Source: Verrucomicrobia bacterium S94
GTDB taxonomy: Bacteria > Verrucomicrobiota > Kiritimatiellia > Kiritimatiellales > Pontiellaceae
Direction of reading: 5' to 3'
DNA: 64,000 nucleotides
Assembly: GCA_004299845.1 (NCBI GenBank)
Contig: CP036201.1
Span: 3,596,001-3,660,000 of the forward strand
Every line of letters begins with the position of its first letter. Position 1 is the first letter of the stretch. Below the pieces are notes generated by a model. That model had not been told where the DNA came from and searched no databases. It saw only the letters and a program-made list of their open reading frames with translations. This document shows, one piece after another, positions 1 to 64,000 of the stretch. The position numbers were made by a program, and so were the translations under genes.

Positions 1-2
1 TG

Positions 3-617
3 ATGAAGGAAGGCATGATTCTGGCTTCGCGGGGGCTTCCGGATACCGGGAAAAAGATTTTTGAGAGTTTCCCGCTTTTTCCGCTCTGTATGCTCGGCGG
101 CGTGGTGGTTCAGTTGCTCGCGGACCGGCTGGATCCGCACGAACATATGGACGAGGGACTGATGCTGCGCATTCAGAACTGTGCGCTCGATTTTCTGGTG
201 GTTGCGGCAATTGCGACGATCCGTATTGAGGTGGTGGCTCAGCAGTGGGTTCCGATTGTGGTTTTAATTCTGGCGGGCATCGGCTGGAACGTACTGATGC
301 TCACGGTTGTTGCGCGCCGGGCGTTTAAGGATGCCTGGTTTGAGCGCGGAATTGCCGAAATGGGGCAGTCGATGGGGGTGACCGCGACCGGTCTGCTGTT
401 ACTGCGCGTGGTGGATCCGGATTATGAAACCGAAGCTGCGGAGGCGTTTGCCGCCAAACAGCTGCTGCATGAACCGTTTATGGGCGGCGGGCTCTGGACG
501 GGGACCGCTATTCCGCTGCTGGCGCTATGGGGCGGATGGCCGGTTTTCGGCATTGCGGTCGGGGCCATTGCAATCTGGACCGCAGTCCTGTTTATTCTCA
601 ACCGGTGCGCAGTGTGA
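3..617 (+). CDS. Sodium/glutamate symporter (GltS-like), 3' part
   Basis: C-terminal half (about 204 residues) of a GltS-family sodium/glutamate symporter of the inner membrane; family members are usually near 400 residues. The reading frame is open to the window edge, so the true start lies upstream and the first ATG is probably internal. Several hydrophobic helices are visible, as is the family-like stretch around MGQSMGVTATGLLLLR, followed by an insert rich in acidic residues and a conserved-looking PFMGGG segment. Substrate identity (glutamate) is inferred from the family only. The next gene starts about 40 bases downstream on the same strand. Confidence 0.8.
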   Translation: MKEGMILASRGLPDTGKKIFESFPLFPLCMLGGVVVQLLADRLDPHEHMDEGLMLRIQNCALDFLVVAAIATIRIEVVAQQWVPIVVLILAGIGWNVLMLTVVARRAFKDAWFERGIAEMGQSMGVTATGLLLLRVVDPDYETEAAEAFAAKQLLHEPFMGGGLWTGTAIPLLALWGGWPVFGIAVGAIAIWTAVLFILNRCAV

Positions 618-654
618 TATATTTTCGAAGCGATAACGCAGAAGGATGGTAAAT

Positions 655-1374
655 ATGTATAAGATGAAGTTTTTTCTCGCAGCTCTCACGGGTTTGGCTC
701 TCTGTTCTGCAAAAGCAGTGAAGAACGATGAATCGATGGATCTGACGCTGTCCGGATGGGCCGGCTGGATGCGGGGTGCGGTGATGGTGGATGGTCAGAA
801 AGCAAAGATTCATCGGGATTCCATGAACTATTTTGACGATCTGGATTTTGGTTATTCGGGAGAACTTACGCTGCGCGACAGCTCGATAGTGCTGCTGGGT
901 TCTTACGAATATTATGACGGGATTGTATCGGATGTCACTGTAGGCGGGACTCCGGGGTCGCTGGAATCCAGCGAAAATACGTGGTGTCTCGCCATCGGAT
1001 ATCCGCTGGGAAGCGGTAGTTCGACTTTTGACCTGCTGGTCGGGCTTCAGTCGCTGGATATGGATAATACGCTGACCATTGGCGGCACCAAATCCAGTGA
1101 CAGTGAAACACTTTACGATGCAGTGGTGATGTTACGGATGAAGCAGGAGCTGTTCAGTAATTTCTATCTCTATATTCCGTTGATGATGGGAGGAACTTAT
1201 CTGAGCGATTCTGAATTTATCTATGATGCCGGCCTGCAGCTGATGTATCAGTTCGGTCAGTCGTTTGATCTGCGGGTCGGGTATCGGATTACCGGGTATG
1301 ATTTCAGCGATTCCTCGAAGGCAACGGATTTCTATCAGCAGGGCTATACGGTGTCTATCGGGATGACATTTTAG
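655..1374 (+). CDS. Predicted outer-membrane beta-barrel protein
   Basis: About 239 residues. The start at 655 is preferred over the in-frame ATG at 646 because GAAGG at 641-645 is then well spaced. A Sec signal peptide is evident (MYKMKFFLAALTGLALCSAKA). The rest alternates polar and hydrophobic residues, is rich in Gly, Ser, Tyr and Asp, and ends with a beta-strand finishing in Phe (SIGMTF), the usual mark of an outer-membrane barrel. I recognise no specific family or substrate. It stands alone between the symporter and the heat-shock genes. Confidence 0.55.
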   Translation: MYKMKFFLAALTGLALCSAKAVKNDESMDLTLSGWAGWMRGAVMVDGQKAKIHRDSMNYFDDLDFGYSGELTLRDSSIVLLGSYEYYDGIVSDVTVGGTPGSLESSENTWCLAIGYPLGSGSSTFDLLVGLQSLDMDNTLTIGGTKSSDSETLYDAVVMLRMKQELFSNFYLYIPLMMGGTYLSDSEFIYDAGLQLMYQFGQSFDLRVGYRITGYDFSDSSKATDFYQQGYTVSIGMTF

Positions 1375-1419
1375 TAAGGGGCAGTATGTGCAGCCGGTTC
1401 CGATCTGTTCCGGCATAGG

Positions 1420-1448
1420 CTTGAAAGGTGTTCGAAACAGCCCGATTT
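1420..1448 (+). promoter_or_regulatory. Sigma-32-like heat-shock promoter for grpE-dnaJ
   Basis: CTTGAAA at 1420-1426, a 14-base spacer, then CCCGATTT at 1441-1448. This fits the sigma-32 pattern CTTGAAA-N(11-16)-CCCCATNT known from proteobacteria with one mismatch, and lies about 100 bases before grpE. No CIRCE element (TTAGCACTC-N9-GAGTGCTAA) is visible here. Confidence 0.5.
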
Positions 1449-1464
1449 GTCCTGCATTGACCTG

Positions 1465-1492
1465 TTGACAGTTCTTGGGTTTCGCGTATTTT
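1465..1492 (+). promoter_or_regulatory. Sigma-70-like promoter before grpE
   Basis: A perfect -35 box TTGACA (1465-1470), a 16-base spacer and an AT-rich -10 candidate TATTTT (1487-1492). It lies downstream of the heat-shock-like promoter, suggesting basal plus stress-induced transcription of grpE-dnaJ. Confidence 0.45.
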
Positions 1493-1546
1493 TCCAAGCT
1501 CTGGAAATCAAACAGACCCCGCCTTCTGCGGGAAAGGATTTTGACT

Positions 1547-2176
1547 ATGGCTAAAAAAGAAAAGATTCAGGAAGAAGAGCTTAAGGCAGAAGAAGCGATT
1601 GCTGAAGAGGCGGTTGAAGAAACTGCTGAAGAGGCGGTTGAAGAGACGGCTGAAGAAGTGGAAGAGCTTCCGGATACTGAAGTTATTGAAGACGAGGAAA
1701 CGGCTCCTGAGGTCGAGGAAGAGGAGGACGAATCCCTACGCGACCAGTTTGTGCGTCTTCAGGCTGATTTTGCCAATTTCCGGAACCGGACGCAGCGCGA
1801 ACGGGTCGAACTTTATCAGCGTGCCAACGAAGATCTGCTGCTGGAAATTCTGCCGGTACTCGACCATTACGAAATGGGCCTGAAGACGGCTGAAAAGCAC
1901 GATGCCGACAAGGCGGTGGTGGATGGATTTAAAATGGTCTATGACCAGTTCCGGAACGTTCTGAAAAAATTTAATCTCGAGCCGATTGATGCGGTAGGGC
2001 AGGAATTTGACCCCCATAAACACGAGGCACTCACTCATATGCCGTCGGAAAAATATGCGGAGGGAATCTGCTCCGAACAGGTCCGCCGCGGCTATATGTT
2101 CGGCGACAAACTGTTGCGTGCCGCACAGGTTGTCGTCTCTTCGGGGCCTGCCGAAGCCAAAGAAGGTGAGGAATAA
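1547..2176 (+). CDS. grpE: GrpE nucleotide exchange factor
   Basis: GrpE, the cytoplasmic nucleotide-exchange factor of DnaK (209 residues). The start at 1547 is chosen because GGAAAGGA lies at 1531-1538 and the protein then begins MAKKEK; the longer frame from 1475 has no supporting signal. Residues 1 to about 65 are very acidic and low in complexity, with an AEEAVEET repeat. The GrpE core follows (RDQFVRLQADFANFRNRTQRE, the long dimerising helix) and a C-terminal beta domain (GYMFGDKLLRAAQVVVS). dnaJ starts 3 bases after its stop, so the two form an operon. dnaK is not in the window. Confidence 0.95.
   Translation: MAKKEKIQEEELKAEEAIAEEAVEETAEEAVEETAEEVEELPDTEVIEDEETAPEVEEEEDESLRDQFVRLQADFANFRNRTQRERVELYQRANEDLLLEILPVLDHYEMGLKTAEKHDADKAVVDGFKMVYDQFRNVLKKFNLEPIDAVGQEFDPHKHEALTHMPSEKYAEGICSEQVRRGYMFGDKLLRAAQVVVSSGPAEAKEGEE
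1601..1657 (+). repeat. 24-base tandem repeat inside grpE
   Basis: Two near-identical 24-base units (1601-1624 and 1625-1648, differing at two bases) and the start of a third encode repeated AEEAVEET in the acidic N-terminal arm of GrpE. Confidence 0.8.
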
Positions 2177-2179
2177 TTG

Positions 2180-3352
2180 ATGGCTGAAAAACGGGATTAT
2201 TATGAAGTGCTGGGTGTTTCAAAAAATGCCACGGCCGATGAAATCAAAAAAGCCTATCGAAAAGTGGCCATGAAGTATCACCCGGACCGTAATCCGGGCG
2301 ATAAAGAGGCCGAAGAAAAGTTTAAGGAGGCGTCCGAGGCCTATGAAGTGCTGACCGATGCGGATAAAAAAGCGCGGTATGACCAGTTCGGTCATCAGGC
2401 CTTTGCTCCGGGCGGCGGCGGTTTCGGCAACGGTTTTGGCGGCGGTTTTCACGATGCTTCGGATATTTTCGAGCAGGTGTTCGGCGGCGGTTTCAACATT
2501 AATGACCTCTTTGGTGGCGGGGGCGGTGGCCGCCGGCGTTCCAGCGGTCCGGCACGCGGTTCCGACCTGCGGTATGATCTTGATGTTGATTTTGAAGAGG
2601 CGGCCCTTGGTTCGCATCGAACGCTGACCCTTCCGGTGTCGGAAACCTGTAGAAAATGTTCCGGCAGTGGAGCGGAACCGGGAACCTCAAAAACCACCTG
2701 CCCGACCTGCGGCGGGCGCGGCCAGGTTTCGTCGGGCGGCGGGTTTATCCAGTTTTCGCAGACCTGCCCGACCTGCGGCGGGGCCGGCGAAATCATTTCC
2801 CATCCCTGTTCGGCCTGTAACGGAACAGGTAGTATAAAAGAGCGGAAAACCATCAAATTGCGTATTCCTGCGGGTATAGAATCCGGCTCCCGCCAGCGCC
2901 TGCCCGGTAAAGGCGAAGCCGGCGCACGCGGCGGTCCGGCGGGCGATCTGTTCATTGTTTTTCACGTCCGCGATCATGAACTGTTCAAACGCAGCGATCT
3001 TGATATTTATTGCGAAGTTCCGGTGCCGTTCCATATTGCCATGCTTGGCGGTGAAATCCAGGTTCCGACCATTCATGGCGGAGCCAAACTGAAAATTCCG
3101 GCAGGTACCGAAAGCGGAAAAATTTTCCGTCTGCGCGGCCAGGGCGTGCAGGATGCTGCACACGGACACGGCAAGGGCGACCAGCATGTGCAGGTTAAAA
3201 TCGAGGTGCCGACCCGCCTCTCCGGCAAAGAGAAAAAGGCGATGCAGCAGTTGGTGGAACAACTGCACGATAATCATTTCGAAGAGACGATCCGCATGAA
3301 AAAACTCGCGGAAAAATTCTACGAGCGTAAGCGCAAACTCGAATCTGAATAA
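2180..3352 (+). CDS. dnaJ: Chaperone DnaJ (type I Hsp40)
   Basis: DnaJ co-chaperone that stimulates DnaK ATPase activity and binds unfolded protein (390 residues). The start is ATG 2180; a TTG three bases earlier is less likely, and AAGGTGAGG precedes it. Domains in order: J domain (about 4-70) with the HPD motif in YHPDRNPG; Gly/Phe-rich linker (about 75-130); four zinc-binding repeats ([32 protein letters not shown]); C-terminal substrate domains to about 360. All eight zinc cysteines are present. Co-transcribed with grpE. Confidence 0.97.
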
Positions 3353-3421
3353 GTGTTGATGCGATAACTGGATCAACCGGGGCTTCCGCATTCGGTGTTA
3401 CCCGTTATCGAGTCCGAAAAA

Positions 3422-4135
3422 ATGCGGATAAATTCATTAGTTGATGCGGCGGAACTGGAGAAGGAGATCGCGCTTCTTTCTCCGGAGGAATCGCATCATC
3501 TTGCCCGTGTACTCCGGGTGCTTCCCGGACAGGAAATAACGCTGTTTGACGGGCAGGGCGGTGTTGCCGAAGGCCTGATTGAAACGGTTTCAAAAACAGC
3601 CGTCGAAGTCCGTATTTCCAGCCGGAGGAAGGTGCCGGAACCTGAAATCGGAATTGATCTGATTCAGGCGGTTCCGAAACCTGACCGTTGGGAACTGGTA
3701 CTGCAGAAGGCGGTGGAGCTGGGCGCAACGACAATTCAGCCCGTATTGACGAAACACACCGCCTTTCGCCCCAACCCGAAAAAGCAGGATCGGTGGAATA
3801 AAATTGTGCTCAATGCGGCGCAGCAGTGCGAAGTACGCTGGCTGCCGGATCTTCGGCCGCTGGCGGCATATGAGTCGGTTCTTCCGGCTCTTGGGCACTA
3901 TGATCTCGTACTGATCGGTTCGCTGTATGAAGGGGCAAAGCCTTTCCGGGAAGTCCCGGTGGCAGGGAAATCGCGCGTTGCCCTGCTGATCGGTCCCGAG
4001 GGGGATTTTACAGAAACTGAAGTGCAGGCGGCCGTCGATGCCGGAGCGGTTCCGGTTTCTTTCGGCGAGCGGATACTGCGGACGGAAACCGCCGCAATTT
4101 TTGGTTTAAGCGTACTGGCCTATGAGCTACTTTAA
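3422..4135 (+). CDS. rsmE: 16S rRNA m3U1498 methyltransferase RsmE
   Basis: RsmE methylates N3 of U1498 in 16S rRNA with S-adenosylmethionine and has a SPOUT knotted fold. From the ATG at 3422 the protein has 237 residues; an in-frame GTG at 3395 would add nine poorly supported residues. N-terminal PUA-like part (SHHLARVLRVLPGQEITLFDG), middle segment VPKPDRWELVLQKAVELGA, and the C-terminal SAM-binding knot with LLIGPEGDFTETE and LGERILRTETA-like FGERILRTETAA are typical. It follows dnaJ by about 70 bases, an arrangement seen in many bacteria. Confidence 0.95.
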   Translation: MRINSLVDAAELEKEIALLSPEESHHLARVLRVLPGQEITLFDGQGGVAEGLIETVSKTAVEVRISSRRKVPEPEIGIDLIQAVPKPDRWELVLQKAVELGATTIQPVLTKHTAFRPNPKKQDRWNKIVLNAAQQCEVRWLPDLRPLAAYESVLPALGHYDLVLIGSLYEGAKPFREVPVAGKSRVALLIGPEGDFTETEVQAAVDAGAVPVSFGERILRTETAAIFGLSVLAYELL

Positions 4136-4171
4136 ACCCTTCTGATTTTAAACCGAAATGGACTCCGATTT

Positions 4172-5026
4172 ATGAAAACGACTGTTGTTGCACTGGCAAA
4201 CCAGAAGGGGGGCGTGGGGAAAACCACCACGGCGATCAACTTTTCAGCCTGTCTGGCGGAAAAACGTAAAAAGGTGCTGTTGATCGATCTTGATCCGCAG
4301 GCGAATGCCACGAGCGGCCTCGGTTTGGAAAAGAGTGCGGGGGCCAGTATTTTTCCCGCTCTTCTGGGAGAGACCGACGGAATGAGCCTGATTCAGGAAA
4401 CCGGCATCAAAAACCTCGACATCATTCCTTCCGAGCTGGATCTGGCGGGTGCGGAAATCGCCATTGCCCGGGAAGAGGATTATCTGCACCGTCTGCAGAA
4501 AGCACTGGCTCCGGTGATAGAGAGCGGAACGTATGATTATATCATCATGGACTGTCCGCCATCGCTGGGCATTCTGTTTATGAATGCGCTGAATATCGCT
4601 CACGAAGTCATTATTCCGATTCAGTGTGAATACCTCGCGCTCGAAGGGCTGGGTGTGATGGTCGATATCGTAAATCAGATTTCCGAAGCCGGGAACCCGA
4701 ATCTGCATATCAGCGGCATTCTGATGACGATGTATAATGTCAGCACCAACCTTTCACAGCAGGTGGTTCAGGAAGTGGTGAAACATTTCGGCGATCGGGT
4801 TTTTGAAACACTTATTCCGAGAAATGTTCGCCTTTCTGAAGCGCCCAGTTTCGGCAAACCGGTCATAGAATACGATCCGCACTGCGTCGGTTCGGCCGCT
4901 TATCGTAATCTCGCGAAGGAATTCATTAAGCGGCGTAAAAAGGATGCCGCGCGGGCGACGGAAGCCGTGCCGCAGCTGTCTGATATTGTGACCTCAGAAG
5001 AGGATCATTCCGATACTTCGGATTAA
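4172..5026 (+). CDS. ParA/Soj-type chromosome-partitioning ATPase
   Basis: ParA family ATPase (284 residues), which binds DNA in its ATP form and positions the chromosome origin or other cargo with a ParB partner. The deviant Walker A motif KGGVGKTT is at residues 12-19, the Walker A' DLDPQ near 41 and Walker B MDCPPS near 127. The C-terminal tail after about 255 is charged and less conserved. No parB gene follows. The next gene is convergent and overlaps its end by 4 bases. The ribosome-binding site is weak. Confidence 0.9.
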   Translation: MKTTVVALANQKGGVGKTTTAINFSACLAEKRKKVLLIDLDPQANATSGLGLEKSAGASIFPALLGETDGMSLIQETGIKNLDIIPSELDLAGAEIAIAREEDYLHRLQKALAPVIESGTYDYIIMDCPPSLGILFMNALNIAHEVIIPIQCEYLALEGLGVMVDIVNQISEAGNPNLHISGILMTMYNVSTNLSQQVVQEVVKHFGDRVFETLIPRNVRLSEAPSFGKPVIEYDPHCVGSAAYRNLAKEFIKRRKKDAARATEAVPQLSDIVTSEEDHSDTSD

Positions 5027-6012
5027 CCGGATTTCCGGAATTCGCGCGGGGTTTTTCCATACTGTTTTTTAAAGGCGGTTGCAAAATACTGGCTGGTGGA
5101 GAAGCCGCATTCCATGGCGATATCGGTAACGCTTTTATCTGTTTTCAGCAGTTGCGCCGCAGCGTCGAGCCGGAGCTGATTGAGATACTGCTGCGGCGTC
5201 AGATTGGTAAGCTGTCTGCAATAGTGCACAAATCGTGTAACACCGAGCCCGCAGCTTTCCGCCATCGATTCCAGCGTCCATTCATCGGCATAGCTGGCTT
5301 TCAGCGATTCCAGAAACAGTTCAACACTGCGCTGAGCATCAGTGAGTGATTTGGTTCGGGACACGTTCTGGTCGCGGAAGAGATCCAGCAGGTGGAGCAG
5401 CAGTTCGTTGGTATAGACGGCCAGACGGGATAGGCTTTTCCGGTCGCGGGTGGTGGTGCCGATCTGCCGGAAACAGTCGCGAATTTCGTTGCCGGCATTC
5501 CAGACGGGCTGTTCGTTTTCACGCAGACAGGCGGTCAGTTCCGCAAGGTCGTCCGGCAGAATCACCAGCCAATCCGGCCATTTCCATTCCTGATGCGGCT
5601 GCCGGACGCCGACATCGATAATGATCCAGTGGAGTTTTCCGATGCCGATGTTCGGGTTTCCGAGCCGGTGCGGCTGCCAGGGGCGGGTAATGGAGAAATC
5701 GCCGGGAGTAAGGATGAGTTCTTTGTTATCCACACAGAACGGCATGGAACCGGTTTCGAGAAAACTGAGTTCGATGCCTTCATTCCGGTGCCAGGGGAGG
5801 CCCCAGTTCTGCTGCTGTTTGGCATCCCAGTAGCCCAGGGAGCGTAATCCGGGAAGAATAGATCCGGGAATCGGTTCGCCGGGATAGTTGCCGCGGCCCA
5901 GTGCTGCCAGTTCAAGTTCGCCGTTGTGCACAGCGTCGATCAGGGGATCGCAGGAGTCGGCATGATAGGTCTTTCCCTGCTCCCGATAGATTGGGGCATA
6001 TTGTTGCGTCAT
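5023..6012 (-). CDS. AraC-family transcriptional regulator
   Basis: AraC-type activator of 329 residues. The N-terminal cupin-like ligand domain (about 70-180) carries HRNEGIELSFLETG and LTPGDFSITRPWQPH. The C-terminal double helix-turn-helix (about 235-327) carries SVTDIAMECGFSTSQYFATAFKK and ends GKTPREFRKSG. The ligand is unknown, but this architecture commonly senses sugars. It starts only 17 bases after the RES toxin stop on the same strand, so it may be read with the toxin-antitoxin pair. Its 3' end overlaps the end of parA by 4 bases, tail to tail. Confidence 0.9.
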   Translation of the reverse strand: MTQQYAPIYREQGKTYHADSCDPLIDAVHNGELELAALGRGNYPGEPIPGSILPGLRSLGYWDAKQQQNWGLPWHRNEGIELSFLETGSMPFCVDNKELILTPGDFSITRPWQPHRLGNPNIGIGKLHWIIIDVGVRQPHQEWKWPDWLVILPDDLAELTACLRENEQPVWNAGNEIRDCFRQIGTTTRDRKSLSRLAVYTNELLLHLLDLFRDQNVSRTKSLTDAQRSVELFLESLKASYADEWTLESMAESCGLGVTRFVHYCRQLTNLTPQQYLNQLRLDAAAQLLKTDKSVTDIAMECGFSTSQYFATAFKKQYGKTPREFRKSG

Positions 6013-6029
6013 AGTCTTTTTATACCCGC

Positions 6030-6500
6030 TTATTTCAGTTTGTCCAATACCCGCGGATCGACCGGAAGGTCTACGGGCTCGCCGATTTCCAGAGATTGGA
6101 AATCCGGATGCACCGGGTTCAGCAGGATATTGGACTCAATGGGGACGATGGCACTCGGAACCCGAAGCGCCGGCGAACTTTGGTTTCGCAGCCAGTTGTT
6201 GCCCGAAAGCAGGGTGGCCGGATGGGGAAGCGGGCTGTTCCAGTCGGGGGGCAGTGCAGCAGTATCGATGGCTTCGATTTTTTTCTCAGGAACCCGGATT
6301 GGGATGGCTTTATAAAGGTTCAGCGTTTCCTTGAATTCAAGGTGAACGATGATTTCGAGGAGGGAGAGAGACAGCGATTCGGCCGTGTAAATTACGGCAA
6401 AGCCCTCGGAGTTCCAGCGGCCGCCGGCGAGCCGGGCGCCTTCGCCGCTGAACGCGTCGGCCAGATAGGCCGAATGAACCAGTCGCCAGCAGATCAGCAT
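6030..6500 (-). CDS. RES-domain toxin
   Basis: RES family toxin (156 residues) of a RES-Xre type II toxin-antitoxin system; characterised members degrade or modify cellular NAD+. The RES core GGRWNSEGFAVIYTAESLSL and the following LLEIIVHLE carry the conserved Arg, Tyr and Glu expected for the fold, and the Arg-Leu-Val-His start (CWRLVHSAY) is typical. It lies 12 bases downstream of the antitoxin gene on the same strand. NAD+ as target is known for the family and not shown here. Confidence 0.88.
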   Translation of the reverse strand: MLICWRLVHSAYLADAFSGEGARLAGGRWNSEGFAVIYTAESLSLSLLEIIVHLEFKETLNLYKAIPIRVPEKKIEAIDTAALPPDWNSPLPHPATLLSGNNWLRNQSSPALRVPSAIVPIESNILLNPVHPDFQSLEIGEPVDLPVDPRVLDKLK

Positions 6501-6512
6501 AGAAATTTCCGC

Positions 6513-6968
6513 TTAATAAAAGACGCCGTGGCCGATGCGGCGCAACTGTTTTTCAACTTCCTGGGCACCGGGTTCGGTGTCCGCATAATTGAGCGGGGTC
6601 AGCCCGCCGAAAATTGCTTTCGGTGCGGCAAACCAGCGGCGCGTCAGTTCCGGATCCTGGAAAAGATTCAGCCCGATCTGGAAGAGACGCGCGAGGCGGT
6701 AAACCCGTTCAGACTCATCCACATTCAGCCGGCCGCTCTGTTTCCGGCGGGCGAGGGTGCGCATATTGATATTCAGCGTGGCCGCCAGCTCGGCGGCGGT
6801 TACTCCGAATTCAGCGCGCAGCTTTTCAAAACTGGCTGCCGGCAGGCCTTTTTTAATTTTACGGATCACCTGTTCGCGGCTGTCCACCCGGCCGAAAAGA
6901 GCTGCAGGTTCTTCGACCATCAGGGCGCGGTTTTTTTCTGCAGTTGGATATATTACAGGTTCTTTCAT
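6513..6968 (-). CDS. Xre/DUF2384-type antitoxin
   Basis: Antitoxin partner (151 residues) of the RES toxin. The middle part has a Xre-like helix-turn-helix (FGVTAAELAATLNINMRTLARRK). The C-terminal part is a DUF2384 (MbcA/ParS) toxin-binding domain with LTRRWFAAPKAIFGGLTPLNYADTEPG in shortened form and the usual tail ending HGVFY. AGGAG sits just before the ATG at 6968. The palindrome immediately upstream is a good candidate autorepression site. Confidence 0.88.
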   Translation of the reverse strand: MKEPVIYPTAEKNRALMVEEPAALFGRVDSREQVIRKIKKGLPAASFEKLRAEFGVTAAELAATLNINMRTLARRKQSGRLNVDESERVYRLARLFQIGLNLFQDPELTRRWFAAPKAIFGGLTPLNYADTEPGAQEVEKQLRRIGHGVFY

Positions 6969-6979
6969 CAGGATCTCCT

Positions 6980-7010
6980 GTCATCTGACATTATTTATAT
7001 GACAAATGAC
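6980..7010. promoter_or_regulatory. Palindromic operator of the RES-Xre operon
   Basis: Imperfect 31-base palindrome centred at 6995; 10 of the 12 outer base pairs match (GTCAT-TG-CAT left, mirrored ATG-CA-ATGAC right). It lies directly upstream of the antitoxin ribosome-binding site, where Xre-type antitoxins usually bind to repress their own operon. Confidence 0.5.
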
Positions 7011-7091
7011 CTGGATGTGCAACGTGTTAAATGTTCAATATCCTTCAATGCAGGGATCGGAACGACGGTGCTCGATCATTGTGCTAGCTTC

Positions 7092-7106
7092 TTCCAATCA
7101 TTGGAA
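7092..7106. promoter_or_regulatory. Perfect 15-base palindrome before the sugar isomerase gene
   Basis: TTCCAATCATTGGAA is a perfect palindrome around a central C. It ends where the ribosome-binding site AAAAGGAG begins and lies 12 bases before the start at 7119. It could be an operator or a small mRNA hairpin affecting translation. Confidence 0.35.
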
Positions 7107-7118
7107 AAGGAGCTTGAG

Positions 7119-7961
7119 ATGAAGATTGGATGCTTTGCACTTGTACAACCGTTTCTGCCGGTAGCGGAACAGTTGAAACGGATTAAGGAAATGGGCGTTG
7201 ATTATGCGGACGTCACCGACAGCCACGACGGCGGAAGTCTGGGAGTGGAATACGGTTTTGCCGAAAGCCTGAGCCTGGATTCACACCCGGCGAAAATCAG
7301 ACAGATGGCTGCCGATGCGGGGATTGAACTGACGGCTTTCTGTGCTCACGCCAATCTGCTGGATCCTGTTTCGCCGGATATTTATTCCACGCACCAGATC
7401 ATCAAAGCGGTTCGTCTTGCCGCTGAATGCGGCATTAATCATGTCATTACCACGGAAGGTGATCCGAAAACGGAATTCGGCCACAATCTCACACCGGAAG
7501 AACGCATTTTTGCGATCACTGAACGCCTGCATGTTCCGATTCAGTGGGCAGAGGAACTGGGGGTTAAACTGCTGATTGAGCCGCATGGTATTGTGACCGA
7601 CAATGTTGATCAGATGGAAAAGCTGCTGGATAAACTGGGGCATGAAGATTCCGTTGGAATCTGTCTCGATACGGGCAACAGCTGGCTCGGCGGCGCGGAA
7701 CCGCTTGATTTTATCAAACGGTTCGGAACCCGTATCCAGCATGTGCACTGGAAAGATATGCCGGAAGAGTGGGTGGAAAAACGCGGAAAAGAATTCGGCT
7801 GCGGTATGGCGGTTATTCCGCTGGGCGACGGTGTGATTGACATCCCTGCAATTGTCGATGAATTAAAATCAATTGGTTTTGACGGGGCCACTACGCTGGA
7901 AATTGCCGGCGAAGAAAACATAAAAACATCCATTGAACGCCTGCGCGGCTGGATTGGATAA
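7119..7961 (+). CDS. Sugar phosphate isomerase/epimerase (TIM barrel)
   Basis: Xylose-isomerase-like TIM-barrel protein (PF01261 type, 280 residues), probably a metal-dependent sugar or keto-sugar isomerase/epimerase in the cytoplasm, as no signal peptide is visible. The start at 7119 follows AAAAGGAG; the upstream in-frame extension overlaps the opposite-strand toxin-antitoxin genes and has no support. Typical metal and substrate segments are present: ELTAFCAHANL, LLIEPHGI, VGICLDTGNSWLGG, IQHVHWKD and a final TTLEIAGEE. An exported Gfo/Idh/MocA oxidoreductase follows after 13 bases, so the two likely act on related sugars. Confidence 0.85.
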   Translation: MKIGCFALVQPFLPVAEQLKRIKEMGVDYADVTDSHDGGSLGVEYGFAESLSLDSHPAKIRQMAADAGIELTAFCAHANLLDPVSPDIYSTHQIIKAVRLAAECGINHVITTEGDPKTEFGHNLTPEERIFAITERLHVPIQWAEELGVKLLIEPHGIVTDNVDQMEKLLDKLGHEDSVGICLDTGNSWLGGAEPLDFIKRFGTRIQHVHWKDMPEEWVEKRGKEFGCGMAVIPLGDGVIDIPAIVDELKSIGFDGATTLEIAGEENIKTSIERLRGWIG

Positions 7962-7974
7962 GGAGATAAATTGT

Positions 7975-9297
7975 ATGAGAACAACACGTAAAAATTTTCT
8001 GAAATCCTCAGCTCTTCTGGGGACGGCGGCGGGGTTCCCGGCCATTGTTCCTTCAACTGTATTCGGGGAACAGGCTCCGAGCAATAAAGTGAATATCGGG
8101 GTAATTGCCTGCGGCGGTCGCGGCAATTCCTGCGGTGAATATCTTTATGTGCCGAAGGCACAGATTGTGGCGGCCTGCGATCCTAAAAAAGGGATGCTTG
8201 ATGCCCGGTCGAATGTCTGGAAAGTGGCACAGAAAGACCGGTACAGCGATTACCGGGAACTGCTGGCCCGCGAGGATATCGATGCGGTTAATATTGCCAC
8301 GCCGGATCACTGGCATGTGCCGATGGCCATGGCGGCGGCTAAAGCCGGTAAAGACGTATTGTGTGAAAAACCACTGGGTATCAGCATTGAGCAGAATCTG
8401 GCGGCGAGGCGGATTGAAAAGGAATACGGCCGCGTTTTTCAATACGGGACACAGCAGCGTTCAATGCAGGCTCTGCGCATGGGAGTGGAGATTGTGCTGA
8501 ATGGGCATATTGGCGATGTGAAGGAAATTTATGTCTGGGCCCCGGGGGGACAGCATGGCGGGGATCCGACTGAAGCGCCGGTGCCGAAGGATTTTGATTA
8601 TGAATTGTGGACGGGGCCGGCTCCGGTTCGTCCGTACAGCAAGGACCGCTGCATGAACAAACGTGGATCCTGGCATATTTATGATTATTCGATCGGATTT
8701 CTTGGCGGGTGGGGGGCACATCCGCTGGATCAGCTTCAGTGGTGGGCCGATGAAGAAGATCTGGGGATTCCGTTTGAGTATAAAACCACCGGATCCATTA
8801 ATTATAATGATCTTTTTAATACGGCGTATCACTGGGATATGGAAGCACGGTATAAGGATGGAACCCAACTGTTTTTCATGGATACCGATACTGCCAAGCG
8901 GGTGAAAAAGAATCCGGATATGGATCAACTTGCGCAGTTCTATAATTGTACGCAGTTTGTCGGAACCAAGGGGTGGGTTGCGGTAGCCCGGGAAGGTTTC
9001 AAGGCTTCGGCAGAAGCGATTCGCCGAACGGCAAAAAATCCGGGACCGCGCAGGCTGCCGGTCAGCAAAGATCATAAAGGAAATTTTGTGGATTGTGTAC
9101 TTTCGCGCGAAACGCCGGTTTCCAGTCTGGATTCGGCCATTCGGTCCGACATCATTTCCCATATGGGCGATATCGGCATTCGTACCGGCGAAATTGTGCA
9201 ATGGGATGCAGAGAAGGAAACGGTGATCGGTAGCGATGCCGCCCGGAAAATGATGCACCGTGAAATGCGTGCTCCTTATGATAGGTTGATGATCTAA
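7975..9297 (+). CDS. Exported Gfo/Idh/MocA-family oxidoreductase
   Basis: NAD(P)-dependent sugar dehydrogenase family (440 residues from ATG 7975, with AGGAG at 7961-7965). The N-terminus TRKNFLKSSALLGTAAG is a Tat-like signal with Arg-Lys in place of Arg-Arg, so it is probably exported folded with its cofactor. The Rossmann segment is VNIGVIACGGRGNSCGEY (about 39-56). The conserved EKP motif is at residues 131-133. The catalytic-domain segment GGWGAHPLDQLQWW carries the usual His. It overlaps the next gene by one base (TAATG). Role in keto-sugar formation is inferred from the family and from the DUF1080 and TIM-barrel neighbours. Confidence 0.9.
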   Translation: MRTTRKNFLKSSALLGTAAGFPAIVPSTVFGEQAPSNKVNIGVIACGGRGNSCGEYLYVPKAQIVAACDPKKGMLDARSNVWKVAQKDRYSDYRELLAREDIDAVNIATPDHWHVPMAMAAAKAGKDVLCEKPLGISIEQNLAARRIEKEYGRVFQYGTQQRSMQALRMGVEIVLNGHIGDVKEIYVWAPGGQHGGDPTEAPVPKDFDYELWTGPAPVRPYSKDRCMNKRGSWHIYDYSIGFLGGWGAHPLDQLQWWADEEDLGIPFEYKTTGSINYNDLFNTAYHWDMEARYKDGTQLFFMDTDTAKRVKKNPDMDQLAQFYNCTQFVGTKGWVAVAREGFKASAEAIRRTAKNPGPRRLPVSKDHKGNFVDCVLSRETPVSSLDSAIRSDIISHMGDIGIRTGEIVQWDAEKETVIGSDAARKMMHREMRAPYDRLMI

Positions 9298-10202
9298 TGA
9301 AGAAAACAGTACTCTTAGCATTGCTGAGTTCCATCGCCGCTCTGGGCGGGGTGAAAATTGAGGAGGGTCCTCATTCCCTTTCCGCGAAACTCGAGGGAAA
9401 GGTTCTGTGGACGTATCACTATGACCCGTCGGAAGGAAAACCTTATTTCCATCCGCTTTCGTCGACAGACGGTACGCAGTTCACCGACCTGCGCCCGAAA
9501 GATCATCCGTGGCATCGAGGGCTCTGGTTTTCGTGGAAGCTCATCAATGGAGTTAATTACTGGGAGGAGGTTTATCATACGCACGAACCGCGAGAAGGGT
9601 ATACCCGGCTTCTCTCCACAACGAAAAAAATAACCGCGTCAAACGATACACAGATTACGCAATCTCTGGAATATGCTCCGGGAAAAGATGCCGCACCGGT
9701 TATGACCGAACTTCGGGTCATCGAAGTTTCTGCTCCGGATGAGCAGGGTGTTTATACTATCGATTGGTCCAGCCGTTTTCAGGCACTGGAACAGGATGTT
9801 GTGCTTGACCGTACGCCGCTTCCCGGGGAGCCGGAAGGCAAGGCGCATGGAGGGTATGCCGGACTTTCTGTCCGTATGAATAAAACGGTCGGAGCCGAAG
9901 GCACTTTTGAGAATCGCGATGGTCTGAAGGGCATGGATACCCGCCGTGCTGCGGCTGCGTGGGAATGGTTTTCCGTTGCGGATGGCGGTACGCTGCTTTT
10001 CATGGACCATCCGGACAATCTGAATTTTCCGGCAAAGTGGTTTGTTTCCACGAAAATGCCGTATTTCAGTCCGGCTGTGATTCACGATGGTCCGCATACG
10101 ATAAAAGCCGGGGAAACGCTTGCTTTGAAATATCGTATTCTTATAGCTCCCGGAGCGCTCTCAGCAGATGCGGCCGAGCGGTTCTGGCAGGATTGGAAAT
10201 AA
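9297..10202 (+). CDS. Secreted PmoA-like (DUF6807) protein
   Basis: DUF6807 protein, often annotated 'methane oxygenase PmoA' although not a methane monooxygenase; 301 residues with a signal peptide (MKKTVLLALLSSIAALGG). The family hallmark lies at about 50-80: YFHPLSSTDGTQFTDL followed by RPKDHPWHRGLWFSW. A second conserved His-rich part reads LLFMDHPDNLNFPAKWF. These proteins are common beside sugar oxidoreductases in PVC and Bacteroidota genomes; their chemistry is not established. It is translationally coupled to the upstream dehydrogenase. The N-terminal half is close to that of the PmoA-ThuA fusion at 26221. Confidence 0.85.
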   Translation: MKKTVLLALLSSIAALGGVKIEEGPHSLSAKLEGKVLWTYHYDPSEGKPYFHPLSSTDGTQFTDLRPKDHPWHRGLWFSWKLINGVNYWEEVYHTHEPREGYTRLLSTTKKITASNDTQITQSLEYAPGKDAAPVMTELRVIEVSAPDEQGVYTIDWSSRFQALEQDVVLDRTPLPGEPEGKAHGGYAGLSVRMNKTVGAEGTFENRDGLKGMDTRRAAAAWEWFSVADGGTLLFMDHPDNLNFPAKWFVSTKMPYFSPAVIHDGPHTIKAGETLALKYRILIAPGALSADAAERFWQDWK

Positions 10203-10322
10203 ACCGGTTGCGGCTTTGCCATTTCGAATGCGTGTATGCTGGTCGGCAGAAGCGGAGTCTGAATTCAGGTTAAAAAGGAGCGGATTCTTGTTTCGGTAAA
10301 CAGAACGGTATAGCCTGAATAC

Positions 10323-12491
10323 ATGAGTATCATTCGTTGTCGGTTCTTTCGTTTTGTATTTATTCTGTCCGCCGTTTTCGGGGCTGTCGAACTGTGCCGG
10401 GCTACTGCCATTGAGACGCTTACGCAGTTGCGCGCTCTTCCCCGGGAAAAGGCTGCATTGGGAAGACCGGTATCGGTTGAGGGGCAGGTGCTTTGGGTTC
10501 ATCCGCTGTCGGCCGGACTTTTTCTTCATGATGGGAAAAAGGGAGCGTATGTTCAGAATCCTAAGGGGAAGCTTCCGTTTTCCGATTATCGGGCGGGGCA
10601 TTGGATCCGTGTTTCGGGAATAACTGCAAAAGGTGGTTTTTCACCTTCGATTCTGGCGGAGGAGATTACGTTTCTCGAAGAGAAGCCTCTGATGGAGGCC
10701 CATCATTTTTTTCCGCATCAGGTATACAGTACTGATATCGATTGCGACTGGGTGATTCTTCGGGGACGTTTTATTTCCAGTAAAACGATTCCTGAATATT
10801 CCATCATCATGCTGGAACTGGACATGAACGGGGTGCGGCTGCTGGTTCAGCTTGTTGACAGTCCGGAAAACCGGAAACGGCTGCCGGAGGTTATGTATCG
10901 GCAGGTGCGGTTTAATGCGGTGGCCGGAACACTGTATAATGACGAGGGGCAGTTTACCGGCCGTCTGTTTTTTGTCAGTTCGCTGGAGGGGGTCACAATT
11001 GATCGCGAACCGGAAGGCGATGGTGAGCAAAAACTTGTGCCTATCCATGAGCTATTGCGAAATGGTGCAAACTATAAAGATACTGTATCAACTTATGGAA
11101 CGGTGACGCATGCGACCGGGTCCGAGATTTTCCTGCGCGGGGAACGAACGAGTCTTAAAGCGTCAATTTTAGAGCCGGCAGATGTTGAAGAAGGGGATCG
11201 GATCAGGTTATCCGGTCTGGTGGCTCCGGAGCCGCTGGGACCCGCTTTTCTGGCCCGGGAGGTACAGCTGATTGAGAGGCGGCATGAGCCGGTTGCGACT
11301 CTGCCGGTTGTGCTGGGCCGGGAGATTGAGGCCAAACTGAATTATGAGCTCATTACGCTGGATGTGCAGCTGGTGGATATCGGGAAATCGTTCAATGCAA
11401 AAGGTGACCGTTCTTCCGAGCGGGTAACGCTGTTATGCCGGGCCGGAAAATATCTGGTTGAAGCCCGGTTGCCGGAAGGGGAGGATGTGCGGCGTGAATG
11501 GTCGATCGGTTCAACGCTGCGTCTCAGCGGAATCTGTCATTTGGTCATTGCTCCTGCCGAGCGCTGGCGAATGCGGGGTAATATTAATACCCTGTGGCTG
11601 CAGCTCCGTGACGGTTCTGATGTTACGGTACTGAATCCGCCGCCGTGGTGGACGACAACGCGGGTGTTGTGGATAGCGGGAACCGCCACTGGATTATCAC
11701 TGCTGTTTCTGGTCTGGGTGGTGGTGCTGCGGAATACGGTTGCGCGGCAGACCCGGATCATCAGGGATCAGGTAGAGCGGGAAACAATATTGAACGAACG
11801 GCAGCGAATTGCGCGGGAACTGCATGATAATCTGGAGCAGGGGCTGGCAGGGATGGTTCTGCAGCTGAAAGGTTTAATGAAACTGGTGGAAAACAGTCTG
11901 AAACAGCGCCTTGAGTCGATGAAGAGGGACGGCGCCGATCCGGACCGAATGGCGGAAGAAGCGAAGGAGGAGGCAAATAAATATAAACGTTCCATTGAGG
12001 TGATTTTAAAAATGATTACGCACTGCAGTTCGGAAGTACGTTCTTCCATTCTGGATCTGCGGGGCGGTCTGCTGGAACGTATGGATTTTATTTCTGCCGC
12101 GGAGGAAACGCTGATGCCCCTGGTCGAGGAGTGCGGGGCTTCATTGGACATTGCGGTGCGAGGAGAATCCCGGCGGTTGAAACAGTCGGTTGAGCGCAGT
12201 CTATTGCAGCTGTTGAAAGAGGCGGTGAGCAATGCCGCGCGGCATGCTTCTCCGGGCGTCATTGAAGTGGTGCTGGATTATCAGTCCATGGAAAAACTGC
12301 AGATTTTCATCCGGGATGACGGTTGTGGTTTTGATGTGAATACGCCGCCGAAGCCTGGGCATTTCGGTCTGCTGGGTATGCAGGAGCGTATCGGTAAACT
12401 GAATGGAAGATTGGAAATCAGGAGTCAGGTCGGGGAAGGTACGCTGATTTGTCTTGAGCTGCCGGCAGATGGTTTGAATGGAGATGGCTGA
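10323..12491 (+). CDS. NarL-type sensor histidine kinase, large periplasmic region
   Basis: Membrane histidine kinase of 722 residues. A signal anchor lies at about 8-28, then some 410 periplasmic residues that appear to contain repeated beta-rich OB-like units (GRPVSVEGQVLWVHPLSAG, YKDTVSTYGTVTHATGSEI), then a transmembrane helix at about 446-470. The HisKA_3 helix follows with the phospho-acceptor His501 in RIARELHDNLEQGL. The ATPase domain spans about 620-715 with N-box LLKEAVSNAARH, G1 DDGCGFD and G2 FGLLGMQERI. The response regulator starts 2 bases later. The sensor domain may detect a glycan or an oxidised sugar, but no ligand can be named. Confidence 0.9.
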   Translation: MSIIRCRFFRFVFILSAVFGAVELCRATAIETLTQLRALPREKAALGRPVSVEGQVLWVHPLSAGLFLHDGKKGAYVQNPKGKLPFSDYRAGHWIRVSGITAKGGFSPSILAEEITFLEEKPLMEAHHFFPHQVYSTDIDCDWVILRGRFISSKTIPEYSIIMLELDMNGVRLLVQLVDSPENRKRLPEVMYRQVRFNAVAGTLYNDEGQFTGRLFFVSSLEGVTIDREPEGDGEQKLVPIHELLRNGANYKDTVSTYGTVTHATGSEIFLRGERTSLKASILEPADVEEGDRIRLSGLVAPEPLGPAFLAREVQLIERRHEPVATLPVVLGREIEAKLNYELITLDVQLVDIGKSFNAKGDRSSERVTLLCRAGKYLVEARLPEGEDVRREWSIGSTLRLSGICHLVIAPAERWRMRGNINTLWLQLRDGSDVTVLNPPPWWTTTRVLWIAGTATGLSLLFLVWVVVLRNTVARQTRIIRDQVERETILNERQRIARELHDNLEQGLAGMVLQLKGLMKLVENSLKQRLESMKRDGADPDRMAEEAKEEANKYKRSIEVILKMITHCSSEVRSSILDLRGGLLERMDFISAAEETLMPLVEECGASLDIAVRGESRRLKQSVERSLLQLLKEAVSNAARHASPGVIEVVLDYQSMEKLQIFIRDDGCGFDVNTPPKPGHFGLLGMQERIGKLNGRLEIRSQVGEGTLICLELPADGLNGDG

Positions 12492-12493
12492 TC

Positions 12494-13126
12494 ATGGATG
12501 AAGAGATAAGCGTTCTGGTGGTGGACGATAACTTTCTGCTCCGCATGGGAATGAAGGAAATCATTTCCCAGGAGGGCGGACTTAAACCGGTCGGAGCCGC
12601 CGCAAACAGTATTGAGGCACTGGAGCTGGTCCGGAAGTTTCGGCCGAAGGTTGTAACGATGGATTATCAGATGTCCGGGGAGGACGGGGTGGAATGTACC
12701 CGTAAGATGCTTGCAGAGTTTCCTGAAACAAAGGTCATCATGCTTTCCGTTTTTGATTCTGAAGAGGATATCTGGCGGGCGGTTCAGGCGGGCGTCAGTG
12801 GTTATCTCACAAAAAAAGCCGGTGAAGTTGAAGGTATTGTGGAGGCGATTCATACGGTAATGAAGGGCGGAACCTATTTCCCGGCACGGATTGCACAGAA
12901 ACTGGCGCAGCGGAAAGAGCAGGAGGAATTAACGCCGCGCGAACTGGAAGTACTGGAATTTCTGGCGGGCGGAAACAGCAATAAAGAAATTGCCGAGATT
13001 CTGGGGATCTCTCTGGGTACCGTTAAAGTGCATATTCAGAACCTGCGCGAAAAACTGGGCGCGGTTGATCGCACGGATGCGGTCGCTATTGGATTTAAGC
13101 GCGGCGTGCTTCGTTTGGAGGAGTGA
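12494..13126 (+). CDS. NarL/FixJ-type response regulator
   Basis: Response regulator (210 residues), partner of the kinase directly upstream. The receiver domain (about 5-120) has acidic residues VVDDN, the phosphorylation site Asp57 in VVTMDYQMSG, Ser85 in MLSVFD and Lys107 in YLTKK. The LuxR-type DNA-binding domain (about 144-206) has LTPRELEVLEFLAGGNSNKE and ISLGTVKVHIQNLREKL. It probably controls nearby glycan genes; that link rests on position only. Confidence 0.93.
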   Translation: MDEEISVLVVDDNFLLRMGMKEIISQEGGLKPVGAAANSIEALELVRKFRPKVVTMDYQMSGEDGVECTRKMLAEFPETKVIMLSVFDSEEDIWRAVQAGVSGYLTKKAGEVEGIVEAIHTVMKGGTYFPARIAQKLAQRKEQEELTPRELEVLEFLAGGNSNKEIAEILGISLGTVKVHIQNLREKLGAVDRTDAVAIGFKRGVLRLEE

Positions 13127-13286
13127 ACGTCGGTGCATGGGCGGTGAAAATGTCCATGCTCCGGTTCCGTACATGGTTCATCGGTCTATTTCTTTTGGCT
13201 GATTGCCGGGATTCGCTATCCGGGTAGTCTGCTCTTTTCTGGAGAACCGTCCGGATTTTCCGGGCGGGCTGATTAAGGAGACCAAG

Positions 13287-14630
13287 ATGAATTTGACGAG
13301 ACGAGCTGGGCTGTTTTCCGGGGCGGCACTTACTGCGGGATCACTGATTCCCGGACGGGTGCTGGGTGCAAATGAAAAGCTGAATTGCGGCATTATCGGT
13401 GCAGGCGGTATGGGGCGGATGTGTGTCGGGGCCTGCGGGCATCAGAATATTGTCGCATTTGCCGATGTTGATGATACCCGTGCGGCACCCTCCTATGAAA
13501 AGTATCCGAACGTTCCGCGCTACAGGGATTTTCGCGAAATGCTGGATAAGCATTACAAAGAGCTGGATGTGGTGCTGGTATCTACTCCGGATCATACGCA
13601 TTTCGCGGCAACATTGGCGGCGATGGAACGCGGGCTGCATGTCTTCACTCAAAAACCGCTGACGCATGATATCTGGCAGGCGCGAACGCTGCAGAAAGCC
13701 GCACAGAAATATGCGGTGAAAAATATCATGGGTAACCAGGGCCGCTGCTTTGACGGGATCCGTCAGATCAAAGAGTGGATTGATGCCGGACTGCTGGGGG
13801 ATGTGGTTGAAGTGGAGGCCTGGACGGTGCGTCCGTATCCCGGCTGGGGAACCCCGACCGGGCCTTTTCCGCGTCCGCCACAGCCGGTTCCGGAAACGCT
13901 GGATTGGGAAAACTGGCAGGGGCCGGTTCCTCACCGGGATTATAACGAATGCTATCTGCCGAATAAATGGCGTGCGTGGTGGGATTACGGAAATTCAGCG
14001 ATGGGCGATATCGGTTGTCATCTGCTGGATTCCGTTTACTGGGCCTGCGATTTGACGGGACCGGTTTCGGTCAAGGCTGAGGCGAAGATTTTTCATGATC
14101 AGGTTACGGGGCCGAAAGGTATTGTGCAGTTCAACTATCCGGCCCGCGGAAAACATGTGCCTCTGACGGTTAAGTGGTATGAAGGCGGTCTGAAACCCGA
14201 AAGGCCGGAAGATTTTGATTATGGCTCCGAACTACCGAATGAAGGTATTCTGATTAAAGGGACCAAGCGTACGATCTATCATCCCGGTATCCGTGCGGAA
14301 AATCCGGTGATTCTGATGAGCCGGAAAGACTGGTACAGCTTCCGGAAAACCGAACTGCCGGAACCTACGATTCCGCGCCTGAAATCCAAGAGTCCGGTGA
14401 CCGAGCTGTTCAATGCGATTAAAGGCGGGCCGAAGGTTGGTTCCGACTTTGACTATGCTGCACCGCTGACGGAACTTTGTTGTCTGGGGGGTATTGCCCG
14501 CCGTACCGGAAAACAATGTGACTGGGATCCTGAAAGCATGACGTTCAGGGATGCTTCGCTCAATCGGTACGTCAAACAACCGGTTCGCAAAGGCTGGGAT
14601 GTTGGCGTGGATCTTTGGAAAAAAGCGTAA
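13287..14630 (+). CDS. Tat-exported Gfo/Idh/MocA-family oxidoreductase
   Basis: Second exported sugar dehydrogenase (447 residues). The start at 13287 follows TAAGGAG and gives a true twin-arginine signal (LTRRAGLFSGAALTAGS) with a cleavage-like site near GRVLGA. The Rossmann motif is CGIIGAGGMGRM. The position usually EKP reads QKP here (LHVFTQKPLTHD), so a Gln replaces the Glu. The catalytic segment AMGDIGCHLLDSVYWA carries the conserved His. The two-component system lies upstream and a DUF1080 protein follows after 74 bases with a hairpin between. Confidence 0.9.
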   Translation: MNLTRRAGLFSGAALTAGSLIPGRVLGANEKLNCGIIGAGGMGRMCVGACGHQNIVAFADVDDTRAAPSYEKYPNVPRYRDFREMLDKHYKELDVVLVSTPDHTHFAATLAAMERGLHVFTQKPLTHDIWQARTLQKAAQKYAVKNIMGNQGRCFDGIRQIKEWIDAGLLGDVVEVEAWTVRPYPGWGTPTGPFPRPPQPVPETLDWENWQGPVPHRDYNECYLPNKWRAWWDYGNSAMGDIGCHLLDSVYWACDLTGPVSVKAEAKIFHDQVTGPKGIVQFNYPARGKHVPLTVKWYEGGLKPERPEDFDYGSELPNEGILIKGTKRTIYHPGIRAENPVILMSRKDWYSFRKTELPEPTIPRLKSKSPVTELFNAIKGGPKVGSDFDYAAPLTELCCLGGIARRTGKQCDWDPESMTFRDASLNRYVKQPVRKGWDVGVDLWKKA

Positions 14631-14641
14631 TTAACCGTTTA

Positions 14642-14668
14642 AAGCACGCCCTGAGGCGGGGCGTGCTT
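14642..14668. terminator. Intercistronic hairpin, possible terminator
   Basis: Perfect 10-bp stem (AAGCACGCCC with GGGCGTGCTT) and a 7-base loop just after the dehydrogenase stop at 14630. No T-run follows, so it may be a weak terminator or an mRNA-end stabiliser between the dehydrogenase and DUF1080 genes. Confidence 0.45.
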
Positions 14669-14704
14669 CCGTGGTTGAATTTGCGAAAAAGAAAGGATTG
14701 AGTA

Positions 14705-15457
14705 ATGAGAGATTCTATTGCTGCGACGGCAGTGAGCGTTTTGATGGTATCGGGCAGCCTGTTGGCTGAGGAGCAGCCGATGCTTCCGAGTGGTTGGCGT
14801 GTACATGATACCACACGTCCGCAACCGCCTAAGGTACAGGCGGGAATAACCGATTCGGCGGCTCCTTCTGATGCGATTGTACTTTTCGATGGAACCAGCC
14901 TGGACGCCTGGGAATCAAAAGAGGGCGGACCCGCGAAATGGAAAGTGGAAAACGGTTATATGGAAGTGGTTCCTAAAGCCGGAAATATTCTGACCCGACA
15001 GTCCTTCGGGGATATACAGCTGCATCTTGAATGGATGGTTCCCGAAAAAAACGGGGCCAAACCGCATGGTCTTGGAAACAGCGGGGTTTTTCTGATGAAT
15101 CAGTATGAAATCCAGATTCACGATTCGTGGGAAAATCCGGTTTATCCCGATGGGATGGCCGGGGCGGTTTACGGGCAGTTTCCGGCCTTGGTCAATGCGG
15201 CGAAAAAGCCCGGCGAATGGCAGAGTTATGATATTGTTTTCAAAGCTCCGGTATTCAAGGGAAAACAGCTGGTAACGCCGGCCTATGTGACTGTATTTCA
15301 CAACGGGGTTCTAATTCAGAACCATACGGAGCTCTATGGACCGAACACCTTCGGAAGAGCTCCTTATTACCGGCCGCATGCCGCAGAAATGCCGCTTCGT
15401 CTGCAGGATCATGGACAGAAAGTCCGCTTTCGGAATATCTGGGTGCGGGAACTGTAG
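14705..15457 (+). CDS. Secreted DUF1080 (3-keto-disaccharide hydrolase-like) protein
   Basis: DUF1080/PF06439 protein (250 residues) with a signal peptide (AVSVLMVSGSLLAEE). The concanavalin-like fold shows the family landmarks VLFDGTSLDAWES (about 59-71), KVENGYMEVVPKAGNI, FGDIQLHLEWMVPE, NSGVFLMNQYEIQIHDSW and GEWQSYDIVFKAP. Related proteins are annotated as 3-keto-disaccharide hydrolases or lyases that cleave glycosides oxidised at C3. Together with the adjacent exported dehydrogenase it suggests an oxidise-then-cleave route in the periplasm. The sulfatase gene starts 3 bases after its stop. Confidence 0.88.
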   Translation: MRDSIAATAVSVLMVSGSLLAEEQPMLPSGWRVHDTTRPQPPKVQAGITDSAAPSDAIVLFDGTSLDAWESKEGGPAKWKVENGYMEVVPKAGNILTRQSFGDIQLHLEWMVPEKNGAKPHGLGNSGVFLMNQYEIQIHDSWENPVYPDGMAGAVYGQFPALVNAAKKPGEWQSYDIVFKAPVFKGKQLVTPAYVTVFHNGVLIQNHTELYGPNTFGRAPYYRPHAAEMPLRLQDHGQKVRFRNIWVREL

Positions 15458-15460
15458 AAA

Positions 15461-17068
15461 ATGAAGAGTGAGTTGAGGATCGAAAGTTGTAGTCGTAGAG
15501 CTGTAGGTTGCACATCGAAACGTTTCGGGCACTATTTTAAGCGTTCGTGTGTTTTGTGGCTGTCGTGGCTCGGTTTTTTTGTTTCCAGTTCTTTTGGTGT
15601 AAATGCGAAGCCGAATATTCTTATCATTTTAACGGATGACATGGGGTATTCGGATTTGGGTTGTTATGGCGGAGAAATAGAAACGCCTGCGCTGGATTTG
15701 CTGGCTGCTGAGGGATTGCGTTTTTCGGAGTTTTACAACTGTTCCCGTTGTTGGGTTTCCCGTTCAGCGTTAATGAGCGGATGCTATATCGAATGGTTTC
15801 GAGGTCCGAAAAACGTAACGATTGCACAGCTGCTGAAAACAGCGGGTTATGAAACCGGCATGGTCGGAAAATGGCATGCGTCTGATAAATCGGAAGGGCC
15901 GGGCGGTCCGAATGCACCTTTCCAACGTGGGTTTGACGACTTTTTCGGAACGCTGTCGGGGGCGGGTTCGTATTATGACCCTCATACATTAACCCGTAAC
16001 GATCAGGCAATCACAGCCGGAGAAGACTTCTATTATACGGATCGTATCGGCGAAGAGGCGGTACGTCAGATTGAAAAGTTTGCTGTAACAGATTGCCCGT
16101 TCTTTCAGTATATTGCATTCACCGCACCGCACTGGCCGATGCATGCGCCGGAGGCTGTTGTTCAGAAATATATCAACCGATATAACGACGGCTGGGAGGT
16201 GCTGCGTAACGAACGGTATGCGCGCATGCTGCAGATGGGCATCATCGATGCCGAACGCTACCCGCTCCCGCCGATGGAACCCGAGGTTCCGAAATGGGAG
16301 GAGGTAGAACATAAAGAATGGTATGCGCGCCAGATGGCCATTTATGCGGCCATGGTCGATATCATGGACCGGAACGTCGGGCGTATAGTGGACGCGCTGA
16401 AGCGTACCGATCAGTTTGAGAATACGTTGATTGTATTTTTGAATGATAACGGGGCCTGTGCTGAGATTCCAAAATCGGGCGGTTCCTCCTCTTATATTCT
16501 GGCGAAAGCCGAAGCGCGTGGAGAAACCCTGGCTGAGGGGGAAGATTTCAGGGCAAAAATGGGCAGCCCGTTAACCTTCAGTGCGGTGGGCCCCTATTGG
16601 GCCAACGCGCAGAATACGCCGATGCGCCGCTACAAAAAGAATGTTCATAATGGCGGCGTGTTGACGCCGGCCATCATGCACTGGCCGGCCGGACTGAAAG
16701 TTCAAGCCGGTTCCATTAGCAGGCAGCGTGGTCATGTGGTTGATATGATGGCGACCTGTCTGGAACTCGCCGGAGTTGATTATCCGAAAACATTCAACGG
16801 AACGAAGCTTATGCAGCCTGACAGCAAGTCGCTGGTTCCGGTTCTGAACGGGGAACCGGTGCCGCGTGATCATACCTACTTCTTCCGGCATGCCGGAACA
16901 GCAGCTGTTGTTAAGGGCGATTATAAACTCGTAAAGGACAAGGGTGGGAAATGGGAACTCTATGATTTGACGAAAAACCGAACCGAAACAGACGACATTG
17001 CCGGACAGCATCCGGAACGCGTTGCGGAACTTTCCAGGCTTTGGAACAACAAGTGGGGGAAGAAGTGA
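15461..17068 (+). CDS. Sulfatase with atypical C-W-V-S-R active-site motif
   Basis: Type I (formylglycine-type) sulfatase, 535 residues. The first 30 residues are odd and Arg/Cys-rich, with no clear ribosome-binding site, so the true start may be later; a hydrophobic signal (about 31-47) then leads to KPNILIILTDDMGYSD with the metal-binding Asp pair 59-60. The active-site signature is C97-W-V-S-R101 followed by SALMSG. The canonical pattern is C/S-x-P/A-x-R, so Val replaces Pro. Further landmarks: GMVGKWHAS, FTAPHWPMHAPE, VFLNDNGAC. It is one of six sulfatases here; substrate unknown. Confidence 0.85.
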   Translation: MKSELRIESCSRRAVGCTSKRFGHYFKRSCVLWLSWLGFFVSSSFGVNAKPNILIILTDDMGYSDLGCYGGEIETPALDLLAAEGLRFSEFYNCSRCWVSRSALMSGCYIEWFRGPKNVTIAQLLKTAGYETGMVGKWHASDKSEGPGGPNAPFQRGFDDFFGTLSGAGSYYDPHTLTRNDQAITAGEDFYYTDRIGEEAVRQIEKFAVTDCPFFQYIAFTAPHWPMHAPEAVVQKYINRYNDGWEVLRNERYARMLQMGIIDAERYPLPPMEPEVPKWEEVEHKEWYARQMAIYAAMVDIMDRNVGRIVDALKRTDQFENTLIVFLNDNGACAEIPKSGGSSSYILAKAEARGETLAEGEDFRAKMGSPLTFSAVGPYWANAQNTPMRRYKKNVHNGGVLTPAIMHWPAGLKVQAGSISRQRGHVVDMMATCLELAGVDYPKTFNGTKLMQPDSKSLVPVLNGEPVPRDHTYFFRHAGTAAVVKGDYKLVKDKGGKWELYDLTKNRTETDDIAGQHPERVAELSRLWNNKWGKK

Positions 17069-17370
17069 TTAAATCTATATCGGATCGGCAGAAGATAATT
17101 GAACTGTGCCAAACGCCGGCAGCTATCTGCTCTTCATTGCTGATATCAGCGGGTCGACCTGAACCGTCATTAGACAAAATGATAAACACTATACAATCGG
17201 AACGCGGTACAACGACCCGGCGGATGAGTTGGGTCAGGAACAAATAACTGTTGAGGGAAAACGTGCGTCAGAAACTGGAAGACGGGATCGTGAAGCCTGA
17301 GAAAAAAAGTCGTATTGAATCATTTGAATACAAGCAGAAAAAGGCCTGCATTATAGGCCAGGAGTAATAA
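17069..17370 (+). other. 302-base gap with possible decayed coding remnant
   Basis: No intact gene. One frame reads protein-like either side of an internal TGA near 17160 (VPNAGSYLLFIADISGS, then HYTIGTRYNDPADELGQEQ) and stops near 17299. I cannot name a family. A short ORF in another frame (17041-17247) overlaps the sulfatase end and looks spurious. The last 40 bases hold the leader of the next gene (CCAGGAG before 17371). Confidence 0.3.
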
Positions 17371-18597
17371 ATGTTTCAGAAATTGATATCAGCCAGTCTG
17401 GTGGTGATGTTCGGAGTGAGTCAACTCATGGCGGAAACACGTTATGGTTATGATCCGTTAAAAACAGAAGAACTTCGCGTACGGGACGGCCTTCCCAACT
17501 TTTTCAGAAAACTGAAAGCCGGGGAGAATGTGAAGGTCGGGTATATCGGCGGAAGTATCACGAACGGTGGAATGTGGAGAAATAAGCTGCTGGACTGGCT
17601 GAAGGCGGAATATCCGAAGGCAAATATCAGTCAGGTGAATGCGGCGATGGGTGGTACCGGGCCGGATTTCGGGGCGTGCCGCATTCGGGAACATCTGCTG
17701 GTTCACAACCCGGACATCGTTTTCATTGAGTTTCGGGTCAACAACGGCGGAGCTTATCAGGGCCGGGCGTTGGAAGGCATGATTCCGCAGATCTGGCGAA
17801 ACAATCCGAATACGGAAATCTGTATCGTATACACCATTGCAAAAGGCATGATTGCGGAGATTCAGGAAGGAAGGCAGACCAAGGCCGGGAAGTTTATGGA
17901 GCCGGTCGCCAACCATTATGGAATCACCTCCATCGAGTTCGGTCTCGAAGTCGTTGAGCAGCTCAACGAAGGAACGCTTATTTTTCAGGGCAAAAAACCG
18001 GAAGCGGGTAAAATCCTCTTTTCCAAAGACGGAACGCATCCGATTGAAGCCGGGCACGACATCTATCGCGATGTGCTCATCCGTTCTTTAAAGAAGATCG
18101 AAAATCACGGAATTACCGGTCCCAATATCATTCCCGCCCCATTGAATGAAAAACCATTTTCAAATGCGTACATGCTGCCGATAACAGCTGCTGAATTCAG
18201 CGGAACGTGGAAGTCGGTGGACCTGAGTGAGTACGTGGATATCCATGCGGATCTGACCGATAAAAACGATGGTGTGAGGCCCCAGTTTGGAGCCGCGGTT
18301 GAAACCGATCGGATCGGGGATTCGTTCTCGTTGGAATGGAACGGGTTCATGCTGGGTTTTTCGGCTGTGCTGCAGGGTAAAGGCGAGGTGGTGCTGGAAG
18401 TGATCACCGATGACGGTCCCGCCGTACGCGTTGATCTGGCTTCCCGTACAGGGCGCGAACAGTCAAAATATACGTTTATGAAAGAGATTGAACCGGGGGC
18501 GCACCGCTCAACGGTAAGCGTGATTCGACTAGCCGAAGGAAAATCCTGCCGGCTTGGACAGGTCTTAATTGCATCAGATTCGGATGCCGGACATTAA
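17371..18597 (+). CDS. Secreted SGNH/GDSL-family hydrolase
   Basis: Predicted secreted esterase of 408 residues with signal peptide (LISASLVVMFGVSQLMAE). SGNH blocks are visible: block I VGYIGGSITNGG with the catalytic Ser, block II AAMGGTGPDFGA, block III EFRVNNGG with the Asn, and block V SKDGTHPIEAGH with the Asp-x-x-His pair. About 150 C-terminal residues form an extra beta-rich domain of unknown role. Given its sulfatase neighbours it probably removes acyl groups from the same glycan; substrate is inference. Confidence 0.83.
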   Translation: MFQKLISASLVVMFGVSQLMAETRYGYDPLKTEELRVRDGLPNFFRKLKAGENVKVGYIGGSITNGGMWRNKLLDWLKAEYPKANISQVNAAMGGTGPDFGACRIREHLLVHNPDIVFIEFRVNNGGAYQGRALEGMIPQIWRNNPNTEICIVYTIAKGMIAEIQEGRQTKAGKFMEPVANHYGITSIEFGLEVVEQLNEGTLIFQGKKPEAGKILFSKDGTHPIEAGHDIYRDVLIRSLKKIENHGITGPNIIPAPLNEKPFSNAYMLPITAAEFSGTWKSVDLSEYVDIHADLTDKNDGVRPQFGAAVETDRIGDSFSLEWNGFMLGFSAVLQGKGEVVLEVITDDGPAVRVDLASRTGREQSKYTFMKEIEPGAHRSTVSVIRLAEGKSCRLGQVLIASDSDAGH

Positions 18598-18608
18598 CGG
18601 AGCGGGAC

Positions 18609-20024
18609 ATGAAAATTTCAATACACAAAAAAGGGTTTGTTGCTTTATGTATCGGTCTTGCACTGGGCGCTGCTGGGGTGCCGAAAAATTTCATCATCAT
18701 TCTGGCGGATGATCAGGGGTATGAAGATCTGAGCTGTTTCGGATCAAAACGGATCAGGTCGCCGAATATTGATCAGCTGGCCCGCGAAGGGATGCGGATG
18801 ACGCAGTTTTATACGGCGTCGTCGGTCTGCACGCCGTCACGGGCCGGACTGCTGACCGGGCGGGTTCCGAAACGGGCCGGAGCACCGCGGGTTCTGTCGC
18901 CGTACCGTGGTTCGGAAGGGATGCCGCCTTCGGAGATTACGCTGGCGGAGCTGCTGAAAGAAAACGGATATGTTACCGGAATTGTCGGGAAATGGCATTT
19001 GGGGCATATGCAGAAGTATCTGCCGTTGAATCAGGGCTTCGATTCTTTTTTCGGACTTCCATACAGCAACGATATGACCATTTCGGCAGAGCTGAAGATG
19101 ACCTCTGATATTAAGCTGAATAACGGGTATACGCCGGAGATGCTTCAGGAGGATCTGGAACAATACCTTAAAAACTATCAGAAAATGAAAGGCACCATGC
19201 CGTTGATGCGGGGCAATGAAGTGGTCGAATATCCCGTTGATCAGACCACGCTTACGCGGCGTTATACCGAAGAGGCCGTCGCATTTATTCATGAGAATAA
19301 GGATAAACCGTTTTTTCTCTATCTGGCGCATTCTATGCCGCACCGGCCGCAGTATTCATCCGAGCGCTTTCAGGGATCGGGGCCGGATAAATACAGCGAC
19401 TGTATTCATGAAATTGACTGGAGTGTAGGGGAAGTGGTTCGGGCCTTGAGAGAAACGGGGCTGGATCATAGTACATGGGTCATCTATACCTCGGATAACG
19501 GGCCGGCAGGTCAGGGTGGCCCGGAGGCCGGTTCCGCAGGGCCGCTACGGGGAAAAAAATTTCTGACGTTTGAAGGCGGACTACGGGTGCCGACCGTCAT
19601 CTGGGCTCCCGGAGAGGTTCCGGCCGGCGCGGTGTGTGATGAAATGGTATCGACGCTGGATCTTTTTCCGACCATTGCCGGGTATGCCGGGGCGGCTCTG
19701 CCGGAAGACCGCATTTATGATGGATATGATGTTCGAGGACTGCTTTCGGGGAAAACCGCCGAATCCCCGCGTAATGAAATTTATTATTATGAAGCCAATC
19801 TGCCGGATATGGACGGAATCCGGGTGGGCGACTGGAAGTTTCTTTATAAAGGCGATCGGGATCTTTCGAAATTCAGAAAAAATGTAAAACCACGCCAGTT
19901 TAAACCGATGCTCTTTAACCTGAAGGATGACCCCTTTGAAACGCATAATCTCTACAGCAGATATCCGGAAAAGGTCGAGGTGCTGAAAAGGAGAATGGTG
20001 CAGTTTGATGCAACCATCAAATAG
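18609..20024 (+). CDS. Secreted type I sulfatase (C-T-P-S-R)
   Basis: Arylsulfatase-family enzyme (471 residues) with a Sec signal ([15 protein letters not shown]). [19 protein letters not shown] carries the metal-binding Asp34-Asp35. The formylglycine signature is C74-T-P-S-R78 with AGLLTG following, fully canonical. Other landmarks are [22 protein letters not shown] and [12 protein letters not shown], and the C-terminal subdomain ends with [19 protein letters not shown]. The next sulfatase gene follows after 20 bases, so the two are probably co-transcribed. Confidence 0.95.
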
Positions 20025-20044
20025 ACCGCAAACAGGGAATTCTG

Positions 20045-21672
20045 ATGAAGAAAATATGTATAACGCTTTTGCTGGGAGCGGTATCGGTGCTGGCCGATGA
20101 CCGGCCCAACATTCTTTTCCTTTTTGCGGATGACTGGGGGCGGCATGCGGGTATTTATGCCGAGGTTGATGGTCCGGGAACGATGAACGATGTCATCAGA
20201 ACACCGAATTTTGATCGGCTGGCCCGGGAAGGCGTGCTGTTTAATCATGCCTATGTCAGTTCACCGTCCTGTACGCCCTGCCGCAGTTCCCTGCTTTCCG
20301 GGCAGCATTTCTGGCGGACGCGTACGGGAGCGGTTCTTACGGGAGCCTGGGATGATTCAATTCCGTCCTATCCCCTGCTGCTGGAGCAGGCGGGATATCA
20401 TATCGGATTTTCCAATAAGGTCTGGGGGCCGGGTGCTCCGGCGGATGCACCGTACGGGGGGAGCGGAACAAATACAATAATGCAGGGCGGTCGATCTGTA
20501 ACATTTCCTATCCGGTTGCCGCCGCTTTAAAAAAGGGCAGGCCGGCCGATGAAGCCAAAGCGGCAGTGATGGCTCAGGTCCGCCGTAACTTCCGGGGTTT
20601 TCTGGATGCCCGCGAAGAGGGTAAACCATTCTGTTTCTGGTTTGGTCCCACAACCACACACCGTTCCTGGGTTAAAGGTTCCGGAGCGGCCCAGTGGGGA
20701 CTTGATCCGGATGCACTGAAAGGAAAAATGCCGCCGTACCTGCCCGATGTTCCGGAAGTGCGGGAGGATCTGACGGATTATTTCGGGCAGGCGATGGCTT
20801 TTGACATGGCGATCGGCGTACTGATTGATGAACTGAAAAAAACAGGGGAATATGATCGTACGATTATTGCGGTTTCGGGCGATCACGGTGCCCCCGGATT
20901 TCCGCAGGGAAAGTGTAATCTCTACGATTTCGGTTCCCGCGTTCCGCTGGTTCTGGCCGGGCCGGGGATCAAAGGAGGACGGCTGGTGGAGGACTTTGTT
21001 TCACTGCCGGATCTGGCCCCGACGTTTCTGGAGGCCGGTAACGTGGAGGTGCCGGAAGTGATGACGGCGAAATCGTTATGGCCTGTACTGGAATCGGAGA
21101 AAGCGGGCTGGGTCGACCCGTCCCGGACGCAGGTTTATATCGGCCGGGAACGGCATGTGCCCTCCGCCCGGGCGGGAAACCTGCCCTATCCGCAGCGCGC
21201 CATCCGTACCCGGGATTATCTGTTTATTATCAATTTCCAGCCCGACCGTTCACCTCTGGGTGATGCCGTGCGGCTGGATACTGCGGATGAGCCGGATGCC
21301 GTAGAGCTGCACAGAAACAGCAAGGCGGTTTTTGCCGATATGGATGCCGGGCCGACAAAAGCCTGGCTGGTGACGCATCGTGATGATCCTGCCTGCAGAC
21401 CTTATTTTGAGCGGGCCTTCGGGAAGCGGCCGCGTATCGAGCTTTACCATCTGAAGAATGATCCGCATCAGATGAATAATGTGGCTCAGCAGCCGGAGTA
21501 TCGCGAAGTGGTGAATCGCCTGGAAAAGAAACTGCTGGCCGAACTCCGGGCAACCGGGGATCCGCGTCTGATCGAGAGCGGACGTTATTTTGAAGAACAG
21601 GCGAAGTTCGGGGAAGCCTATCGGAGAGCACCGAAAAAGCTGGTCGCCGGAAAGGTATACGAGGAAAAATAA
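20045..21672 (+). pseudogene. Sulfatase split by a -1 frameshift
   Basis: One sulfatase gene read in two frames: 20045-20530 and, in the next frame, up to 21672. The first part has a signal peptide, [16 protein letters not shown] and the signature C76-T-P-C-R80. The frame breaks at the six-G run 20456-20461. Adding one G restores [15 protein letters not shown] and joins the halves into 542 residues, a normal family length. The second part holds WFGPTTTHRSW, VSGDHGAPGF and the C-terminal LYHLKNDPHQMNNVA. The rest is undamaged, so this is an assembly indel or a very recent mutation. The next sulfatase starts 2 bases later. Confidence 0.85.
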
Positions 21673-21674
21673 TC

Positions 21675-23300
21675 ATGAAAAAAGTAATTCTCCTGTTAAC
21701 ATTCTGTATATTTGCGGGATTGAACCCGGCTGTCGGCAATCCGAAACCGGCGGCGCAGAAACCCAATATTATCATCTATTTTGCCGATGACATCAGTGCC
21801 CGGGAGTTTCCGGTCTATGGCTCTTCCGTCTGGAGCAGTCCGAAAGCGAAGAATACATCGGATCCGAAATACCGCGCCCAGACGCCGGTTCTGGAGCGTC
21901 TCGCAGAGGAGGGGGTTACGGTTAAAACCGCCTGGGGCGCCACGATCTGTTCGCCCAGCAGAGCCATGATGATGACCGGCCGGTATGCGCATCTGCACAA
22001 GTGGTGGCATAACGGGGATTTCGGTCGCTGGATCAATCCGGATACCAACAGAAAAGAGGTTATTCCGCTCTATATCACCTGCCCGATCATGATGGGCGAT
22101 CTGGCCCGGCAGGCGGGGTATGGAACATACTGGGCCGGCAAAACCCAGATCGTTGGTGATTATGAACGGTATGGGTTTGATGAAGGCTGTTTTACGCCCG
22201 GCCGATGGGAGGATCTGGATAATCCCTATGCCGATTTTAAACTGGTTTTTAAGAAAGGTCCCGATGGCCGCGATCTGATGAAAAACGGACGGAAACGTAT
22301 CTGGAATCTGGATGACGGAAAAGAATATCCCGGCTACAAGCAGCACAGCTGGAATTTCTTTCCGCATGTGCGTGTAATGTATCATCCGGATTCCGACAAA
22401 AAGCTGGACTGGTGGCCGGTTACGCCGGAACAGCAGAAACGCTTTGGCCTGCATACCTATGGAGCGGATGTGGAACTGGAACACATTTTTAATTTCATGG
22501 ATCGCCAGCATGCCCAGAATAAACCGTTTCTGATCTATCATACCTCTCATCTGGGGCACGATGCATTTGACTTTCTCCATCCGGAATCCGGTAACAAATG
22601 GCCGGGTACGCCGATTGCAAAATGGGATGGGTCGAAATATCACCGGGTCAAAACCCGCATTACCGGTGACCGGGGCGTATATGATACCCATGGCACCGTG
22701 AGCGAACCCGGAATTCATTCGCACATTAACTACATTGACTATCAGATCTGGCAGTATCTCGAAAAACTCAGTGAATTGGGTATCGAAAACAATACTGTGC
22801 TGATTATTACAGCGGATAACGGAACCAGCCAGTACGGTAAGGGATATGAAGACCGCCAGAAGGGCACCCACGTTCCGTTTATCGTATATGCTCCCGGCTT
22901 TAATTTTACCAAGCAGGGCATGCAGGATATTCTGGTTAACCTGGCCGATGTCTATCCCACGGTTGCGGATCTTGTCGGTACGGAAATTCCGGAAGATTAC
23001 GAGGTGAATGGAAAAAGTCTCTGGCCCTATCTTACCACCGATGCCGAAGATCACCGCGAATGGATTTATTCCTATAAAAAAGATAAGCAGTTTATTCGGG
23101 GGCATCACGTGATGCGCGATGGAAATGGAGTCTGGTGGGATGTTTCATCCGACCCGGCAGATCTCATCAGTTTTACGGAGATTACCGACTGGGAAATGGT
23201 GCCGAAAGAATACCGCGAAGAGCGCGACCGGCTTATCGAAGCTATGAAGCCGTTTGATCTTTACGATACAGCGCACGATTATCCCGGATATACAAACTGA
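21675..23300 (+). CDS. Secreted type I sulfatase (C-S-P-S-R)
   Basis: Sulfatase of 541 residues with a Sec signal (ILLLTFCIFAGLNPAVG). PNIIIYFADDISAREFPVYG gives the metal-binding Asp pair (38-39). The signature is C92-S-P-S-R96, followed by AMMMTGRYAH. Middle segments YHTSHLGHDAF and LIITADNGTSQYG match the family. The ISAREFPVYG start and long insert between about 50 and 90 resemble a subgroup distinct from its neighbours. It is the last gene before a strong terminator and probably ends a transcription unit. Confidence 0.95.
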   Translation: MKKVILLLTFCIFAGLNPAVGNPKPAAQKPNIIIYFADDISAREFPVYGSSVWSSPKAKNTSDPKYRAQTPVLERLAEEGVTVKTAWGATICSPSRAMMMTGRYAHLHKWWHNGDFGRWINPDTNRKEVIPLYITCPIMMGDLARQAGYGTYWAGKTQIVGDYERYGFDEGCFTPGRWEDLDNPYADFKLVFKKGPDGRDLMKNGRKRIWNLDDGKEYPGYKQHSWNFFPHVRVMYHPDSDKKLDWWPVTPEQQKRFGLHTYGADVELEHIFNFMDRQHAQNKPFLIYHTSHLGHDAFDFLHPESGNKWPGTPIAKWDGSKYHRVKTRITGDRGVYDTHGTVSEPGIHSHINYIDYQIWQYLEKLSELGIENNTVLIITADNGTSQYGKGYEDRQKGTHVPFIVYAPGFNFTKQGMQDILVNLADVYPTVADLVGTEIPEDYEVNGKSLWPYLTTDAEDHREWIYSYKKDKQFIRGHHVMRDGNGVWWDVSSDPADLISFTEITDWEMVPKEYREERDRLIEAMKPFDLYDTAHDYPGYTN

Positions 23301-23345
23301 AGCTGTAGAACGCCGATGGAATTTCAGTCCATTTAAAGGATGCTT

Positions 23346-23388
23346 AACCGGCCGGTGCTAAAGTAAACGATAAACCGGCCGGTTTTTT
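23346..23388 (+). terminator. Rho-independent terminator
   Basis: Ten-base stem AACCGGCCGG (23346-23355) with CCGGCCGGTT (23375-23384), a 19-base loop and a run of T to 23388, 45 bases after the sulfatase stop. Confidence 0.85.
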
Positions 23389-23516
23389 ATAGCCCTTTGG
23401 CTAGGTATTTTTTGACCAATCCGGTGTTACCGCATCGTTGGTTTTATGAACGGGTGTACGGCAGTGCGTTTTTCGCATGTTGAAGCATCATGGACTTTTA
23501 AATAAAGGAGACGGGG

Positions 23517-24998
23517 ATGAATAGGCGTGATTTTACTCGATTTGCCGCTGTTGGAACAACGGCAGTTGCCGGAGGAGTGCTGGCAGAAAAATCCCGGCAG
23601 CCCAATATTCTCTGGATTATTACAGATGAACATAATTTCCGAACGTTGGGCTGTTATCGGAAACTGCTGGATGAAAAACGTGCCCGGCCGTGGGGTGAGA
23701 CGGTTGTCGAAACGCCGAACATTGACTGGCTGGCGGATAACGGGGCCGTTTTTACGCAGATGTATTCCAGTTCGCCGGTCTGTTCGCCCTGCCGTTCCTC
23801 CATGTTTACGGGACAGTATCCTCAGACAGTGAATATGCCGCGAAATGATATGGTGATGGATGAGCGTTATCCAACCATCGCCTCGGTTCTCAGCGAGGCC
23901 GGTTACCATACGGGATACAGCGGCAAATGGCATCTGAGCGGGGAGGCTAAACCGGGATGGGAGCCGAAACCCTGCTACGGTTTTCAGGATAACCGGTATA
24001 TGTTCAATCGCGGACACTGGAAAAAAATGGGCTTTGAAAAATCCGGTGTGCCGTGTGTTGCTGCGAGAGATGCTAAAGGACGTCCGTCATATCAGGTGGA
24101 TGGGGCCGATGAAAAATCATTTACCACGGACTGGCTGGCGGATCGGACAATTGAATTTATCGAAGAACATAAAACGAGTCCGTTCTATTATGTGTGCAGT
24201 ATTCCGGATCCGCATGGACCGAACTCGGTTCGCGAGCCGTATAGTTCCATGTACAAGGATGTGGAGTTCGAAATTCCCGAATCGTTCTACTATGAAATCA
24301 GAAAAGACGATCCCAAATGGCGTGCGGCTGATCCTACGATCAAAGGGGAGCAAACGCTGCGGGAAATCTATCCGCAGTACTACGGCATGGTGAAGTGTAT
24401 TGATGACAACGTAGGACGGATTGTTAATAAGCTGAAGGCGGAAGGGCTGCTGGAAAATACCATCATTCTTTTTGCATCTGATCATGGGGATCTGATGGGA
24501 GAGCATCATCGTCTCAACAAGGGAGTGCCCTATGAGGGATCGGCCAAAATTCCGTTTGTGCTGTATTATCCCAAAGCGGTTCCGGCCGGAACCCGGGTCA
24601 CCAAGGCGGCCAATGCCACGGACTGGATGGAAACGTTTCTGAGTCTGGCGGGAGTGAAGAATCGGCCGAAAACGGCTGGAAGAGATTTAACGCCGTTAAT
24701 TCATAATGATCATCCGAAGAACTGGGATGACATTACCTTCAGCCGTATGGGCGGATGGATTGCGGCCTTTGATTCCCGTTATAAACTGATTCTGGATAAT
24801 ACCAATGCGGGACCGTGGCTGATGGACAATGTCGAGGATCCCGAAGAACGGTACAATCTGTATGGCGATCCTGCGTACAAAGCGGTTATCCGTCATCTTG
24901 CTCAAAAACTGAAGGGATATGTTGAAGCGCATAATGAGCCGCTGGGGAAAAACGATAAGGTTATGAAAAAACTGAACGCCGCTCTTTCTTATCGCTGA
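23517..24998 (+). CDS. Tat-exported type I sulfatase (C-S-P-C-R)
   Basis: Sulfatase of 493 residues whose N-terminus (MNRRDFTRFAAVGTTAVAGG) is a twin-arginine signal, unlike the Sec signals of its neighbours. AAAGGAG precedes the start. NILWIITDEHNFRTLGCY carries the metal-binding residues in the Asp-Glu-His form. The signature is C89-S-P-C-R93, with SSMFTG following. HTGYSGKWHLSG, ICSIPDPHGP-like VCSIPDPHGPN, and LFASDHGDLMGEH are further landmarks, suggesting a choline-sulfatase/iduronate-type subgroup. It starts a new unit after the terminator at 23346-23388. Confidence 0.94.
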   Translation: MNRRDFTRFAAVGTTAVAGGVLAEKSRQPNILWIITDEHNFRTLGCYRKLLDEKRARPWGETVVETPNIDWLADNGAVFTQMYSSSPVCSPCRSSMFTGQYPQTVNMPRNDMVMDERYPTIASVLSEAGYHTGYSGKWHLSGEAKPGWEPKPCYGFQDNRYMFNRGHWKKMGFEKSGVPCVAARDAKGRPSYQVDGADEKSFTTDWLADRTIEFIEEHKTSPFYYVCSIPDPHGPNSVREPYSSMYKDVEFEIPESFYYEIRKDDPKWRAADPTIKGEQTLREIYPQYYGMVKCIDDNVGRIVNKLKAEGLLENTIILFASDHGDLMGEHHRLNKGVPYEGSAKIPFVLYYPKAVPAGTRVTKAANATDWMETFLSLAGVKNRPKTAGRDLTPLIHNDHPKNWDDITFSRMGGWIAAFDSRYKLILDNTNAGPWLMDNVEDPEERYNLYGDPAYKAVIRHLAQKLKGYVEAHNEPLGKNDKVMKKLNAALSYR

Positions 24999-25049
24999 GT
25001 GGTTTCTGTTCCGGCAGGAAAAGCAGGTCGTTTTCCGGAACGTTAATCC

Positions 25050-25307
25050 ATGATTCGTTCCGGAGACGGAATGCCGGTGAAGATGAAAATCGGGAGTTTT
25101 ATGGATGCTGTCGTGGCATATGGGCTGCATCGGTATTACCGCATGGTGCTTTTTAATAACGGGAAATCACAGAACGTACTGCTGTTTGATCCTGGCCGGG
25201 ATCCGAAAGAAACCGAGAATATCGCTGAAGAACATCCCGAAGTGGTAGCGCGTATGACGATGCTAATCCGTAAACATAACGATCACTTTCTGTCGGGACT
25301 GAAATAA
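25050..25307 (+). pseudogene. Orphan C-terminal sulfatase fragment
   Basis: 85 residues that look like the end of a sulfatase: YRMVLFNNGKSQNVLLFDPG, then RDPKETENIAEEHPEVV, the usual 'DPxExxNLA' tail. Signal peptide, metal site and formylglycine motif are missing. It lies 51 bases after a complete sulfatase, so it is probably the remnant of another copy whose front was deleted. The SGNH gene starts directly after its stop codon. Confidence 0.6.
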
Positions 25308-26060
25308 ATGCAAAGAAGCATAGTGTTTGTTTTGCTGTTACTGGCGTGCCGGTCTGTCCCGGCGGAAACTGCGGAATCCGCATGGAAAAATCTTGTTGGA
25401 GAAAAGATGGGCAGGCGCACCGAATTTTCCTATGTGGAGAATACTCCGCAGCTGCCTAATGTGCTGATCTATGGAGGTTCGGTTTCTATCGGTTATACAA
25501 CGGATGTGCGAAACCTTCTTACCGGAAAAGCCAACGTCTACCGTATCTATTGCAACGGCGGGGATTCAGGATCTTTTATTCCGAAAATGCAGAAAATGGA
25601 GTCCGTCATGCAGAATCCGGAGCTGGATGATCCATGGAATTTTGCGTGGAATGTCATCCATTTCAACGTCGGCCTGCATGATCTGAAGTATATTAAAAAC
25701 GGAAAGCTCGACCGCGATAACGGAACACAGGTTTCTTCTGTCAACGAGTATAAAAAGAATCTTCGCGCAATGATTGGATATCTGCAGGAGACAGCACCGG
25801 ATGCCAAACTTATTTTTGCCACAACCACACCGGTGCCGGAAGGTGCGGACGGTCGATTTTCCGGTGATGCTGTGAAATACAATGCAGCCGCAATGGAGGT
25901 GCTGAAGGAATTTCCGGAAGTTGCGGTCAATGATCTCTATCGTTTCACCACTCCGCATCAGACGGAATGGTGGCGGGGTCCGGGGAATGTTCACTACGGG
26001 ACCGAAGGGCGTGCGGCTCAGGCCCGTGAAGTGAGCCGCAGTATTTTCCGGTATCTGTGA
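25308..26060 (+). CDS. Secreted SGNH-family hydrolase (GGS variant)
   Basis: 250 residues with a signal peptide (IVFVLLLLACRSVPAE). Blocks of an SGNH acyl-hydrolase: NVLIYGGSVSIGYT with the nucleophile Ser (Gly-Gly-Ser instead of Gly-Asp-Ser), YCNGGDSGSF for block II, FNVGLHDLKY for block III with Asn, and RGPGNVHYGTEG for block V with the His. The usual Asp of the Asp-x-x-His pair is Asn here. It probably removes an acyl group from a glycan. The start codon immediately follows the stop of the sulfatase fragment. Confidence 0.75.
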   Translation: MQRSIVFVLLLLACRSVPAETAESAWKNLVGEKMGRRTEFSYVENTPQLPNVLIYGGSVSIGYTTDVRNLLTGKANVYRIYCNGGDSGSFIPKMQKMESVMQNPELDDPWNFAWNVIHFNVGLHDLKYIKNGKLDRDNGTQVSSVNEYKKNLRAMIGYLQETAPDAKLIFATTTPVPEGADGRFSGDAVKYNAAAMEVLKEFPEVAVNDLYRFTTPHQTEWWRGPGNVHYGTEGRAAQAREVSRSIFRYL

Positions 26061-26070
26061 AGGAGACCGG

Positions 26071-26178
26071 ATGAGCCGAAACGAACCGTTTCCGTATCTT
26101 TCTCATCCGTATTCCGGATCAATGTTCGAAATCCATCATTGCAGAGAACAAAACGACAGGATTCGTTTTTTCGAATAA
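26071..26178 (+). CDS. Possible 35-residue small protein
   Basis: A short ORF (ATG 26071, TAA 26176-26178) with a very good ribosome-binding site, AGGAG, five bases before the ATG. The predicted peptide begins MSRNEPFPYLSHPYSG and has no visible signal or membrane segment. It fills the gap between the SGNH and PmoA-ThuA genes. It could be a real peptide, an upstream reading frame affecting the next gene, or chance. Confidence 0.2.
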   Translation: MSRNEPFPYLSHPYSGSMFEIHHCREQNDRIRFFE

Positions 26179-26220
26179 TTTGATGGAATAATCGTTAAAC
26201 ATCAAAAGTATGGGTCCGGT

Positions 26221-27768
26221 ATGAGAATATTGCTTTTTGTTTTACTGACGGTGGTGTCGTCTATGGCTTCGATTGAAATCATTGAAACGCCGAATGCCGT
26301 TTCTGCAGAATGGAACGGAGAAACACTCTGGACATATCATCACGATCCGGCGGAGGGAAAACCGTATTTCCATCCGCTGGTCTCAACCGATGGAACAGTG
26401 TTTACCGACCTGCGCCCGAAAGATCATCCGTGGCATCGCGCAGTTTGGTTTTCGTGGAAATTCATTAACGGGGTAAACTATTGGGAAGAGAATCGGGAAA
26501 CACGGCAATCCCAGGGTGCAACCATTATTACGAAGGTTGTCCGAAAAGTTGCAGATAATAATGAAGTGCAGTTCCGGCTGGCTATTGATTATTCCCCGTC
26601 ATGGAATGATGAAATCGTTTTAAAAGAACTCCGGTCGCTTTCCGTTTTACCACCGGATACAGACGGTACTTACCGTATTCAATGGTCCAGTACGTTCACA
26701 GCACAGGACCACGATGTAGAATTAAACCGCACCCCGTTACCGCACGAGGAAGGGGGTAAACCTTATGGAGGTTATGCCGGCTATTCAGTTCGAATGACTG
26801 GAGAAATGACAAAGGGGGCGTTTATCAGCAGTGCAGGATTAAGAGGAAACGCAACACATCATCAGCCTGCTGAGTGGATCCTGTTTAACGCGCCTGAAAA
26901 AGGCGGGATACTGTTCATGGATCATCCTTCCAATCCCAATCAACCTACAAAGTGGTATACCTCACCCGGTATGGGTTACTTCAGTCCCTCGGTTATTCAT
27001 GATGGCCCGATGGTAATCAAAGCCGGAGAATCGCTTACCCTGAAATATTCTCTTGTTGTCTTTCCCGGCAAAGCTGATGCCGCAATGGCTGCCGCCGAAT
27101 GGAATCGGTGGACTAAAACAAAGGCCGTCATTCTGACCGGGGCGAATAATCACAACTGGAAAAAAACGACGCCGGTGCTGGAAGCCGTTCTGGAGGAATC
27201 GGGGCGGTTTGATGTTGATGTGGTAACCGATCCGGAAAAACTGACGCCGGCCTTTCTTGCGGATTATGATGTGCTGCTGAGCAACTGGAATGCGTTCGGA
27301 AAAAACAAACCGGCTTCGTGGTCGGAAGAGCTGAAAAAAGCCTATGTTGATTTTGTGCGGAACGGCGGCGGCCACGTGGCGGTGCATGCCGGATCGTCCT
27401 CGTTTTATGACTGGGAGGATTACCAGAAGATCTGTCTCGCCACCTGGAAGGGTGGAACCGGGCATAAAAAGCCGCACGAATTCGAGGTGCGGATTGCGAA
27501 GCCGGATCATCCGGCAGTCCGGGGGCTGGAAAATTTTACGACCACCGATGAACTCTGGTTTAAACCGTTTGTACAGCCGGGTGTTACTGTGCTGGCGGAA
27601 TCCTTTTCGCAGTATACCGGAAACTGGGAACCGGCGGCATTGGCCGGAGAATTCGGTAAAGGGCGCTGCTTCACGCTGCTGCTGGGGCATGATGACTGGT
27701 TTATCAATAACAGTGATGGGTTTAAAAAACTGCTGGTTCGCGGAACGGCCTGGACTGCCGGGGAATGA
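26221..27768 (+). CDS. Secreted PmoA-like (DUF6807) / ThuA-like fusion
   Basis: 515 residues. A signal peptide (LLFVLLTVVSSMAS) is followed by a DUF6807 PmoA-like domain (about 18-290) with YFHPLVSTDGTVFTDL and DHPWHRAVWFSW, closely resembling the stand-alone protein encoded at 9297. From about 300 comes a ThuA-like, class I glutamine-amidotransferase-like domain: KAVILTGANNHNWKKTTP, YDVLLSNWNAFG, GGGHVAVHAGSSSF, HPAVRGLENFTTTDELWF, ending LLLGHDDWF. ThuA proteins are linked to disaccharide (trehalose/keto-sugar) use. The fusion suggests both domains act on one periplasmic substrate. Confidence 0.88.
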   Translation: MRILLFVLLTVVSSMASIEIIETPNAVSAEWNGETLWTYHHDPAEGKPYFHPLVSTDGTVFTDLRPKDHPWHRAVWFSWKFINGVNYWEENRETRQSQGATIITKVVRKVADNNEVQFRLAIDYSPSWNDEIVLKELRSLSVLPPDTDGTYRIQWSSTFTAQDHDVELNRTPLPHEEGGKPYGGYAGYSVRMTGEMTKGAFISSAGLRGNATHHQPAEWILFNAPEKGGILFMDHPSNPNQPTKWYTSPGMGYFSPSVIHDGPMVIKAGESLTLKYSLVVFPGKADAAMAAAEWNRWTKTKAVILTGANNHNWKKTTPVLEAVLEESGRFDVDVVTDPEKLTPAFLADYDVLLSNWNAFGKNKPASWSEELKKAYVDFVRNGGGHVAVHAGSSSFYDWEDYQKICLATWKGGTGHKKPHEFEVRIAKPDHPAVRGLENFTTTDELWFKPFVQPGVTVLAESFSQYTGNWEPAALAGEFGKGRCFTLLLGHDDWFINNSDGFKKLLVRGTAWTAGE

Positions 27769-27853
27769 CGGGTCGGACCGGGAGCGTGTTTTCCGGAGCG
27801 GCTGTAACCTGACAAAAAACCGTATATCAAAAGCGGTTTGTTCAATATTTTTT

Positions 27854-27887
27854 CAGAGTGGAATGTGTAATCTGTGCATTCACTCTG
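27854..27887 (+). promoter_or_regulatory. Leader hairpin just before the GH2 gene
   Basis: CAGAGTG (27854-27860) pairs with CACTCTG (27881-27887) and AATG with CATT, leaving one bulged G and an 11-base loop. It sits directly before the ribosome-binding region of the gene at 27902, so it may be an operator or affect mRNA stability. Confidence 0.35.
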
Positions 27888-27901
27888 GAAAAGGATGTTG
27901 A

Positions 27902-30532
27902 ATGAAGAAGATGCTATTGATTTCGAGTCTGGTCGGTGCGTTGAGTTTTTCGGGTCGGGCGGAACAGCCGGTTTATTCAACCGCAGGATTCTATGCGGTA
28001 GAGGGCAGTCCGCGTACGGTGGAGAATTTTAACCCGGGCTGGCGTTTTCACAAAGGGGATGTGGAAGGGGCCGAGGCGATTGATTTTGATGATCGGGAAT
28101 GGGAGGCTGCAAACCTTCCGCACGGTCTGGAAATTACCGGCGAGAATGCCAGCGGCGGGCGGAATTATCAGGGGATTGCGTGGTACCGCAAAAGGTTCAG
28201 TGTTCATCGGTCGTCTGAATACGGGAGAGTCTATCTCTACTTTGAAGCGGTGATGGGGGAGGCGCAGGTGTGGGTGAACGGCCGGCATGTGGCGGAACAT
28301 TTCGGAGGCTACCTTCCTTTTGCCATCGATATTACAGATGTCGTGAAACCGTCGGGAAATGTGGTGGCAGTGATGGCGGATAATTCGGACAGCACGCTTT
28401 ATCCGCCGGGTAAGAAGCAGAGCGGTCTGGATTTTTCGTATCACGGCGGCATTTATCGCGACACCTATCTGATTCAGACCAGCCCCCTGCATGTGACACT
28501 GCGCGAGCTGAGCGATACGGTAGCCGGCGGCGGAGTTTTTCCGGCTACGCTGGAAGTGAATGGAAACCGTGCGAAGGTTGAGATTCGGACCGAGGTTGCG
28601 AATGAAAGCACTCAGCCGCTGGAAGCTGTGGTGTGCAGTATTCTGGAGGATGCGGAGGGAAAGCATGTTGCGAAGTTAAAGCAGACGGTTAAACTGGTCG
28701 GTGGTGAAACCCGGCAGCTGGCCGGGCAGCTTGACCTGAATGACGTGAAACTGTGGCACCCGGATGATCCCAATCTGCATTTTGTCCGCACGGAAATCCG
28801 GGTTGGCGGGAAGCTGGCCGACAGTCTGAAAACGCGCTTCGGTATCCGTACGTTTGACATGAAATCCGATGGATTCTATGTGAACGGAAAACCGTTCGGC
28901 CGCAAGATTGTCGGAGCAAACCGGCATCAGGATTATAATTATGTGGGTAATGCGCTGCCCAATTCCGGGCAGTGGCGCGATGCGCTGCTGCTGCGGCGAG
29001 GGGGCTGTACGGTCATTCGTGCGGCGCATTATCCGATGGATCCGGCCTTTTATGATGCGTGCGATTATTACGGCATTCTGACCACGACCGCGAATCCGGG
29101 GTGGCACTTTTTTAATTTTAAGCAGAAAATCTTTGAAGAGCGGCTGTTTGATGATACGCGACAGCTGGTTCGGCGCGACCGGAACGTAGCTTCGATGCTG
29201 TTGTGGGAAACGTGCATCAATGAGTTTCCGCAGCAACCGGACTATGCGATGAAAACGATGCATGAAATTACACATGCGGAATATCCGTTCCCGAGTGTGT
29301 TCACGGTGGCGGATCATCATGAGGCGGAAAAGGGCGGTTTTGACTTTCACTATAACTGCGATGGAAAAGACCATCCTTCTTTTCACCGTGAATACGGAGA
29401 CGGCGGTGAGGTGGACAACTGGTATTCGCAGAATGCCCGTCAGCGGATAAAACGCGAATGGGGAGAACGTGCGCTGCTGCAGCAGTCGCGCATTCAGGAG
29501 GTTTCGCTGGCGCATACCTTCGGTTCTCTTCCGGCCAAGATCGGGGGAACGGTGTGGGCGGGGATCGATCATCAGCGCGGTTATCATCCCGATCCGTTTC
29601 GCGGCGGGCATCTTGATGGATTCCGTATTCCGCGCTATACCCACTATCTTTATATGAGCCAGTATGATCCGGATTATGAAATTCCGCATCTTGGCAAACA
29701 GCCGATGGTTCAGATTGCGCATGAACACACCCAGGTGTCCGGTCCTGATGTGGTGATATACAGCAACTGTGAGGAAGTTCGTCTGACGGTTTGCGGTGAA
29801 GATAAGGGAACGCGGAAGCCGGAGCGTAAGGGCAGTCTGGCTAATCTGCCGCATCCGCCGTTTGTTTTCGAGAAGGCCTATGACTGGCAGGTGGTTAAAA
29901 AACATCGTGACGGCGCATCGAAATTTAAGGATGTGGACATGGTAGCCGAAGGCTTGATCAACGGTAAAGTGGTTGCCCGGGATGTTGTTCCCTATGCGCA
30001 GCGCACAACCGGCATTGAGCTCAGTCTGGATGGCGTTGGAGTCGATCTGACCGCCGACGGTTCCGATTTTATACCGGTTCGTGCCACCGTGGTTGATCAG
30101 TACGGAACCCCGAAAGTACTGGCCTCGGAGTACATTCATTTTGTGGTGGAAGGCGAGGGAGAGATTATCGGTGATGCCTCCACGTATGCCAATCCGAAGA
30201 AGACTGAGTTCGGTGTGGCGACAGCACTTATCCGGGCAACAACGGAACCGGGCAGGATTACGGTGAAAGCCTATTCCAAAGGATTGGAGCCGGCGGAACT
30301 GACGATAGAATCAAAGCCTGCTTTATTGCCCGCGGCCTATGATGCCGCCTATGCCGCAGCTTCAAAAAAACCGGCTGTGAATGGCGCTGTGATTATTTCG
30401 TCGGCGGCATCGGATTTGCCTGCGGATGTGCAGGAGCTGCAGAAACGGGTGCGGAAACTGGAGCTTGAGGCGGTCGGTAAAGATCAGACCATCATGGAAC
30501 TGCAGAGCCAGCTCGGCCGTCAGGGTGAGTAG
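27902..30532 (+). CDS. Secreted glycoside hydrolase family 2 enzyme
   Basis: GH2 beta-galactosidase/glucuronidase-type enzyme of 876 residues with a signal peptide (LLISSLVGALSFSGRAE). Sugar-binding jelly roll at about 40-195 (WYRKRFSVHR, VWVNGRHVAEHFGGY), immunoglobulin-like domain to about 315, then the TIM barrel (FYVNGKPFGRKIVGANRHQD). The acid/base is probably Glu441 (MLLWETCINEF) and the nucleophile Glu497 (FHREYGDGG). A further beta domain at about 690-800 precedes a charged tail (about 845-876) that looks like a coiled coil (VQELQKRVRKLELEAV), unusual for the family and perhaps for oligomerisation. Substrate is unknown. Confidence 0.9.
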   Translation: MKKMLLISSLVGALSFSGRAEQPVYSTAGFYAVEGSPRTVENFNPGWRFHKGDVEGAEAIDFDDREWEAANLPHGLEITGENASGGRNYQGIAWYRKRFSVHRSSEYGRVYLYFEAVMGEAQVWVNGRHVAEHFGGYLPFAIDITDVVKPSGNVVAVMADNSDSTLYPPGKKQSGLDFSYHGGIYRDTYLIQTSPLHVTLRELSDTVAGGGVFPATLEVNGNRAKVEIRTEVANESTQPLEAVVCSILEDAEGKHVAKLKQTVKLVGGETRQLAGQLDLNDVKLWHPDDPNLHFVRTEIRVGGKLADSLKTRFGIRTFDMKSDGFYVNGKPFGRKIVGANRHQDYNYVGNALPNSGQWRDALLLRRGGCTVIRAAHYPMDPAFYDACDYYGILTTTANPGWHFFNFKQKIFEERLFDDTRQLVRRDRNVASMLLWETCINEFPQQPDYAMKTMHEITHAEYPFPSVFTVADHHEAEKGGFDFHYNCDGKDHPSFHREYGDGGEVDNWYSQNARQRIKREWGERALLQQSRIQEVSLAHTFGSLPAKIGGTVWAGIDHQRGYHPDPFRGGHLDGFRIPRYTHYLYMSQYDPDYEIPHLGKQPMVQIAHEHTQVSGPDVVIYSNCEEVRLTVCGEDKGTRKPERKGSLANLPHPPFVFEKAYDWQVVKKHRDGASKFKDVDMVAEGLINGKVVARDVVPYAQRTTGIELSLDGVGVDLTADGSDFIPVRATVVDQYGTPKVLASEYIHFVVEGEGEIIGDASTYANPKKTEFGVATALIRATTEPGRITVKAYSKGLEPAELTIESKPALLPAAYDAAYAAASKKPAVNGAVIISSAASDLPADVQELQKRVRKLELEAVGKDQTIMELQSQLGRQGE

Positions 30533-31682
30533 ACTTCGGGTTACTGAAACTGTTTTCGGTAGGTTGAGGGGCCATTCCGGTGGCATTCCGGAATGCGTGT
30601 GAGAGATAGTTATAACTGGAATATCCGCAGGCTTCAGCGATGTCGGCCATCGGCAGGTCGGTTTCTGCGAGCAGTTCCTTTGCCCGGTTCATGCGCAACC
30701 GGCGGATCTCATGGTTCGGGCTGTGTTTGAAGACGGCTGCGAACCGGCGTTCGAGCGAGCGGCGGCTCATGGGAACGACTTTCAGAATGTCGTCCATGGT
30801 GATCGGTTCAAAAGCATGTTCCTTAATAAACTGCATGGCCTTGATGAGTCGCGGATCATCCACCGCCAGTGTATCGGTTGAAAGCCGTTCAACGATGCCC
30901 GGCGGCGGAATATAAACGGCTTCGGCTTTCATCGGTTCGCCCTGCATCAGACGGTGCAGCTTGGCGGCGGCGCGGTAACCGATCTGTTCTGTGGGGGAGA
31001 TTATTCCGGAGAGCGGCGGAAAACAGGAATGGCAGCCGATCTGATCATCGTTGCTGGCCAGGATGGCGATATCGTGCGGTACCGAAATGCCGAGTTCATT
31101 GCACTGGTTCACGATCCGGGAGGCACCATTGATTCCCAGGCATAAAAGGCCGGCGGGTTTGGGCAGCTGCAGCAGCCACGCCCGAAGTTCGTTCTGTGCT
31201 GACGACCAGTCGGGTGTGATTTCAAAAAAGTGACAGGGGATATCGTAGCCGGTCAAAGCCTCTTTAAACGAGAGGGTATAACGGAGGTTGGTGGGTTTCT
31301 GAATGGAACCGACGAATGCGATTGTTCTGAATCCCTTTTCAATGAATAGTTCCGCGGCCATACAGGTTCCTGCTTTATCGTCGGTGAAGAAACTCGGTGC
31401 AGGAAGATCGGGCAGGGGGTTGTCATCGACGTTGACGTAAGGGATGCCGCGTTCGGTCATTTCAGCAGCGAGTGATTCCGTTGAAACCCGGGCAATTACG
31501 CCGTCGCCTTCCCAGTTTTCCGGCAGATGATGGAATATATTGGGAGCATCGCGCCGCAGCCAGACCTTCCAGGGGCCGGTTTCCTGGGCATAATCCAGAA
31601 TTCCGTTGATGATATTCCGTCCCCAATCCAGTTTGGCATTCAGCAGAATGGCTACTTTGGGGATGTGGGGTTTTGTCTTCAT
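30492..31682 (-). CDS. XylR-like AraC regulator with LacI-type sugar-binding domain
   Basis: 396 residues. The N-terminal periplasmic-binding-protein-like domain (about 8-275, as in LacI/XylR) is followed by an AraC double helix-turn-helix (about 285-375; DILKVVPMSRRSLERRFAAV, PMADIAEACGYSSYNYLSHAF). A single-base loss in the G run 30568-30571 (C run on the coding strand) seems to have changed the end: with one more base the protein would finish TGMAPSTYRKQFQ and stop at 30541, clear of the GH2 gene. As written it ends in 19 unrelated residues and overlaps GH2 by 41 bases. It is divergent from the beta-helix gene and convergent with GH2. Confidence 0.88.
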   Translation of the reverse strand: MKTKPHIPKVAILLNAKLDWGRNIINGILDYAQETGPWKVWLRRDAPNIFHHLPENWEGDGVIARVSTESLAAEMTERGIPYVNVDDNPLPDLPAPSFFTDDKAGTCMAAELFIEKGFRTIAFVGSIQKPTNLRYTLSFKEALTGYDIPCHFFEITPDWSSAQNELRAWLLQLPKPAGLLCLGINGASRIVNQCNELGISVPHDIAILASNDDQIGCHSCFPPLSGIISPTEQIGYRAAAKLHRLMQGEPMKAEAVYIPPPGIVERLSTDTLAVDDPRLIKAMQFIKEHAFEPITMDDILKVVPMSRRSLERRFAAVFKHSPNHEIRRLRMNRAKELLAETDLPMADIAEACGYSSYNYLSHAFRNATGMAPQPTENSFSNPKSTHPDGRAGSAVP

Positions 31683-32084
31683 TGGTGTAATTTATCCTAT
31701 GAATGGGCGTCCGTTATGAAGCGGAATAAATCTGTTATTTTTATCGGGAATCGCAAAGGTCGTGAAATAGCTTCAATTACAGGGACGGTTCGGAATTTCA
31801 GTACCGGACATAGGAAGGGTACAAATCGTATTTCATGGGGCGGGATCGGGATGATTCCGCGGAATACAGTTTCTGATGTTGAGTGTCGGGAATCGGGTTG
31901 CGGGATTTGTATCATATTTATTTTCCGCCATTCTGCCGGACGTTTGTGCTGAATGGCGAATCTTCATATATTTTCGGCGTACCGTTGTCTATTCCGGACC
32001 TGGGGAAAAGAGGAGCATACCGAATCGAATAGATGTTGTGCCGGTGCACTGTGGTATGGGGTAAGTGAACAGGAAGGGAAGACG
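31683..32084. other. 402-base divergent intergenic region
   Basis: Region between the XylR-like regulator and the beta-helix protein gene. It must hold both promoters and probably sites for the regulator. No convincing -35/-10 pair or strong inverted repeat could be picked. The frames open across it (for example 31527-31952) look non-coding. AGGAAGGGAAG just before 32085 marks the start of the next gene. Confidence 0.4.
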
Positions 32085-33374
32085 ATGATTACGCGATTGT
32101 TAACGGCGGGTATTTTTTCTATAGCGATTGCCGCATCGGCGAAGTATACCGAGACGATGGACTCTGTCGGACGGTCTGTTGATCTGGTCCGGGATTACGG
32201 GCTCAAGGATGACGGTGCAGCATCGAATCAGTCGGACATATTTCAGGGGGCGATTGATGAATTGGCCGAAAAGGGCGGCGGCCGCGTATGGGTTCCGAAA
32301 GGGACGTATCGATTGAGCGAAGTCAGGCTCCGCTCGAACATCCATCTGCTGATTGAAGCGGGTTCTGTTTTAAAGCTGCATTGGCCGGAAGGAACGAAGA
32401 CCATGATGTTTCTGCTGGATGCTGAACGGCCGGAAAGAAAAAGTTCCTGGACGGAAGCGGATGAAATGGCCTACATCGAAAACGTCAGCATTCGCGGGGT
32501 CGGCGGCCCGTTCATTATAGACTATTCGGACCGAGAACGCGTCAAGGGTGAAGGGGCCCGGGGTATACTCACCAAAATGGTGAAAAATTTTCTGATCGAG
32601 AATGTCGATATATACGATAATTACAGCGTCTACTGCGGGATTACGCTGACTCCGCAGCAGACCCGGTATGACAGTTCAAAATGGCCGCTTTCCCGCTCGA
32701 CCGACGGCACGGTACGAAACTGCCGGATTTTTCATGCCAGTCCCGGATACGGTCTCACCCAGCTGCACGGGGCGCAGTCGGTTCATTTTGAAAACCTTTA
32801 TGCGGAAGGCGGCGTGACGTTACGGTTGGAAACCGGAGCGCTGGGGGATAAGACCGGGGTTTATGATATTACAGCTGAACATGTGGTGAACGAGAACGGG
32901 CGTTGTGCTGTTATGTTCGGTCCGCACAGTGCCATGAACGGTCTGGTGAAGGTTGAAAATGTAAAATCCATCAGCAGTGCTTTTGCGGTAACCATGAGTA
33001 AAGGCGGCGTTAAAAAGAAGGAGCTGGAACGGAATCCCGATGCTGCCGACGGTGTTTTTGCGGAGGGCAGTTATGTGAAAAATATCACGGCTGTTTTCGG
33101 GAAGGCGGCGCAGGTGAAAACGCATATGATTATGTATATGCCTGAGGAATATTATAAAGATCTTGATCTGGTGTGGGAGGATAAGTTTTTCCGAGGGCCA
33201 TCCATTACCGCCGTGAAGGATGAGACGGAGGGGCATTTTACGGTTCGAACCGAAAATATCCGGATGGAAGGTTTTGTATATTATAGGGATAAACCGGTGA
33301 TTACTCCTGACGATGCCCGGCCGGGAAATAAGTTCGGGGAAATTGAGAAATGGAAACAGGAGTTTGGTCGGTGA
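32085..33374 (+). CDS. Secreted right-handed beta-helix (pectate-lyase-superfamily) protein
   Basis: 429 residues from ATG 32085, which follows AGGAAGGGAAG and starts a signal peptide (MITRLLTAGIFSIAIAASA). The longer frame from 31953 has no such signals. The N-terminal segment VRDYGLKDDGAASNQSDIFQGA and GGGRVWVPKGTY are typical of Pectate_lyase_3/GH28-like beta-helix enzymes. Helix rungs follow (NVSIRGVGGPFII, FLIENVDIYDNYSVYCGI, GTVRNCRIFHASPGYG). The GH28 catalytic motifs (NTD, DD, GHG, RIK) are not evident, so it may be a lyase, an isomerase-type epimerase or a new GH-like enzyme. The next gene overlaps its stop. Confidence 0.75.
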   Translation: MITRLLTAGIFSIAIAASAKYTETMDSVGRSVDLVRDYGLKDDGAASNQSDIFQGAIDELAEKGGGRVWVPKGTYRLSEVRLRSNIHLLIEAGSVLKLHWPEGTKTMMFLLDAERPERKSSWTEADEMAYIENVSIRGVGGPFIIDYSDRERVKGEGARGILTKMVKNFLIENVDIYDNYSVYCGITLTPQQTRYDSSKWPLSRSTDGTVRNCRIFHASPGYGLTQLHGAQSVHFENLYAEGGVTLRLETGALGDKTGVYDITAEHVVNENGRCAVMFGPHSAMNGLVKVENVKSISSAFAVTMSKGGVKKKELERNPDAADGVFAEGSYVKNITAVFGKAAQVKTHMIMYMPEEYYKDLDLVWEDKFFRGPSITAVKDETEGHFTVRTENIRMEGFVYYRDKPVITPDDARPGNKFGEIEKWKQEFGR

Positions 33375-34252
33375 AACGAATCTGTACGCTTATTCTGTTA
33401 TTGTTTTTGGGAGTATCGCTTTTTGCGGATCCGGTGAAGGTTGTACTGCTGGGTGGACAGTCGAATATGGCGGGACGGGGTGTTTTCGCCGAGCTCGATG
33501 AAACGGTGCAGTCGCGGGTCGATGCCGCTGCCAACCGGGTGTATGTCAGTTCACAGGGCCGGGCCCCTCAAAAACTTTCCTGGTTTGATGAGGGAAAGCG
33601 TTGCCGGACGTTTGGTCCGGAAGTGCTGACCGGGGTGACATTGGCTGAAAAATATCCCGAATCGGAGTTTCTGTTGATCAAGACGGCGGTTGGCGGCACA
33701 TCGCTGCATGGAGCGTGGAATCCGGACTGGACTCCGGAAAGAGCGATGGCTTCGGAAAAAGGAGAGGTAAGGCAGCAGCTGCGGCTTTTTCAGGAGCACA
33801 TGCAGAGTATTCGTGAAAACTTTCGGGTATTGGAGCAGGAAGGGAAGAGCTATGAGCTTATGGGTATGTGCTGGATGCAGGGGGAGAAGGATTCGCGGCT
33901 GGAGCTTTCGGCGTTGAACTATGAGGAAAATCTGAAGCGTTTGATTGCAGCCTATCGCAACGAACTGGAACAGCCCGGGATGCCGTTTGTTATCGGACAG
34001 ATCAATTGTCCGGTGCGCGGAAAAAATGATTTTCCTGATGGTCCGGACACTGTTCGAAAGGCGATGGCCAAGGTGGCTGCGGAGGTTTCGGGGGTTGGGA
34101 TGGTGGCTACATCCACCGATCCGTCATGGTCGGATTTTCCGAAGAAAAGCGATCACGTTCATTACAATGCAGAAGGTCAGCGCCGGCTTGGAATTGCATT
34201 TGCAGAAGAACTGCTTCGTTTGAAACCGGGAAAAAATGAGGGCGGTGAATAA
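33371..34252 (+). CDS. Secreted sialate O-acetylesterase-like (SASA) protein
   Basis: 293 residues. GTG 33371 is chosen as start: it overlaps the previous stop (GTGA), has AGGAG at 33358-33362 and begins a good signal peptide (VKRICTLILLLFLGVSLFA). A longer ATG start at 33350 is possible. Motifs of the SASA/CE6-like SGNH family: VVLLGGQSNMAGRG with the nucleophile Ser, AVGGTSLHGAW, MGMCWMQGEKDS, and SDHVHYNAEGQ with the Asp-His pair. It probably removes acetyl groups from plant or algal polysaccharide; acetate as the leaving group is family knowledge. Confidence 0.87.
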   Translation: MKRICTLILLLFLGVSLFADPVKVVLLGGQSNMAGRGVFAELDETVQSRVDAAANRVYVSSQGRAPQKLSWFDEGKRCRTFGPEVLTGVTLAEKYPESEFLLIKTAVGGTSLHGAWNPDWTPERAMASEKGEVRQQLRLFQEHMQSIRENFRVLEQEGKSYELMGMCWMQGEKDSRLELSALNYEENLKRLIAAYRNELEQPGMPFVIGQINCPVRGKNDFPDGPDTVRKAMAKVAAEVSGVGMVATSTDPSWSDFPKKSDHVHYNAEGQRRLGIAFAEELLRLKPGKNEGGE

Positions 34253-34379
34253 GGCGGTTTTATAAAAGACTGTTTTAGGACCTGGAGCGATTTCGAACGT
34301 CGGTGACCGGTTTAAGAGCGCTGTGCGGGCGGTGTCTTTTTTCTACGGGGTGTGGAGCTTTTTTGAAAGGGCATAGAAT

Positions 34380-35899
34380 ATGAGCATACGGAGTTTGATC
34401 TGTTGTGCGCTGCTGGTGTGTGGTTCGGCTTTGGCTGAAAGGCCGAATGTGATTCTTATTTTTGCGGATGATCTGGGGCCGGGGATGCTGGGCTGTTACG
34501 GGCAGAGCATCATTAAAACGCCCAATATTGACCGGCTTGCGGCTGAGGGGATGAAGTTCAATAACTATTACGGGGCGGTATTCTGTGCGCCATCGCGCTG
34601 GACGCTGGCCACCGGGATGCATGATGGCCGGAAAGGCGGTTGGTCGCATAATCAAGGCGGTCTTCCGATTGAACGGGATGCCGGCAGAATAACAGAAGCG
34701 GAATTTCAGCGGCGTATGGCGGAGCATAAAGCCGGTTCGCTGCCCATTCCTGACCGGGAGGTGTTTCTGGGACAGGTCGGGCAGCGGGCGGGGTACAGGA
34801 CGGCGCAGTTCGGTAAGCTGGATCGCGGTTTTTTAACGTGGCATGAGCGGGTGAAACGTTTTGGCTGGGATTTTTATGAAGGGCTGTATGATCATCAGCG
34901 TTGCCACGGTTTTTATCCGCCCTATATCTGGCGTAACGGTGAAAAAGTTCCGCTGAAAGGCAATGACCGTGCGGATTGCGGAAAAAGGTCTGAAAAAGGG
35001 GATGAACCGGTCGGAAGCGGGGGAGAGACCTATTCCCAGCATGTATTTATTGAAAGTATACTTCGGTTCATCCGTGAGAACAGAGACCGCCCCTTCTTTA
35101 TTTATCATCCGACTCAACTTCCGCATGGACCGGTGGCTGTTCCTGAGCTTCATCCCGATTTTGCCGATGATCCGAATCTGAGTCTGGCGGAGAAAAAATA
35201 TGCCTCGATGGTCAAAATGCTGGATGACCATGTAGGGCTTATTCTGAAGGAGCTTAAGGTTTTGGGAATCGATGAAAAAACGGTGGTGTTTTTTACGTCG
35301 GACAATGGTCACGAACTGTACTATGGCGATGACAAACCAAGATATAAAAAGCAGATTCTGGCGGATGGTTCCCGGCGGATTTCGAAGAGCATAAGTGGCG
35401 GTCTTCGGAAATGGATGATGTTTTCAAGGGGGCTGGAGGACGGGCCGGACTGAAACGGGCCGGTTATCAGGGAGGTATTCAGTGCCCGATGGTTGTACGC
35501 TGGCCGGGAAAAATCAAACCCGGTACCGAAACCGATCTTCTGAGTGCGCATTACGATTTTATGGCAACACTGGCTGATCTTGGAGGAACAGATATTCCGT
35601 CGGGGAAAGATTCAGTTTCCTATCTGCCAACACTGCTGGGAGAAAAACAGAAGCAGGTTCATGATTTTATATTTGTTCGGAATAAGAACCGGTTCATGGG
35701 ACGTTCGGCGCTCATAACCCGTGATGGCTGGAAACTGATTCGGGTTGGGGAAAATGACTTCCAGCTTTATCATATTAAAGAGGATAACGAAGAACGGTAT
35801 AATCTGGCCGCGAAATATCCGGAGCGGGTTGAGCGGCTGAAGCAGCTGTTTTTCCGGGAGCTGGATTCCGAGCGTCCGGATCTGACGGCGACAGAATAA
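34380..35899 (+). pseudogene. Sulfatase split by a -1 frameshift
   Basis: A sulfatase read in two frames, 34380-35453 and 35411-35899. Signal peptide (SLICCALLVCGSALAE), PNVILIFADDLGPGMLGCYG with the metal-binding Asp pair, and the signature C69-A-P-S-R73 are intact. The frame breaks near 35413: one extra G gives GLRKWDDVFKGAGGRAGLK and joins both parts into 506 residues. The second part holds QGGIQCPMVVRWPGKIKPG and the usual C-terminus (FQLYHIKEDNEERYNLAAK). As with the sulfatase at 20045, only one base is missing, so an assembly error is as likely as a real mutation. A terminator follows. Confidence 0.85.
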
Positions 35900-35925
35900 T
35901 GTACTTCTATCAAATACGGAACGAG

Positions 35926-35950
35926 AGCGGTCGATCAGCCGCTTTTTTTT
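35926..35950 (+). terminator. Rho-independent terminator after the last sulfatase
   Basis: Short stem AGCGG/CCGCT around TCGATCAG, then eight T (35943-35950), 27 bases after the sulfatase stop on the same strand. Confidence 0.65.
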
Positions 35951-35963
35951 GTGGCCTGAATAT

Positions 35964-35991
35964 GAAAAAAGGCTTCGGAAAACCGAAGCCT
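35964..35991 (-). terminator. Rho-independent terminator of tRNA-Asp
   Basis: On the minus strand, GGCTTCGG and CCGAAGCC form an 8-bp stem with a TTTT loop followed by a T-run, just after the tRNA 3' end. Confidence 0.8.
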
Positions 35992-35999
35992 CAAATCAA

Positions 36000-36076
36000 T
36001 GGCGAGGATGACGGGACTCGAACCCGCAACCTCCAGCGTGACAGGCTGGCGCTCTAACCAATTGAGCTACACCCCC
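36000..36076 (-). tRNA. tRNA-Asp (GTC)
   Basis: Full cloverleaf on the minus strand with 3' CCA encoded (36000-36002). Acceptor stem GGGGGTG pairs with CATCCTC (two G-T pairs); the anticodon stem CCAGC/GCTGG encloses loop CTGTCAC with anticodon GTC; T-arm contains GGTTCGAGTCC. Confidence 0.95.
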
Positions 36077-36091
36077 GTTGAAAGAGCGGAT

Positions 36092-36119
36092 ATAGTATCC
36101 ATTTCGTCCGTTCGCGCAA
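36092..36119 (-). promoter_or_regulatory. Promoter of tRNA-Asp
   Basis: On the minus strand, TTGCGC (36119-36114), a 16-base spacer and TACTAT (36097-36092), ending 16 bases before the tRNA. Confidence 0.45.
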
Positions 36120-36282
36120 GTGGAAATATTCACTTTTTTTGCGGAGCATTCATAACCCTTTGAAATGGCCGGTTTACGAAGTTTTTTTTCTGTTTATGAT
36201 CGACGCATCAGGGCCTGCTTTCCGGAAATTTTATGAGAGGGCGGGAAAATGTTTCCCTGTTTCACAGCTTTCATTTTGAAGA

Positions 36283-36321
36283 ATGCCTAACTACAGTGAA
36301 TCTCAATAAGAGGTTAGGCAT
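36283..36321 (+). promoter_or_regulatory. Perfect 9-bp inverted repeat in the leader of the WecA-like gene
   Basis: ATGCCTAAC (36283-36291) and GTTAGGCAT (36313-36321) are exact inverted repeats around a 21-base loop, ending 40 bases before the start at 36361. It may be a 5' leader hairpin or an operator. The remaining 36120-36282 shows AT-rich stretches but no gene. Confidence 0.4.
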
Positions 36322-36360
36322 GCGTCCTGCTCTTTAAGAAGAAATTTGACCGGGAGCTGG

Positions 36361-38355
36361 ATGACAGGGAGTGATCCGGAAAAGGGAATGGAATCATTGG
36401 TTAAATATTTAGTGGTTATTTTGGTGAGCCTGATATCTTCGTGGATACTGGTTCCCTGGGTTAAGAAGCTGGCACCTGCGCTGAAAATGGTGGATGAACC
36501 GGATGAGCGCCGGATTCATAAGGTTCCGATTCCGCGATGCGGGGGAATCGCCGTGTTCATTGCCACCCACCTGGCCCTGCTTGTGGTCTATTTCGGGCCC
36601 TGGCATAACCTTGCAGGAGCCACGCAGCTGAAGGAATGGCTCTGTATTCTGGCGGGTTCAACACTGCTTCTACTGGTTGGTATTTTTGATGACCGGTTTG
36701 ATATGCGCGCCTGGTTCAAGCTGCTGGGGCAGCTGGGGGTTGCGTTACTGATGTATCTGGGCGGGTTTTCCTTTGAGGCGTTTCTGGGGATGGAGCTTCC
36801 ATGGTTCATCAATCTCGGGGCCACTCTGTTCTGGTTTGCACTGTTGATTAATGCGTTTAATCTGATCGATGGAATGGACGGCGCCTGTGCAGGACTGGGG
36901 ATGATTGCCAGTGCCGGTCTGGCGGGTATGCTGTTGTCGTTGCGGCAGCCGACCGATGCTCTTGTGCTGGTCGCTCTGGCCGGGGCCTGTTTGGGATTTC
37001 TCCGCTATAACTTTAATCCGGCCTCCATTTTTCTGGGGGACTGCGGAAGTATGTTTATCGGGTTTATGCTGGCGGCGGTGTCATTGAAAGCCAATGTGCA
37101 GCAGCAGATGGTCGTGGCGCTGGTGGTTCCGCTACTCGCTGTCGGGGTTCCGGCATTTGATGTTATTCTGGCGGTATGGCGGCGTATGGGGCGCAAGCTG
37201 GTGTCCATGATCCGGAATGATGAAGTCGCTACGAAAGTATTCGGACCGGATCTGGATCATATTCACCATAAACTGATGCGCAGCGGCATGACGCAGAAAA
37301 AAGCGGCCATTGCGCTTTATGGTGCCGCGATCTTCATCTGTCTGATTGCGCTTGGGATTACGGCCATGGAAGACAACCGGACGGCCCTGCTGATGGTGGG
37401 GATGATTGTTGTGCTTCACATTGTGGTGCGCCGTATTGCCCAGATCGAGCTGTGGACGACTACGCAGGTTGTTCTTCAGGGGGTGAGGCGTCCCCGGAAT
37501 CTGGTCGGTCAGCTGGTCGCGGTCAGCTGGGATATTTCCTGTCTGCTGTTCGCCACCTATTTTGTATTCGGGGTGGTGCTGCAGCGGACGTTTTCTGTTC
37601 TGCACCTGACGGTGTGCGTGACCATCCCGTTTGCCACGCTCTTTTTCTATAACATTTACCGGGTCGTCTGGACCCGCTCCCGGAACTCACAGCTGCTGGT
37701 GCTTTTTCTGCAGCTGATGGCCGGTGAGGCGTTGGCCTATGTGGCGTTGCTCTGGGCTTCGGATCTGACGGTTAAAGAACTGGTGCTGGGGCTTGTTCTG
37801 CATACGATTATTGCTTCTGCAGGAATCGTAGGTATGCGCTCCGCCCTGCGTATTGCCCGAGATCTGAATGCCTGGCTGCGGTGTTCGGTCGGGTCTGAAA
37901 AGGATATTAAAACGCTGATTCTCGGAGCGGGAGAGAATGCGATTCTTTTTCTGCGTCAGGCGACCTTTGAGGATCAGCAGAAGGCGCCGCGTAAAATTGT
38001 CGGTATGATTGATGATAATCTGGCGTTGTACCACAAATCTGTTTTCGGGTATCCGGTACTGGGCAATTTTTCCGAGCTTGAAAAAGTGATTGAGGAGCAG
38101 GGGATCAATGAACTGATCTTTACGCATTATTACGATGATGAACTGCGGGCAAAAATTCTTGCGCTGAAACCCAGATACAACCTTCACATCCGTGATTTTA
38201 TTTTTGTGCTGCGTGATCTGGATGAAGATGGAAGCAGTCGCGGGATCCTCAAACCATATTCCATCACGGAAACGGATCCGACCAAAACGGTGAGTATTAA
38301 TCCGGAAAAGGCCGAAACTGCTCCGAAAGAGCAGTCCGGCCCGGGGAGCGACTAG
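36361..38355 (+). CDS. WecA-like polyprenyl-phosphate sugar-1-phosphate transferase fused to CapD-type N-terminal region
   Basis: About 664 residues, inner membrane. The first half (to about 340) is a WecA/MraY-family enzyme that moves a sugar-1-phosphate to undecaprenyl phosphate: EPDERRIHKVPIPRCGG, FDDRFDMRAWFKL, NAFNLIDGMDG, FLGDCGSMFIGF and HIHHKLM are all present. The second half has four more membrane helices and a Rossmann-like domain (TLILGAGENAILFLRQA, GMIDDNLALYHKSVFGYPVLG). That resembles the N-terminal part of CapD/FlaA1 or WbaP proteins, without their catalytic domain. The fusion probably starts surface-polysaccharide synthesis. The start is uncertain (36361 or 36388). Confidence 0.85.
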   Translation: MTGSDPEKGMESLVKYLVVILVSLISSWILVPWVKKLAPALKMVDEPDERRIHKVPIPRCGGIAVFIATHLALLVVYFGPWHNLAGATQLKEWLCILAGSTLLLLVGIFDDRFDMRAWFKLLGQLGVALLMYLGGFSFEAFLGMELPWFINLGATLFWFALLINAFNLIDGMDGACAGLGMIASAGLAGMLLSLRQPTDALVLVALAGACLGFLRYNFNPASIFLGDCGSMFIGFMLAAVSLKANVQQQMVVALVVPLLAVGVPAFDVILAVWRRMGRKLVSMIRNDEVATKVFGPDLDHIHHKLMRSGMTQKKAAIALYGAAIFICLIALGITAMEDNRTALLMVGMIVVLHIVVRRIAQIELWTTTQVVLQGVRRPRNLVGQLVAVSWDISCLLFATYFVFGVVLQRTFSVLHLTVCVTIPFATLFFYNIYRVVWTRSRNSQLLVLFLQLMAGEALAYVALLWASDLTVKELVLGLVLHTIIASAGIVGMRSALRIARDLNAWLRCSVGSEKDIKTLILGAGENAILFLRQATFEDQQKAPRKIVGMIDDNLALYHKSVFGYPVLGNFSELEKVIEEQGINELIFTHYYDDELRAKILALKPRYNLHIRDFIFVLRDLDEDGSSRGILKPYSITETDPTKTVSINPEKAETAPKEQSGPGSD

Positions 38356-38362
38356 AATCTGT

Positions 38363-39619
38363 TTACTCGCGAATCTGGCCTTTTCCTTCGATCACATATT
38401 TGTAGGTGGTCAGTTCCTCCAGGCCCATGGGGCCGCGTGCGTGAAGTTTATCGGTACTCACTCCGATTTCAGCCCCCATGCCGAATTCCGCACCGTCTGT
38501 GAAGCGGGTTGAGGCGTTCACGTAAACGGTTGCCGAATCAACCTCATTCAGAAACTGTACGGTTGCCTTTTCATCTTCCGCAACAATGGCATCCGAATGG
38601 CCGGACCCGTAGGTATTGATATGCCGGATGGCGGCATCGACGTCGTCGACCACTTTTATGGAAAGAATCAGGTCAACATATTCCGTGCTCCAATCCTCGT
38701 CTTTGGCCGGAACGGCCGTACCGATCAGTGATGTGGTCCGGCTGTCACCCCGCATTTCAACGCCGTGCTGATCAAAAATGCGGCCCATTTCCGGGAGGAA
38801 TTCATCCGCGATATCACGATGTACAAGCAGGGTCTCCATGGCATTGCAAACCCCTGGGCGCTGGCATTTTGCATTTTCAGAAATTTTAAGTGCCATATTC
38901 AGGTCTGCGGAGGCATCCACATAGGTGTGGCATACGCCCGTATAATGTTTAATGACAGGAACGTGCGCCATCTTCATCACCGCACGGATCAGGCCCTCAC
39001 CTCCGCGGGGAATGATCAGATCCAGGTAATCCGTCATCTGGCACATCACTTCCACAGCAGCGCGGTCGATGGTCGGAATCAATTGAATGCAGTTTTCAGG
39101 CATGCCTTTGGATTCGCCGCCTTTCTGCATGGCTGCGGCAATGGCCAGATTGGAATGAATCGCCTCTTTACCGCCGCGCAGAATAACCGCGTTGGAAGTT
39201 TTGAAACAGAGGGCTGCGGCATCGCAGGTTACATTCGGCCGCGATTCAAAAATGATGCCGATCACGCCGATCGGGACTCGCCGTTTATGAATTTCAAGTC
39301 CGTTCGGGCGGTTCCATGTGCTGATCTCTTCGCCTACGGGATCCTGCAGTACCGCGACATCGCGCAGTCCTTTGATCATGCTGTCGATTCGTGCATCGGT
39401 CAGTTCTAGACGGTCGAGCATGGCATTGCTCAGTCCGGCTTCGCGACCGGCTTCCAGGTCTTTCCGATTTTCCTGCTGGATAAAGGCACGTTGTGCATCC
39501 AGCTCTTTGGCCATCTCTTCCAGGATCGCGTTTTTCCGGCGGGTGGACAGCCGGGCCAGCTCCCGGCTGGCGGCTTTTGCTTTTGCGCCGATTTCGAGTA
39601 CTTGTTCTTTAACGTCCAT
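38363..39619 (-). CDS. proA: Glutamate-5-semialdehyde dehydrogenase (gamma-glutamyl phosphate reductase)
   Basis: ProA, second enzyme of proline synthesis, reduces gamma-glutamyl phosphate with NADPH in the cytoplasm. 418 residues from ATG 39619, preceded by GGAAGGAAG; the frame to 39670 is unsupported. Family landmarks: PIGVIGIIFESRPNVT, NAVILRGGKEAIHSN, the catalytic Cys in KCQRPGVCNAMETLLVH, and the C-terminal STRFTDGAEFGMGAEIGVST. It follows proB by 13 bases as a proBA operon. Its 3' end faces the WecA-like gene with 7 bases between. Confidence 0.97.
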   Translation of the reverse strand: MDVKEQVLEIGAKAKAASRELARLSTRRKNAILEEMAKELDAQRAFIQQENRKDLEAGREAGLSNAMLDRLELTDARIDSMIKGLRDVAVLQDPVGEEISTWNRPNGLEIHKRRVPIGVIGIIFESRPNVTCDAAALCFKTSNAVILRGGKEAIHSNLAIAAAMQKGGESKGMPENCIQLIPTIDRAAVEVMCQMTDYLDLIIPRGGEGLIRAVMKMAHVPVIKHYTGVCHTYVDASADLNMALKISENAKCQRPGVCNAMETLLVHRDIADEFLPEMGRIFDQHGVEMRGDSRTTSLIGTAVPAKDEDWSTEYVDLILSIKVVDDVDAAIRHINTYGSGHSDAIVAEDEKATVQFLNEVDSATVYVNASTRFTDGAEFGMGAEIGVSTDKLHARGPMGLEELTTYKYVIEGKGQIRE

Positions 39620-39632
39620 AATTTCTTCCTTC

Positions 39633-40718
39633 CTAAAGAATAACCATATTATCGTGGTGAACCGCTTCACCGGATTTTCCAGTGCTTTTCCGGCCTTTCA
39701 GTTCGTCAATTTCACTACTGGGGAGTTCGACCAGTCCGCGGGCCACCCGTTCTCCATCGAGCGACAGGATGTCGACCATGGCTCCGACTTTAAACCGGCC
39801 TTGAACCTGTTTAATGCCTACCGGCAAAAGGCTTTTCCCTTTTCGCAATGCCGTAACCGCACCGGCATCAATCAGCAGTTTTCCTTCCGCACGGTTGAAA
39901 AAGGCGATCCAGCTTTTCCGTTTGGAAATATTGCCGGCTTTGGGAAACAGCAGGGTTCCTTCATCCCGGCCCTCAAAAATACGGGACAGTACGTCTGTAT
40001 TTCGGCCGTTGGCAATGACCACCGGAATGCCGTTGTGGGCGGCAATCTGGGCGGATTTCAGTTTGGAGGCCATGCCGCCGGTTGAAAGGGGGTCCGATTT
40101 ATCGCTCACCAGCGCGAGTACCTCGTTGTCCACCTCTTCAATATAGGAAACCCGCTCATTGCCGTTGCGAAGGCCGTCGGTTGTGCTCAGCAGAACCAGA
40201 GCGTCGGCATCAATCAGAATCGAAACCAGCGCGGCCAGAACGTCGTTGTCGCCGAATTTGATCTCTTCGGTGGAAATGGTGTCGTTTTCATTAATGATCG
40301 GGATCACACGGTTATTGATCAGATTGATGAGTGTTTTTCGTGCATTCAGATGCCGTTCGCGGTGTTTAAGGGCATCGTGTGTAAGCAGAACCTGCCCCAC
40401 GGTTATGTCGTTGGCCCGGAAGAGGTCGTGATAGGCGCTGATGAGCGAAATCTGGCCCACCGCCGCCGCCATCTGAAGATCGGGGATATGTTTCGGGCGT
40501 TTGGCAAAATGAAGAGCATCGAGTCCGGCCCCGACCGCGCCGGAGGAAACAAAGGCCACTTCACCGCCCGAATTCTGGATTCCGGAAAGTCCGTCCACCA
40601 GTGCCTTCAGCTGTTTCCGGTCCGGTCGCCCTGTATTTTCCACCAGCACTTTGCTGCCGGCTTTCACCACAATCCGTTTTGCGTTTTTCAGAGCTTCTCT
40701 ATGTTTTTGCTGCACCAT
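39633..40718 (-). CDS. proB: Glutamate 5-kinase
   Basis: ProB, first and feedback-regulated enzyme of proline synthesis, phosphorylates glutamate. 361 residues. The kinase domain (about 12-255) has RIVVKAGSKVLVE, VSSGAVGAGLDAL, NENDTISTEEIKFGDND and GTGGMxxK-type STGGMASKLKSAQIA. A C-terminal PUA domain (about 275-345) follows (KLLIDAGAVTALRKGKSLLP). First gene of the proBA operon, divergent from the fucosidase gene. Confidence 0.97.
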   Translation of the reverse strand: MVQQKHREALKNAKRIVVKAGSKVLVENTGRPDRKQLKALVDGLSGIQNSGGEVAFVSSGAVGAGLDALHFAKRPKHIPDLQMAAAVGQISLISAYHDLFRANDITVGQVLLTHDALKHRERHLNARKTLINLINNRVIPIINENDTISTEEIKFGDNDVLAALVSILIDADALVLLSTTDGLRNGNERVSYIEEVDNEVLALVSDKSDPLSTGGMASKLKSAQIAAHNGIPVVIANGRNTDVLSRIFEGRDEGTLLFPKAGNISKRKSWIAFFNRAEGKLLIDAGAVTALRKGKSLLPVGIKQVQGRFKVGAMVDILSLDGERVARGLVELPSSEIDELKGRKSTGKSGEAVHHDNMVIL

Positions 40719-40852
40719 GGCGAATCATCTGGGTTAATTAAGCCGTTGGTGCTACCACATCGTGATGCACTTGTCGAGCCGTCCATAGATTCGTGCTTGT
40801 GCCGTTAATTATGAACATGCACGATAATTGTTTCGCATTTACAGGAGAATTT

Positions 40853-42334
40853 ATGATGAACAAAGCCTGCATTGCATTCGCTGCCGCAGCCCTTCTCGCC
40901 GGTTGTGCCAGCGAGAATACAGAAAAATATGAGCCGAACTGGGAATCGCTCGCCAAGCACGAGGCCGCACCGGAATGGCTGAAAGATGCAAAGCTCGGGA
41001 TCTATTTTCACTGGGGGCCCTATTCCGTCCCGGCCTACGGAAACGAGTGGTATCCGCGCTGGATGCATTTTGAAAACCGGAAAGAATACCGACACCATGT
41101 GGAGACTTATGGGAAACCGTCGGAATTCGGATATCACGATTTTGTACCGATGTTTACTGCGGAGCATTTCGACGCAGCGGAATGGGCGGAGCTCTTTCGG
41201 AAAGCCGGCGCACGATTTGCCGGTCCCGTGGCAGAGCATCACGACGGATTTTCCATGTGGGATTCGGAGATTACGCCCTGGAACGCGGCCGACAAAGGGC
41301 CGAAGCAGGATATTCTGGGCAAATTGTTTGCCGAACTTGAAAAACGGGACATGAAAACCATTGCCACGTTCCATCATGCGCGCAACCTTCAGCGTTATTC
41401 GGATAAACCGGGAGAAAAGGGATTCGGAAACAGCCACTATCCCTGGATCGAAGGGCAGCCGCCGACATCCGATGATCCTGAGCTCCGCCTGCTGTACGGT
41501 AATGTGCCGGAAGAGGAGTGGAACGAAACCATCTGGCTCGGAAAACTGAAAGAAGTGATCGATAACTATCAGCCGGACATCATCTGGTTCGACAGCTGGC
41601 TCGACCGGATTCCGGAAATCTACCGGCAGCGTTTTGCGGCCTACTACCTCAATGAGGCCGAAAAATGGAATAAAGATGTCGCCATTATCCGCAAACAGAA
41701 CGATCTGCCGCTGACGTTCAGTATCAACGACCATGAAAAATCACGCGAACCGAAGGCGCTCAAGGAACTGTGGATGACGGATGACACGATCAGTACCGGC
41801 AGCTGGTGTTATACACAGGACCTGAAAATCAAACCGCTCAGCACGGTGATTCATGCGGTGATCGATACCGTGGCCAAAAACGGTGTTGTTCTGCTCAATA
41901 TTTCGCCGAAAGCCGATGGCACCATTCCGCAGGATCAGCGCGATGTGCTGCTGGGCCTCGGGGCGTGGCTGGCTAAAAACGGCGAGGCCATTTATTCCAC
42001 CCGCCCGTGGATCAATGCGGCGGAGGGCCCGACTACTGAGCCGGAGGGCGGATTTGCCGCCCGGAAAGAATTTATGGCGCTGAAGTATACGGAAAAGGAT
42101 ATCCGCTATACGGCTTCCAAAGACGGAAAAACCGTTTATGCCATCATCATGGGGGTCCCGGAGGCCGGAAGTGAAGTGCTTCTGAAAACCTTTGCTGAGC
42201 AAAAAATGACGGTGAAAAATGTGACGGTTCTGGACGGCGGTGCCGTTGAGTGGAAGATGACGGAAAACGGATTGTCGATCAGCGCGGCAGAAACAGACGA
42301 TGCTGCCGCAATGGTGTATAAGGTTGAACTTTAA
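40853..42334 (+). CDS. GH29 alpha-L-fucosidase, lipoprotein
   Basis: Exo-alpha-L-fucosidase family enzyme of about 493 residues. AGGAG at 40843-40847 supports ATG 40853 or the adjacent ATG 40856; the longer frame from 40793 is unlikely. The N-terminus ends in a lipobox (LLAGC), so it is probably anchored in a membrane. GH29 landmarks: GIYFHWGPYSVPAYGNEWYPR, FAGPVAEHHDGFSMWDS, the nucleophile Asp in DIIWFDSWLDR, and NGVVLLNISPKADGTIP. It fits removal of fucose from the glycan attacked by the sulfatase region. rsmD starts directly after the stop, an odd pairing. Confidence 0.92.
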   Translation: MMNKACIAFAAAALLAGCASENTEKYEPNWESLAKHEAAPEWLKDAKLGIYFHWGPYSVPAYGNEWYPRWMHFENRKEYRHHVETYGKPSEFGYHDFVPMFTAEHFDAAEWAELFRKAGARFAGPVAEHHDGFSMWDSEITPWNAADKGPKQDILGKLFAELEKRDMKTIATFHHARNLQRYSDKPGEKGFGNSHYPWIEGQPPTSDDPELRLLYGNVPEEEWNETIWLGKLKEVIDNYQPDIIWFDSWLDRIPEIYRQRFAAYYLNEAEKWNKDVAIIRKQNDLPLTFSINDHEKSREPKALKELWMTDDTISTGSWCYTQDLKIKPLSTVIHAVIDTVAKNGVVLLNISPKADGTIPQDQRDVLLGLGAWLAKNGEAIYSTRPWINAAEGPTTEPEGGFAARKEFMALKYTEKDIRYTASKDGKTVYAIIMGVPEAGSEVLLKTFAEQKMTVKNVTVLDGGAVEWKMTENGLSISAAETDDAAAMVYKVEL

Positions 42335-42892
42335 ATGCGAATAACGAGTGGATTTTTACGTAACCGCCGCTTTCAGGTTCCGGATCAGGAGGTCCGGCCG
42401 ACCATGGAGGCGGTGCGTGAAGCGGTGTTTTCCTCGCTGGGTTCTGTTGAAGGGTTGAGTGTTCTGGATCTGTTTGCCGGTTCCGGAGCCCTCGGGCTGG
42501 AGGCCTGGAGCCGGGGGGCCGGAGCGGTCACTTTTGTGGAGCAGCATGCCGGGGTATGGCGGAATCTGCAGCGGAATATCGAAGAGCTGAACCATCCGAA
42601 TCTTGGGAAAACTAAGGTGTTTAAGTCGGATGCGATCCGCTGGCTGAGTTGTGCCGGGGAAGCGTTTGATGTTATTCTGGCGGATCCGCCGTATGATCTG
42701 CCTGATGCCATGGAAAATACATTGGCCGGAATTGCGGAGCATTCGGTATTGAAACCGGACGGAGTGCTGGTGTACGAAATGCGAGCCAAGGGCGAACCGG
42801 TGATTTCCGCGGACTGGAAGGTGTTGCGGGATAAACGCTATGGAAAGACACGCGTCCTTATTCTGAAACTGAAAACCGAGGATGCATCATGA
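42335..42892 (+). CDS. rsmD: 16S rRNA m2G966 methyltransferase RsmD
   Basis: RsmD methylates N2 of G966 in 16S rRNA with S-adenosylmethionine (185 residues). Typical start MRITSGFLRNRRFQVP with VRPTMEAVREAVFSSL. The SAM-binding motif is LDLFAGSGALGLEAWSRGA, and the catalytic motif is DPPYD in FDVILADPPYDLP. Its ATG follows the fucosidase stop with no gap and its end overlaps coaD by 4 bases (ATGA), so all three genes are translationally coupled. Confidence 0.95.
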   Translation: MRITSGFLRNRRFQVPDQEVRPTMEAVREAVFSSLGSVEGLSVLDLFAGSGALGLEAWSRGAGAVTFVEQHAGVWRNLQRNIEELNHPNLGKTKVFKSDAIRWLSCAGEAFDVILADPPYDLPDAMENTLAGIAEHSVLKPDGVLVYEMRAKGEPVISADWKVLRDKRYGKTRVLILKLKTEDAS

Positions 42893-43380
42893 ACGAAGCC
42901 GCACTCTGCGCAGGAACTTACGATCCGATCACCTATGGCCATCTTGACGTTATTGAACGGGCTGCACGCATTTTTCCGCGCGTGGTGATTGCTGTGGCAC
43001 CGAGCCACGGTAAAAATCCGATTTTTACTGTGGAAGAGCGTGTCGAGTTTGTCAAACAGTGCACCGCACATCTTCCGGGTGTTGAAGTTGAGGTGTTTAA
43101 ATGCCTGCTGGTTGATTTTGCCCGGAAAAAGAATGTCCGTGTAATGGTGCGCGGACTGCGCGCGTTTTCCGATTTTGAATATGAATTTCAGATGGCGTTG
43201 ATGAATAGGAAACTTGACTCCGAAATTGAAACTATTTTCCTGATGCCGAAACAGGACTATTCCTACGTCAGCTCCAGCAATGTCCGCACCGTGGCATCGC
43301 TCGGCGGGGACATCACGCAGTTTGTTCCGCCGCCGGTATGCGAAGCGCTCAAACAACGTTTTGCTGCAGTTTCGGAATAG
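42889..43380 (+). CDS. coaD: Phosphopantetheine adenylyltransferase
   Basis: CoaD makes dephospho-CoA from 4'-phosphopantetheine and ATP (163 residues, the normal length). Nucleotidyltransferase motif GTYDPITYGHLDVIERA holds the T/HxGH site (here TYGH). VRGLRAFSDFEYEFQMALMNR and the C-terminal YSYVSSSNVRTVASLGGD (the SSxxVR ATP-binding motif) are characteristic. The rsmD-coaD pair is common in bacteria. Confidence 0.97.
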   Translation: MNEAALCAGTYDPITYGHLDVIERAARIFPRVVIAVAPSHGKNPIFTVEERVEFVKQCTAHLPGVEVEVFKCLLVDFARKKNVRVMVRGLRAFSDFEYEFQMALMNRKLDSEIETIFLMPKQDYSYVSSSNVRTVASLGGDITQFVPPPVCEALKQRFAAVSE

Positions 43381-43385
43381 GCGGT

Positions 43386-43413
43386 CCGGGAAATACTTAA
43401 GAGTACTTCCCGG
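43386..43413. terminator. Bidirectional hairpin between coaD and the TonB receptor
   Basis: 12-base arms CCGGGAAATACT and AGTACTTCCCGG with one mismatch and a TAAG loop, in the gap between two convergent genes. No T-run, so terminator function is likely but not certain. Confidence 0.6.
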
Positions 43414-43423
43414 AGGGATCAGC

Positions 43424-45490
43424 CTACCAGGTATACGCTAATGACGCGTAGAAGAACCGGCCCGGCTCATTGACGATGACCGGCGTGGAAGCCGTTCCGC
43501 TGACGACATCCCATTCATAGGAGTTTGCCATTGCGTACGTCCGGTCGAATACATTATCCACGCCTGCGTTCAGTGTGCACGACCTGAACCGGAACCCTGC
43601 GCGAAGGTTCATGATGTCCCATGCGGAAAGATTCTGTTCGCCGGCATCGGCATCAATATCTGCCGCCTCATCGGAATGAACCCATTCAATCGTTCCGAAC
43701 AGTCCGGTTTCCTCCCGATTCCATAGATGGTCTTTATTATAATTGAGGGCCAGTTTGCTTTTCAGAGGAGCCACCTGACCGAGATCCCGGTCCGTGTTGT
43801 TGTCGGGGAAGCTGTCCTTACGGCCTTTCTGATAGGCAATTCCTCCGTCCACAGAAAGTCCGTAAAGCAGATCGACGCGGGCCTTGATATCTCCGCCATA
43901 CATATGGGCATCAATGTTGGTATAGCTTTTATAACCGTCCAGATTACTTTCCTGATAGATATAGTCTTTGAGGTCGGAGTAGAACCCTTTGGTCTGGAAC
44001 ATCCAGCGTCCGAATTCATATCTGATGCCGAGGTCGAACTCGGTGTTGGCGGTCGGTTTGAGGTCGGGGTTTCCGAAATACGAGGTATTTCCCTGAATGT
44101 AACGTTCCGTAGAGGTCGGGGTTCGATAGTTCCGCCCGATTCCCCCGAAAATCATGGTGCTGTCATTCAGGAAAAACTGACCCGATATGTTTCCGCCCAG
44201 AAGGTCGTCTGTCTGGCGGTTGCCATCGATATACGCACCGGTATAAACGAGGTTCTCATCCGCTTCCTGCTGGAAGTGGTCATATCGCAGTCCGGCGCCC
44301 AGAGAGAAGGAATCGAAATCCTTATCGATCTGAATGTATCCCCCTACATCTACAGACTGGACGGACGGAATGAGATCGTCATTTAATTTTGCGCCGGTGT
44401 CGCTGTTATAGACATCGCCCCACCAGTCCCGGTGATAGACATCCAGCCCGTAGGTCAGCACGGCAAAATCAGTTTCAGTTACATTCTGAATACCGCCGCC
44501 GGTAATGACCGACTCAACCTCGTTGTTCTTGGGGACAGCCACATCGCGATATTTTTGGTACGGACGGTGATCCACTTCATTGCGGTAAAATGACAGGGTG
44601 AGCTTTTCCGACAGGCTGCCGAGATCGCGCATTTCCCAGCTCGCTTTGCTCAGGTTGGTGATCTCTTCTTCGGTGTCCATGGAGGAACGAGGAGAGAGAA
44701 TATCATCCGCTTTGCCATAGGTGTGTTCCAGCAGGATGGTCTGGTTTTCGCCCGGCGTGAACTGCAGCTTGCCCCAGATGTCGTTTCGCTGAAACGAATT
44801 GGCGTCCTCTCCGTCCTCGTTATAGGAACTGGGCTGACCTTCCCGAAAGGTCCAGATTTCGTTGCCGTCACCGTCTTCATATTGACCCGATTCGGAATAG
44901 TTATATCCGAAAAGGCCTTGAATTTTATCGTCTCCGCCGCTGATGGACGTGCCCCCGCTGTAATAGCCGTAACTTCCGATTTTTCCCAGAACCTCTCCAT
45001 TGAATCCCGGTTCCGGCTTCTTCGTGATCACGTCTACATATCCGCCCAGAGCACCCATCTGAGTGACGTCGAAGGGGCCCTGCTGCATGGTCAGTTTCTG
45101 CACGGTGAGCATGTTGATGTGGGAAAGGTGCGGGTCTTTACGGCCGCCGCAGGCGCCCTCAAGAATCCCGCCGTCGAGCAGCACCTTGAAATTTTCCTGG
45201 CCGAAGCCGCGTACGGAAACGTCGTTTCCATACGCACCTTTGCGAATCATGGATACTTCGACCATTTCGTCAGACAGGATTTCTGAAAAATCGACCAGGT
45301 TTTGCCTCTTCAGCGAGCGGCTGTTGATTTCCCGGTTTTTATGATCAACCGCCTGTCCGGAGACAACGACGGTTTCGGGTTCCAGTATTTTATCGACGGT
45401 CTGTGCCGCCGTATTGGTTGTGCCTTCTTCCGGGAAGGCGTTCGTAATCAGGCCCGGCGCAAACAGCGCGGACAGAATAAATCGTCTCAT
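43424..45490 (-). CDS. TonB-dependent metal receptor
   Basis: Outer-membrane receptor of 688 residues with signal peptide. The plug domain (about 35-160) shows [40 protein letters not shown] and then [17 protein letters not shown], which recalls the Cys/Asp-Pro metal site of the OprC/NosA copper receptor group. The beta-barrel runs to the final strand ASLAYTW. As last gene of the metal-uptake cluster it probably brings a chelated or free metal, zinc or copper, across the outer membrane. Zinc is favoured by the ZnuABC-like neighbours; the motif would also suit copper. Confidence 0.88.
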
Positions 45491-45521
45491 TGAAATAACT
45501 CCGTTTTTTAAATGACTGCAG

Positions 45522-45539
45522 GGTCCCGAAGCCGGGACC
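45522..45539 (-). promoter_or_regulatory. GC-rich hairpin between small metal protein and TonB receptor
   Basis: GGTCCCG and CGGGACC form a perfect 7-bp stem with a 4-base loop, 31 bases before the receptor start. It may set relative expression of the two genes by mRNA processing or attenuation. Confidence 0.4.
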
Positions 45540-45554
45540 GGTTTGGAATGGTGT

Positions 45555-45944
45555 TCAGACAGTCGTGAACGGAGGGGCCCGGGCCCGCGGGGAGTATAGG
45601 CGTTCTGTTCCGCACAGTCCCGGACTGGCTTCAGCCGGAAGCGTCAGAACATAAAGGAGCTCGGGAGCAGAGATTGCAGATGAGGAGATGAATATGAGCT
45701 GTGCAAGATCGCAGAAAGGACATTTATGCGTCTTTCCTTCCAGTGGTGTATCTGTCTCTGAACCGGAGGCATCGGAGTGCGCGTGTCCGCAGCAGTGGTG
45801 CCTGCAATCATGCTGCTGATGATGAGACGCAGTTCCTCCCAGGGCATGCAGCGGCATATGGCCATAAGGCAGAAGAACCAGCAGGAACATGTAAAGACCT
45901 GCCAGGGTGGCGTGTGCAAATCGCCTGTATGTGATTATATTCAC
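45555..45944 (-). CDS. Small His/Cys-rich membrane protein (DUF2946-like)
   Basis: 129 residues from a GTG start at 45944. One membrane segment or uncleaved signal ([22 protein letters not shown]) is followed by a metal-binding-like stretch [16 protein letters not shown], then CPFCDLAQL and a C-terminal end ARAPPFTTV. The CxxC-L-A and RAPP features recall DUF2946 proteins found with metal-responsive TonB receptors. It is a paralogue of the protein at 50210-50557. It precedes the receptor and probably helps metal handling or sensing in the periplasm; that is inference. Confidence 0.65.
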
Positions 45945-45975
45945 TACGGAATATTTATATTATTTTCTGGGCGAA

Positions 45976-46419
45976 TCAATGACAGCACCCGCTTTTCCGG
46001 CAGAGTTTGAAATTCCGGATGTGGGCAGAGGCCAGAAACAGGCCGCCGAGGGTGTTGACCCAGGCGATTGGAGGTACGCCCTCGGACACGGCGCGTGAAC
46101 AGCTGCTGCAGGAGGCGCAGGAGGAATGTGCGGCATATTCAAATGCGGTCACCGCAATCATAATGCCGAGTCCGGTCAGACTCAGTGCTGCCGTCCATTT
46201 ATCTTTGTGTTTCCGGCAGCCCATGAAAATGGAAATACTGGTCGTCGGCAGTACCAGCAGGAGCATCCAGAGGTGGAAATGCTCGTGTGCAAAAAGGCTG
46301 GCTGCAACAATGGGCAGCACGGCCAGGACGACCGGCATCAGCAGGCAGTGAATACCGCAGAGGAGGGCCATGCCGATGGCGATCTGATCAAGAATACCGG
46401 ATGTTTTTGTTGTCGTCAT
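45976..46419 (-). CDS. MerC-like membrane protein
   Basis: 147 residues with four predicted membrane helices. The MerC-type metal motif CGIHCLLMP lies in the first helix, and Cys-rich CASCSSC and the final CRKSGCCH are added features. MerC proteins carry metal ions (mercury in resistance operons) across the inner membrane; in ZnuABC-type clusters a zinc or copper role is more likely. Starts 20 bases after the permease gene in the same operon. Confidence 0.8.
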   Translation of the reverse strand: MTTTKTSGILDQIAIGMALLCGIHCLLMPVVLAVLPIVAASLFAHEHFHLWMLLLVLPTTSISIFMGCRKHKDKWTAALSLTGLGIMIAVTAFEYAAHSSCASCSSCSRAVSEGVPPIAWVNTLGGLFLASAHIRNFKLCRKSGCCH

Positions 46420-46439
46420 AGGATTCAGTAAATTTGGGG

Positions 46440-47276
46440 TTAATGTTGATGTTCAATCGGGAGCAGGCGCCGACAGACACCGGAGATTGTGGAAACAAGA
46501 ACAAATAAGATACAGCTGCTGATGCAGATGGTCTGATTGGTGGGCAGATCGAAATTGAACGAAACCACCATGCCGATAAATGTTGCCAGCATAGCCAGCA
46601 GCGGGGCAATCAGCAGTACATGTGCAATTTTTTTGCTCGCCATCAGTGCCGCGGCAGGACTGACCACCAGATAGCAGAAAATCAGCAGGGCACCCGCAAT
46701 CTGCGAGGCGGCGGAAATAATCATGCCGAGCATAAGAAAGTAGAGCGATTCCCAGATCCAGGTTTTAATGCCCAGAACCTTTGCCCCTTCCCGGTCCATA
46801 AAACTGTACAGGGTGGGGCGCAGCACGCAGATAAACAGAATGAGCGAGGGCGTCAGAATGCTGAACAGAATCTTCAGTTCCTTTGTTGAGGCCAGAATCA
46901 GATCGCCGTACAACACCGCGTTGATTTCCATCAGGCCGGGGCCGCTTTTGGAAACCAGCAGAATAGTCAGTGCCGTCGCCGCGATGAAGATGATGCCCAT
47001 CAGCGTATCGCGCGGAATCCGCTGATTTTCAAACGGTATGGCGAACAGGCTGACGGCTCCGAGCACCAGTGCAAACGATCCCGCAATCGGAGGAATCCCC
47101 AACAAAAACGAGGCGGCCACCCCGCAGGCGGCCACTTCGGACAGGGTAATGCCGATGAAAACCGCACGTTTCAGAATCACGAACACCCCGAGCAGCGAGC
47201 AGACGGCGGAAATCAGCATCCCTGCCGTCAGCGCTTCGGGAAACTGGCAGTAGATACAGGACATGGCATCATGCAT
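46440..47276 (-). CDS. ZnuB-like metal ABC transporter permease
   Basis: ABC-3 family permease, 278 residues with about eight hydrophobic helices. Landmarks: AVCSLLGVFVILKRAVFIGITLSEVAACG near the N-terminus and GALLIFCYLVVSPAAALM near residue 200. Together with the ATPase and binding protein upstream it forms a zinc- or manganese-type importer in the inner membrane. It overlaps the ATPase gene by 8 bases. Confidence 0.9.
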   Translation of the reverse strand: MHDAMSCIYCQFPEALTAGMLISAVCSLLGVFVILKRAVFIGITLSEVAACGVAASFLLGIPPIAGSFALVLGAVSLFAIPFENQRIPRDTLMGIIFIAATALTILLVSKSGPGLMEINAVLYGDLILASTKELKILFSILTPSLILFICVLRPTLYSFMDREGAKVLGIKTWIWESLYFLMLGMIISAASQIAGALLIFCYLVVSPAAALMASKKIAHVLLIAPLLAMLATFIGMVVSFNFDLPTNQTICISSCILFVLVSTISGVCRRLLPIEHQH

Positions 47277-47943
47277 CCGTCCGCCCTCCGTTCAGCTTCA
47301 CCATTTCGGCTTTTCCCCGTCCCACCCGGCAGATTGTATCCGAGAGGGTTCCGGCCAGTTCCAGATCGTGATGGACCATGAGCACGGTTTTTCCGGCGTT
47401 CTGATTCAATTTCATGAGGTGCTTCAGTACATCGTGCTCCGACTGCTCATCCAGTTCAGATGTCGGTTCATCCATAATGATAACGTCCGGCTGACGGACC
47501 AGTGCACGGGCAATGAGCACCTTCTGTTTCATACCGCCGGAGAGCTCGCGGAACGTTTTCTGCATATGTTCCGCCATGCCCAGTTCTTCAAGAGCAGTGA
47601 CCACCGCTCGTTTCTGACGGCCGGTCAGCGGACGGAACAGCCGGCGTTCCGTAGAGAGTCCCATTTCCACAATCTGACGCACGGAGACGGGATAGAGCGG
47701 ATCGATAACCCGGTGCTGCGGAACATAACCTGCCGGGGTCTGCCGAAACGGGGTGATAATCTGCCCCTGCCGGATCGGAACAAGACCGAGCACGGCACGA
47801 AGCAAGGTCGTCTTGCCCGATCCGTTAGGGCCGGTGAACGGCAGAAAAATACCGCGTGGAATCTGAAGATTCACGCTGTGCAACACTTCCTGCCGTCCAT
47901 AGGCAATGCAGACGTCCGAACAGGTTATGATCGGGTCGGTCAC
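47269..47943 (-). CDS. ZnuC-like metal ABC transporter ATP-binding protein
   Basis: ATPase of 224 residues: Walker A TGPNGSGKTTLLR (about 37-45), signature LSGGMKQKVLIARAL, Walker B VIIMDEPTSELD, and the switch His in LMVHHDLE. It energises import by the adjacent permease. It overlaps the binding-protein gene by 4 bases and the permease gene by 8. Confidence 0.93.
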   Translation of the reverse strand: MTDPIITCSDVCIAYGRQEVLHSVNLQIPRGIFLPFTGPNGSGKTTLLRAVLGLVPIRQGQIITPFRQTPAGYVPQHRVIDPLYPVSVRQIVEMGLSTERRLFRPLTGRQKRAVVTALEELGMAEHMQKTFRELSGGMKQKVLIARALVRQPDVIIMDEPTSELDEQSEHDVLKHLMKLNQNAGKTVLMVHHDLELAGTLSDTICRVGRGKAEMVKLNGGRTDA

Positions 47944-48845
47944 TCGGGCTGCTCCGTCAGACGCTTCACAATCAGGTCGATCAGCGCAATATAGTCGCCC
48001 GCCTCCGGATCACTGCCCGTAAAAATGGGGGCCGTCACGATGCGGGTTCCGGTCTTTCCGACCACTTTTTCCGCGGCTTTGGTGCTGTACCATGGTTCCT
48101 GCAGGATGATTTCAATATCATCGGTTTCCACCGTCTGAATAACGCGGGTCAGGTGGGCCGGACTCGGCGGAACGCCGGGTTTGGGCTCCAGTTCAATCGC
48201 GATATTGATGCCGAACTGGTCGCAGAAATAGATCCAGCTTTTATGGTAGGTCACAATGGACTTCCCTTTCAGCGGTTCAAGTTTCTGCTTCCATACGGCC
48301 ATTTTCTTTTCGATTTTATCCGAAAAAGCTGCCGCATTTTTACGGTAGGTATCGGCATTTTTCGGGTCGAGCCGGGCCAGACGGTCTGCAATGTCTGCAG
48401 CCACATGCCGGGCGTTTTCCGGATCGGTCAGATAGTGCGGGTTTCCTGCGGCATGGACATCGCCCATGGCCCGGGTCAGCATGCGGGCATCCGGAACCTC
48501 AAGCTTGTGAATGTGGGTTGAGGCATCCAGATGACCCAACTGACCCGGCCGTATTTTCCGGTTGCGGGAGCCGTCAATGACCGGCATTTCCCAGCCGATC
48601 TCCAGTTCCATGCCGGTACGGATCCACAGATCCGCATTGCGTGCCATGATGATGTATTTCGGGCGCGCCTGCAGGTGATGCGGATCCTGTTTGCCTGTAG
48701 CAATGGATTGCACCTTGATCAGATCGCCGCCGACGGATTCGGCGATGGAACCCAGGTCGGATGTGGTGGTTACCACATTCAGCTTACCGAAACTGACGGC
48801 TGACGCGGCCAGAGCGAGAAAGAGTATTCCTGTTTTCTTAAGCAT
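47940..48845 (-). CDS. ZnuA-like periplasmic metal-binding protein
   Basis: Cluster A-I solute-binding protein for divalent metal (301 residues) with signal peptide (ILFLALAASAVSFG). Likely metal ligands are His in KQDPHHLQARPK, His in AGNPHYLTDPE, His in IVTYHKSWIYF and an acidic residue near the C-terminus. The long His-rich loop of typical ZnuA is absent, leaving only THIHK. Zinc is the best guess because of the His-rich porin and MerC-like neighbours; manganese is possible. Confidence 0.88.
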   Translation of the reverse strand: MLKKTGILFLALAASAVSFGKLNVVTTTSDLGSIAESVGGDLIKVQSIATGKQDPHHLQARPKYIIMARNADLWIRTGMELEIGWEMPVIDGSRNRKIRPGQLGHLDASTHIHKLEVPDARMLTRAMGDVHAAGNPHYLTDPENARHVAADIADRLARLDPKNADTYRKNAAAFSDKIEKKMAVWKQKLEPLKGKSIVTYHKSWIYFCDQFGINIAIELEPKPGVPPSPAHLTRVIQTVETDDIEIILQEPWYSTKAAEKVVGKTGTRIVTAPIFTGSDPEAGDYIALIDLIVKRLTEQPE

Positions 48846-48854
48846 GATGATCTC

Positions 48855-50147
48855 CTAGAAGCTGTGAGCGCCGTGAGCACCGAGTGAGAAGGTAAGCTGT
48901 ACAAAAGCTTCCCAGACGTTTTCCGTACCCTCATCGCCGAGATCATAGTCCCCGTTATTCACCTGGAAACGGATCTGCGAAAATTCCGAAGGTCGGAAAT
49001 CGACCATGGCCGAAGCCCGCCAGCTGTCACCGAATTCCTCTTTGGCTTCACCCGGTTCCTGTTCTTCATTGGTTAAACCCACCTGGTCCCAGCGCAGACC
49101 GGCCCGCCAGCGGGGAAGAAAACCATAGGTGCCCTGGATGTAGTAGCCGTCCTGGGCGCCGGTAAGTGCACTGCCGATTGGAGCTCCGGGAGCATCTGAA
49201 TCTTTCAGATCCAGATCTTTGTCACGGTAGAAATATTCCGCCTGTACAACCGCATCGCCCTGACCATAGGCCTTGCCGGAACTGTATTTATAGACGACAT
49301 CACCACCGAAGAACATGTTGTCGCCATCGTAGAAATAATCATAATCTATGCCTCCAACCTCCTCTTCATGGATTTCCTGATGGCTGCCGCTGGCGCCGAA
49401 GAGGCCGAACTGCAGTTCACTGTTGTCGAACTGGAACGGAGCAATTTTAACCCAGCCGACACCGAGGCGCGGTCCGTCATTTTCCGGCAGTTCATCAGCT
49501 TCTTCCTGAACATACATATTTTCATTGTCGCCCTGGAAAACCTCGGCACCGAACAGGAGATAGAACGGCGTCGGGGCGAGCCAGCTCACCTGTACCCCTT
49601 TGTCGTTCAGACCATGGGAGCCCAGCGTCAGTTCATAGATCAGCGGCTGATCGGTGAAGTCCCACTGGTGGGAATGCTGGGCATTGATGTACCCGAAGTT
49701 ACTGAAAAACTTACCGGCCTTGGCCTGTAATCCCCACGGCAGTCCGGTGGTTTCCGCCCAGGCTTCCTCCATTTCAGCACCTTCTTCAGAGATGGCCGCA
49801 ATAGCCTGCGCTCTGAAATAGTTGTCCACTTCTGCATAGAAGGTCAGCTCAAGATGCCGCAGGTTGAACCCGTTTTCATAACCGTGGTCGTGATCGTGTT
49901 CATCCTCATCGTGGGAATGGCCACCGAATCCCGCGACTTCCTCTTTCATGTGGGAAAGGCCTTCATCGGAATTTTCGTTATAGTAGAACATGTCGATAGT
50001 CGCCGAAACGGCCGGATTGAAGGCGCGCAGTGCGCCCGTGGAGTCATTAAAAGTGATTCCGGAAGATACCGCCGCATCCTGGGCGGAAGCATTGCAAATA
50101 AGTAAAGTACCCGCCACAAACATGGCGGAGGAATTGAGATAATTCAT
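48855..50147 (-). CDS. Outer-membrane porin-like protein with His-rich loop
   Basis: 430 residues with a signal peptide. Beta-barrel features run throughout, ending with a strand and Phe (LTFSLGAHGAHSF). A His/Asp loop, HSHDEDEHDHDHGYENG at about 78-94, would bind zinc or copper. The middle part (AKAGKFFSNFGYINAQHSHQWDF) resembles barrels often found beside zinc ABC transporters. No TonB plug domain is seen. It probably lets metal through the outer membrane and lies 9 bases before the ZnuA-like gene. Confidence 0.75.
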   Translation of the reverse strand: MNYLNSSAMFVAGTLLICNASAQDAAVSSGITFNDSTGALRAFNPAVSATIDMFYYNENSDEGLSHMKEEVAGFGGHSHDEDEHDHDHGYENGFNLRHLELTFYAEVDNYFRAQAIAAISEEGAEMEEAWAETTGLPWGLQAKAGKFFSNFGYINAQHSHQWDFTDQPLIYELTLGSHGLNDKGVQVSWLAPTPFYLLFGAEVFQGDNENMYVQEEADELPENDGPRLGVGWVKIAPFQFDNSELQFGLFGASGSHQEIHEEEVGGIDYDYFYDGDNMFFGGDVVYKYSSGKAYGQGDAVVQAEYFYRDKDLDLKDSDAPGAPIGSALTGAQDGYYIQGTYGFLPRWRAGLRWDQVGLTNEEQEPGEAKEEFGDSWRASAMVDFRPSEFSQIRFQVNNGDYDLGDEGTENVWEAFVQLTFSLGAHGAHSF

Positions 50148-50179
50148 GGCTTCTCCGTTTATTGATTTTTGACTGAAAA

Positions 50180-50193
50180 CCTGCCGGGGCAGG
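50180..50193 (-). promoter_or_regulatory. Short GC hairpin between small metal protein and porin
   Basis: CCTGC and GCAGG form a 5-bp stem around CGGG, 32 bases before the porin start. The gap before the TonB receptor holds a similar hairpin. Confidence 0.25.
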
Positions 50194-50209
50194 GGTATAG
50201 CAAGTTGTG

Positions 50210-50557
50210 CTAAACCGTCATAAACGGAGGTGCGCGGGCCTGATGCGGCTGCCAGTGTTCCTGAGTCTGAAACGTATATTCTTCAACGAGGGATTCGATG
50301 AAAACAAAGAAGGGTTTCGGAACCGATAGAACCGGAGGCAGTTCAGCCGGAACAGCGGCCAGATTGCAGAGCCCGCAGTCATCGTGTTCGTGGGAATCAT
50401 CCGCAGGAGTTTCCGAATGGGTGCATCCTGTACTGCAGGCGGTTTCCTGCACATGCTTGTGGGCATGCAGCGGCATATGCAGCCAGGGCAGCAAAACCAC
50501 CAGCAGCAGATAGATCAGGCTCAGAAGTGTACGGATGCGGTTCACGGCGCGAAACAA
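50210..50557 (-). CDS. Small His/Cys-rich membrane protein (DUF2946-like), paralogue
   Basis: About 115 residues. The start is uncertain (TTG 50557 or GTG 50545). A hydrophobic segment (LLSLIYLLLVVLLPWLHMPLHAH) is followed by His/Cys-rich TACSTGCTHSE, HEHDDCGLCNLAAV and the same C-terminal end ARAPPFMTV as the protein at 45555-45944. Both share PxxHMPLHA after the membrane segment, showing common origin. It is first in the metal-uptake cluster, directly before the porin gene. Function unknown; periplasmic metal binding or sensing is likely. Confidence 0.65.
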   Translation of the reverse strand: MFRAVNRIRTLLSLIYLLLVVLLPWLHMPLHAHKHVQETACSTGCTHSETPADDSHEHDDCGLCNLAAVPAELPPVLSVPKPFFVFIESLVEEYTFQTQEHWQPHQARAPPFMTV

Positions 50558-50568
50558 ACATGATTGTT
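50553..50568. promoter_or_regulatory. 16-base palindrome at the start of the metal cluster
   Basis: AACAAACATGATTGTT matches its reverse complement at 14 of 16 positions. It spans the possible TTG start of the first cluster gene, so it is either an operator (then GTG 50545 is the likelier start) or chance. It does not match the E. coli Zur or Fur consensus. Confidence 0.25.
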
Positions 50569-50639
50569 CTGGTCACGTCAAGCCGCTGAAGTACAAAATC
50601 GGTCCGATATGGAGCTTTAATTTTTCCGTAAAAACCCGG

Positions 50640-50668
50640 TTGCTTTCCCAAAATGAAGTGTGTAGCTT
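50640..50668 (+). promoter_or_regulatory. Promoter of the tRNA-Ser/tRNA-Gly unit
   Basis: TTGCTT (50640-50645), a 17-base spacer and TAGCTT (50663-50668), ending 20 bases before tRNA-Ser. Confidence 0.4.
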
Positions 50669-50688
50669 TTCCGACTCGTTCCACTTGA

Positions 50689-50780
50689 GGAGAGGTGTCT
50701 GAGTGGTTTAAAGAGCACGCTTGGAAAGCGTGTGTGCGCTTTACGGTGCACCGGGAGTTCGAATCTCCCCCTCTCCGCCA
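50689..50780 (+). tRNA. tRNA-Ser (GGA)
   Basis: Class II tRNA with long variable arm. Acceptor GGAGAGG pairs with CCTCTCC, anticodon loop CTTGGAAAG inside stem CACG.../...CGTG gives anticodon GGA, T-loop GTTCGAATC, discriminator G and encoded CCA (50778-50780). Confidence 0.95.
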
Positions 50781-50847
50781 TTTTTCCAAAGGTTGGGAAA
50801 ACGGCGCAGGCCGAAGCCCGGGAAGGGCCGGCCGTGGGACGAAACGT

Positions 50848-50922
50848 GCGAGCGTAGCTCAGTGGTAGAGCCCCACCTTGCCAAGGTGACTGTCGTGAGT
50901 TCGAATCTCATCGCTCGCTCCA
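50848..50922 (+). tRNA. tRNA-Gly (GCC)
   Basis: Acceptor GCGAGCG pairs with CGCTCGC; D-arm GCTCAGTGGTAGAGC; anticodon stem CACCT/AGGTG with loop TGCCA giving GCC; T-arm GTGAGTTCGAATCTCAT; encoded CCA at 50920-50922. Confidence 0.95.
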
Positions 50923-50928
50923 TTTTTA

Positions 50929-50960
50929 AACCCGGTTCGAAGCTTCGAACCGGGTTTTTT
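50929..50960 (+). terminator. Terminator of the tRNA unit
   Basis: Perfect palindrome AACCCGGTTCGAAG / CTTCGAACCGGGTT followed by a T-run, 7 bases after tRNA-Gly. Confidence 0.9.
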
Positions 50961-51013
50961 ATTTTCCGTCCCTGTTGTAATCGGTTACGTTTTCCAGCCT
51001 TTGGAATTTTTAT

Positions 51014-52921
51014 ATGATTGATTTTATACAGGTGAGTAAACAGTTCGGCACACAGGATGTGCTCAAAAATGTGACGTTCCGGATCAATACCGGGGAACGG
51101 ATCGGGATTGTTGGCCCGAACGGGGCGGGAAAATCGACGGTATTCAGTCTGCTCAATCATGAGATTGAAGCGGATACCGGTGAAATTGTGCTGCCGAAGC
51201 ATTGCCGGATCGGGCATTTGAAGCAGCAGCTGAATCCGCACGAAGTGGATGTGAATCTGCTGGAATACACCGAGGATTCGATTCCCGAGCTGAAGACCAT
51301 TCCCGAAAAAATCCATGCGCTGGAACATCGAATGGACGATTTTCAGGAGCTGGAAAAGGAGCGTGCGCTGAAGCAGATCGGCGAGCTGCAGCATACTTAT
51401 GAGCACCTGGGCGGCTACGAAATGCGTTCGCGGGCGGAGGCGGCGCTGAGCGGACTGGGTTTTCATGAGGACGAATTCAGCCGCCCGTTCGCCTCGTTCT
51501 CCGGCGGCTGGCAGATGCGGGCCGAGCTGGCGCGAACGCTGATTGCTAATCCGGACCTGCTGATGCTCGACGAACCGTCGAACTTCCTCGACCTGCCGGC
51601 GGTGGAGTGGCTGCAGAAATTTCTGCGGGGGTATGAAGGTACCATGCTGCTGATTTCGCATGACCGCTATCTGCTGCGTTCGCTGGCGACGGTGACACTG
51701 GAAATTGCGGGGGGGCAGGCGACCCGATATCAGGGCGGCTATGATTATTATCTGACCGAGCGGGAGGACCGCATCCGCCATCAACTGGCGGCGAAGGAAA
51801 ACCAGGACCGCGAAATCGAGCAGATGGAAAGTTTCATCAAACGCTTCCGGGCCAAGTCGTCCAAGGCGGCACAGGTGCAGAGCCGGATTAAACAGCTGGA
51901 GAAAATGGAACGGATTGAGGCGCCGGCGACGGTGGCGAATACCTCGAAAATCCGTCTGGCGGATCCGCCGCATTCAGGGCATGAAATTATCCGCCTTGAA
52001 AAGGGCGGATTCTCCTACGACGGCTGCCGCTGGATTTTCCGGTTTCTGGATCTGAACATCAATCGCGGTGAAAAAATTGCGCTGGTCGGTTATAATGGAA
52101 TGGGAAAAACGACGCTGCTGCGGACGCTGGCCGGGGCGCTGGAGCTTTCGGAAGGCCGGCGCGTGGTCGGACATAAGGTGGTGATCGGTTATCAAAGCCA
52201 GGATTTCGCCGAAACCATGAATCCGGAAAAAACGGTGTATCATATTGTAAAGGATCAGCATCCGGCGGCTGTGGAATCCGAAGTGCGGAATTTACTCGGT
52301 GGATTCGGGTTCAGCGGCGACACGATTGATAAAAAGGTTTCTGTGCTCAGCGGTGGTGAAAAAATCCGGCTGGCCTTTGCGCGTCTTTTTATCAACCCGC
52401 CTAATTTTCTGCTGCTCGACGAGCCGACGACACATCTTGATGTTAACGGGCGTGAGGCACTTGAGCAGGCACTGAAGGATTACAAGGGCGCAATCTGTGT
52501 GGTGAGTCATGACGTCACGTTTGTGCGCAATATCGCTGATCAGATCATTCATATCGATGATAGCGGAGTTTCCCGGTTTCCCGGAAATTATGATTATTTT
52601 CTGGAGAAAAGTGAACAGCAGTCGGTCGGCAGGCCGCCGCAAACCGGTGAAAATGCTGTTTCCGGATCCGCTAAACCGTCTTTGAAGGGCAGGGATGCGC
52701 GTAAAGCGCGGGCGGCCCGGCGTGAAGCGGAAAAAGTTCTGAAAAAAATCGAGGCGAAAATCGAGAAACTGACGGAAGAGCAGGTTGTACTCACCGAGGA
52801 AATGATGTCAAAACGTGATGCCGATTTTGCCTCTATCAATGCCCGTCTGGCAGAAATTCAGACAGAAATTCAAAAGCTGGAAACGGAATGGGAATCTGCT
52901 GCAGAGGCGATCGAGGAATAG
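51014..52921 (+). CDS. ABC-F family ATPase
   Basis: Soluble ABC-F protein (635 residues), a family acting on the ribosome in translation or antibiotic protection. Two ATPase domains: first Walker A VGPNGAGKST (about 35), signature FSGGWQMR, Walker B LLMLDEPSNFLD; second Walker A VGYNGMGKTT (about 364), signature LSGGEKIRLA, Walker B LLLDEPTTHLD. Between them lies the charged ABC-F linker (about 235-300). A C-terminal Lys/Glu-rich coiled coil (about 555-635) resembles Uup-type proteins. There is no membrane segment, so it is not a transporter. The exact subfamily cannot be told from sequence reading alone. Confidence 0.9.
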   Translation: MIDFIQVSKQFGTQDVLKNVTFRINTGERIGIVGPNGAGKSTVFSLLNHEIEADTGEIVLPKHCRIGHLKQQLNPHEVDVNLLEYTEDSIPELKTIPEKIHALEHRMDDFQELEKERALKQIGELQHTYEHLGGYEMRSRAEAALSGLGFHEDEFSRPFASFSGGWQMRAELARTLIANPDLLMLDEPSNFLDLPAVEWLQKFLRGYEGTMLLISHDRYLLRSLATVTLEIAGGQATRYQGGYDYYLTEREDRIRHQLAAKENQDREIEQMESFIKRFRAKSSKAAQVQSRIKQLEKMERIEAPATVANTSKIRLADPPHSGHEIIRLEKGGFSYDGCRWIFRFLDLNINRGEKIALVGYNGMGKTTLLRTLAGALELSEGRRVVGHKVVIGYQSQDFAETMNPEKTVYHIVKDQHPAAVESEVRNLLGGFGFSGDTIDKKVSVLSGGEKIRLAFARLFINPPNFLLLDEPTTHLDVNGREALEQALKDYKGAICVVSHDVTFVRNIADQIIHIDDSGVSRFPGNYDYFLEKSEQQSVGRPPQTGENAVSGSAKPSLKGRDARKARAARREAEKVLKKIEAKIEKLTEEQVVLTEEMMSKRDADFASINARLAEIQTEIQKLETEWESAAEAIEE

Positions 52922-53041
52922 CGGCTTAGCAGCGGTGTTGTTTCAATTCGCTCCGGAAGAATCAGTTGTATAAAACGGGTGGAGCCGCCGGTTTCGGTTG
53001 CAGGCTCTCTTCTCTAATCCTCACAGAACGGGCATAATTTG

Positions 53042-53076
53042 GTCGACTGATTAAAAACAGAGTTTAATCAGTTGAC
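53042..53076. promoter_or_regulatory. TetR-type operator, near-perfect inverted repeat
   Basis: GTCGACTGATTAAA (53042-53055) and TTTAATCAGTTGAC (53063-53076) match as inverted repeats at 13 of 14 positions with a 7-base spacer. Further half-sites of type TGATTAAA/TTAATC follow at about 53081-53097 and 53108-53115. Confidence 0.55.
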
Positions 53077-53099
53077 TAAATTAATCGTCTGATTAAATT
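53072..53099 (+). promoter_or_regulatory. Promoter of the first efflux operon
   Basis: TTGACT (53072-53077), a 16-base spacer and TAAATT (53094-53099), overlapped by the TGATTAAA half-sites, which fits repression by the TetR protein encoded next. Confidence 0.45.
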
Positions 53100-53131
53100 A
53101 AGCCGCTCGATTAAATTTGAGGAGGTTAATT

Positions 53132-53776
53132 ATGACAGCTTATCCGGCAGCGGATTCGACGAAATCGCATCTGATTTGTGCAGCGGGCGAGCTCGCGGCA
53201 CTGCATGGCATTGATAACGTTTCGACCCGGGCGATTGCCGAACGGGCGGGGGAGAATATAGGGAGCATTCACTACCATTTTGGCGGTAAGGATGGACTCA
53301 TGGAGGAAATGGTCCGCGGAGCGATAGCGGGTTGCAGGCATGATGTGGAGCGCGAGGTGGTTGCTGAGCTGCCTGAGAAGCCGACCCCGGAGGAGCTTTC
53401 GAGTGCGGTGCGTCAGATTGTGGTGCGGGAAATGGATGATCTGTTCCGCTCGAACCGTCCGCTTTGGCATTCGCAGGTGATTTATCAGCTGATGCAGCGG
53501 GATGATGAATTGTATCGCATATTCCGCCGCGATGTGATGGAGCCGAATCTGGACAGCCTGTATCGCTTTTTAAGGCTTATTGATCCGTCGCTGACGGATG
53601 AACAGGCGTTTGCTCATGTGGCGATATTGAAAATGCCGATTTTTGCGCATGCGAACTATCGCAAGGCGATGCTGGATCATCTGGGTACAGAGGATTTTTC
53701 GGAATCCTATTTCCGGACGCTGGAAAACCTGCTGGTGAGGCAGACGCAATTGCTGCTGGGTCTGCCGCAAGATTGA
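53132..53776 (+). CDS. TetR-family repressor
   Basis: 214 residues from ATG 53132, preceded by GAGGAGGTTAA. The N-terminal helix-turn-helix (about 12-58) reads KSHLICAAGELAALHG, VSTRAIAERAGENIGSIHYHF, typical of TetR. The ligand-binding part has the DUF1956/CecR-like features of an efflux regulator. It precedes an RND efflux operon by 20 bases and probably represses itself and that operon through the repeats at 53042-53115. Confidence 0.92.
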   Translation: MTAYPAADSTKSHLICAAGELAALHGIDNVSTRAIAERAGENIGSIHYHFGGKDGLMEEMVRGAIAGCRHDVEREVVAELPEKPTPEELSSAVRQIVVREMDDLFRSNRPLWHSQVIYQLMQRDDELYRIFRRDVMEPNLDSLYRFLRLIDPSLTDEQAFAHVAILKMPIFAHANYRKAMLDHLGTEDFSESYFRTLENLLVRQTQLLLGLPQD

Positions 53777-53796
53777 ATTTTAACGGAGTGTATTGA

Positions 53797-54951
53797 ATGA
53801 AACTGAATAAAAAACTGATTACCGGAATCGGCGGCGGTGTACTGGCGCTTGTGGTTATTGCGCTCATTGCGGCTTCAGCGGTTCGCCGTAGAGAAGTTGC
53901 TCGGCATAATGATGAAGTTAAAATGCAGCACCAAAATACAGCGCGTCCGGTTCGTTGTGAACAGGTGAAGGCCGTTTTGCAACCGCGCATACGCTCGTAT
54001 CCCGGTGTGGTGAAGGCCACCGAAGAGGCCTCGCTTTCATTTCGTGTCGGCGGCCCGCTGACCCAGGTGAATGTGGTTCTCGGTGAACCGGTGAAAAAGG
54101 GAACCCTGCTGATGCAGATTGATCCTCGCGATTTTGAAGACCGGATTCTTTCGCTTGAAGCACAGCTTGAGGGCAAGGAAGCCAGTGCAGAAAATGCGCG
54201 ACAGGATTATCGGCGTGTTGCGGAGCTTTTTAAGGAAAAGGTGGTGCCGCAGGCGGATTATGACCGGGCTAAAAGTGTGATGGATTCTGCTGAGGCTGCG
54301 GTGAAAGATCTTAAGGCACAGCTCCGGATTGCCCGGCATGCCCTGCAGGATACGGCGCTGCTTGCGCCCTATGATGGAACCGTTACTGAACAGCGGGTTG
54401 AAAATTATGAAATGATCAGTCCCGGACAGGTGGTACTGCATTATCATGCTATTGATCAGCTTGAAATCAATGTGCATGTTCCGGAAAACGAAGTGGTTCA
54501 TGTCCCCATGGATGCGAAGGAACTGTTCGCGTATGTCACGTTTCCGGCCCTGCCGGGCCGGGAGTTTAAAGCCGGTCTGAAAGAGTGGAGCACAAGAGCG
54601 GATCCGATGACGCGGACCTACGCGGCCACGTTTGAAATGAAGGCGCCGGAATCCGGCCGTATTCTTCCCGGTATGACGGCCACGGTGACCTTCCGGGAAT
54701 CGTCTGAGCAGTCCAGAGCGATTACGCTGCCGGTATCCGCTGTGGCGTCGTCTGCGGACGGTGTTTCGGTAGTCTGGATCTACGACGAGGATACGGGCAC
54801 GGTCAGGCAGCGTGAAGTGCAGGTCGGCGAGCTGAACGGAACTTCGCGGGTGGTTATTACTGACGGGTTGCGTGAAGGTGAACTTGCGGTGGTTTCCGGC
54901 AGTCGGTTTCTGCATGAAGGCTGCCCGGTTCGTGTCGTTAACGATCAATAA
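53797..54951 (+). CDS. RND efflux periplasmic adaptor (HlyD/MFP family)
   Basis: Membrane-fusion protein, 384 residues, with an N-terminal membrane anchor (GGGVLALVVIALIAASAV). Barrel-sandwich and lipoyl parts (SLSFRVGGPLTQVNVVLGEPVKKGTLLMQID, then LLAPYDGTVTEQRV), a helical hairpin at about 115-180 and a beta-barrel domain follow. It links the inner-membrane pump encoded next with the TolC-like channel. Spacing to the pump gene is 11 bases. Confidence 0.93.
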   Translation: MKLNKKLITGIGGGVLALVVIALIAASAVRRREVARHNDEVKMQHQNTARPVRCEQVKAVLQPRIRSYPGVVKATEEASLSFRVGGPLTQVNVVLGEPVKKGTLLMQIDPRDFEDRILSLEAQLEGKEASAENARQDYRRVAELFKEKVVPQADYDRAKSVMDSAEAAVKDLKAQLRIARHALQDTALLAPYDGTVTEQRVENYEMISPGQVVLHYHAIDQLEINVHVPENEVVHVPMDAKELFAYVTFPALPGREFKAGLKEWSTRADPMTRTYAATFEMKAPESGRILPGMTATVTFRESSEQSRAITLPVSAVASSADGVSVVWIYDEDTGTVRQREVQVGELNGTSRVVITDGLREGELAVVSGSRFLHEGCPVRVVNDQ

Positions 54952-54962
54952 AGGGAACGATT

Positions 54963-57900
54963 ATGAATCCAGCAGCTTTTGCTTTAAAAAAACGTACCGT
55001 GATGGTTGTGATGACCGTCCTGCTGATTATCGCGGGATTGATGTCCTACCAGCGTCTCGGTCGTCTGGAAAATCCGAACTTCACCATCAAAACCGCGCTG
55101 GTGGTCACGCAGTATCCCGGCGCAAGCCCGGCCGAAGTGGAAGAGGAGGTCACGGATCCGATTGAGGAGGCGATTCAGGCGATGAGTCAGCTGAAAGAGG
55201 TCTATTCCACTTCTATGGAAGGGCTTTCGCTGATCTACGTTGATATCCAGGATACATATCAAAGTTCTGAACTGCCTCAGATCTGGGACGAGCTGCGCAA
55301 AAAGGTGGGTGATATGCAGGGCGAGCTGCCGCCCGGTGCCGGAACTCCGGTCATTAACGATGATTTCGGCGATGTGTACGGAGTTCTTTTTTCACTGACC
55401 GGTGAGGGGTATTCCTATGCTGATCTCAAAGCCTATGCCGAAGAACTGAAGACCGAACTGCTGAGTTGCGACGACGTCGCCCGCATTGCCTTCTGGGGGC
55501 TTCAGCAGGAAGTGATTTATGTTGAATTCGAACGCGCCCGCATTACAGAGCTGGGATTATCGCCCGAGCAGATTGCCGGCATCCTGCAGTCGCAGAACGT
55601 GGTGCAGCCGAGCGGCAAGGTTGAAATTGACGGCAATTATATCCGTATTACACCCACCGGAGATTTTGCCAGTGAACAGGTGATTGCCGATCTTTATGTC
55701 GGCGACGGAGACCGGCTGGTCCGGCTTGGCGATATTGCCACGGTTTCGCGGGGATACTACGACCCGAAATTTCAGATTATGACCTTTAACGGGGAACCCG
55801 CCATTGCAATCGGTATATCCACCGTTGCGGGCGGCAACGTCGTGACCATGGGCGAGTCCATTAAGGAAAAACTGGCCGAGCTGGAAAAGACGCGACCCGA
55901 AGGCATGGAGCTCAATTCCATTTATTACCAGAGCGAAATGGTGACCCAGGCGGTGAACGGTTTTGTGATGAATCTCATCCAGGCGGTGATCATTGTGATT
56001 GTTCTGCTGATGTTTTTCATGGGCTGGCAGAGCGGTCTGCTGATCGGTGCGGTATTGCTGCTCAATATCGCCGCTACGCTGCTGGGTATGTATATTATGG
56101 AGATCGAACTGCAGAAAATTTCGCTCGGTGCCCTGATTCTCGCACTCGGGATGCTGGTGGATAATGCCATCGTGGTTGCGGATGGGATTCTCATTCGCGT
56201 AGAGCGCGGGGAAAGCCGGGAAGAAGCTGCGGTTGACGTGGTGCGCGATACGCAATGGCCGCTGCTGGGAGCCACGTTTATTTCGATTCTTGCTTTTACG
56301 GCCATCGGTTTTGCGCCGGGTAACATCGGCGAGTTCTGCCGTTCGCTGTTTTATGTCATGCTGCTTTCACTGCTGATCAGCTGGGTACTGGCGGTTACAG
56401 TGACACCGCTGTTTTGTGTCTGGTTCCTGAAGATTCCGGATACGCACGGGGCGGATCCGTATGACAAGCCGATGTTCCGCCGCTACCGTAAGGTACTGCA
56501 TCTGACGGTTCATCACCGGATCATTACGGTGGGTGCCACGCTGATCCTGCTCTTTGCTGCATTCTTCGGTTTCCGGTTTGTGCCGCAGGCCTTTTTTCCG
56601 GGATCACCGACGCCATACTTTTTTGTGAATTACTGGCGGCCTGCGGGAACTCATATTGACCGCACAGCGGAGGATGTGGCCAAAATTGATGAATACATCC
56701 GTGCCATGGACGGCGTGAAGCAGACCTCCACGTTTGTGGGTGAGGGTACGTTGCGCTTTATGCTTTCCTACAATTATGAGACGCCGGATCCGAGTTACGG
56801 GATGATTCTCGTTGAAACGGAAGATTATCACGATATTCCGGAGATGGTGGAAAAGATTGATTTCTACCTCAAACAGAACTATTACGATGCGGAGCCCTAC
56901 TGCAGTAAAATTCCGAACGGGCCTGCGCTGGGCTTCTATGTGGAAGCCCGGTTTTCCGGTCCGGATAAAGCCGTGCTGGAGCAACTCGGCCGTCAGGCAC
57001 TGGAGATTATGCAGAACGAGCCTACGGCAAAAGATGTGCGGCTGGACTGGCGTCAGCAGGTGCAGGTGCTGCGCCCTGTATTTTCCGAAACACAGGCTCG
57101 CCGGGTCGGTGTGACCCGCGCGGATCTGGCCTCTTCGCTTCAGCTCAATTTCAACAGTACGCCGGTCGGGCTTTACCGCGAGGAGAATGAACTGATTCCG
57201 ATTCTGTTCCGGCCACCGGAATCAGAGCGTACATCCATCGATAATTTCGACCAGATTCAGGTGTGGAGTTCGGTCAGCAAAACCTTCATTCCGATCGGTC
57301 AGGTTGTGTCTGATCTGGAAAAAGTGTGGGAATGGCCCTACGTGATGCGCCGGGACCGCCGCAATACGATTACGGCACAGTGTAATCCCGTTCACGGCCT
57401 GCCCGAAACGCTGCGCCGTAAGATTGCGGATAAGATTGAGGCCATTGAACGGCCGCCGGGTTATCGTTTTGAGTGGGCGGGCGAAGCCGAAGAATCGGCC
57501 GAAGCACAGGCCCCGCTGGCGGCGACCTTCCCGTTGTGTATGCTGGGCATGTTTGTGATTACGATCTGGCTGTTTAACTCGGTGCGGCGTCCGATGATTA
57601 TCTTTATGTGTGTTCCGCTGTCGATCATCGGGGTGACTACCGCCTTACTGCTCACCGGTATGCCGTTCGGTTTTATGTCGATTCTCGGTTTCCTGGGGCT
57701 GTCGGGTATGCTGATCAAAAATGCCATCGTTCTGATTGATGAAATTGAACTGCAGCTGGAACGTGGAATTGAGCCGTATAAAGCGGTGCTCGATTCATCG
57801 GTCAGTCGTATGCGGCCGGTGATTATGGCGGCCGGAACCACGATTCTCGGTATGGCTCCGCTTCTGACCGATGCCCTGTATTCGGGGATGGCGGTTACTA

Positions 57901-58001
57901 TTATGGGGGGTCTTTTTGCGGCCACCTTCCTGACGCTGATTGTGGTGCCGGTGGTTTACACGCTCGTTTACCGCATCAAAGCGGATCAGGAACATCTTTA
58001 G
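54963..58001 (+). CDS. RND family efflux pump, inner-membrane subunit
   Basis: Complete AcrB/MdtB-like RND transporter, 1012 residues, with twelve predicted membrane helices in two halves. The N-terminal helix (VVMTVLLIIAGLMSYQRLG), porter domain start (TQYPGASPAEVEEEVTDPIEEA) and the proton-relay Asp in LILALGMLVDNAIVVADGI are clear. The second half repeats the pattern (GMLIKNAIVLIDEIELQLERG). Its drug or lipid substrate is unknown; the PagL-like and other membrane genes in the operon hint at envelope lipids. Confidence 0.95.
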   Translation: MNPAAFALKKRTVMVVMTVLLIIAGLMSYQRLGRLENPNFTIKTALVVTQYPGASPAEVEEEVTDPIEEAIQAMSQLKEVYSTSMEGLSLIYVDIQDTYQSSELPQIWDELRKKVGDMQGELPPGAGTPVINDDFGDVYGVLFSLTGEGYSYADLKAYAEELKTELLSCDDVARIAFWGLQQEVIYVEFERARITELGLSPEQIAGILQSQNVVQPSGKVEIDGNYIRITPTGDFASEQVIADLYVGDGDRLVRLGDIATVSRGYYDPKFQIMTFNGEPAIAIGISTVAGGNVVTMGESIKEKLAELEKTRPEGMELNSIYYQSEMVTQAVNGFVMNLIQAVIIVIVLLMFFMGWQSGLLIGAVLLLNIAATLLGMYIMEIELQKISLGALILALGMLVDNAIVVADGILIRVERGESREEAAVDVVRDTQWPLLGATFISILAFTAIGFAPGNIGEFCRSLFYVMLLSLLISWVLAVTVTPLFCVWFLKIPDTHGADPYDKPMFRRYRKVLHLTVHHRIITVGATLILLFAAFFGFRFVPQAFFPGSPTPYFFVNYWRPAGTHIDRTAEDVAKIDEYIRAMDGVKQTSTFVGEGTLRFMLSYNYETPDPSYGMILVETEDYHDIPEMVEKIDFYLKQNYYDAEPYCSKIPNGPALGFYVEARFSGPDKAVLEQLGRQALEIMQNEPTAKDVRLDWRQQVQVLRPVFSETQARRVGVTRADLASSLQLNFNSTPVGLYREENELIPILFRPPESERTSIDNFDQIQVWSSVSKTFIPIGQVVSDLEKVWEWPYVMRRDRRNTITAQCNPVHGLPETLRRKIADKIEAIERPPGYRFEWAGEAEESAEAQAPLAATFPLCMLGMFVITIWLFNSVRRPMIIFMCVPLSIIGVTTALLLTGMPFGFMSILGFLGLSGMLIKNAIVLIDEIELQLERGIEPYKAVLDSSVSRMRPVIMAAGTTILGMAPLLTDALYSGMAVTIMGGLFAATFLTLIVVPVVYTLVYRIKADQEHL

Positions 58002-58012
58002 GGAGAACAGAA

Positions 58013-59323
58013 ATGAAGAAATGGATTTTATTTGCGTTGATGATGCCGTTACTGGGCGCGGCTCAGACCAACGGGCTGAGCCTGGCGGATGTCCGGTTGA
58101 GGGTACTTGACGGCAACCCGTCTGTCCGCGAAGCAATCCAGCGTATTGCGGCTGCCGAAGCCGTGCTGACACAGGCGCGTTCGGCGTATCTGCCGACGGT
58201 TACATTGAGTGGGTCCTACGGCCATTTTGATGCGAGCCTTCATCCGGATATAGATGTCACAACGCGCTACAGCGACAGTTTTATTCAGGGGACCGGCGGT
58301 CTTCAGGCCAACTGGCTGCTGTTCGACGGTTTTGCCCGCGAAGCACGTTCGCTGGCGGCGAAATACGGTGTGCAGCAATCACACGAATTTGCTGCGGAGA
58401 CGCGACGGCTGCTGATTCAGTCTGCCACAGTTGCTTATCGGCAGGCTCAACTGGCCCGGGAAAATGTAGCCATTGCCCGGCGCGACCTCGCCTTTAACCG
58501 GAACCTTGAGGCGGATGCGCAGAAGCGTTTTAAAGCGGGGGATCTGCCGGAATCGGATGTGCATAACTTTTCTATCCGGGCGCTGCAGGCGGAGACTTCG
58601 GAACTGCAGGCGGAGCTGGACTATAAAACCGCCTGCACGATTCTTGCGGAGCTGATGGCTCTGCCTGAAGCCCGGCTTCCGGAATCCATGCAGCCGCTTT
58701 CGATTGATTTTGATGAAGGCGGATCCATTCCGGATCTGGAGAGTGCGTTCCGCTATGCGCTTGTGCATCGTCCGGACTACCAGGCGTTCACCTCCGGCCG
58801 ACTTGCTCTGGCCCAGCAGACGCGTGCGGCAAAAGGCGAAATGCTGCCCAAGATATTTCTGACCGGGGAAATGAATTATGCCGACCGCAGCGGTTATTCC
58901 ACGGCGGGGGATCACGGCAATTATGATTCGTTTGCCGGGGTGACAGCTTCCTGGGATCTTTTTTCCGGGGGGCGTAAAGCGGCGGCAGTGAAAGAGGCCC
59001 AGGCCGAAATGCGTGCACTGGAGCAGCAGCAGGAATCGCTACGTCTCTCCATCCGCTCTTCCTTGCAGAAACGGATTGATGAAGCGGCAATGAGTCGGGA
59101 GGTTTTTCTACGGGCGGAAAAAATCCATCAGCTTTCCGTTCAGGTGCGGGACAGTGTGGAAAAGTCCTATAAAGCCGGCATGGCCCCGATTACCCGTCTG
59201 AATGAGGTGCAGACCGATCTGGTCCGTGCGCGGGGTACTTACGCCTCTTCCTATATTGCCTATCAGTTGGTGCTGAATCAGCTCGATATTGAGACCGGCC
59301 GCATTCTGGCGGAACTCGAATAG
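58013..59323 (+). CDS. TolC-family outer-membrane channel
   Basis: 436 residues with a signal peptide (ILFALMMPLLGAAQT). Two OEP repeats with long helices (SVREAIQRIAAAEAVLTQARSAYLPTVTLSG; DSVEKSYKAGMAPITRLNEVQTDLVRARGTY in parts) are typical of TolC/NodT proteins. It is the exit duct for the RND pump. A good ribosome-binding site (AGGGAGA) precedes it and the next gene follows after 10 bases. Confidence 0.93.
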   Translation: MKKWILFALMMPLLGAAQTNGLSLADVRLRVLDGNPSVREAIQRIAAAEAVLTQARSAYLPTVTLSGSYGHFDASLHPDIDVTTRYSDSFIQGTGGLQANWLLFDGFAREARSLAAKYGVQQSHEFAAETRRLLIQSATVAYRQAQLARENVAIARRDLAFNRNLEADAQKRFKAGDLPESDVHNFSIRALQAETSELQAELDYKTACTILAELMALPEARLPESMQPLSIDFDEGGSIPDLESAFRYALVHRPDYQAFTSGRLALAQQTRAAKGEMLPKIFLTGEMNYADRSGYSTAGDHGNYDSFAGVTASWDLFSGGRKAAAVKEAQAEMRALEQQQESLRLSIRSSLQKRIDEAAMSREVFLRAEKIHQLSVQVRDSVEKSYKAGMAPITRLNEVQTDLVRARGTYASSYIAYQLVLNQLDIETGRILAELE

Positions 59324-59333
59324 GAGAAAACAT

Positions 59334-60032
59334 ATGAATTCTGATTCCGGATATACAATGGATATTATGAAGAGTTTGATCCTGTGTATGGTTTGCGTTC
59401 TGATTTCGGTGCTCATGATCAGGATTGATGCGGGAATGGTTGCTGAAACATCAGGATTTGGGGAAAATTCGGCCACGGAAAGAATGCAGCTGGTCTATCT
59501 GTTTTTCTCTGCGGTCATTTTTGCCCGCACAGCTGTGCATGTTGAAGAGTGGCGCAGTCTGTCGATTCTGATGGCCGGCGGAACGCTGGTGATGATGATC
59601 CGGGAAATGGATGGAGCGCTGGACCATCTTTACCATGGAGCCTGGTTTCCCTTTGCTGTTTTGACCGGGAGCATTACGTTGACGCTTGCGTGGCGGTGGC
59701 GCGGGCAGCTTCAGCGGAACCTGGAAGTCTTTCTATATACTCCCGCGTTCGGGGCCTTACTGGCGGCCGGTCTTTCGATCTTTGTGTTTTCCCGCCTGTT
59801 TGGAATGAAGGATTTGTGGGAATCGGTTTTCGGAGTAGAGCAGCTTGCGACGGTTCAACGCTGGGTGAAGAATGCGGTGGAAGAAGGCAGTGAACTGTTC
59901 GGTTACACGCTGCTGTTTCTTTCCGCATACGGATTTAACCGGTTTTCAACCCGGTTTATAGATCTGACCCTGTGCTGCAGACATGAACAGCCTGCGGAAG
60001 CGGCAGGTGCTGAACGGGTACATGCATCATGA
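59334..60032 (+). CDS. Unknown six-helix membrane protein in the efflux operon
   Basis: 232 residues from ATG 59334 with AGGAG at 59322-59326. About six hydrophobic helices are visible (LILCMVCVLISVLMI, LVYLFFSAVIFARTAV, LSILMAGGTLVMMI, WFPFAVLTGSITLTLAW, FGALLAAGLSIFVFSRLFG, YTLLFLSAYGFN). I do not recognise the family. It overlaps the next small gene by 4 bases (ATGA), so both are part of the TolC-RND operon and may act with the PagL-like enzyme in envelope remodelling. Confidence 0.7.
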   Translation: MNSDSGYTMDIMKSLILCMVCVLISVLMIRIDAGMVAETSGFGENSATERMQLVYLFFSAVIFARTAVHVEEWRSLSILMAGGTLVMMIREMDGALDHLYHGAWFPFAVLTGSITLTLAWRWRGQLQRNLEVFLYTPAFGALLAAGLSIFVFSRLFGMKDLWESVFGVEQLATVQRWVKNAVEEGSELFGYTLLFLSAYGFNRFSTRFIDLTLCCRHEQPAEAAGAERVHAS

Positions 60033-60292
60033 GTGTAAAAAAGAAACTGTTCCTTTTTTCGGTTGCTGCGGTGATGTCCTTTTTCGGGCTGATATTTCTG
60101 GCCGGAATCATCTGGTCGGTGGTTCCGATCTTCGGGAATACCCTGCCGCATCACCTGGCGGAGTGGTCCGGCGTATCGTTTAAATGGTCGGCTCTGCTGG
60201 TCTCTGCGCTGCTTGGTGTGGTGTGTGTCGGCTGCATTACCGCGAGTGCGGTGATCCACGCGCTGGCCACGGATACGGAACTGGACTGGTAG
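60029..60292 (+). CDS. Unknown small two-helix membrane protein
   Basis: 87 residues with two hydrophobic helices (LFLFSVAAVMSFFGLIFLAGI and SALLVSALLGVVCVGCITAS). No family recognised. It is translationally coupled to the six-helix protein upstream and lies 3 bases before the PagL-like gene. Confidence 0.6.
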   Translation: MSVKKKLFLFSVAAVMSFFGLIFLAGIIWSVVPIFGNTLPHHLAEWSGVSFKWSALLVSALLGVVCVGCITASAVIHALATDTELDW

Positions 60293-60295
60293 GCT

Positions 60296-60829
60296 GTGCG
60301 TCGGATATTTCAGATAGGATTCATCCTTCTGCTTTGCATGAGGGTCGATGCCGGGGGAGGACTCTATTTCGGTGTAGGGGCCGGCCCTCAGGGCGGAACA
60401 TTGACGGAACCGGACCAATACAATGCCGTGGTTGATCTCGGGTATATGTTTTATTCCAAGGAATGGACCCGGGTGGAATTTGATCTCGGGGCCGGCGTTA
60501 CCTGGCTGGGCAGCAATGAACACAAAGATGCGGTTTACGCTTTTTCAATTATTCCCGCTCTCCGGTTGTATTTCTGGAACACTGCATCGTTTCGGACATA
60601 TGTAATGGCTGCTGCCGGTCCTACCTATCTGACGGAGAGCTATCTCGGAAACATGGAACTGGGCGGATATTTTGCCTTTAACGATTTTGTGGGAGTCGGC
60701 GTGCGGTTCGGTGAGGAAGAGAAATGGAATGCAACCCTGGGGTGGCGTCACATTTCCAACGCCGGGCTGTTCAGGCCGAACCGCGGATTCGATGTGCCGG
60801 TCTATTTTCTGCTCGGTAAAAAGCTGTAA
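60296..60829 (+). CDS. PagL-like lipid A 3-O-deacylase (acyloxyacyl hydrolase)
   Basis: Outer-membrane beta-barrel of 177 residues with GTG start and signal peptide (IFQIGFILLLCMRVDAG). The C-terminal motif WRHISNAGLFRPNRGFD matches the PagL signature H-x-S-N-x(5)-P-N-x-G. His152 and Ser154 are the expected catalytic residues. The third member, Glu in known PagL, appears as Asp166, twelve residues after the Ser. PagL removes the 3-O-acyl chain of lipid A in the outer membrane. Its place at the end of an RND efflux operon is unusual. Confidence 0.85.
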   Translation: MRRIFQIGFILLLCMRVDAGGGLYFGVGAGPQGGTLTEPDQYNAVVDLGYMFYSKEWTRVEFDLGAGVTWLGSNEHKDAVYAFSIIPALRLYFWNTASFRTYVMAAAGPTYLTESYLGNMELGGYFAFNDFVGVGVRFGEEEKWNATLGWRHISNAGLFRPNRGFDVPVYFLLGKKL

Positions 60830-60924
60830 TTCCGCGCCGGTGTACCGTTCCGCCGGACATCTGTTTTCCGGGAACATACTGCGCTCATAACCCGCTCATA
60901 AACATACGCTAAATAAACGGGCTT

Positions 60925-60953
60925 TTGCTTGTATACCTACTTGGAGGTATGTA
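60925..60953 (+). promoter_or_regulatory. Promoter with TetR-type operator before the second efflux operon
   Basis: TTGCTT (60925-60930), a 17-base spacer and TATGTA (60948-60953). An inverted repeat ATACCT...AGGTAT (60933-60950) fills the spacer, so a bound TetR repressor would block the promoter. Confidence 0.5.
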
Positions 60954-60984
60954 TAAACGCGGCGCTTAACGGTGAGGTCATTGC

Positions 60985-61590
60985 ATGGCACGGCGGACAA
61001 AAGAAGAGGCGGCACAGACCCGGATTGATATTCTGGAGGCGGCGCTCAGAATCTTTTCAGAAAAAGGTTATTCGAGAACAACCTTTGTGGATATTGCTGC
61101 GGAAATCGGCCGCTCAAAAGGTGCGGTTTACTGGCATTTCAAAACCAAGACCGATTTGCTGGCGGCGGTCATTATCTATGCAGAAGAGCGCCTGTGTAAA
61201 GGCACTTCCGCACTGCCGGATTCGGTAGAGGAGATGCGTGAGCATGTGCTGGAATACGCCCGTCTGTTTGTCTGTGATGAGCGGGCGTGGCAGTTTGAAT
61301 TTTTCTGTTCGTTTCAGATTGAGTGGTCGACGGAGATGATGGAGGAAGTGCGGGAAAAGCTGAAGACGCTGCGCGATGATCCGATGCAGTTGCTGGTGGA
61401 AAAACTGGATCACCTGCAGGAGATAGGTGCGCTAAAGCGCGATAAAAAGGCTGAGACACTGGCCCGGTGTTTCGGCGCGGTGTGGGTGGGCGCGGTACAT
61501 CTGTCTATGTATGGAGATATCGGCCGTGAAAAATTTATTGAAGTGCTGATGGATGGGTTCGATCTGGTGATCGGCAGTCAGAAGGCCTAG
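60985..61590 (+). CDS. TetR/AcrR-family repressor
   Basis: 201 residues. The N-terminal DNA-binding domain, MARRTKEEAAQTRIDILEAA followed by FSEKGYSRTTFVDIAAEIGRSKGAVYWHFKTK, is that of AcrR/TtgR-type efflux regulators. The rest is the helical ligand-binding domain. It precedes a second RND adaptor-pump pair by 25 bases and probably represses it via the inverted repeat at 60933-60950. Confidence 0.94.
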   Translation: MARRTKEEAAQTRIDILEAALRIFSEKGYSRTTFVDIAAEIGRSKGAVYWHFKTKTDLLAAVIIYAEERLCKGTSALPDSVEEMREHVLEYARLFVCDERAWQFEFFCSFQIEWSTEMMEEVREKLKTLRDDPMQLLVEKLDHLQEIGALKRDKKAETLARCFGAVWVGAVHLSMYGDIGREKFIEVLMDGFDLVIGSQKA

Positions 61591-61615
61591 TTGTTGTTGG
61601 TACAAGGAGAAAGAT

Positions 61616-62767
61616 ATGTTGAAACAGATTATAGCTATTGTCGTATTCATTGTGACGTTCGCAGTGGGTATCGGCGTCGGAATTTTTGCCGGGAAAATGA
61701 TGTCCATGGATATGTCGGCCATGATGGGTGGGCCCGGAGAAATGCCTCCGCCGGCGGTGAAGGCGATTGAAGTTGCGGAGGGACCGGTGGATGTGCGGGA
61801 GGAATATATCGCCTCCGTTGAGCCGGTTCAGCAGGTGAGGGTGAAAACCGAGGTTGCGGGGTATATCGATGAAGTGCACTTTACGGAAGGCTCGATGGTG
61901 AAGGCGGGCGATCTGCTTTTTACGGTGGATCAGAAACGGTATCAGTCGATGGTGGAGGCCCGCGAGGCCGATCTGGCCAGCGCGGAGGCCGAGCTCAACC
62001 GGGCAGAGCGTTATTTTGAGCGGATTGAAAAAGCCGGCAGCAGTGTGTCGCAATCCGATAAGGATCAGGCTGAAGCGCTGAAACTGCAGGCAATGGCCAA
62101 CCTGAAACAAGCCGAAGCCAATCTAACTGTGGCCCGGCTGGATCTTGAATATTCGGAAATCCGTGCCCCGATCGATGGGCGCATTGGGGCGGCACTGGTT
62201 ACAAAGGGTAACTATATTGATCCCATGATGGGTGAGACGCTGGCAACCATTGTTCAGCTGGATCCGGTCCGCGTAGTTTTTTCGGTCACTGACCGGGCTT
62301 ATCTTCAGTATCGCGAACGCGTCACTGCGGGCTCCACTGATGAACTGGTCGCTCGGGTTCGTCTGCCGACCGGAACAGAACTTCCCGCCATCGGAAAAAA
62401 GGATTTTGATGATAATACCATGAATGAGCGTACTGGAACGATGACTGTGCGTTATCTGTTTGATAATCCGGATGAACTGCTGGTGCCTGGGGGATATGTT
62501 TCCATTCTCGTCGGTCCGGCGGACCGGCCGGCGGGTATTCGTATTCCGCAACAGGCGATTCTGGTCGACCAGGAGGGGCCCTATGTTCTGACTGCAGATA
62601 AAGAGGGCACAATCGGGGTTGCACGCGTTACGCTCGGTGAACCGGTTGAAAAGGATTATGTGATTACGTCGGGGTTGAAGTCCGGTGACCGTGTGGTGGT
62701 AGACGGTGTGCAGAAAGTACAGCCGGGAGCTTCCGCAACCGTTACGCTTATGGAGGCGGCACAATGA
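61616..62767 (+). CDS. RND efflux periplasmic adaptor (second system)
   Basis: Membrane-fusion protein, 383 residues, with an N-terminal anchor (IIAIVVFIVTFAVGIGVGIFAG) and a short Met-rich stretch (MMSMDMSAMMG) before the lipoyl domain (VKTEVAGYIDEVHFTEGSMVKAGDLLFTVD in parts). Helical hairpin at about 115-165, barrel domain with VQLDPVRVVFSVTDRAYLQY. Its end overlaps the pump gene by 4 bases (ATGA). Confidence 0.93.
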   Translation: MLKQIIAIVVFIVTFAVGIGVGIFAGKMMSMDMSAMMGGPGEMPPPAVKAIEVAEGPVDVREEYIASVEPVQQVRVKTEVAGYIDEVHFTEGSMVKAGDLLFTVDQKRYQSMVEAREADLASAEAELNRAERYFERIEKAGSSVSQSDKDQAEALKLQAMANLKQAEANLTVARLDLEYSEIRAPIDGRIGAALVTKGNYIDPMMGETLATIVQLDPVRVVFSVTDRAYLQYRERVTAGSTDELVARVRLPTGTELPAIGKKDFDDNTMNERTGTMTVRYLFDNPDELLVPGGYVSILVGPADRPAGIRIPQQAILVDQEGPYVLTADKEGTIGVARVTLGEPVEKDYVITSGLKSGDRVVVDGVQKVQPGASATVTLMEAAQ

Positions 62768-64000
62768 TTTCCCGGGTATTCATTGAACGCCCGCGACTGG
62801 CGGGAGTGATTTCCATTGTGCTGATGCTGGCAGGGATTCTTTCGATTTCGTCGCTGCCCATTGCTCAGTATCCGCAGGTGACGCCGCCGCAGATTGTGGT
62901 GCGTGCCATGTACCCCGGTGCCAGCGCGGAAGTGCTGGCGGCCACGGTGGCGGGGCCGATTGAAGATGCGGTGAACGGCGTACAGGATATGATTTATATG
63001 TCGTCCTCCTCGGACAACGCCGGTATGTATACGCTGACGGTTACCTTTGAAGTGGGGACGGATCAGGATATGGCCCAGGTGAAGGTGCAGAACCGCGTGG
63101 CCCAGGCCGAACCGCTGCTGCCGACCGAGGTGGTGCAGCAGGGCGTGACGGTGGAGACTGAATCATCGGATTTTCTCGGTTTCATTGTTGTCCGTTCACC
63201 GGACGGCAGTAGGGATGATCTGTTTCTGAGCGACTATGCCTATAAAATTATCCAGCCGTCGCTGGAGCGTATCCGCGGCGTGAGCCGTGCACAGGTCTGG
63301 GGTCCGAAATACAGCATGCGCGTCTGGATGGATGCAGACCGTCTGTCGGCACTGGGGATCAGCCCGGATGAAGTGACATCCGCAATCCGCAGCCAGAATA
63401 TCCAGGCCTCGATCGGTTCAATCGGAGCTTCGCCGGATGATGGCACGGCGCAGATTTCCTACACGCTGAACACGGAAGGTCGTCTGAATGATCCGGCTGA
63501 TTTTGAAAACATTGTCATCCGTGCAGAAGAAAACGGTGCGGTCGTTTATCTGAAGGATGTTGCCACCGTGGAGAAAGGAGCGGACAGCTATCTGTTTGCT
63601 TCCAAATACAATGGTCGCAATGCTGTGGCACTGGGGTTGACCCGTACACCCGGTTCTAATGCGCTGGATACCATGTATGAGGTGCAGTCCGAGCTGGAGC
63701 AGATGCGCAGCACGGCACCGGACGGTCTGGAAATGATCCTGCCTTATGATGCCACCGAGTTTGTCCGGACCAGTATTCGTGAAATTGTGATCACACTGCT
63801 GCTGACCTTCTTCCTCGTGGTGGTGGTCTGTTATGTCTTTCTGCAGGACTGGCGTGCGACGCTGATTCCGGCCATCACCATTCCGGTATCGCTCTGTGCG
63901 ACCTTTCTGGTACTGGCGGTGCTTGGATACAGCATCAACACCCTGACGCTGTTCGGGCTGGTGCTGGCCATCGGACTGGTGGTGGATGATGCTATTGTGG
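62764..64000 (+). CDS. RND efflux pump (HAE1/AcrB-like), 5' part
   Basis: About 412 residues of an AcrB/MexB-like hydrophobe/amphiphile exporter; the gene runs beyond the window end. MISRVFIERPRLAGVISIVL, LPIAQYPQVTPPQIVV and GASAEVLAATVAGPIEDAVNG are typical of the HAE1 start. The frame stays open to 64000 and reaches the membrane helix with the proton-relay Asp pair (LVLAIGLVVDDAIV). The first helix and porter subdomains PN1/PN2 are complete. Confidence 0.94.
   Translation, partial: MISRVFIERPRLAGVISIVLMLAGILSISSLPIAQYPQVTPPQIVVRAMYPGASAEVLAATVAGPIEDAVNGVQDMIYMSSSSDNAGMYTLTVTFEVGTDQDMAQVKVQNRVAQAEPLLPTEVVQQGVTVETESSDFLGFIVVRSPDGSRDDLFLSDYAYKIIQPSLERIRGVSRAQVWGPKYSMRVWMDADRLSALGISPDEVTSAIRSQNIQASIGSIGASPDDGTAQISYTLNTEGRLNDPADFENIVIRAEENGAVVYLKDVATVEKGADSYLFASKYNGRNAVALGLTRTPGSNALDTMYEVQSELEQMRSTAPDGLEMILPYDATEFVRTSIREIVITLLLTFFLVVVVCYVFLQDWRATLIPAITIPVSLCATFLVLAVLGYSINTLTLFGLVLAIGLVVDDAIV

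Follow-up and report, generated by a model that had tools for sequence, protein, structure and literature searches.

Efflux and the outer-membrane barrier act jointly, usually linked through distant regulators only. The genome of Verrucomicrobia bacterium S94 (a marine Pontiella-type bacterium of the Kiritimatiellae; 4.11 Mb, single contig) raises the question whether such a link can also be encoded in cis: in the window, i.e. the stretch of 64,000 nucleotides analysed here, a gene for a PagL-family lipid A deacylase closes a string of seven genes that starts with a TetR-family regulator and the components of an RND exporter (Table 1). The reading favoured in the following, and held with modest confidence, is that of a TetR-switched tripartite RND exporter with an envelope-remodelling tail, encoded in one transcription unit.

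Table 1. Features of the RND-PagL locus and of the adjoining downstream unit (window positions).
Feature	Position	Strand	Matches and remarks
Operator array, palindromes of form TTTARTCRNYTGAYTAAA	53038-53115		precedes tetR1
TetR1, TetR-family regulator	53132-53776	+	PF00440 (TetR_N) 5.3e-13; weak CecR-like C-terminal match PF09209 0.016
RND periplasmic adaptor	53797-54951	+	TIGR01730 1.9e-76; HlyD_D23 2.3e-16
RND1, RND permease	54963-58001	+	PF00873 (ACR_tran) 2.3e-161; NF033617 5.6e-133, below its cut-off
TolC1, TolC-family outer-membrane channel	58013-59323	+	PF02321 (OEP) 1.4e-52
TM6, six-helix inner-membrane protein	59334-60032	+	widespread unnamed family; predicted structure pLDDT 91; no Pfam above cut-off
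TM2, two-helix membrane protein	60029-60292	+	motif WSxxPxxGxTLP...F...ALxxS; mostly at RND/OEP operon ends in genus
PagL-family lipid A 3-O-deacylase	60296-60829	+	GTG start; PF09411 1.4e-18; signal-peptide-like N terminus; triad H152, S154, D166
Weak terminator-like hairpin 3' of pagL	60837-60856	+	density of such hairpins in scan not above chance
Operator-like palindrome TATACCTACTTGGAGGTATGTATA of TetR2 unit	60932-60955 (approximate)		conserved in relatives; bounds first operon downstream
TetR2	60985-61590		Pfam match
MFP2	61616-62767		Pfam match
RND2	follows MFP2		Pfam match

The seven genes run head to tail on one strand (53132-60829), as laid out in the initial annotation, with intergenic distances of 20, 11, 11, 10, −4 and 3 bp, the negative value denoting the overlap of the TM2 start with the end of TM6; upstream, an ABC-F gene ends at position 52921. 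The palindrome array in front of tetR1 encloses a promoter-like site (−35 TTGACT, 53072-53077; −10 TAAATT, 53094-53099), i.e. a putative operator lies over the presumed operon promoter as is typical of TetR-regulated operons. Palindromes of this type were matched 11 times in the window at up to three mismatches (1.06 expected; none of 100 window shuffles reached that total), and the motif was also present upstream of tetR in the six relatives compared and in part in G013. The co-expression postulated at the outset is thus well supported by the spacing, the overlap, the single operator/promoter array in front and the separate operator of the next unit: from these sequence features we infer that the seven genes are co-transcribed and switched by TetR1, for which the palindromes would constitute the binding sites. 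A wider TetR1 regulon covering LPS genes was rejected, since the operator is clustered at only two places of the genome, here and at 1550640. The latter cluster (G000:C1:1550640-1550675; L193) has a −35-like TTGACA beside it, precedes V-type ATPase genes and is directly followed by a short ATG frame.

The composition of the operon was compared among seven species of the genus, namely that of the window and six others whose operon includes TM2. All seven operons contained TM2, four contained TM6 and two PagL: the complete order was kept in one other species (G027), two species possessed six genes without PagL (G009, G001), and three contained the four core genes plus TM2 (G017, G005, G022; G017 with a distant PagL at another genome place). 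In species without operon-borne PagL, TM2 directly precedes the next unit. Beside the related pumps of G013 (TolC of 45% identity) and G033, neither TM2 nor TM6 nor PagL was found. According to this pattern, individual lineages gained or lost PagL separately. Conservation of the seven-gene order, named in the initial annotation as a check of its proposal, therefore holds for a single sister species, but had to be rejected as a general rule (one of six), as had the presence of PagL in all relatives (missing from five of seven operons).

This distribution gives weight to a rival explanation: pagL might be a late, lineage-specific insertion that is transcribed from the pump promoter but has no functional link to the pump, TM6 and TM2 perhaps being likewise only loosely kept. 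Besides the restriction of the operon-borne gene to two species, that of the window and G027, and the position of the next unit directly after TM2 elsewhere, the scattered occurrence of PagL over the phylum agrees with it (62 of the 388 genomes surveyed scored above the PagL cut-off, mostly without an adjacent RND gene). However, pagL is approximately 80% identical between both species, with catalytic motif and operon position kept, and in separate branches of the PagL tree linkage to genes of a different RND subfamily came about; a mere passenger is for this reason considered rather unlikely.

Among the PagL loci fetched, an RND gene was located directly upstream of pagL on the same strand in five further genomes of the class: in G145 of family f21 (distance between RND stop and pagL start of 79 bp) and in G139, G299, G134 and G148 of family f20 (approximately 370, 22, 3 and 3 bp, respectively). 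OEP and/or adaptor genes followed further upstream where the contig reached that far. The linked RND proteins of f20 and f21 were 38-40% identical to each other versus 22-23% to RND1. In the PagL tree, the RND-linked proteins fell into three separate groups (window genus, f21 and f20), and the well supported branches require the RND-linked label to change at least four times. By chance, approximately 0.1-0.2 RND-pagL adjacencies would be expected in 62 loci (4-18 RND matches per genome in ten surveyed genomes; approximately 3500 genes assumed), a post hoc comparison in which the f20 members are related to one another. Outside the class, no RND-linked pagL was present among the loci checked, and the other PagL loci checked were unlinked to RND genes. 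In the openly licensed papers searched, no report of a pagL-RND operon was found, which is not proof of its absence. By this recurrence, related bacteria coupled PagL with efflux pumps on separate occasions, each time with pumps unrelated to the present one, which suggests a joint induction of efflux and outer-membrane remodelling. The tie between efflux and changes of the outer leaflet, as proposed before, is in consequence supported indirectly, by PagL at the tails of RND operons that are unrelated to this one and belong to two other families, and by the gene neighbours of TM6 relatives (see below). Against it counts that the operon lacks PagL in five of the seven species and that most other PagL carriers of the phylum have the gene away from RND genes; the observation named in the initial annotation as refuting, a pagL gene separate in relatives, was hence made in part.

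The two membrane proteins between channel and PagL, designated as unknown in the initial annotation, indeed matched no Pfam or NCBIfam family above cut-off. TM6 is predicted to consist of six long membrane helices and also lacked a sequence or fold match in the PDB; its assignment to a known family or fold was thus rejected. An alignment of 37 distinct members from Kiritimatiellae, Bacteroidota, gamma- and alphaproteobacteria and others revealed 11 invariant residues, many of them charged (E44, R90, E91, W104, S153, R154, G157, W162, K179, E184, E187). With regard to gene neighbourhood, TM6 followed lpxK and/or a GT9 heptosyltransferase gene at four loci (L019, L021, L023, L024), adjoined hldD-hldE-gmhA-like genes at a fifth (L022), and was placed directly after periplasmic-glucan genes at three others (mdoG-mdoH in L061 and L068, opgC-opgG-opgH in L077); polysaccharide genes were its neighbours in L227 (glycosyltransferases) and L241 (NDP-sugar dehydrogenase and flippase), and a nucleotidyltransferase gene in Marinifilum (L048). 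RND operons with TM6 were likewise encountered elsewhere: in the order MFP-RND-OEP-TM6 with an unrelated RND and a distance of 1 bp in G173, as TM6-MarR-OEP-MFP-RND in G452, and as an RND/TM6/TetR locus in a Desulfobacterales MAG. Many other members stand alone or adjoin unrelated genes; with neighbourhoods this mixed, TM6 could be classified neither as a strictly RND-associated nor as a strictly LPS-associated gene. The placement after opgGH (around 5700-6600 in L061, L068 and L077) concerns Enterobacterales and Rhodobacterales. TM6 of the window is approximately 45% identical to that of Marinifilum versus approximately 21-27% to the proteins of other orders and families of its own class, which hints at a transfer. 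The lpxK gene of the window genome adjoins its heptosyltransferase gene, with no TM6 at that place.

Ten TM2 proteins share the motif WSxxPxxGxTLP. TM2 is situated at the end of the operon in the seven species, and paralogues were detected next to another RND operon (L040, 8505-8795) and after a NodT-type channel gene (L041, 2363-2635); a further one (L043, 9217-9498) is part of an oxidoreductase cluster with no RND gene nearby. The constancy of TM2 wherever the close version of the pump is encoded (the more distant G013 pump being without it), its paralogues behind other RND/OEP genes and the position of TM6 immediately beside OEP in an RND operon unrelated to this one would fit a plain efflux operon, in which TM6 and TM2 are accessory subunits of the RND system and PagL is incidental. 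Most TM6 proteins, however, have no RND neighbour and are often encoded next to LPS or glycan genes or alone, so that TM6 cannot be solely a pump subunit; this explanation is regarded as improbable. A broader view, put forward here as a tentative possibility, is that TM6 founds a new inner-membrane family whose members modify, carry or sense a glycolipid or glycan of the envelope (lipid A/LPS core, periplasmic glucans), and that Kiritimatiellae repeatedly fix TM6 and/or PagL onto unrelated RND pumps, giving rise to operons of efflux plus remodelling. The locus thereby draws attention to an unnamed six-helix family that spans several phyla and has genes for lipid A, LPS core and periplasmic glucans among its neighbours.

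The pump itself is of conventional build: adaptor, RND permease and TolC-type channel are encoded together (Pfam, NCBIfam matches), which defines a tripartite RND efflux system, and RND1 is a permease of the standard ACR_tran/HAE type, in which the Asp motif (LVDNAIVV) and the Lys motif (LIKNAIVL) for transport are present. By NCBIfam cut-offs, RND1 belonged to none of the named multidrug permease subfamilies (best match NF033617, 445 bits versus 1250 required). Its proton-relay motif reads VDN instead of VDD, i.e. contains a single Asp, and the Lys motif is kept. The export of a lipid or membrane-active compound that had been suggested for this pump found no support beyond co-localisation. 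A pump for a lipid, a lipid A fragment or a membrane-active product, which PagL would process or to which it would adapt the surface, could draw in addition on the TM6 kin near lipid A genes; given the standard type of RND1, the drug-pump-like TetR and a unit without biosynthesis genes, it is very improbable.

PagL, the only member found in the genome, scored 67.7 bits against PF09411 (gathering cut-off 23). Its sequence identity to P. aeruginosa PagL (PDB 2erv) is low (phmmer 2.5e-5); the AF2 model (pLDDT 80.5) displays an eight-stranded barrel with 2erv as top fold match (TM-score of 0.85-0.86 on the target). His152, Ser154, Asn155, Asn162 and Gly164 were invariant in an alignment of 19 relatives, many of which share the acidic Asp166; in the alignment with 2erv, Asp166 stands at the position of Glu140, the third triad residue of the P. 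aeruginosa enzyme. Since LpxK is encoded in the same genome as the window PagL, the existence of a lipid A pathway is likely. That the protein is no active deacylase but fulfils another role in the outer membrane, as the Asp in place of Glu and the low identity to the P. aeruginosa protein might indicate, is hardly credible in view of the frequent Asp at this position in relatives, the invariant His and Ser and the PagL fold, which argue for a probable 3-O-deacylase.

With a TetR-switched exporter and its envelope-remodelling tail as the preferred reading, the following course of events may be envisaged from the sequence data. TetR1 would occupy the palindrome array over its own promoter until released by an inducer, presumably amphiphilic, and adaptor, permease and channel would then remove the inducing compound. 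TM2 may be a small pump-associated membrane protein, and TM6, located in the inner membrane, may act on or sense a glycolipid or glycan of the envelope, of LPS type or other; PagL would remove the 3-O acyl chain from outer-leaflet lipid A. Uptake and export would in this way be adjusted at the same time. A slight increase in outer-membrane permeability is described for PagL in E. coli (PMC3806461), so that a simple barrier-tightening model does not fit; more likely than a tighter barrier, the benefit of PagL would be altered packing or an altered response to detergents or peptides.

The locus shares TetR regulator, adaptor, permease, channel and an operator over the tetR promoter with known TetR-regulated RND operons (AcrR-AcrAB, MtrR-MtrCDE, CecR-type), but differs from these in the three additional envelope genes, one of them for a lipid A deacylase, and in a permease below the named multidrug cut-offs. 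Some exporters have small membrane proteins encoded alongside them or attached to them, such as AaeX and AcrZ (the latter in the case of AcrB); a comparable part is proposed for TM2, which matches no sequence family. Salmonella PagL is under PhoPQ control. The window protein has family, eight-strand barrel fold, His/Ser and SNA motif in common with PagL of P. aeruginosa (PA4661) and Salmonella, whereas it deviates in the Asp as third triad residue and in the location of its gene inside a pump operon, the known controls acting in trans. The closest regulatory parallel considered is ParRS of P. aeruginosa, which controls mexXY, arn and pagL (PMC3848899): efflux and lipid A modification including pagL are likewise placed under one regulator, but by a two-component system and with scattered genes, in contrast to the apparently single TetR-controlled operon described here. 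If true, a cis-encoded and repeatedly assembled link would make the synergy of efflux and barrier testable gene by gene. As to the surroundings of the operon, the TetR2-MFP2-RND2 unit adjoins it in most relatives with its own palindrome conserved; the genus thus retains both RND operons in tandem.
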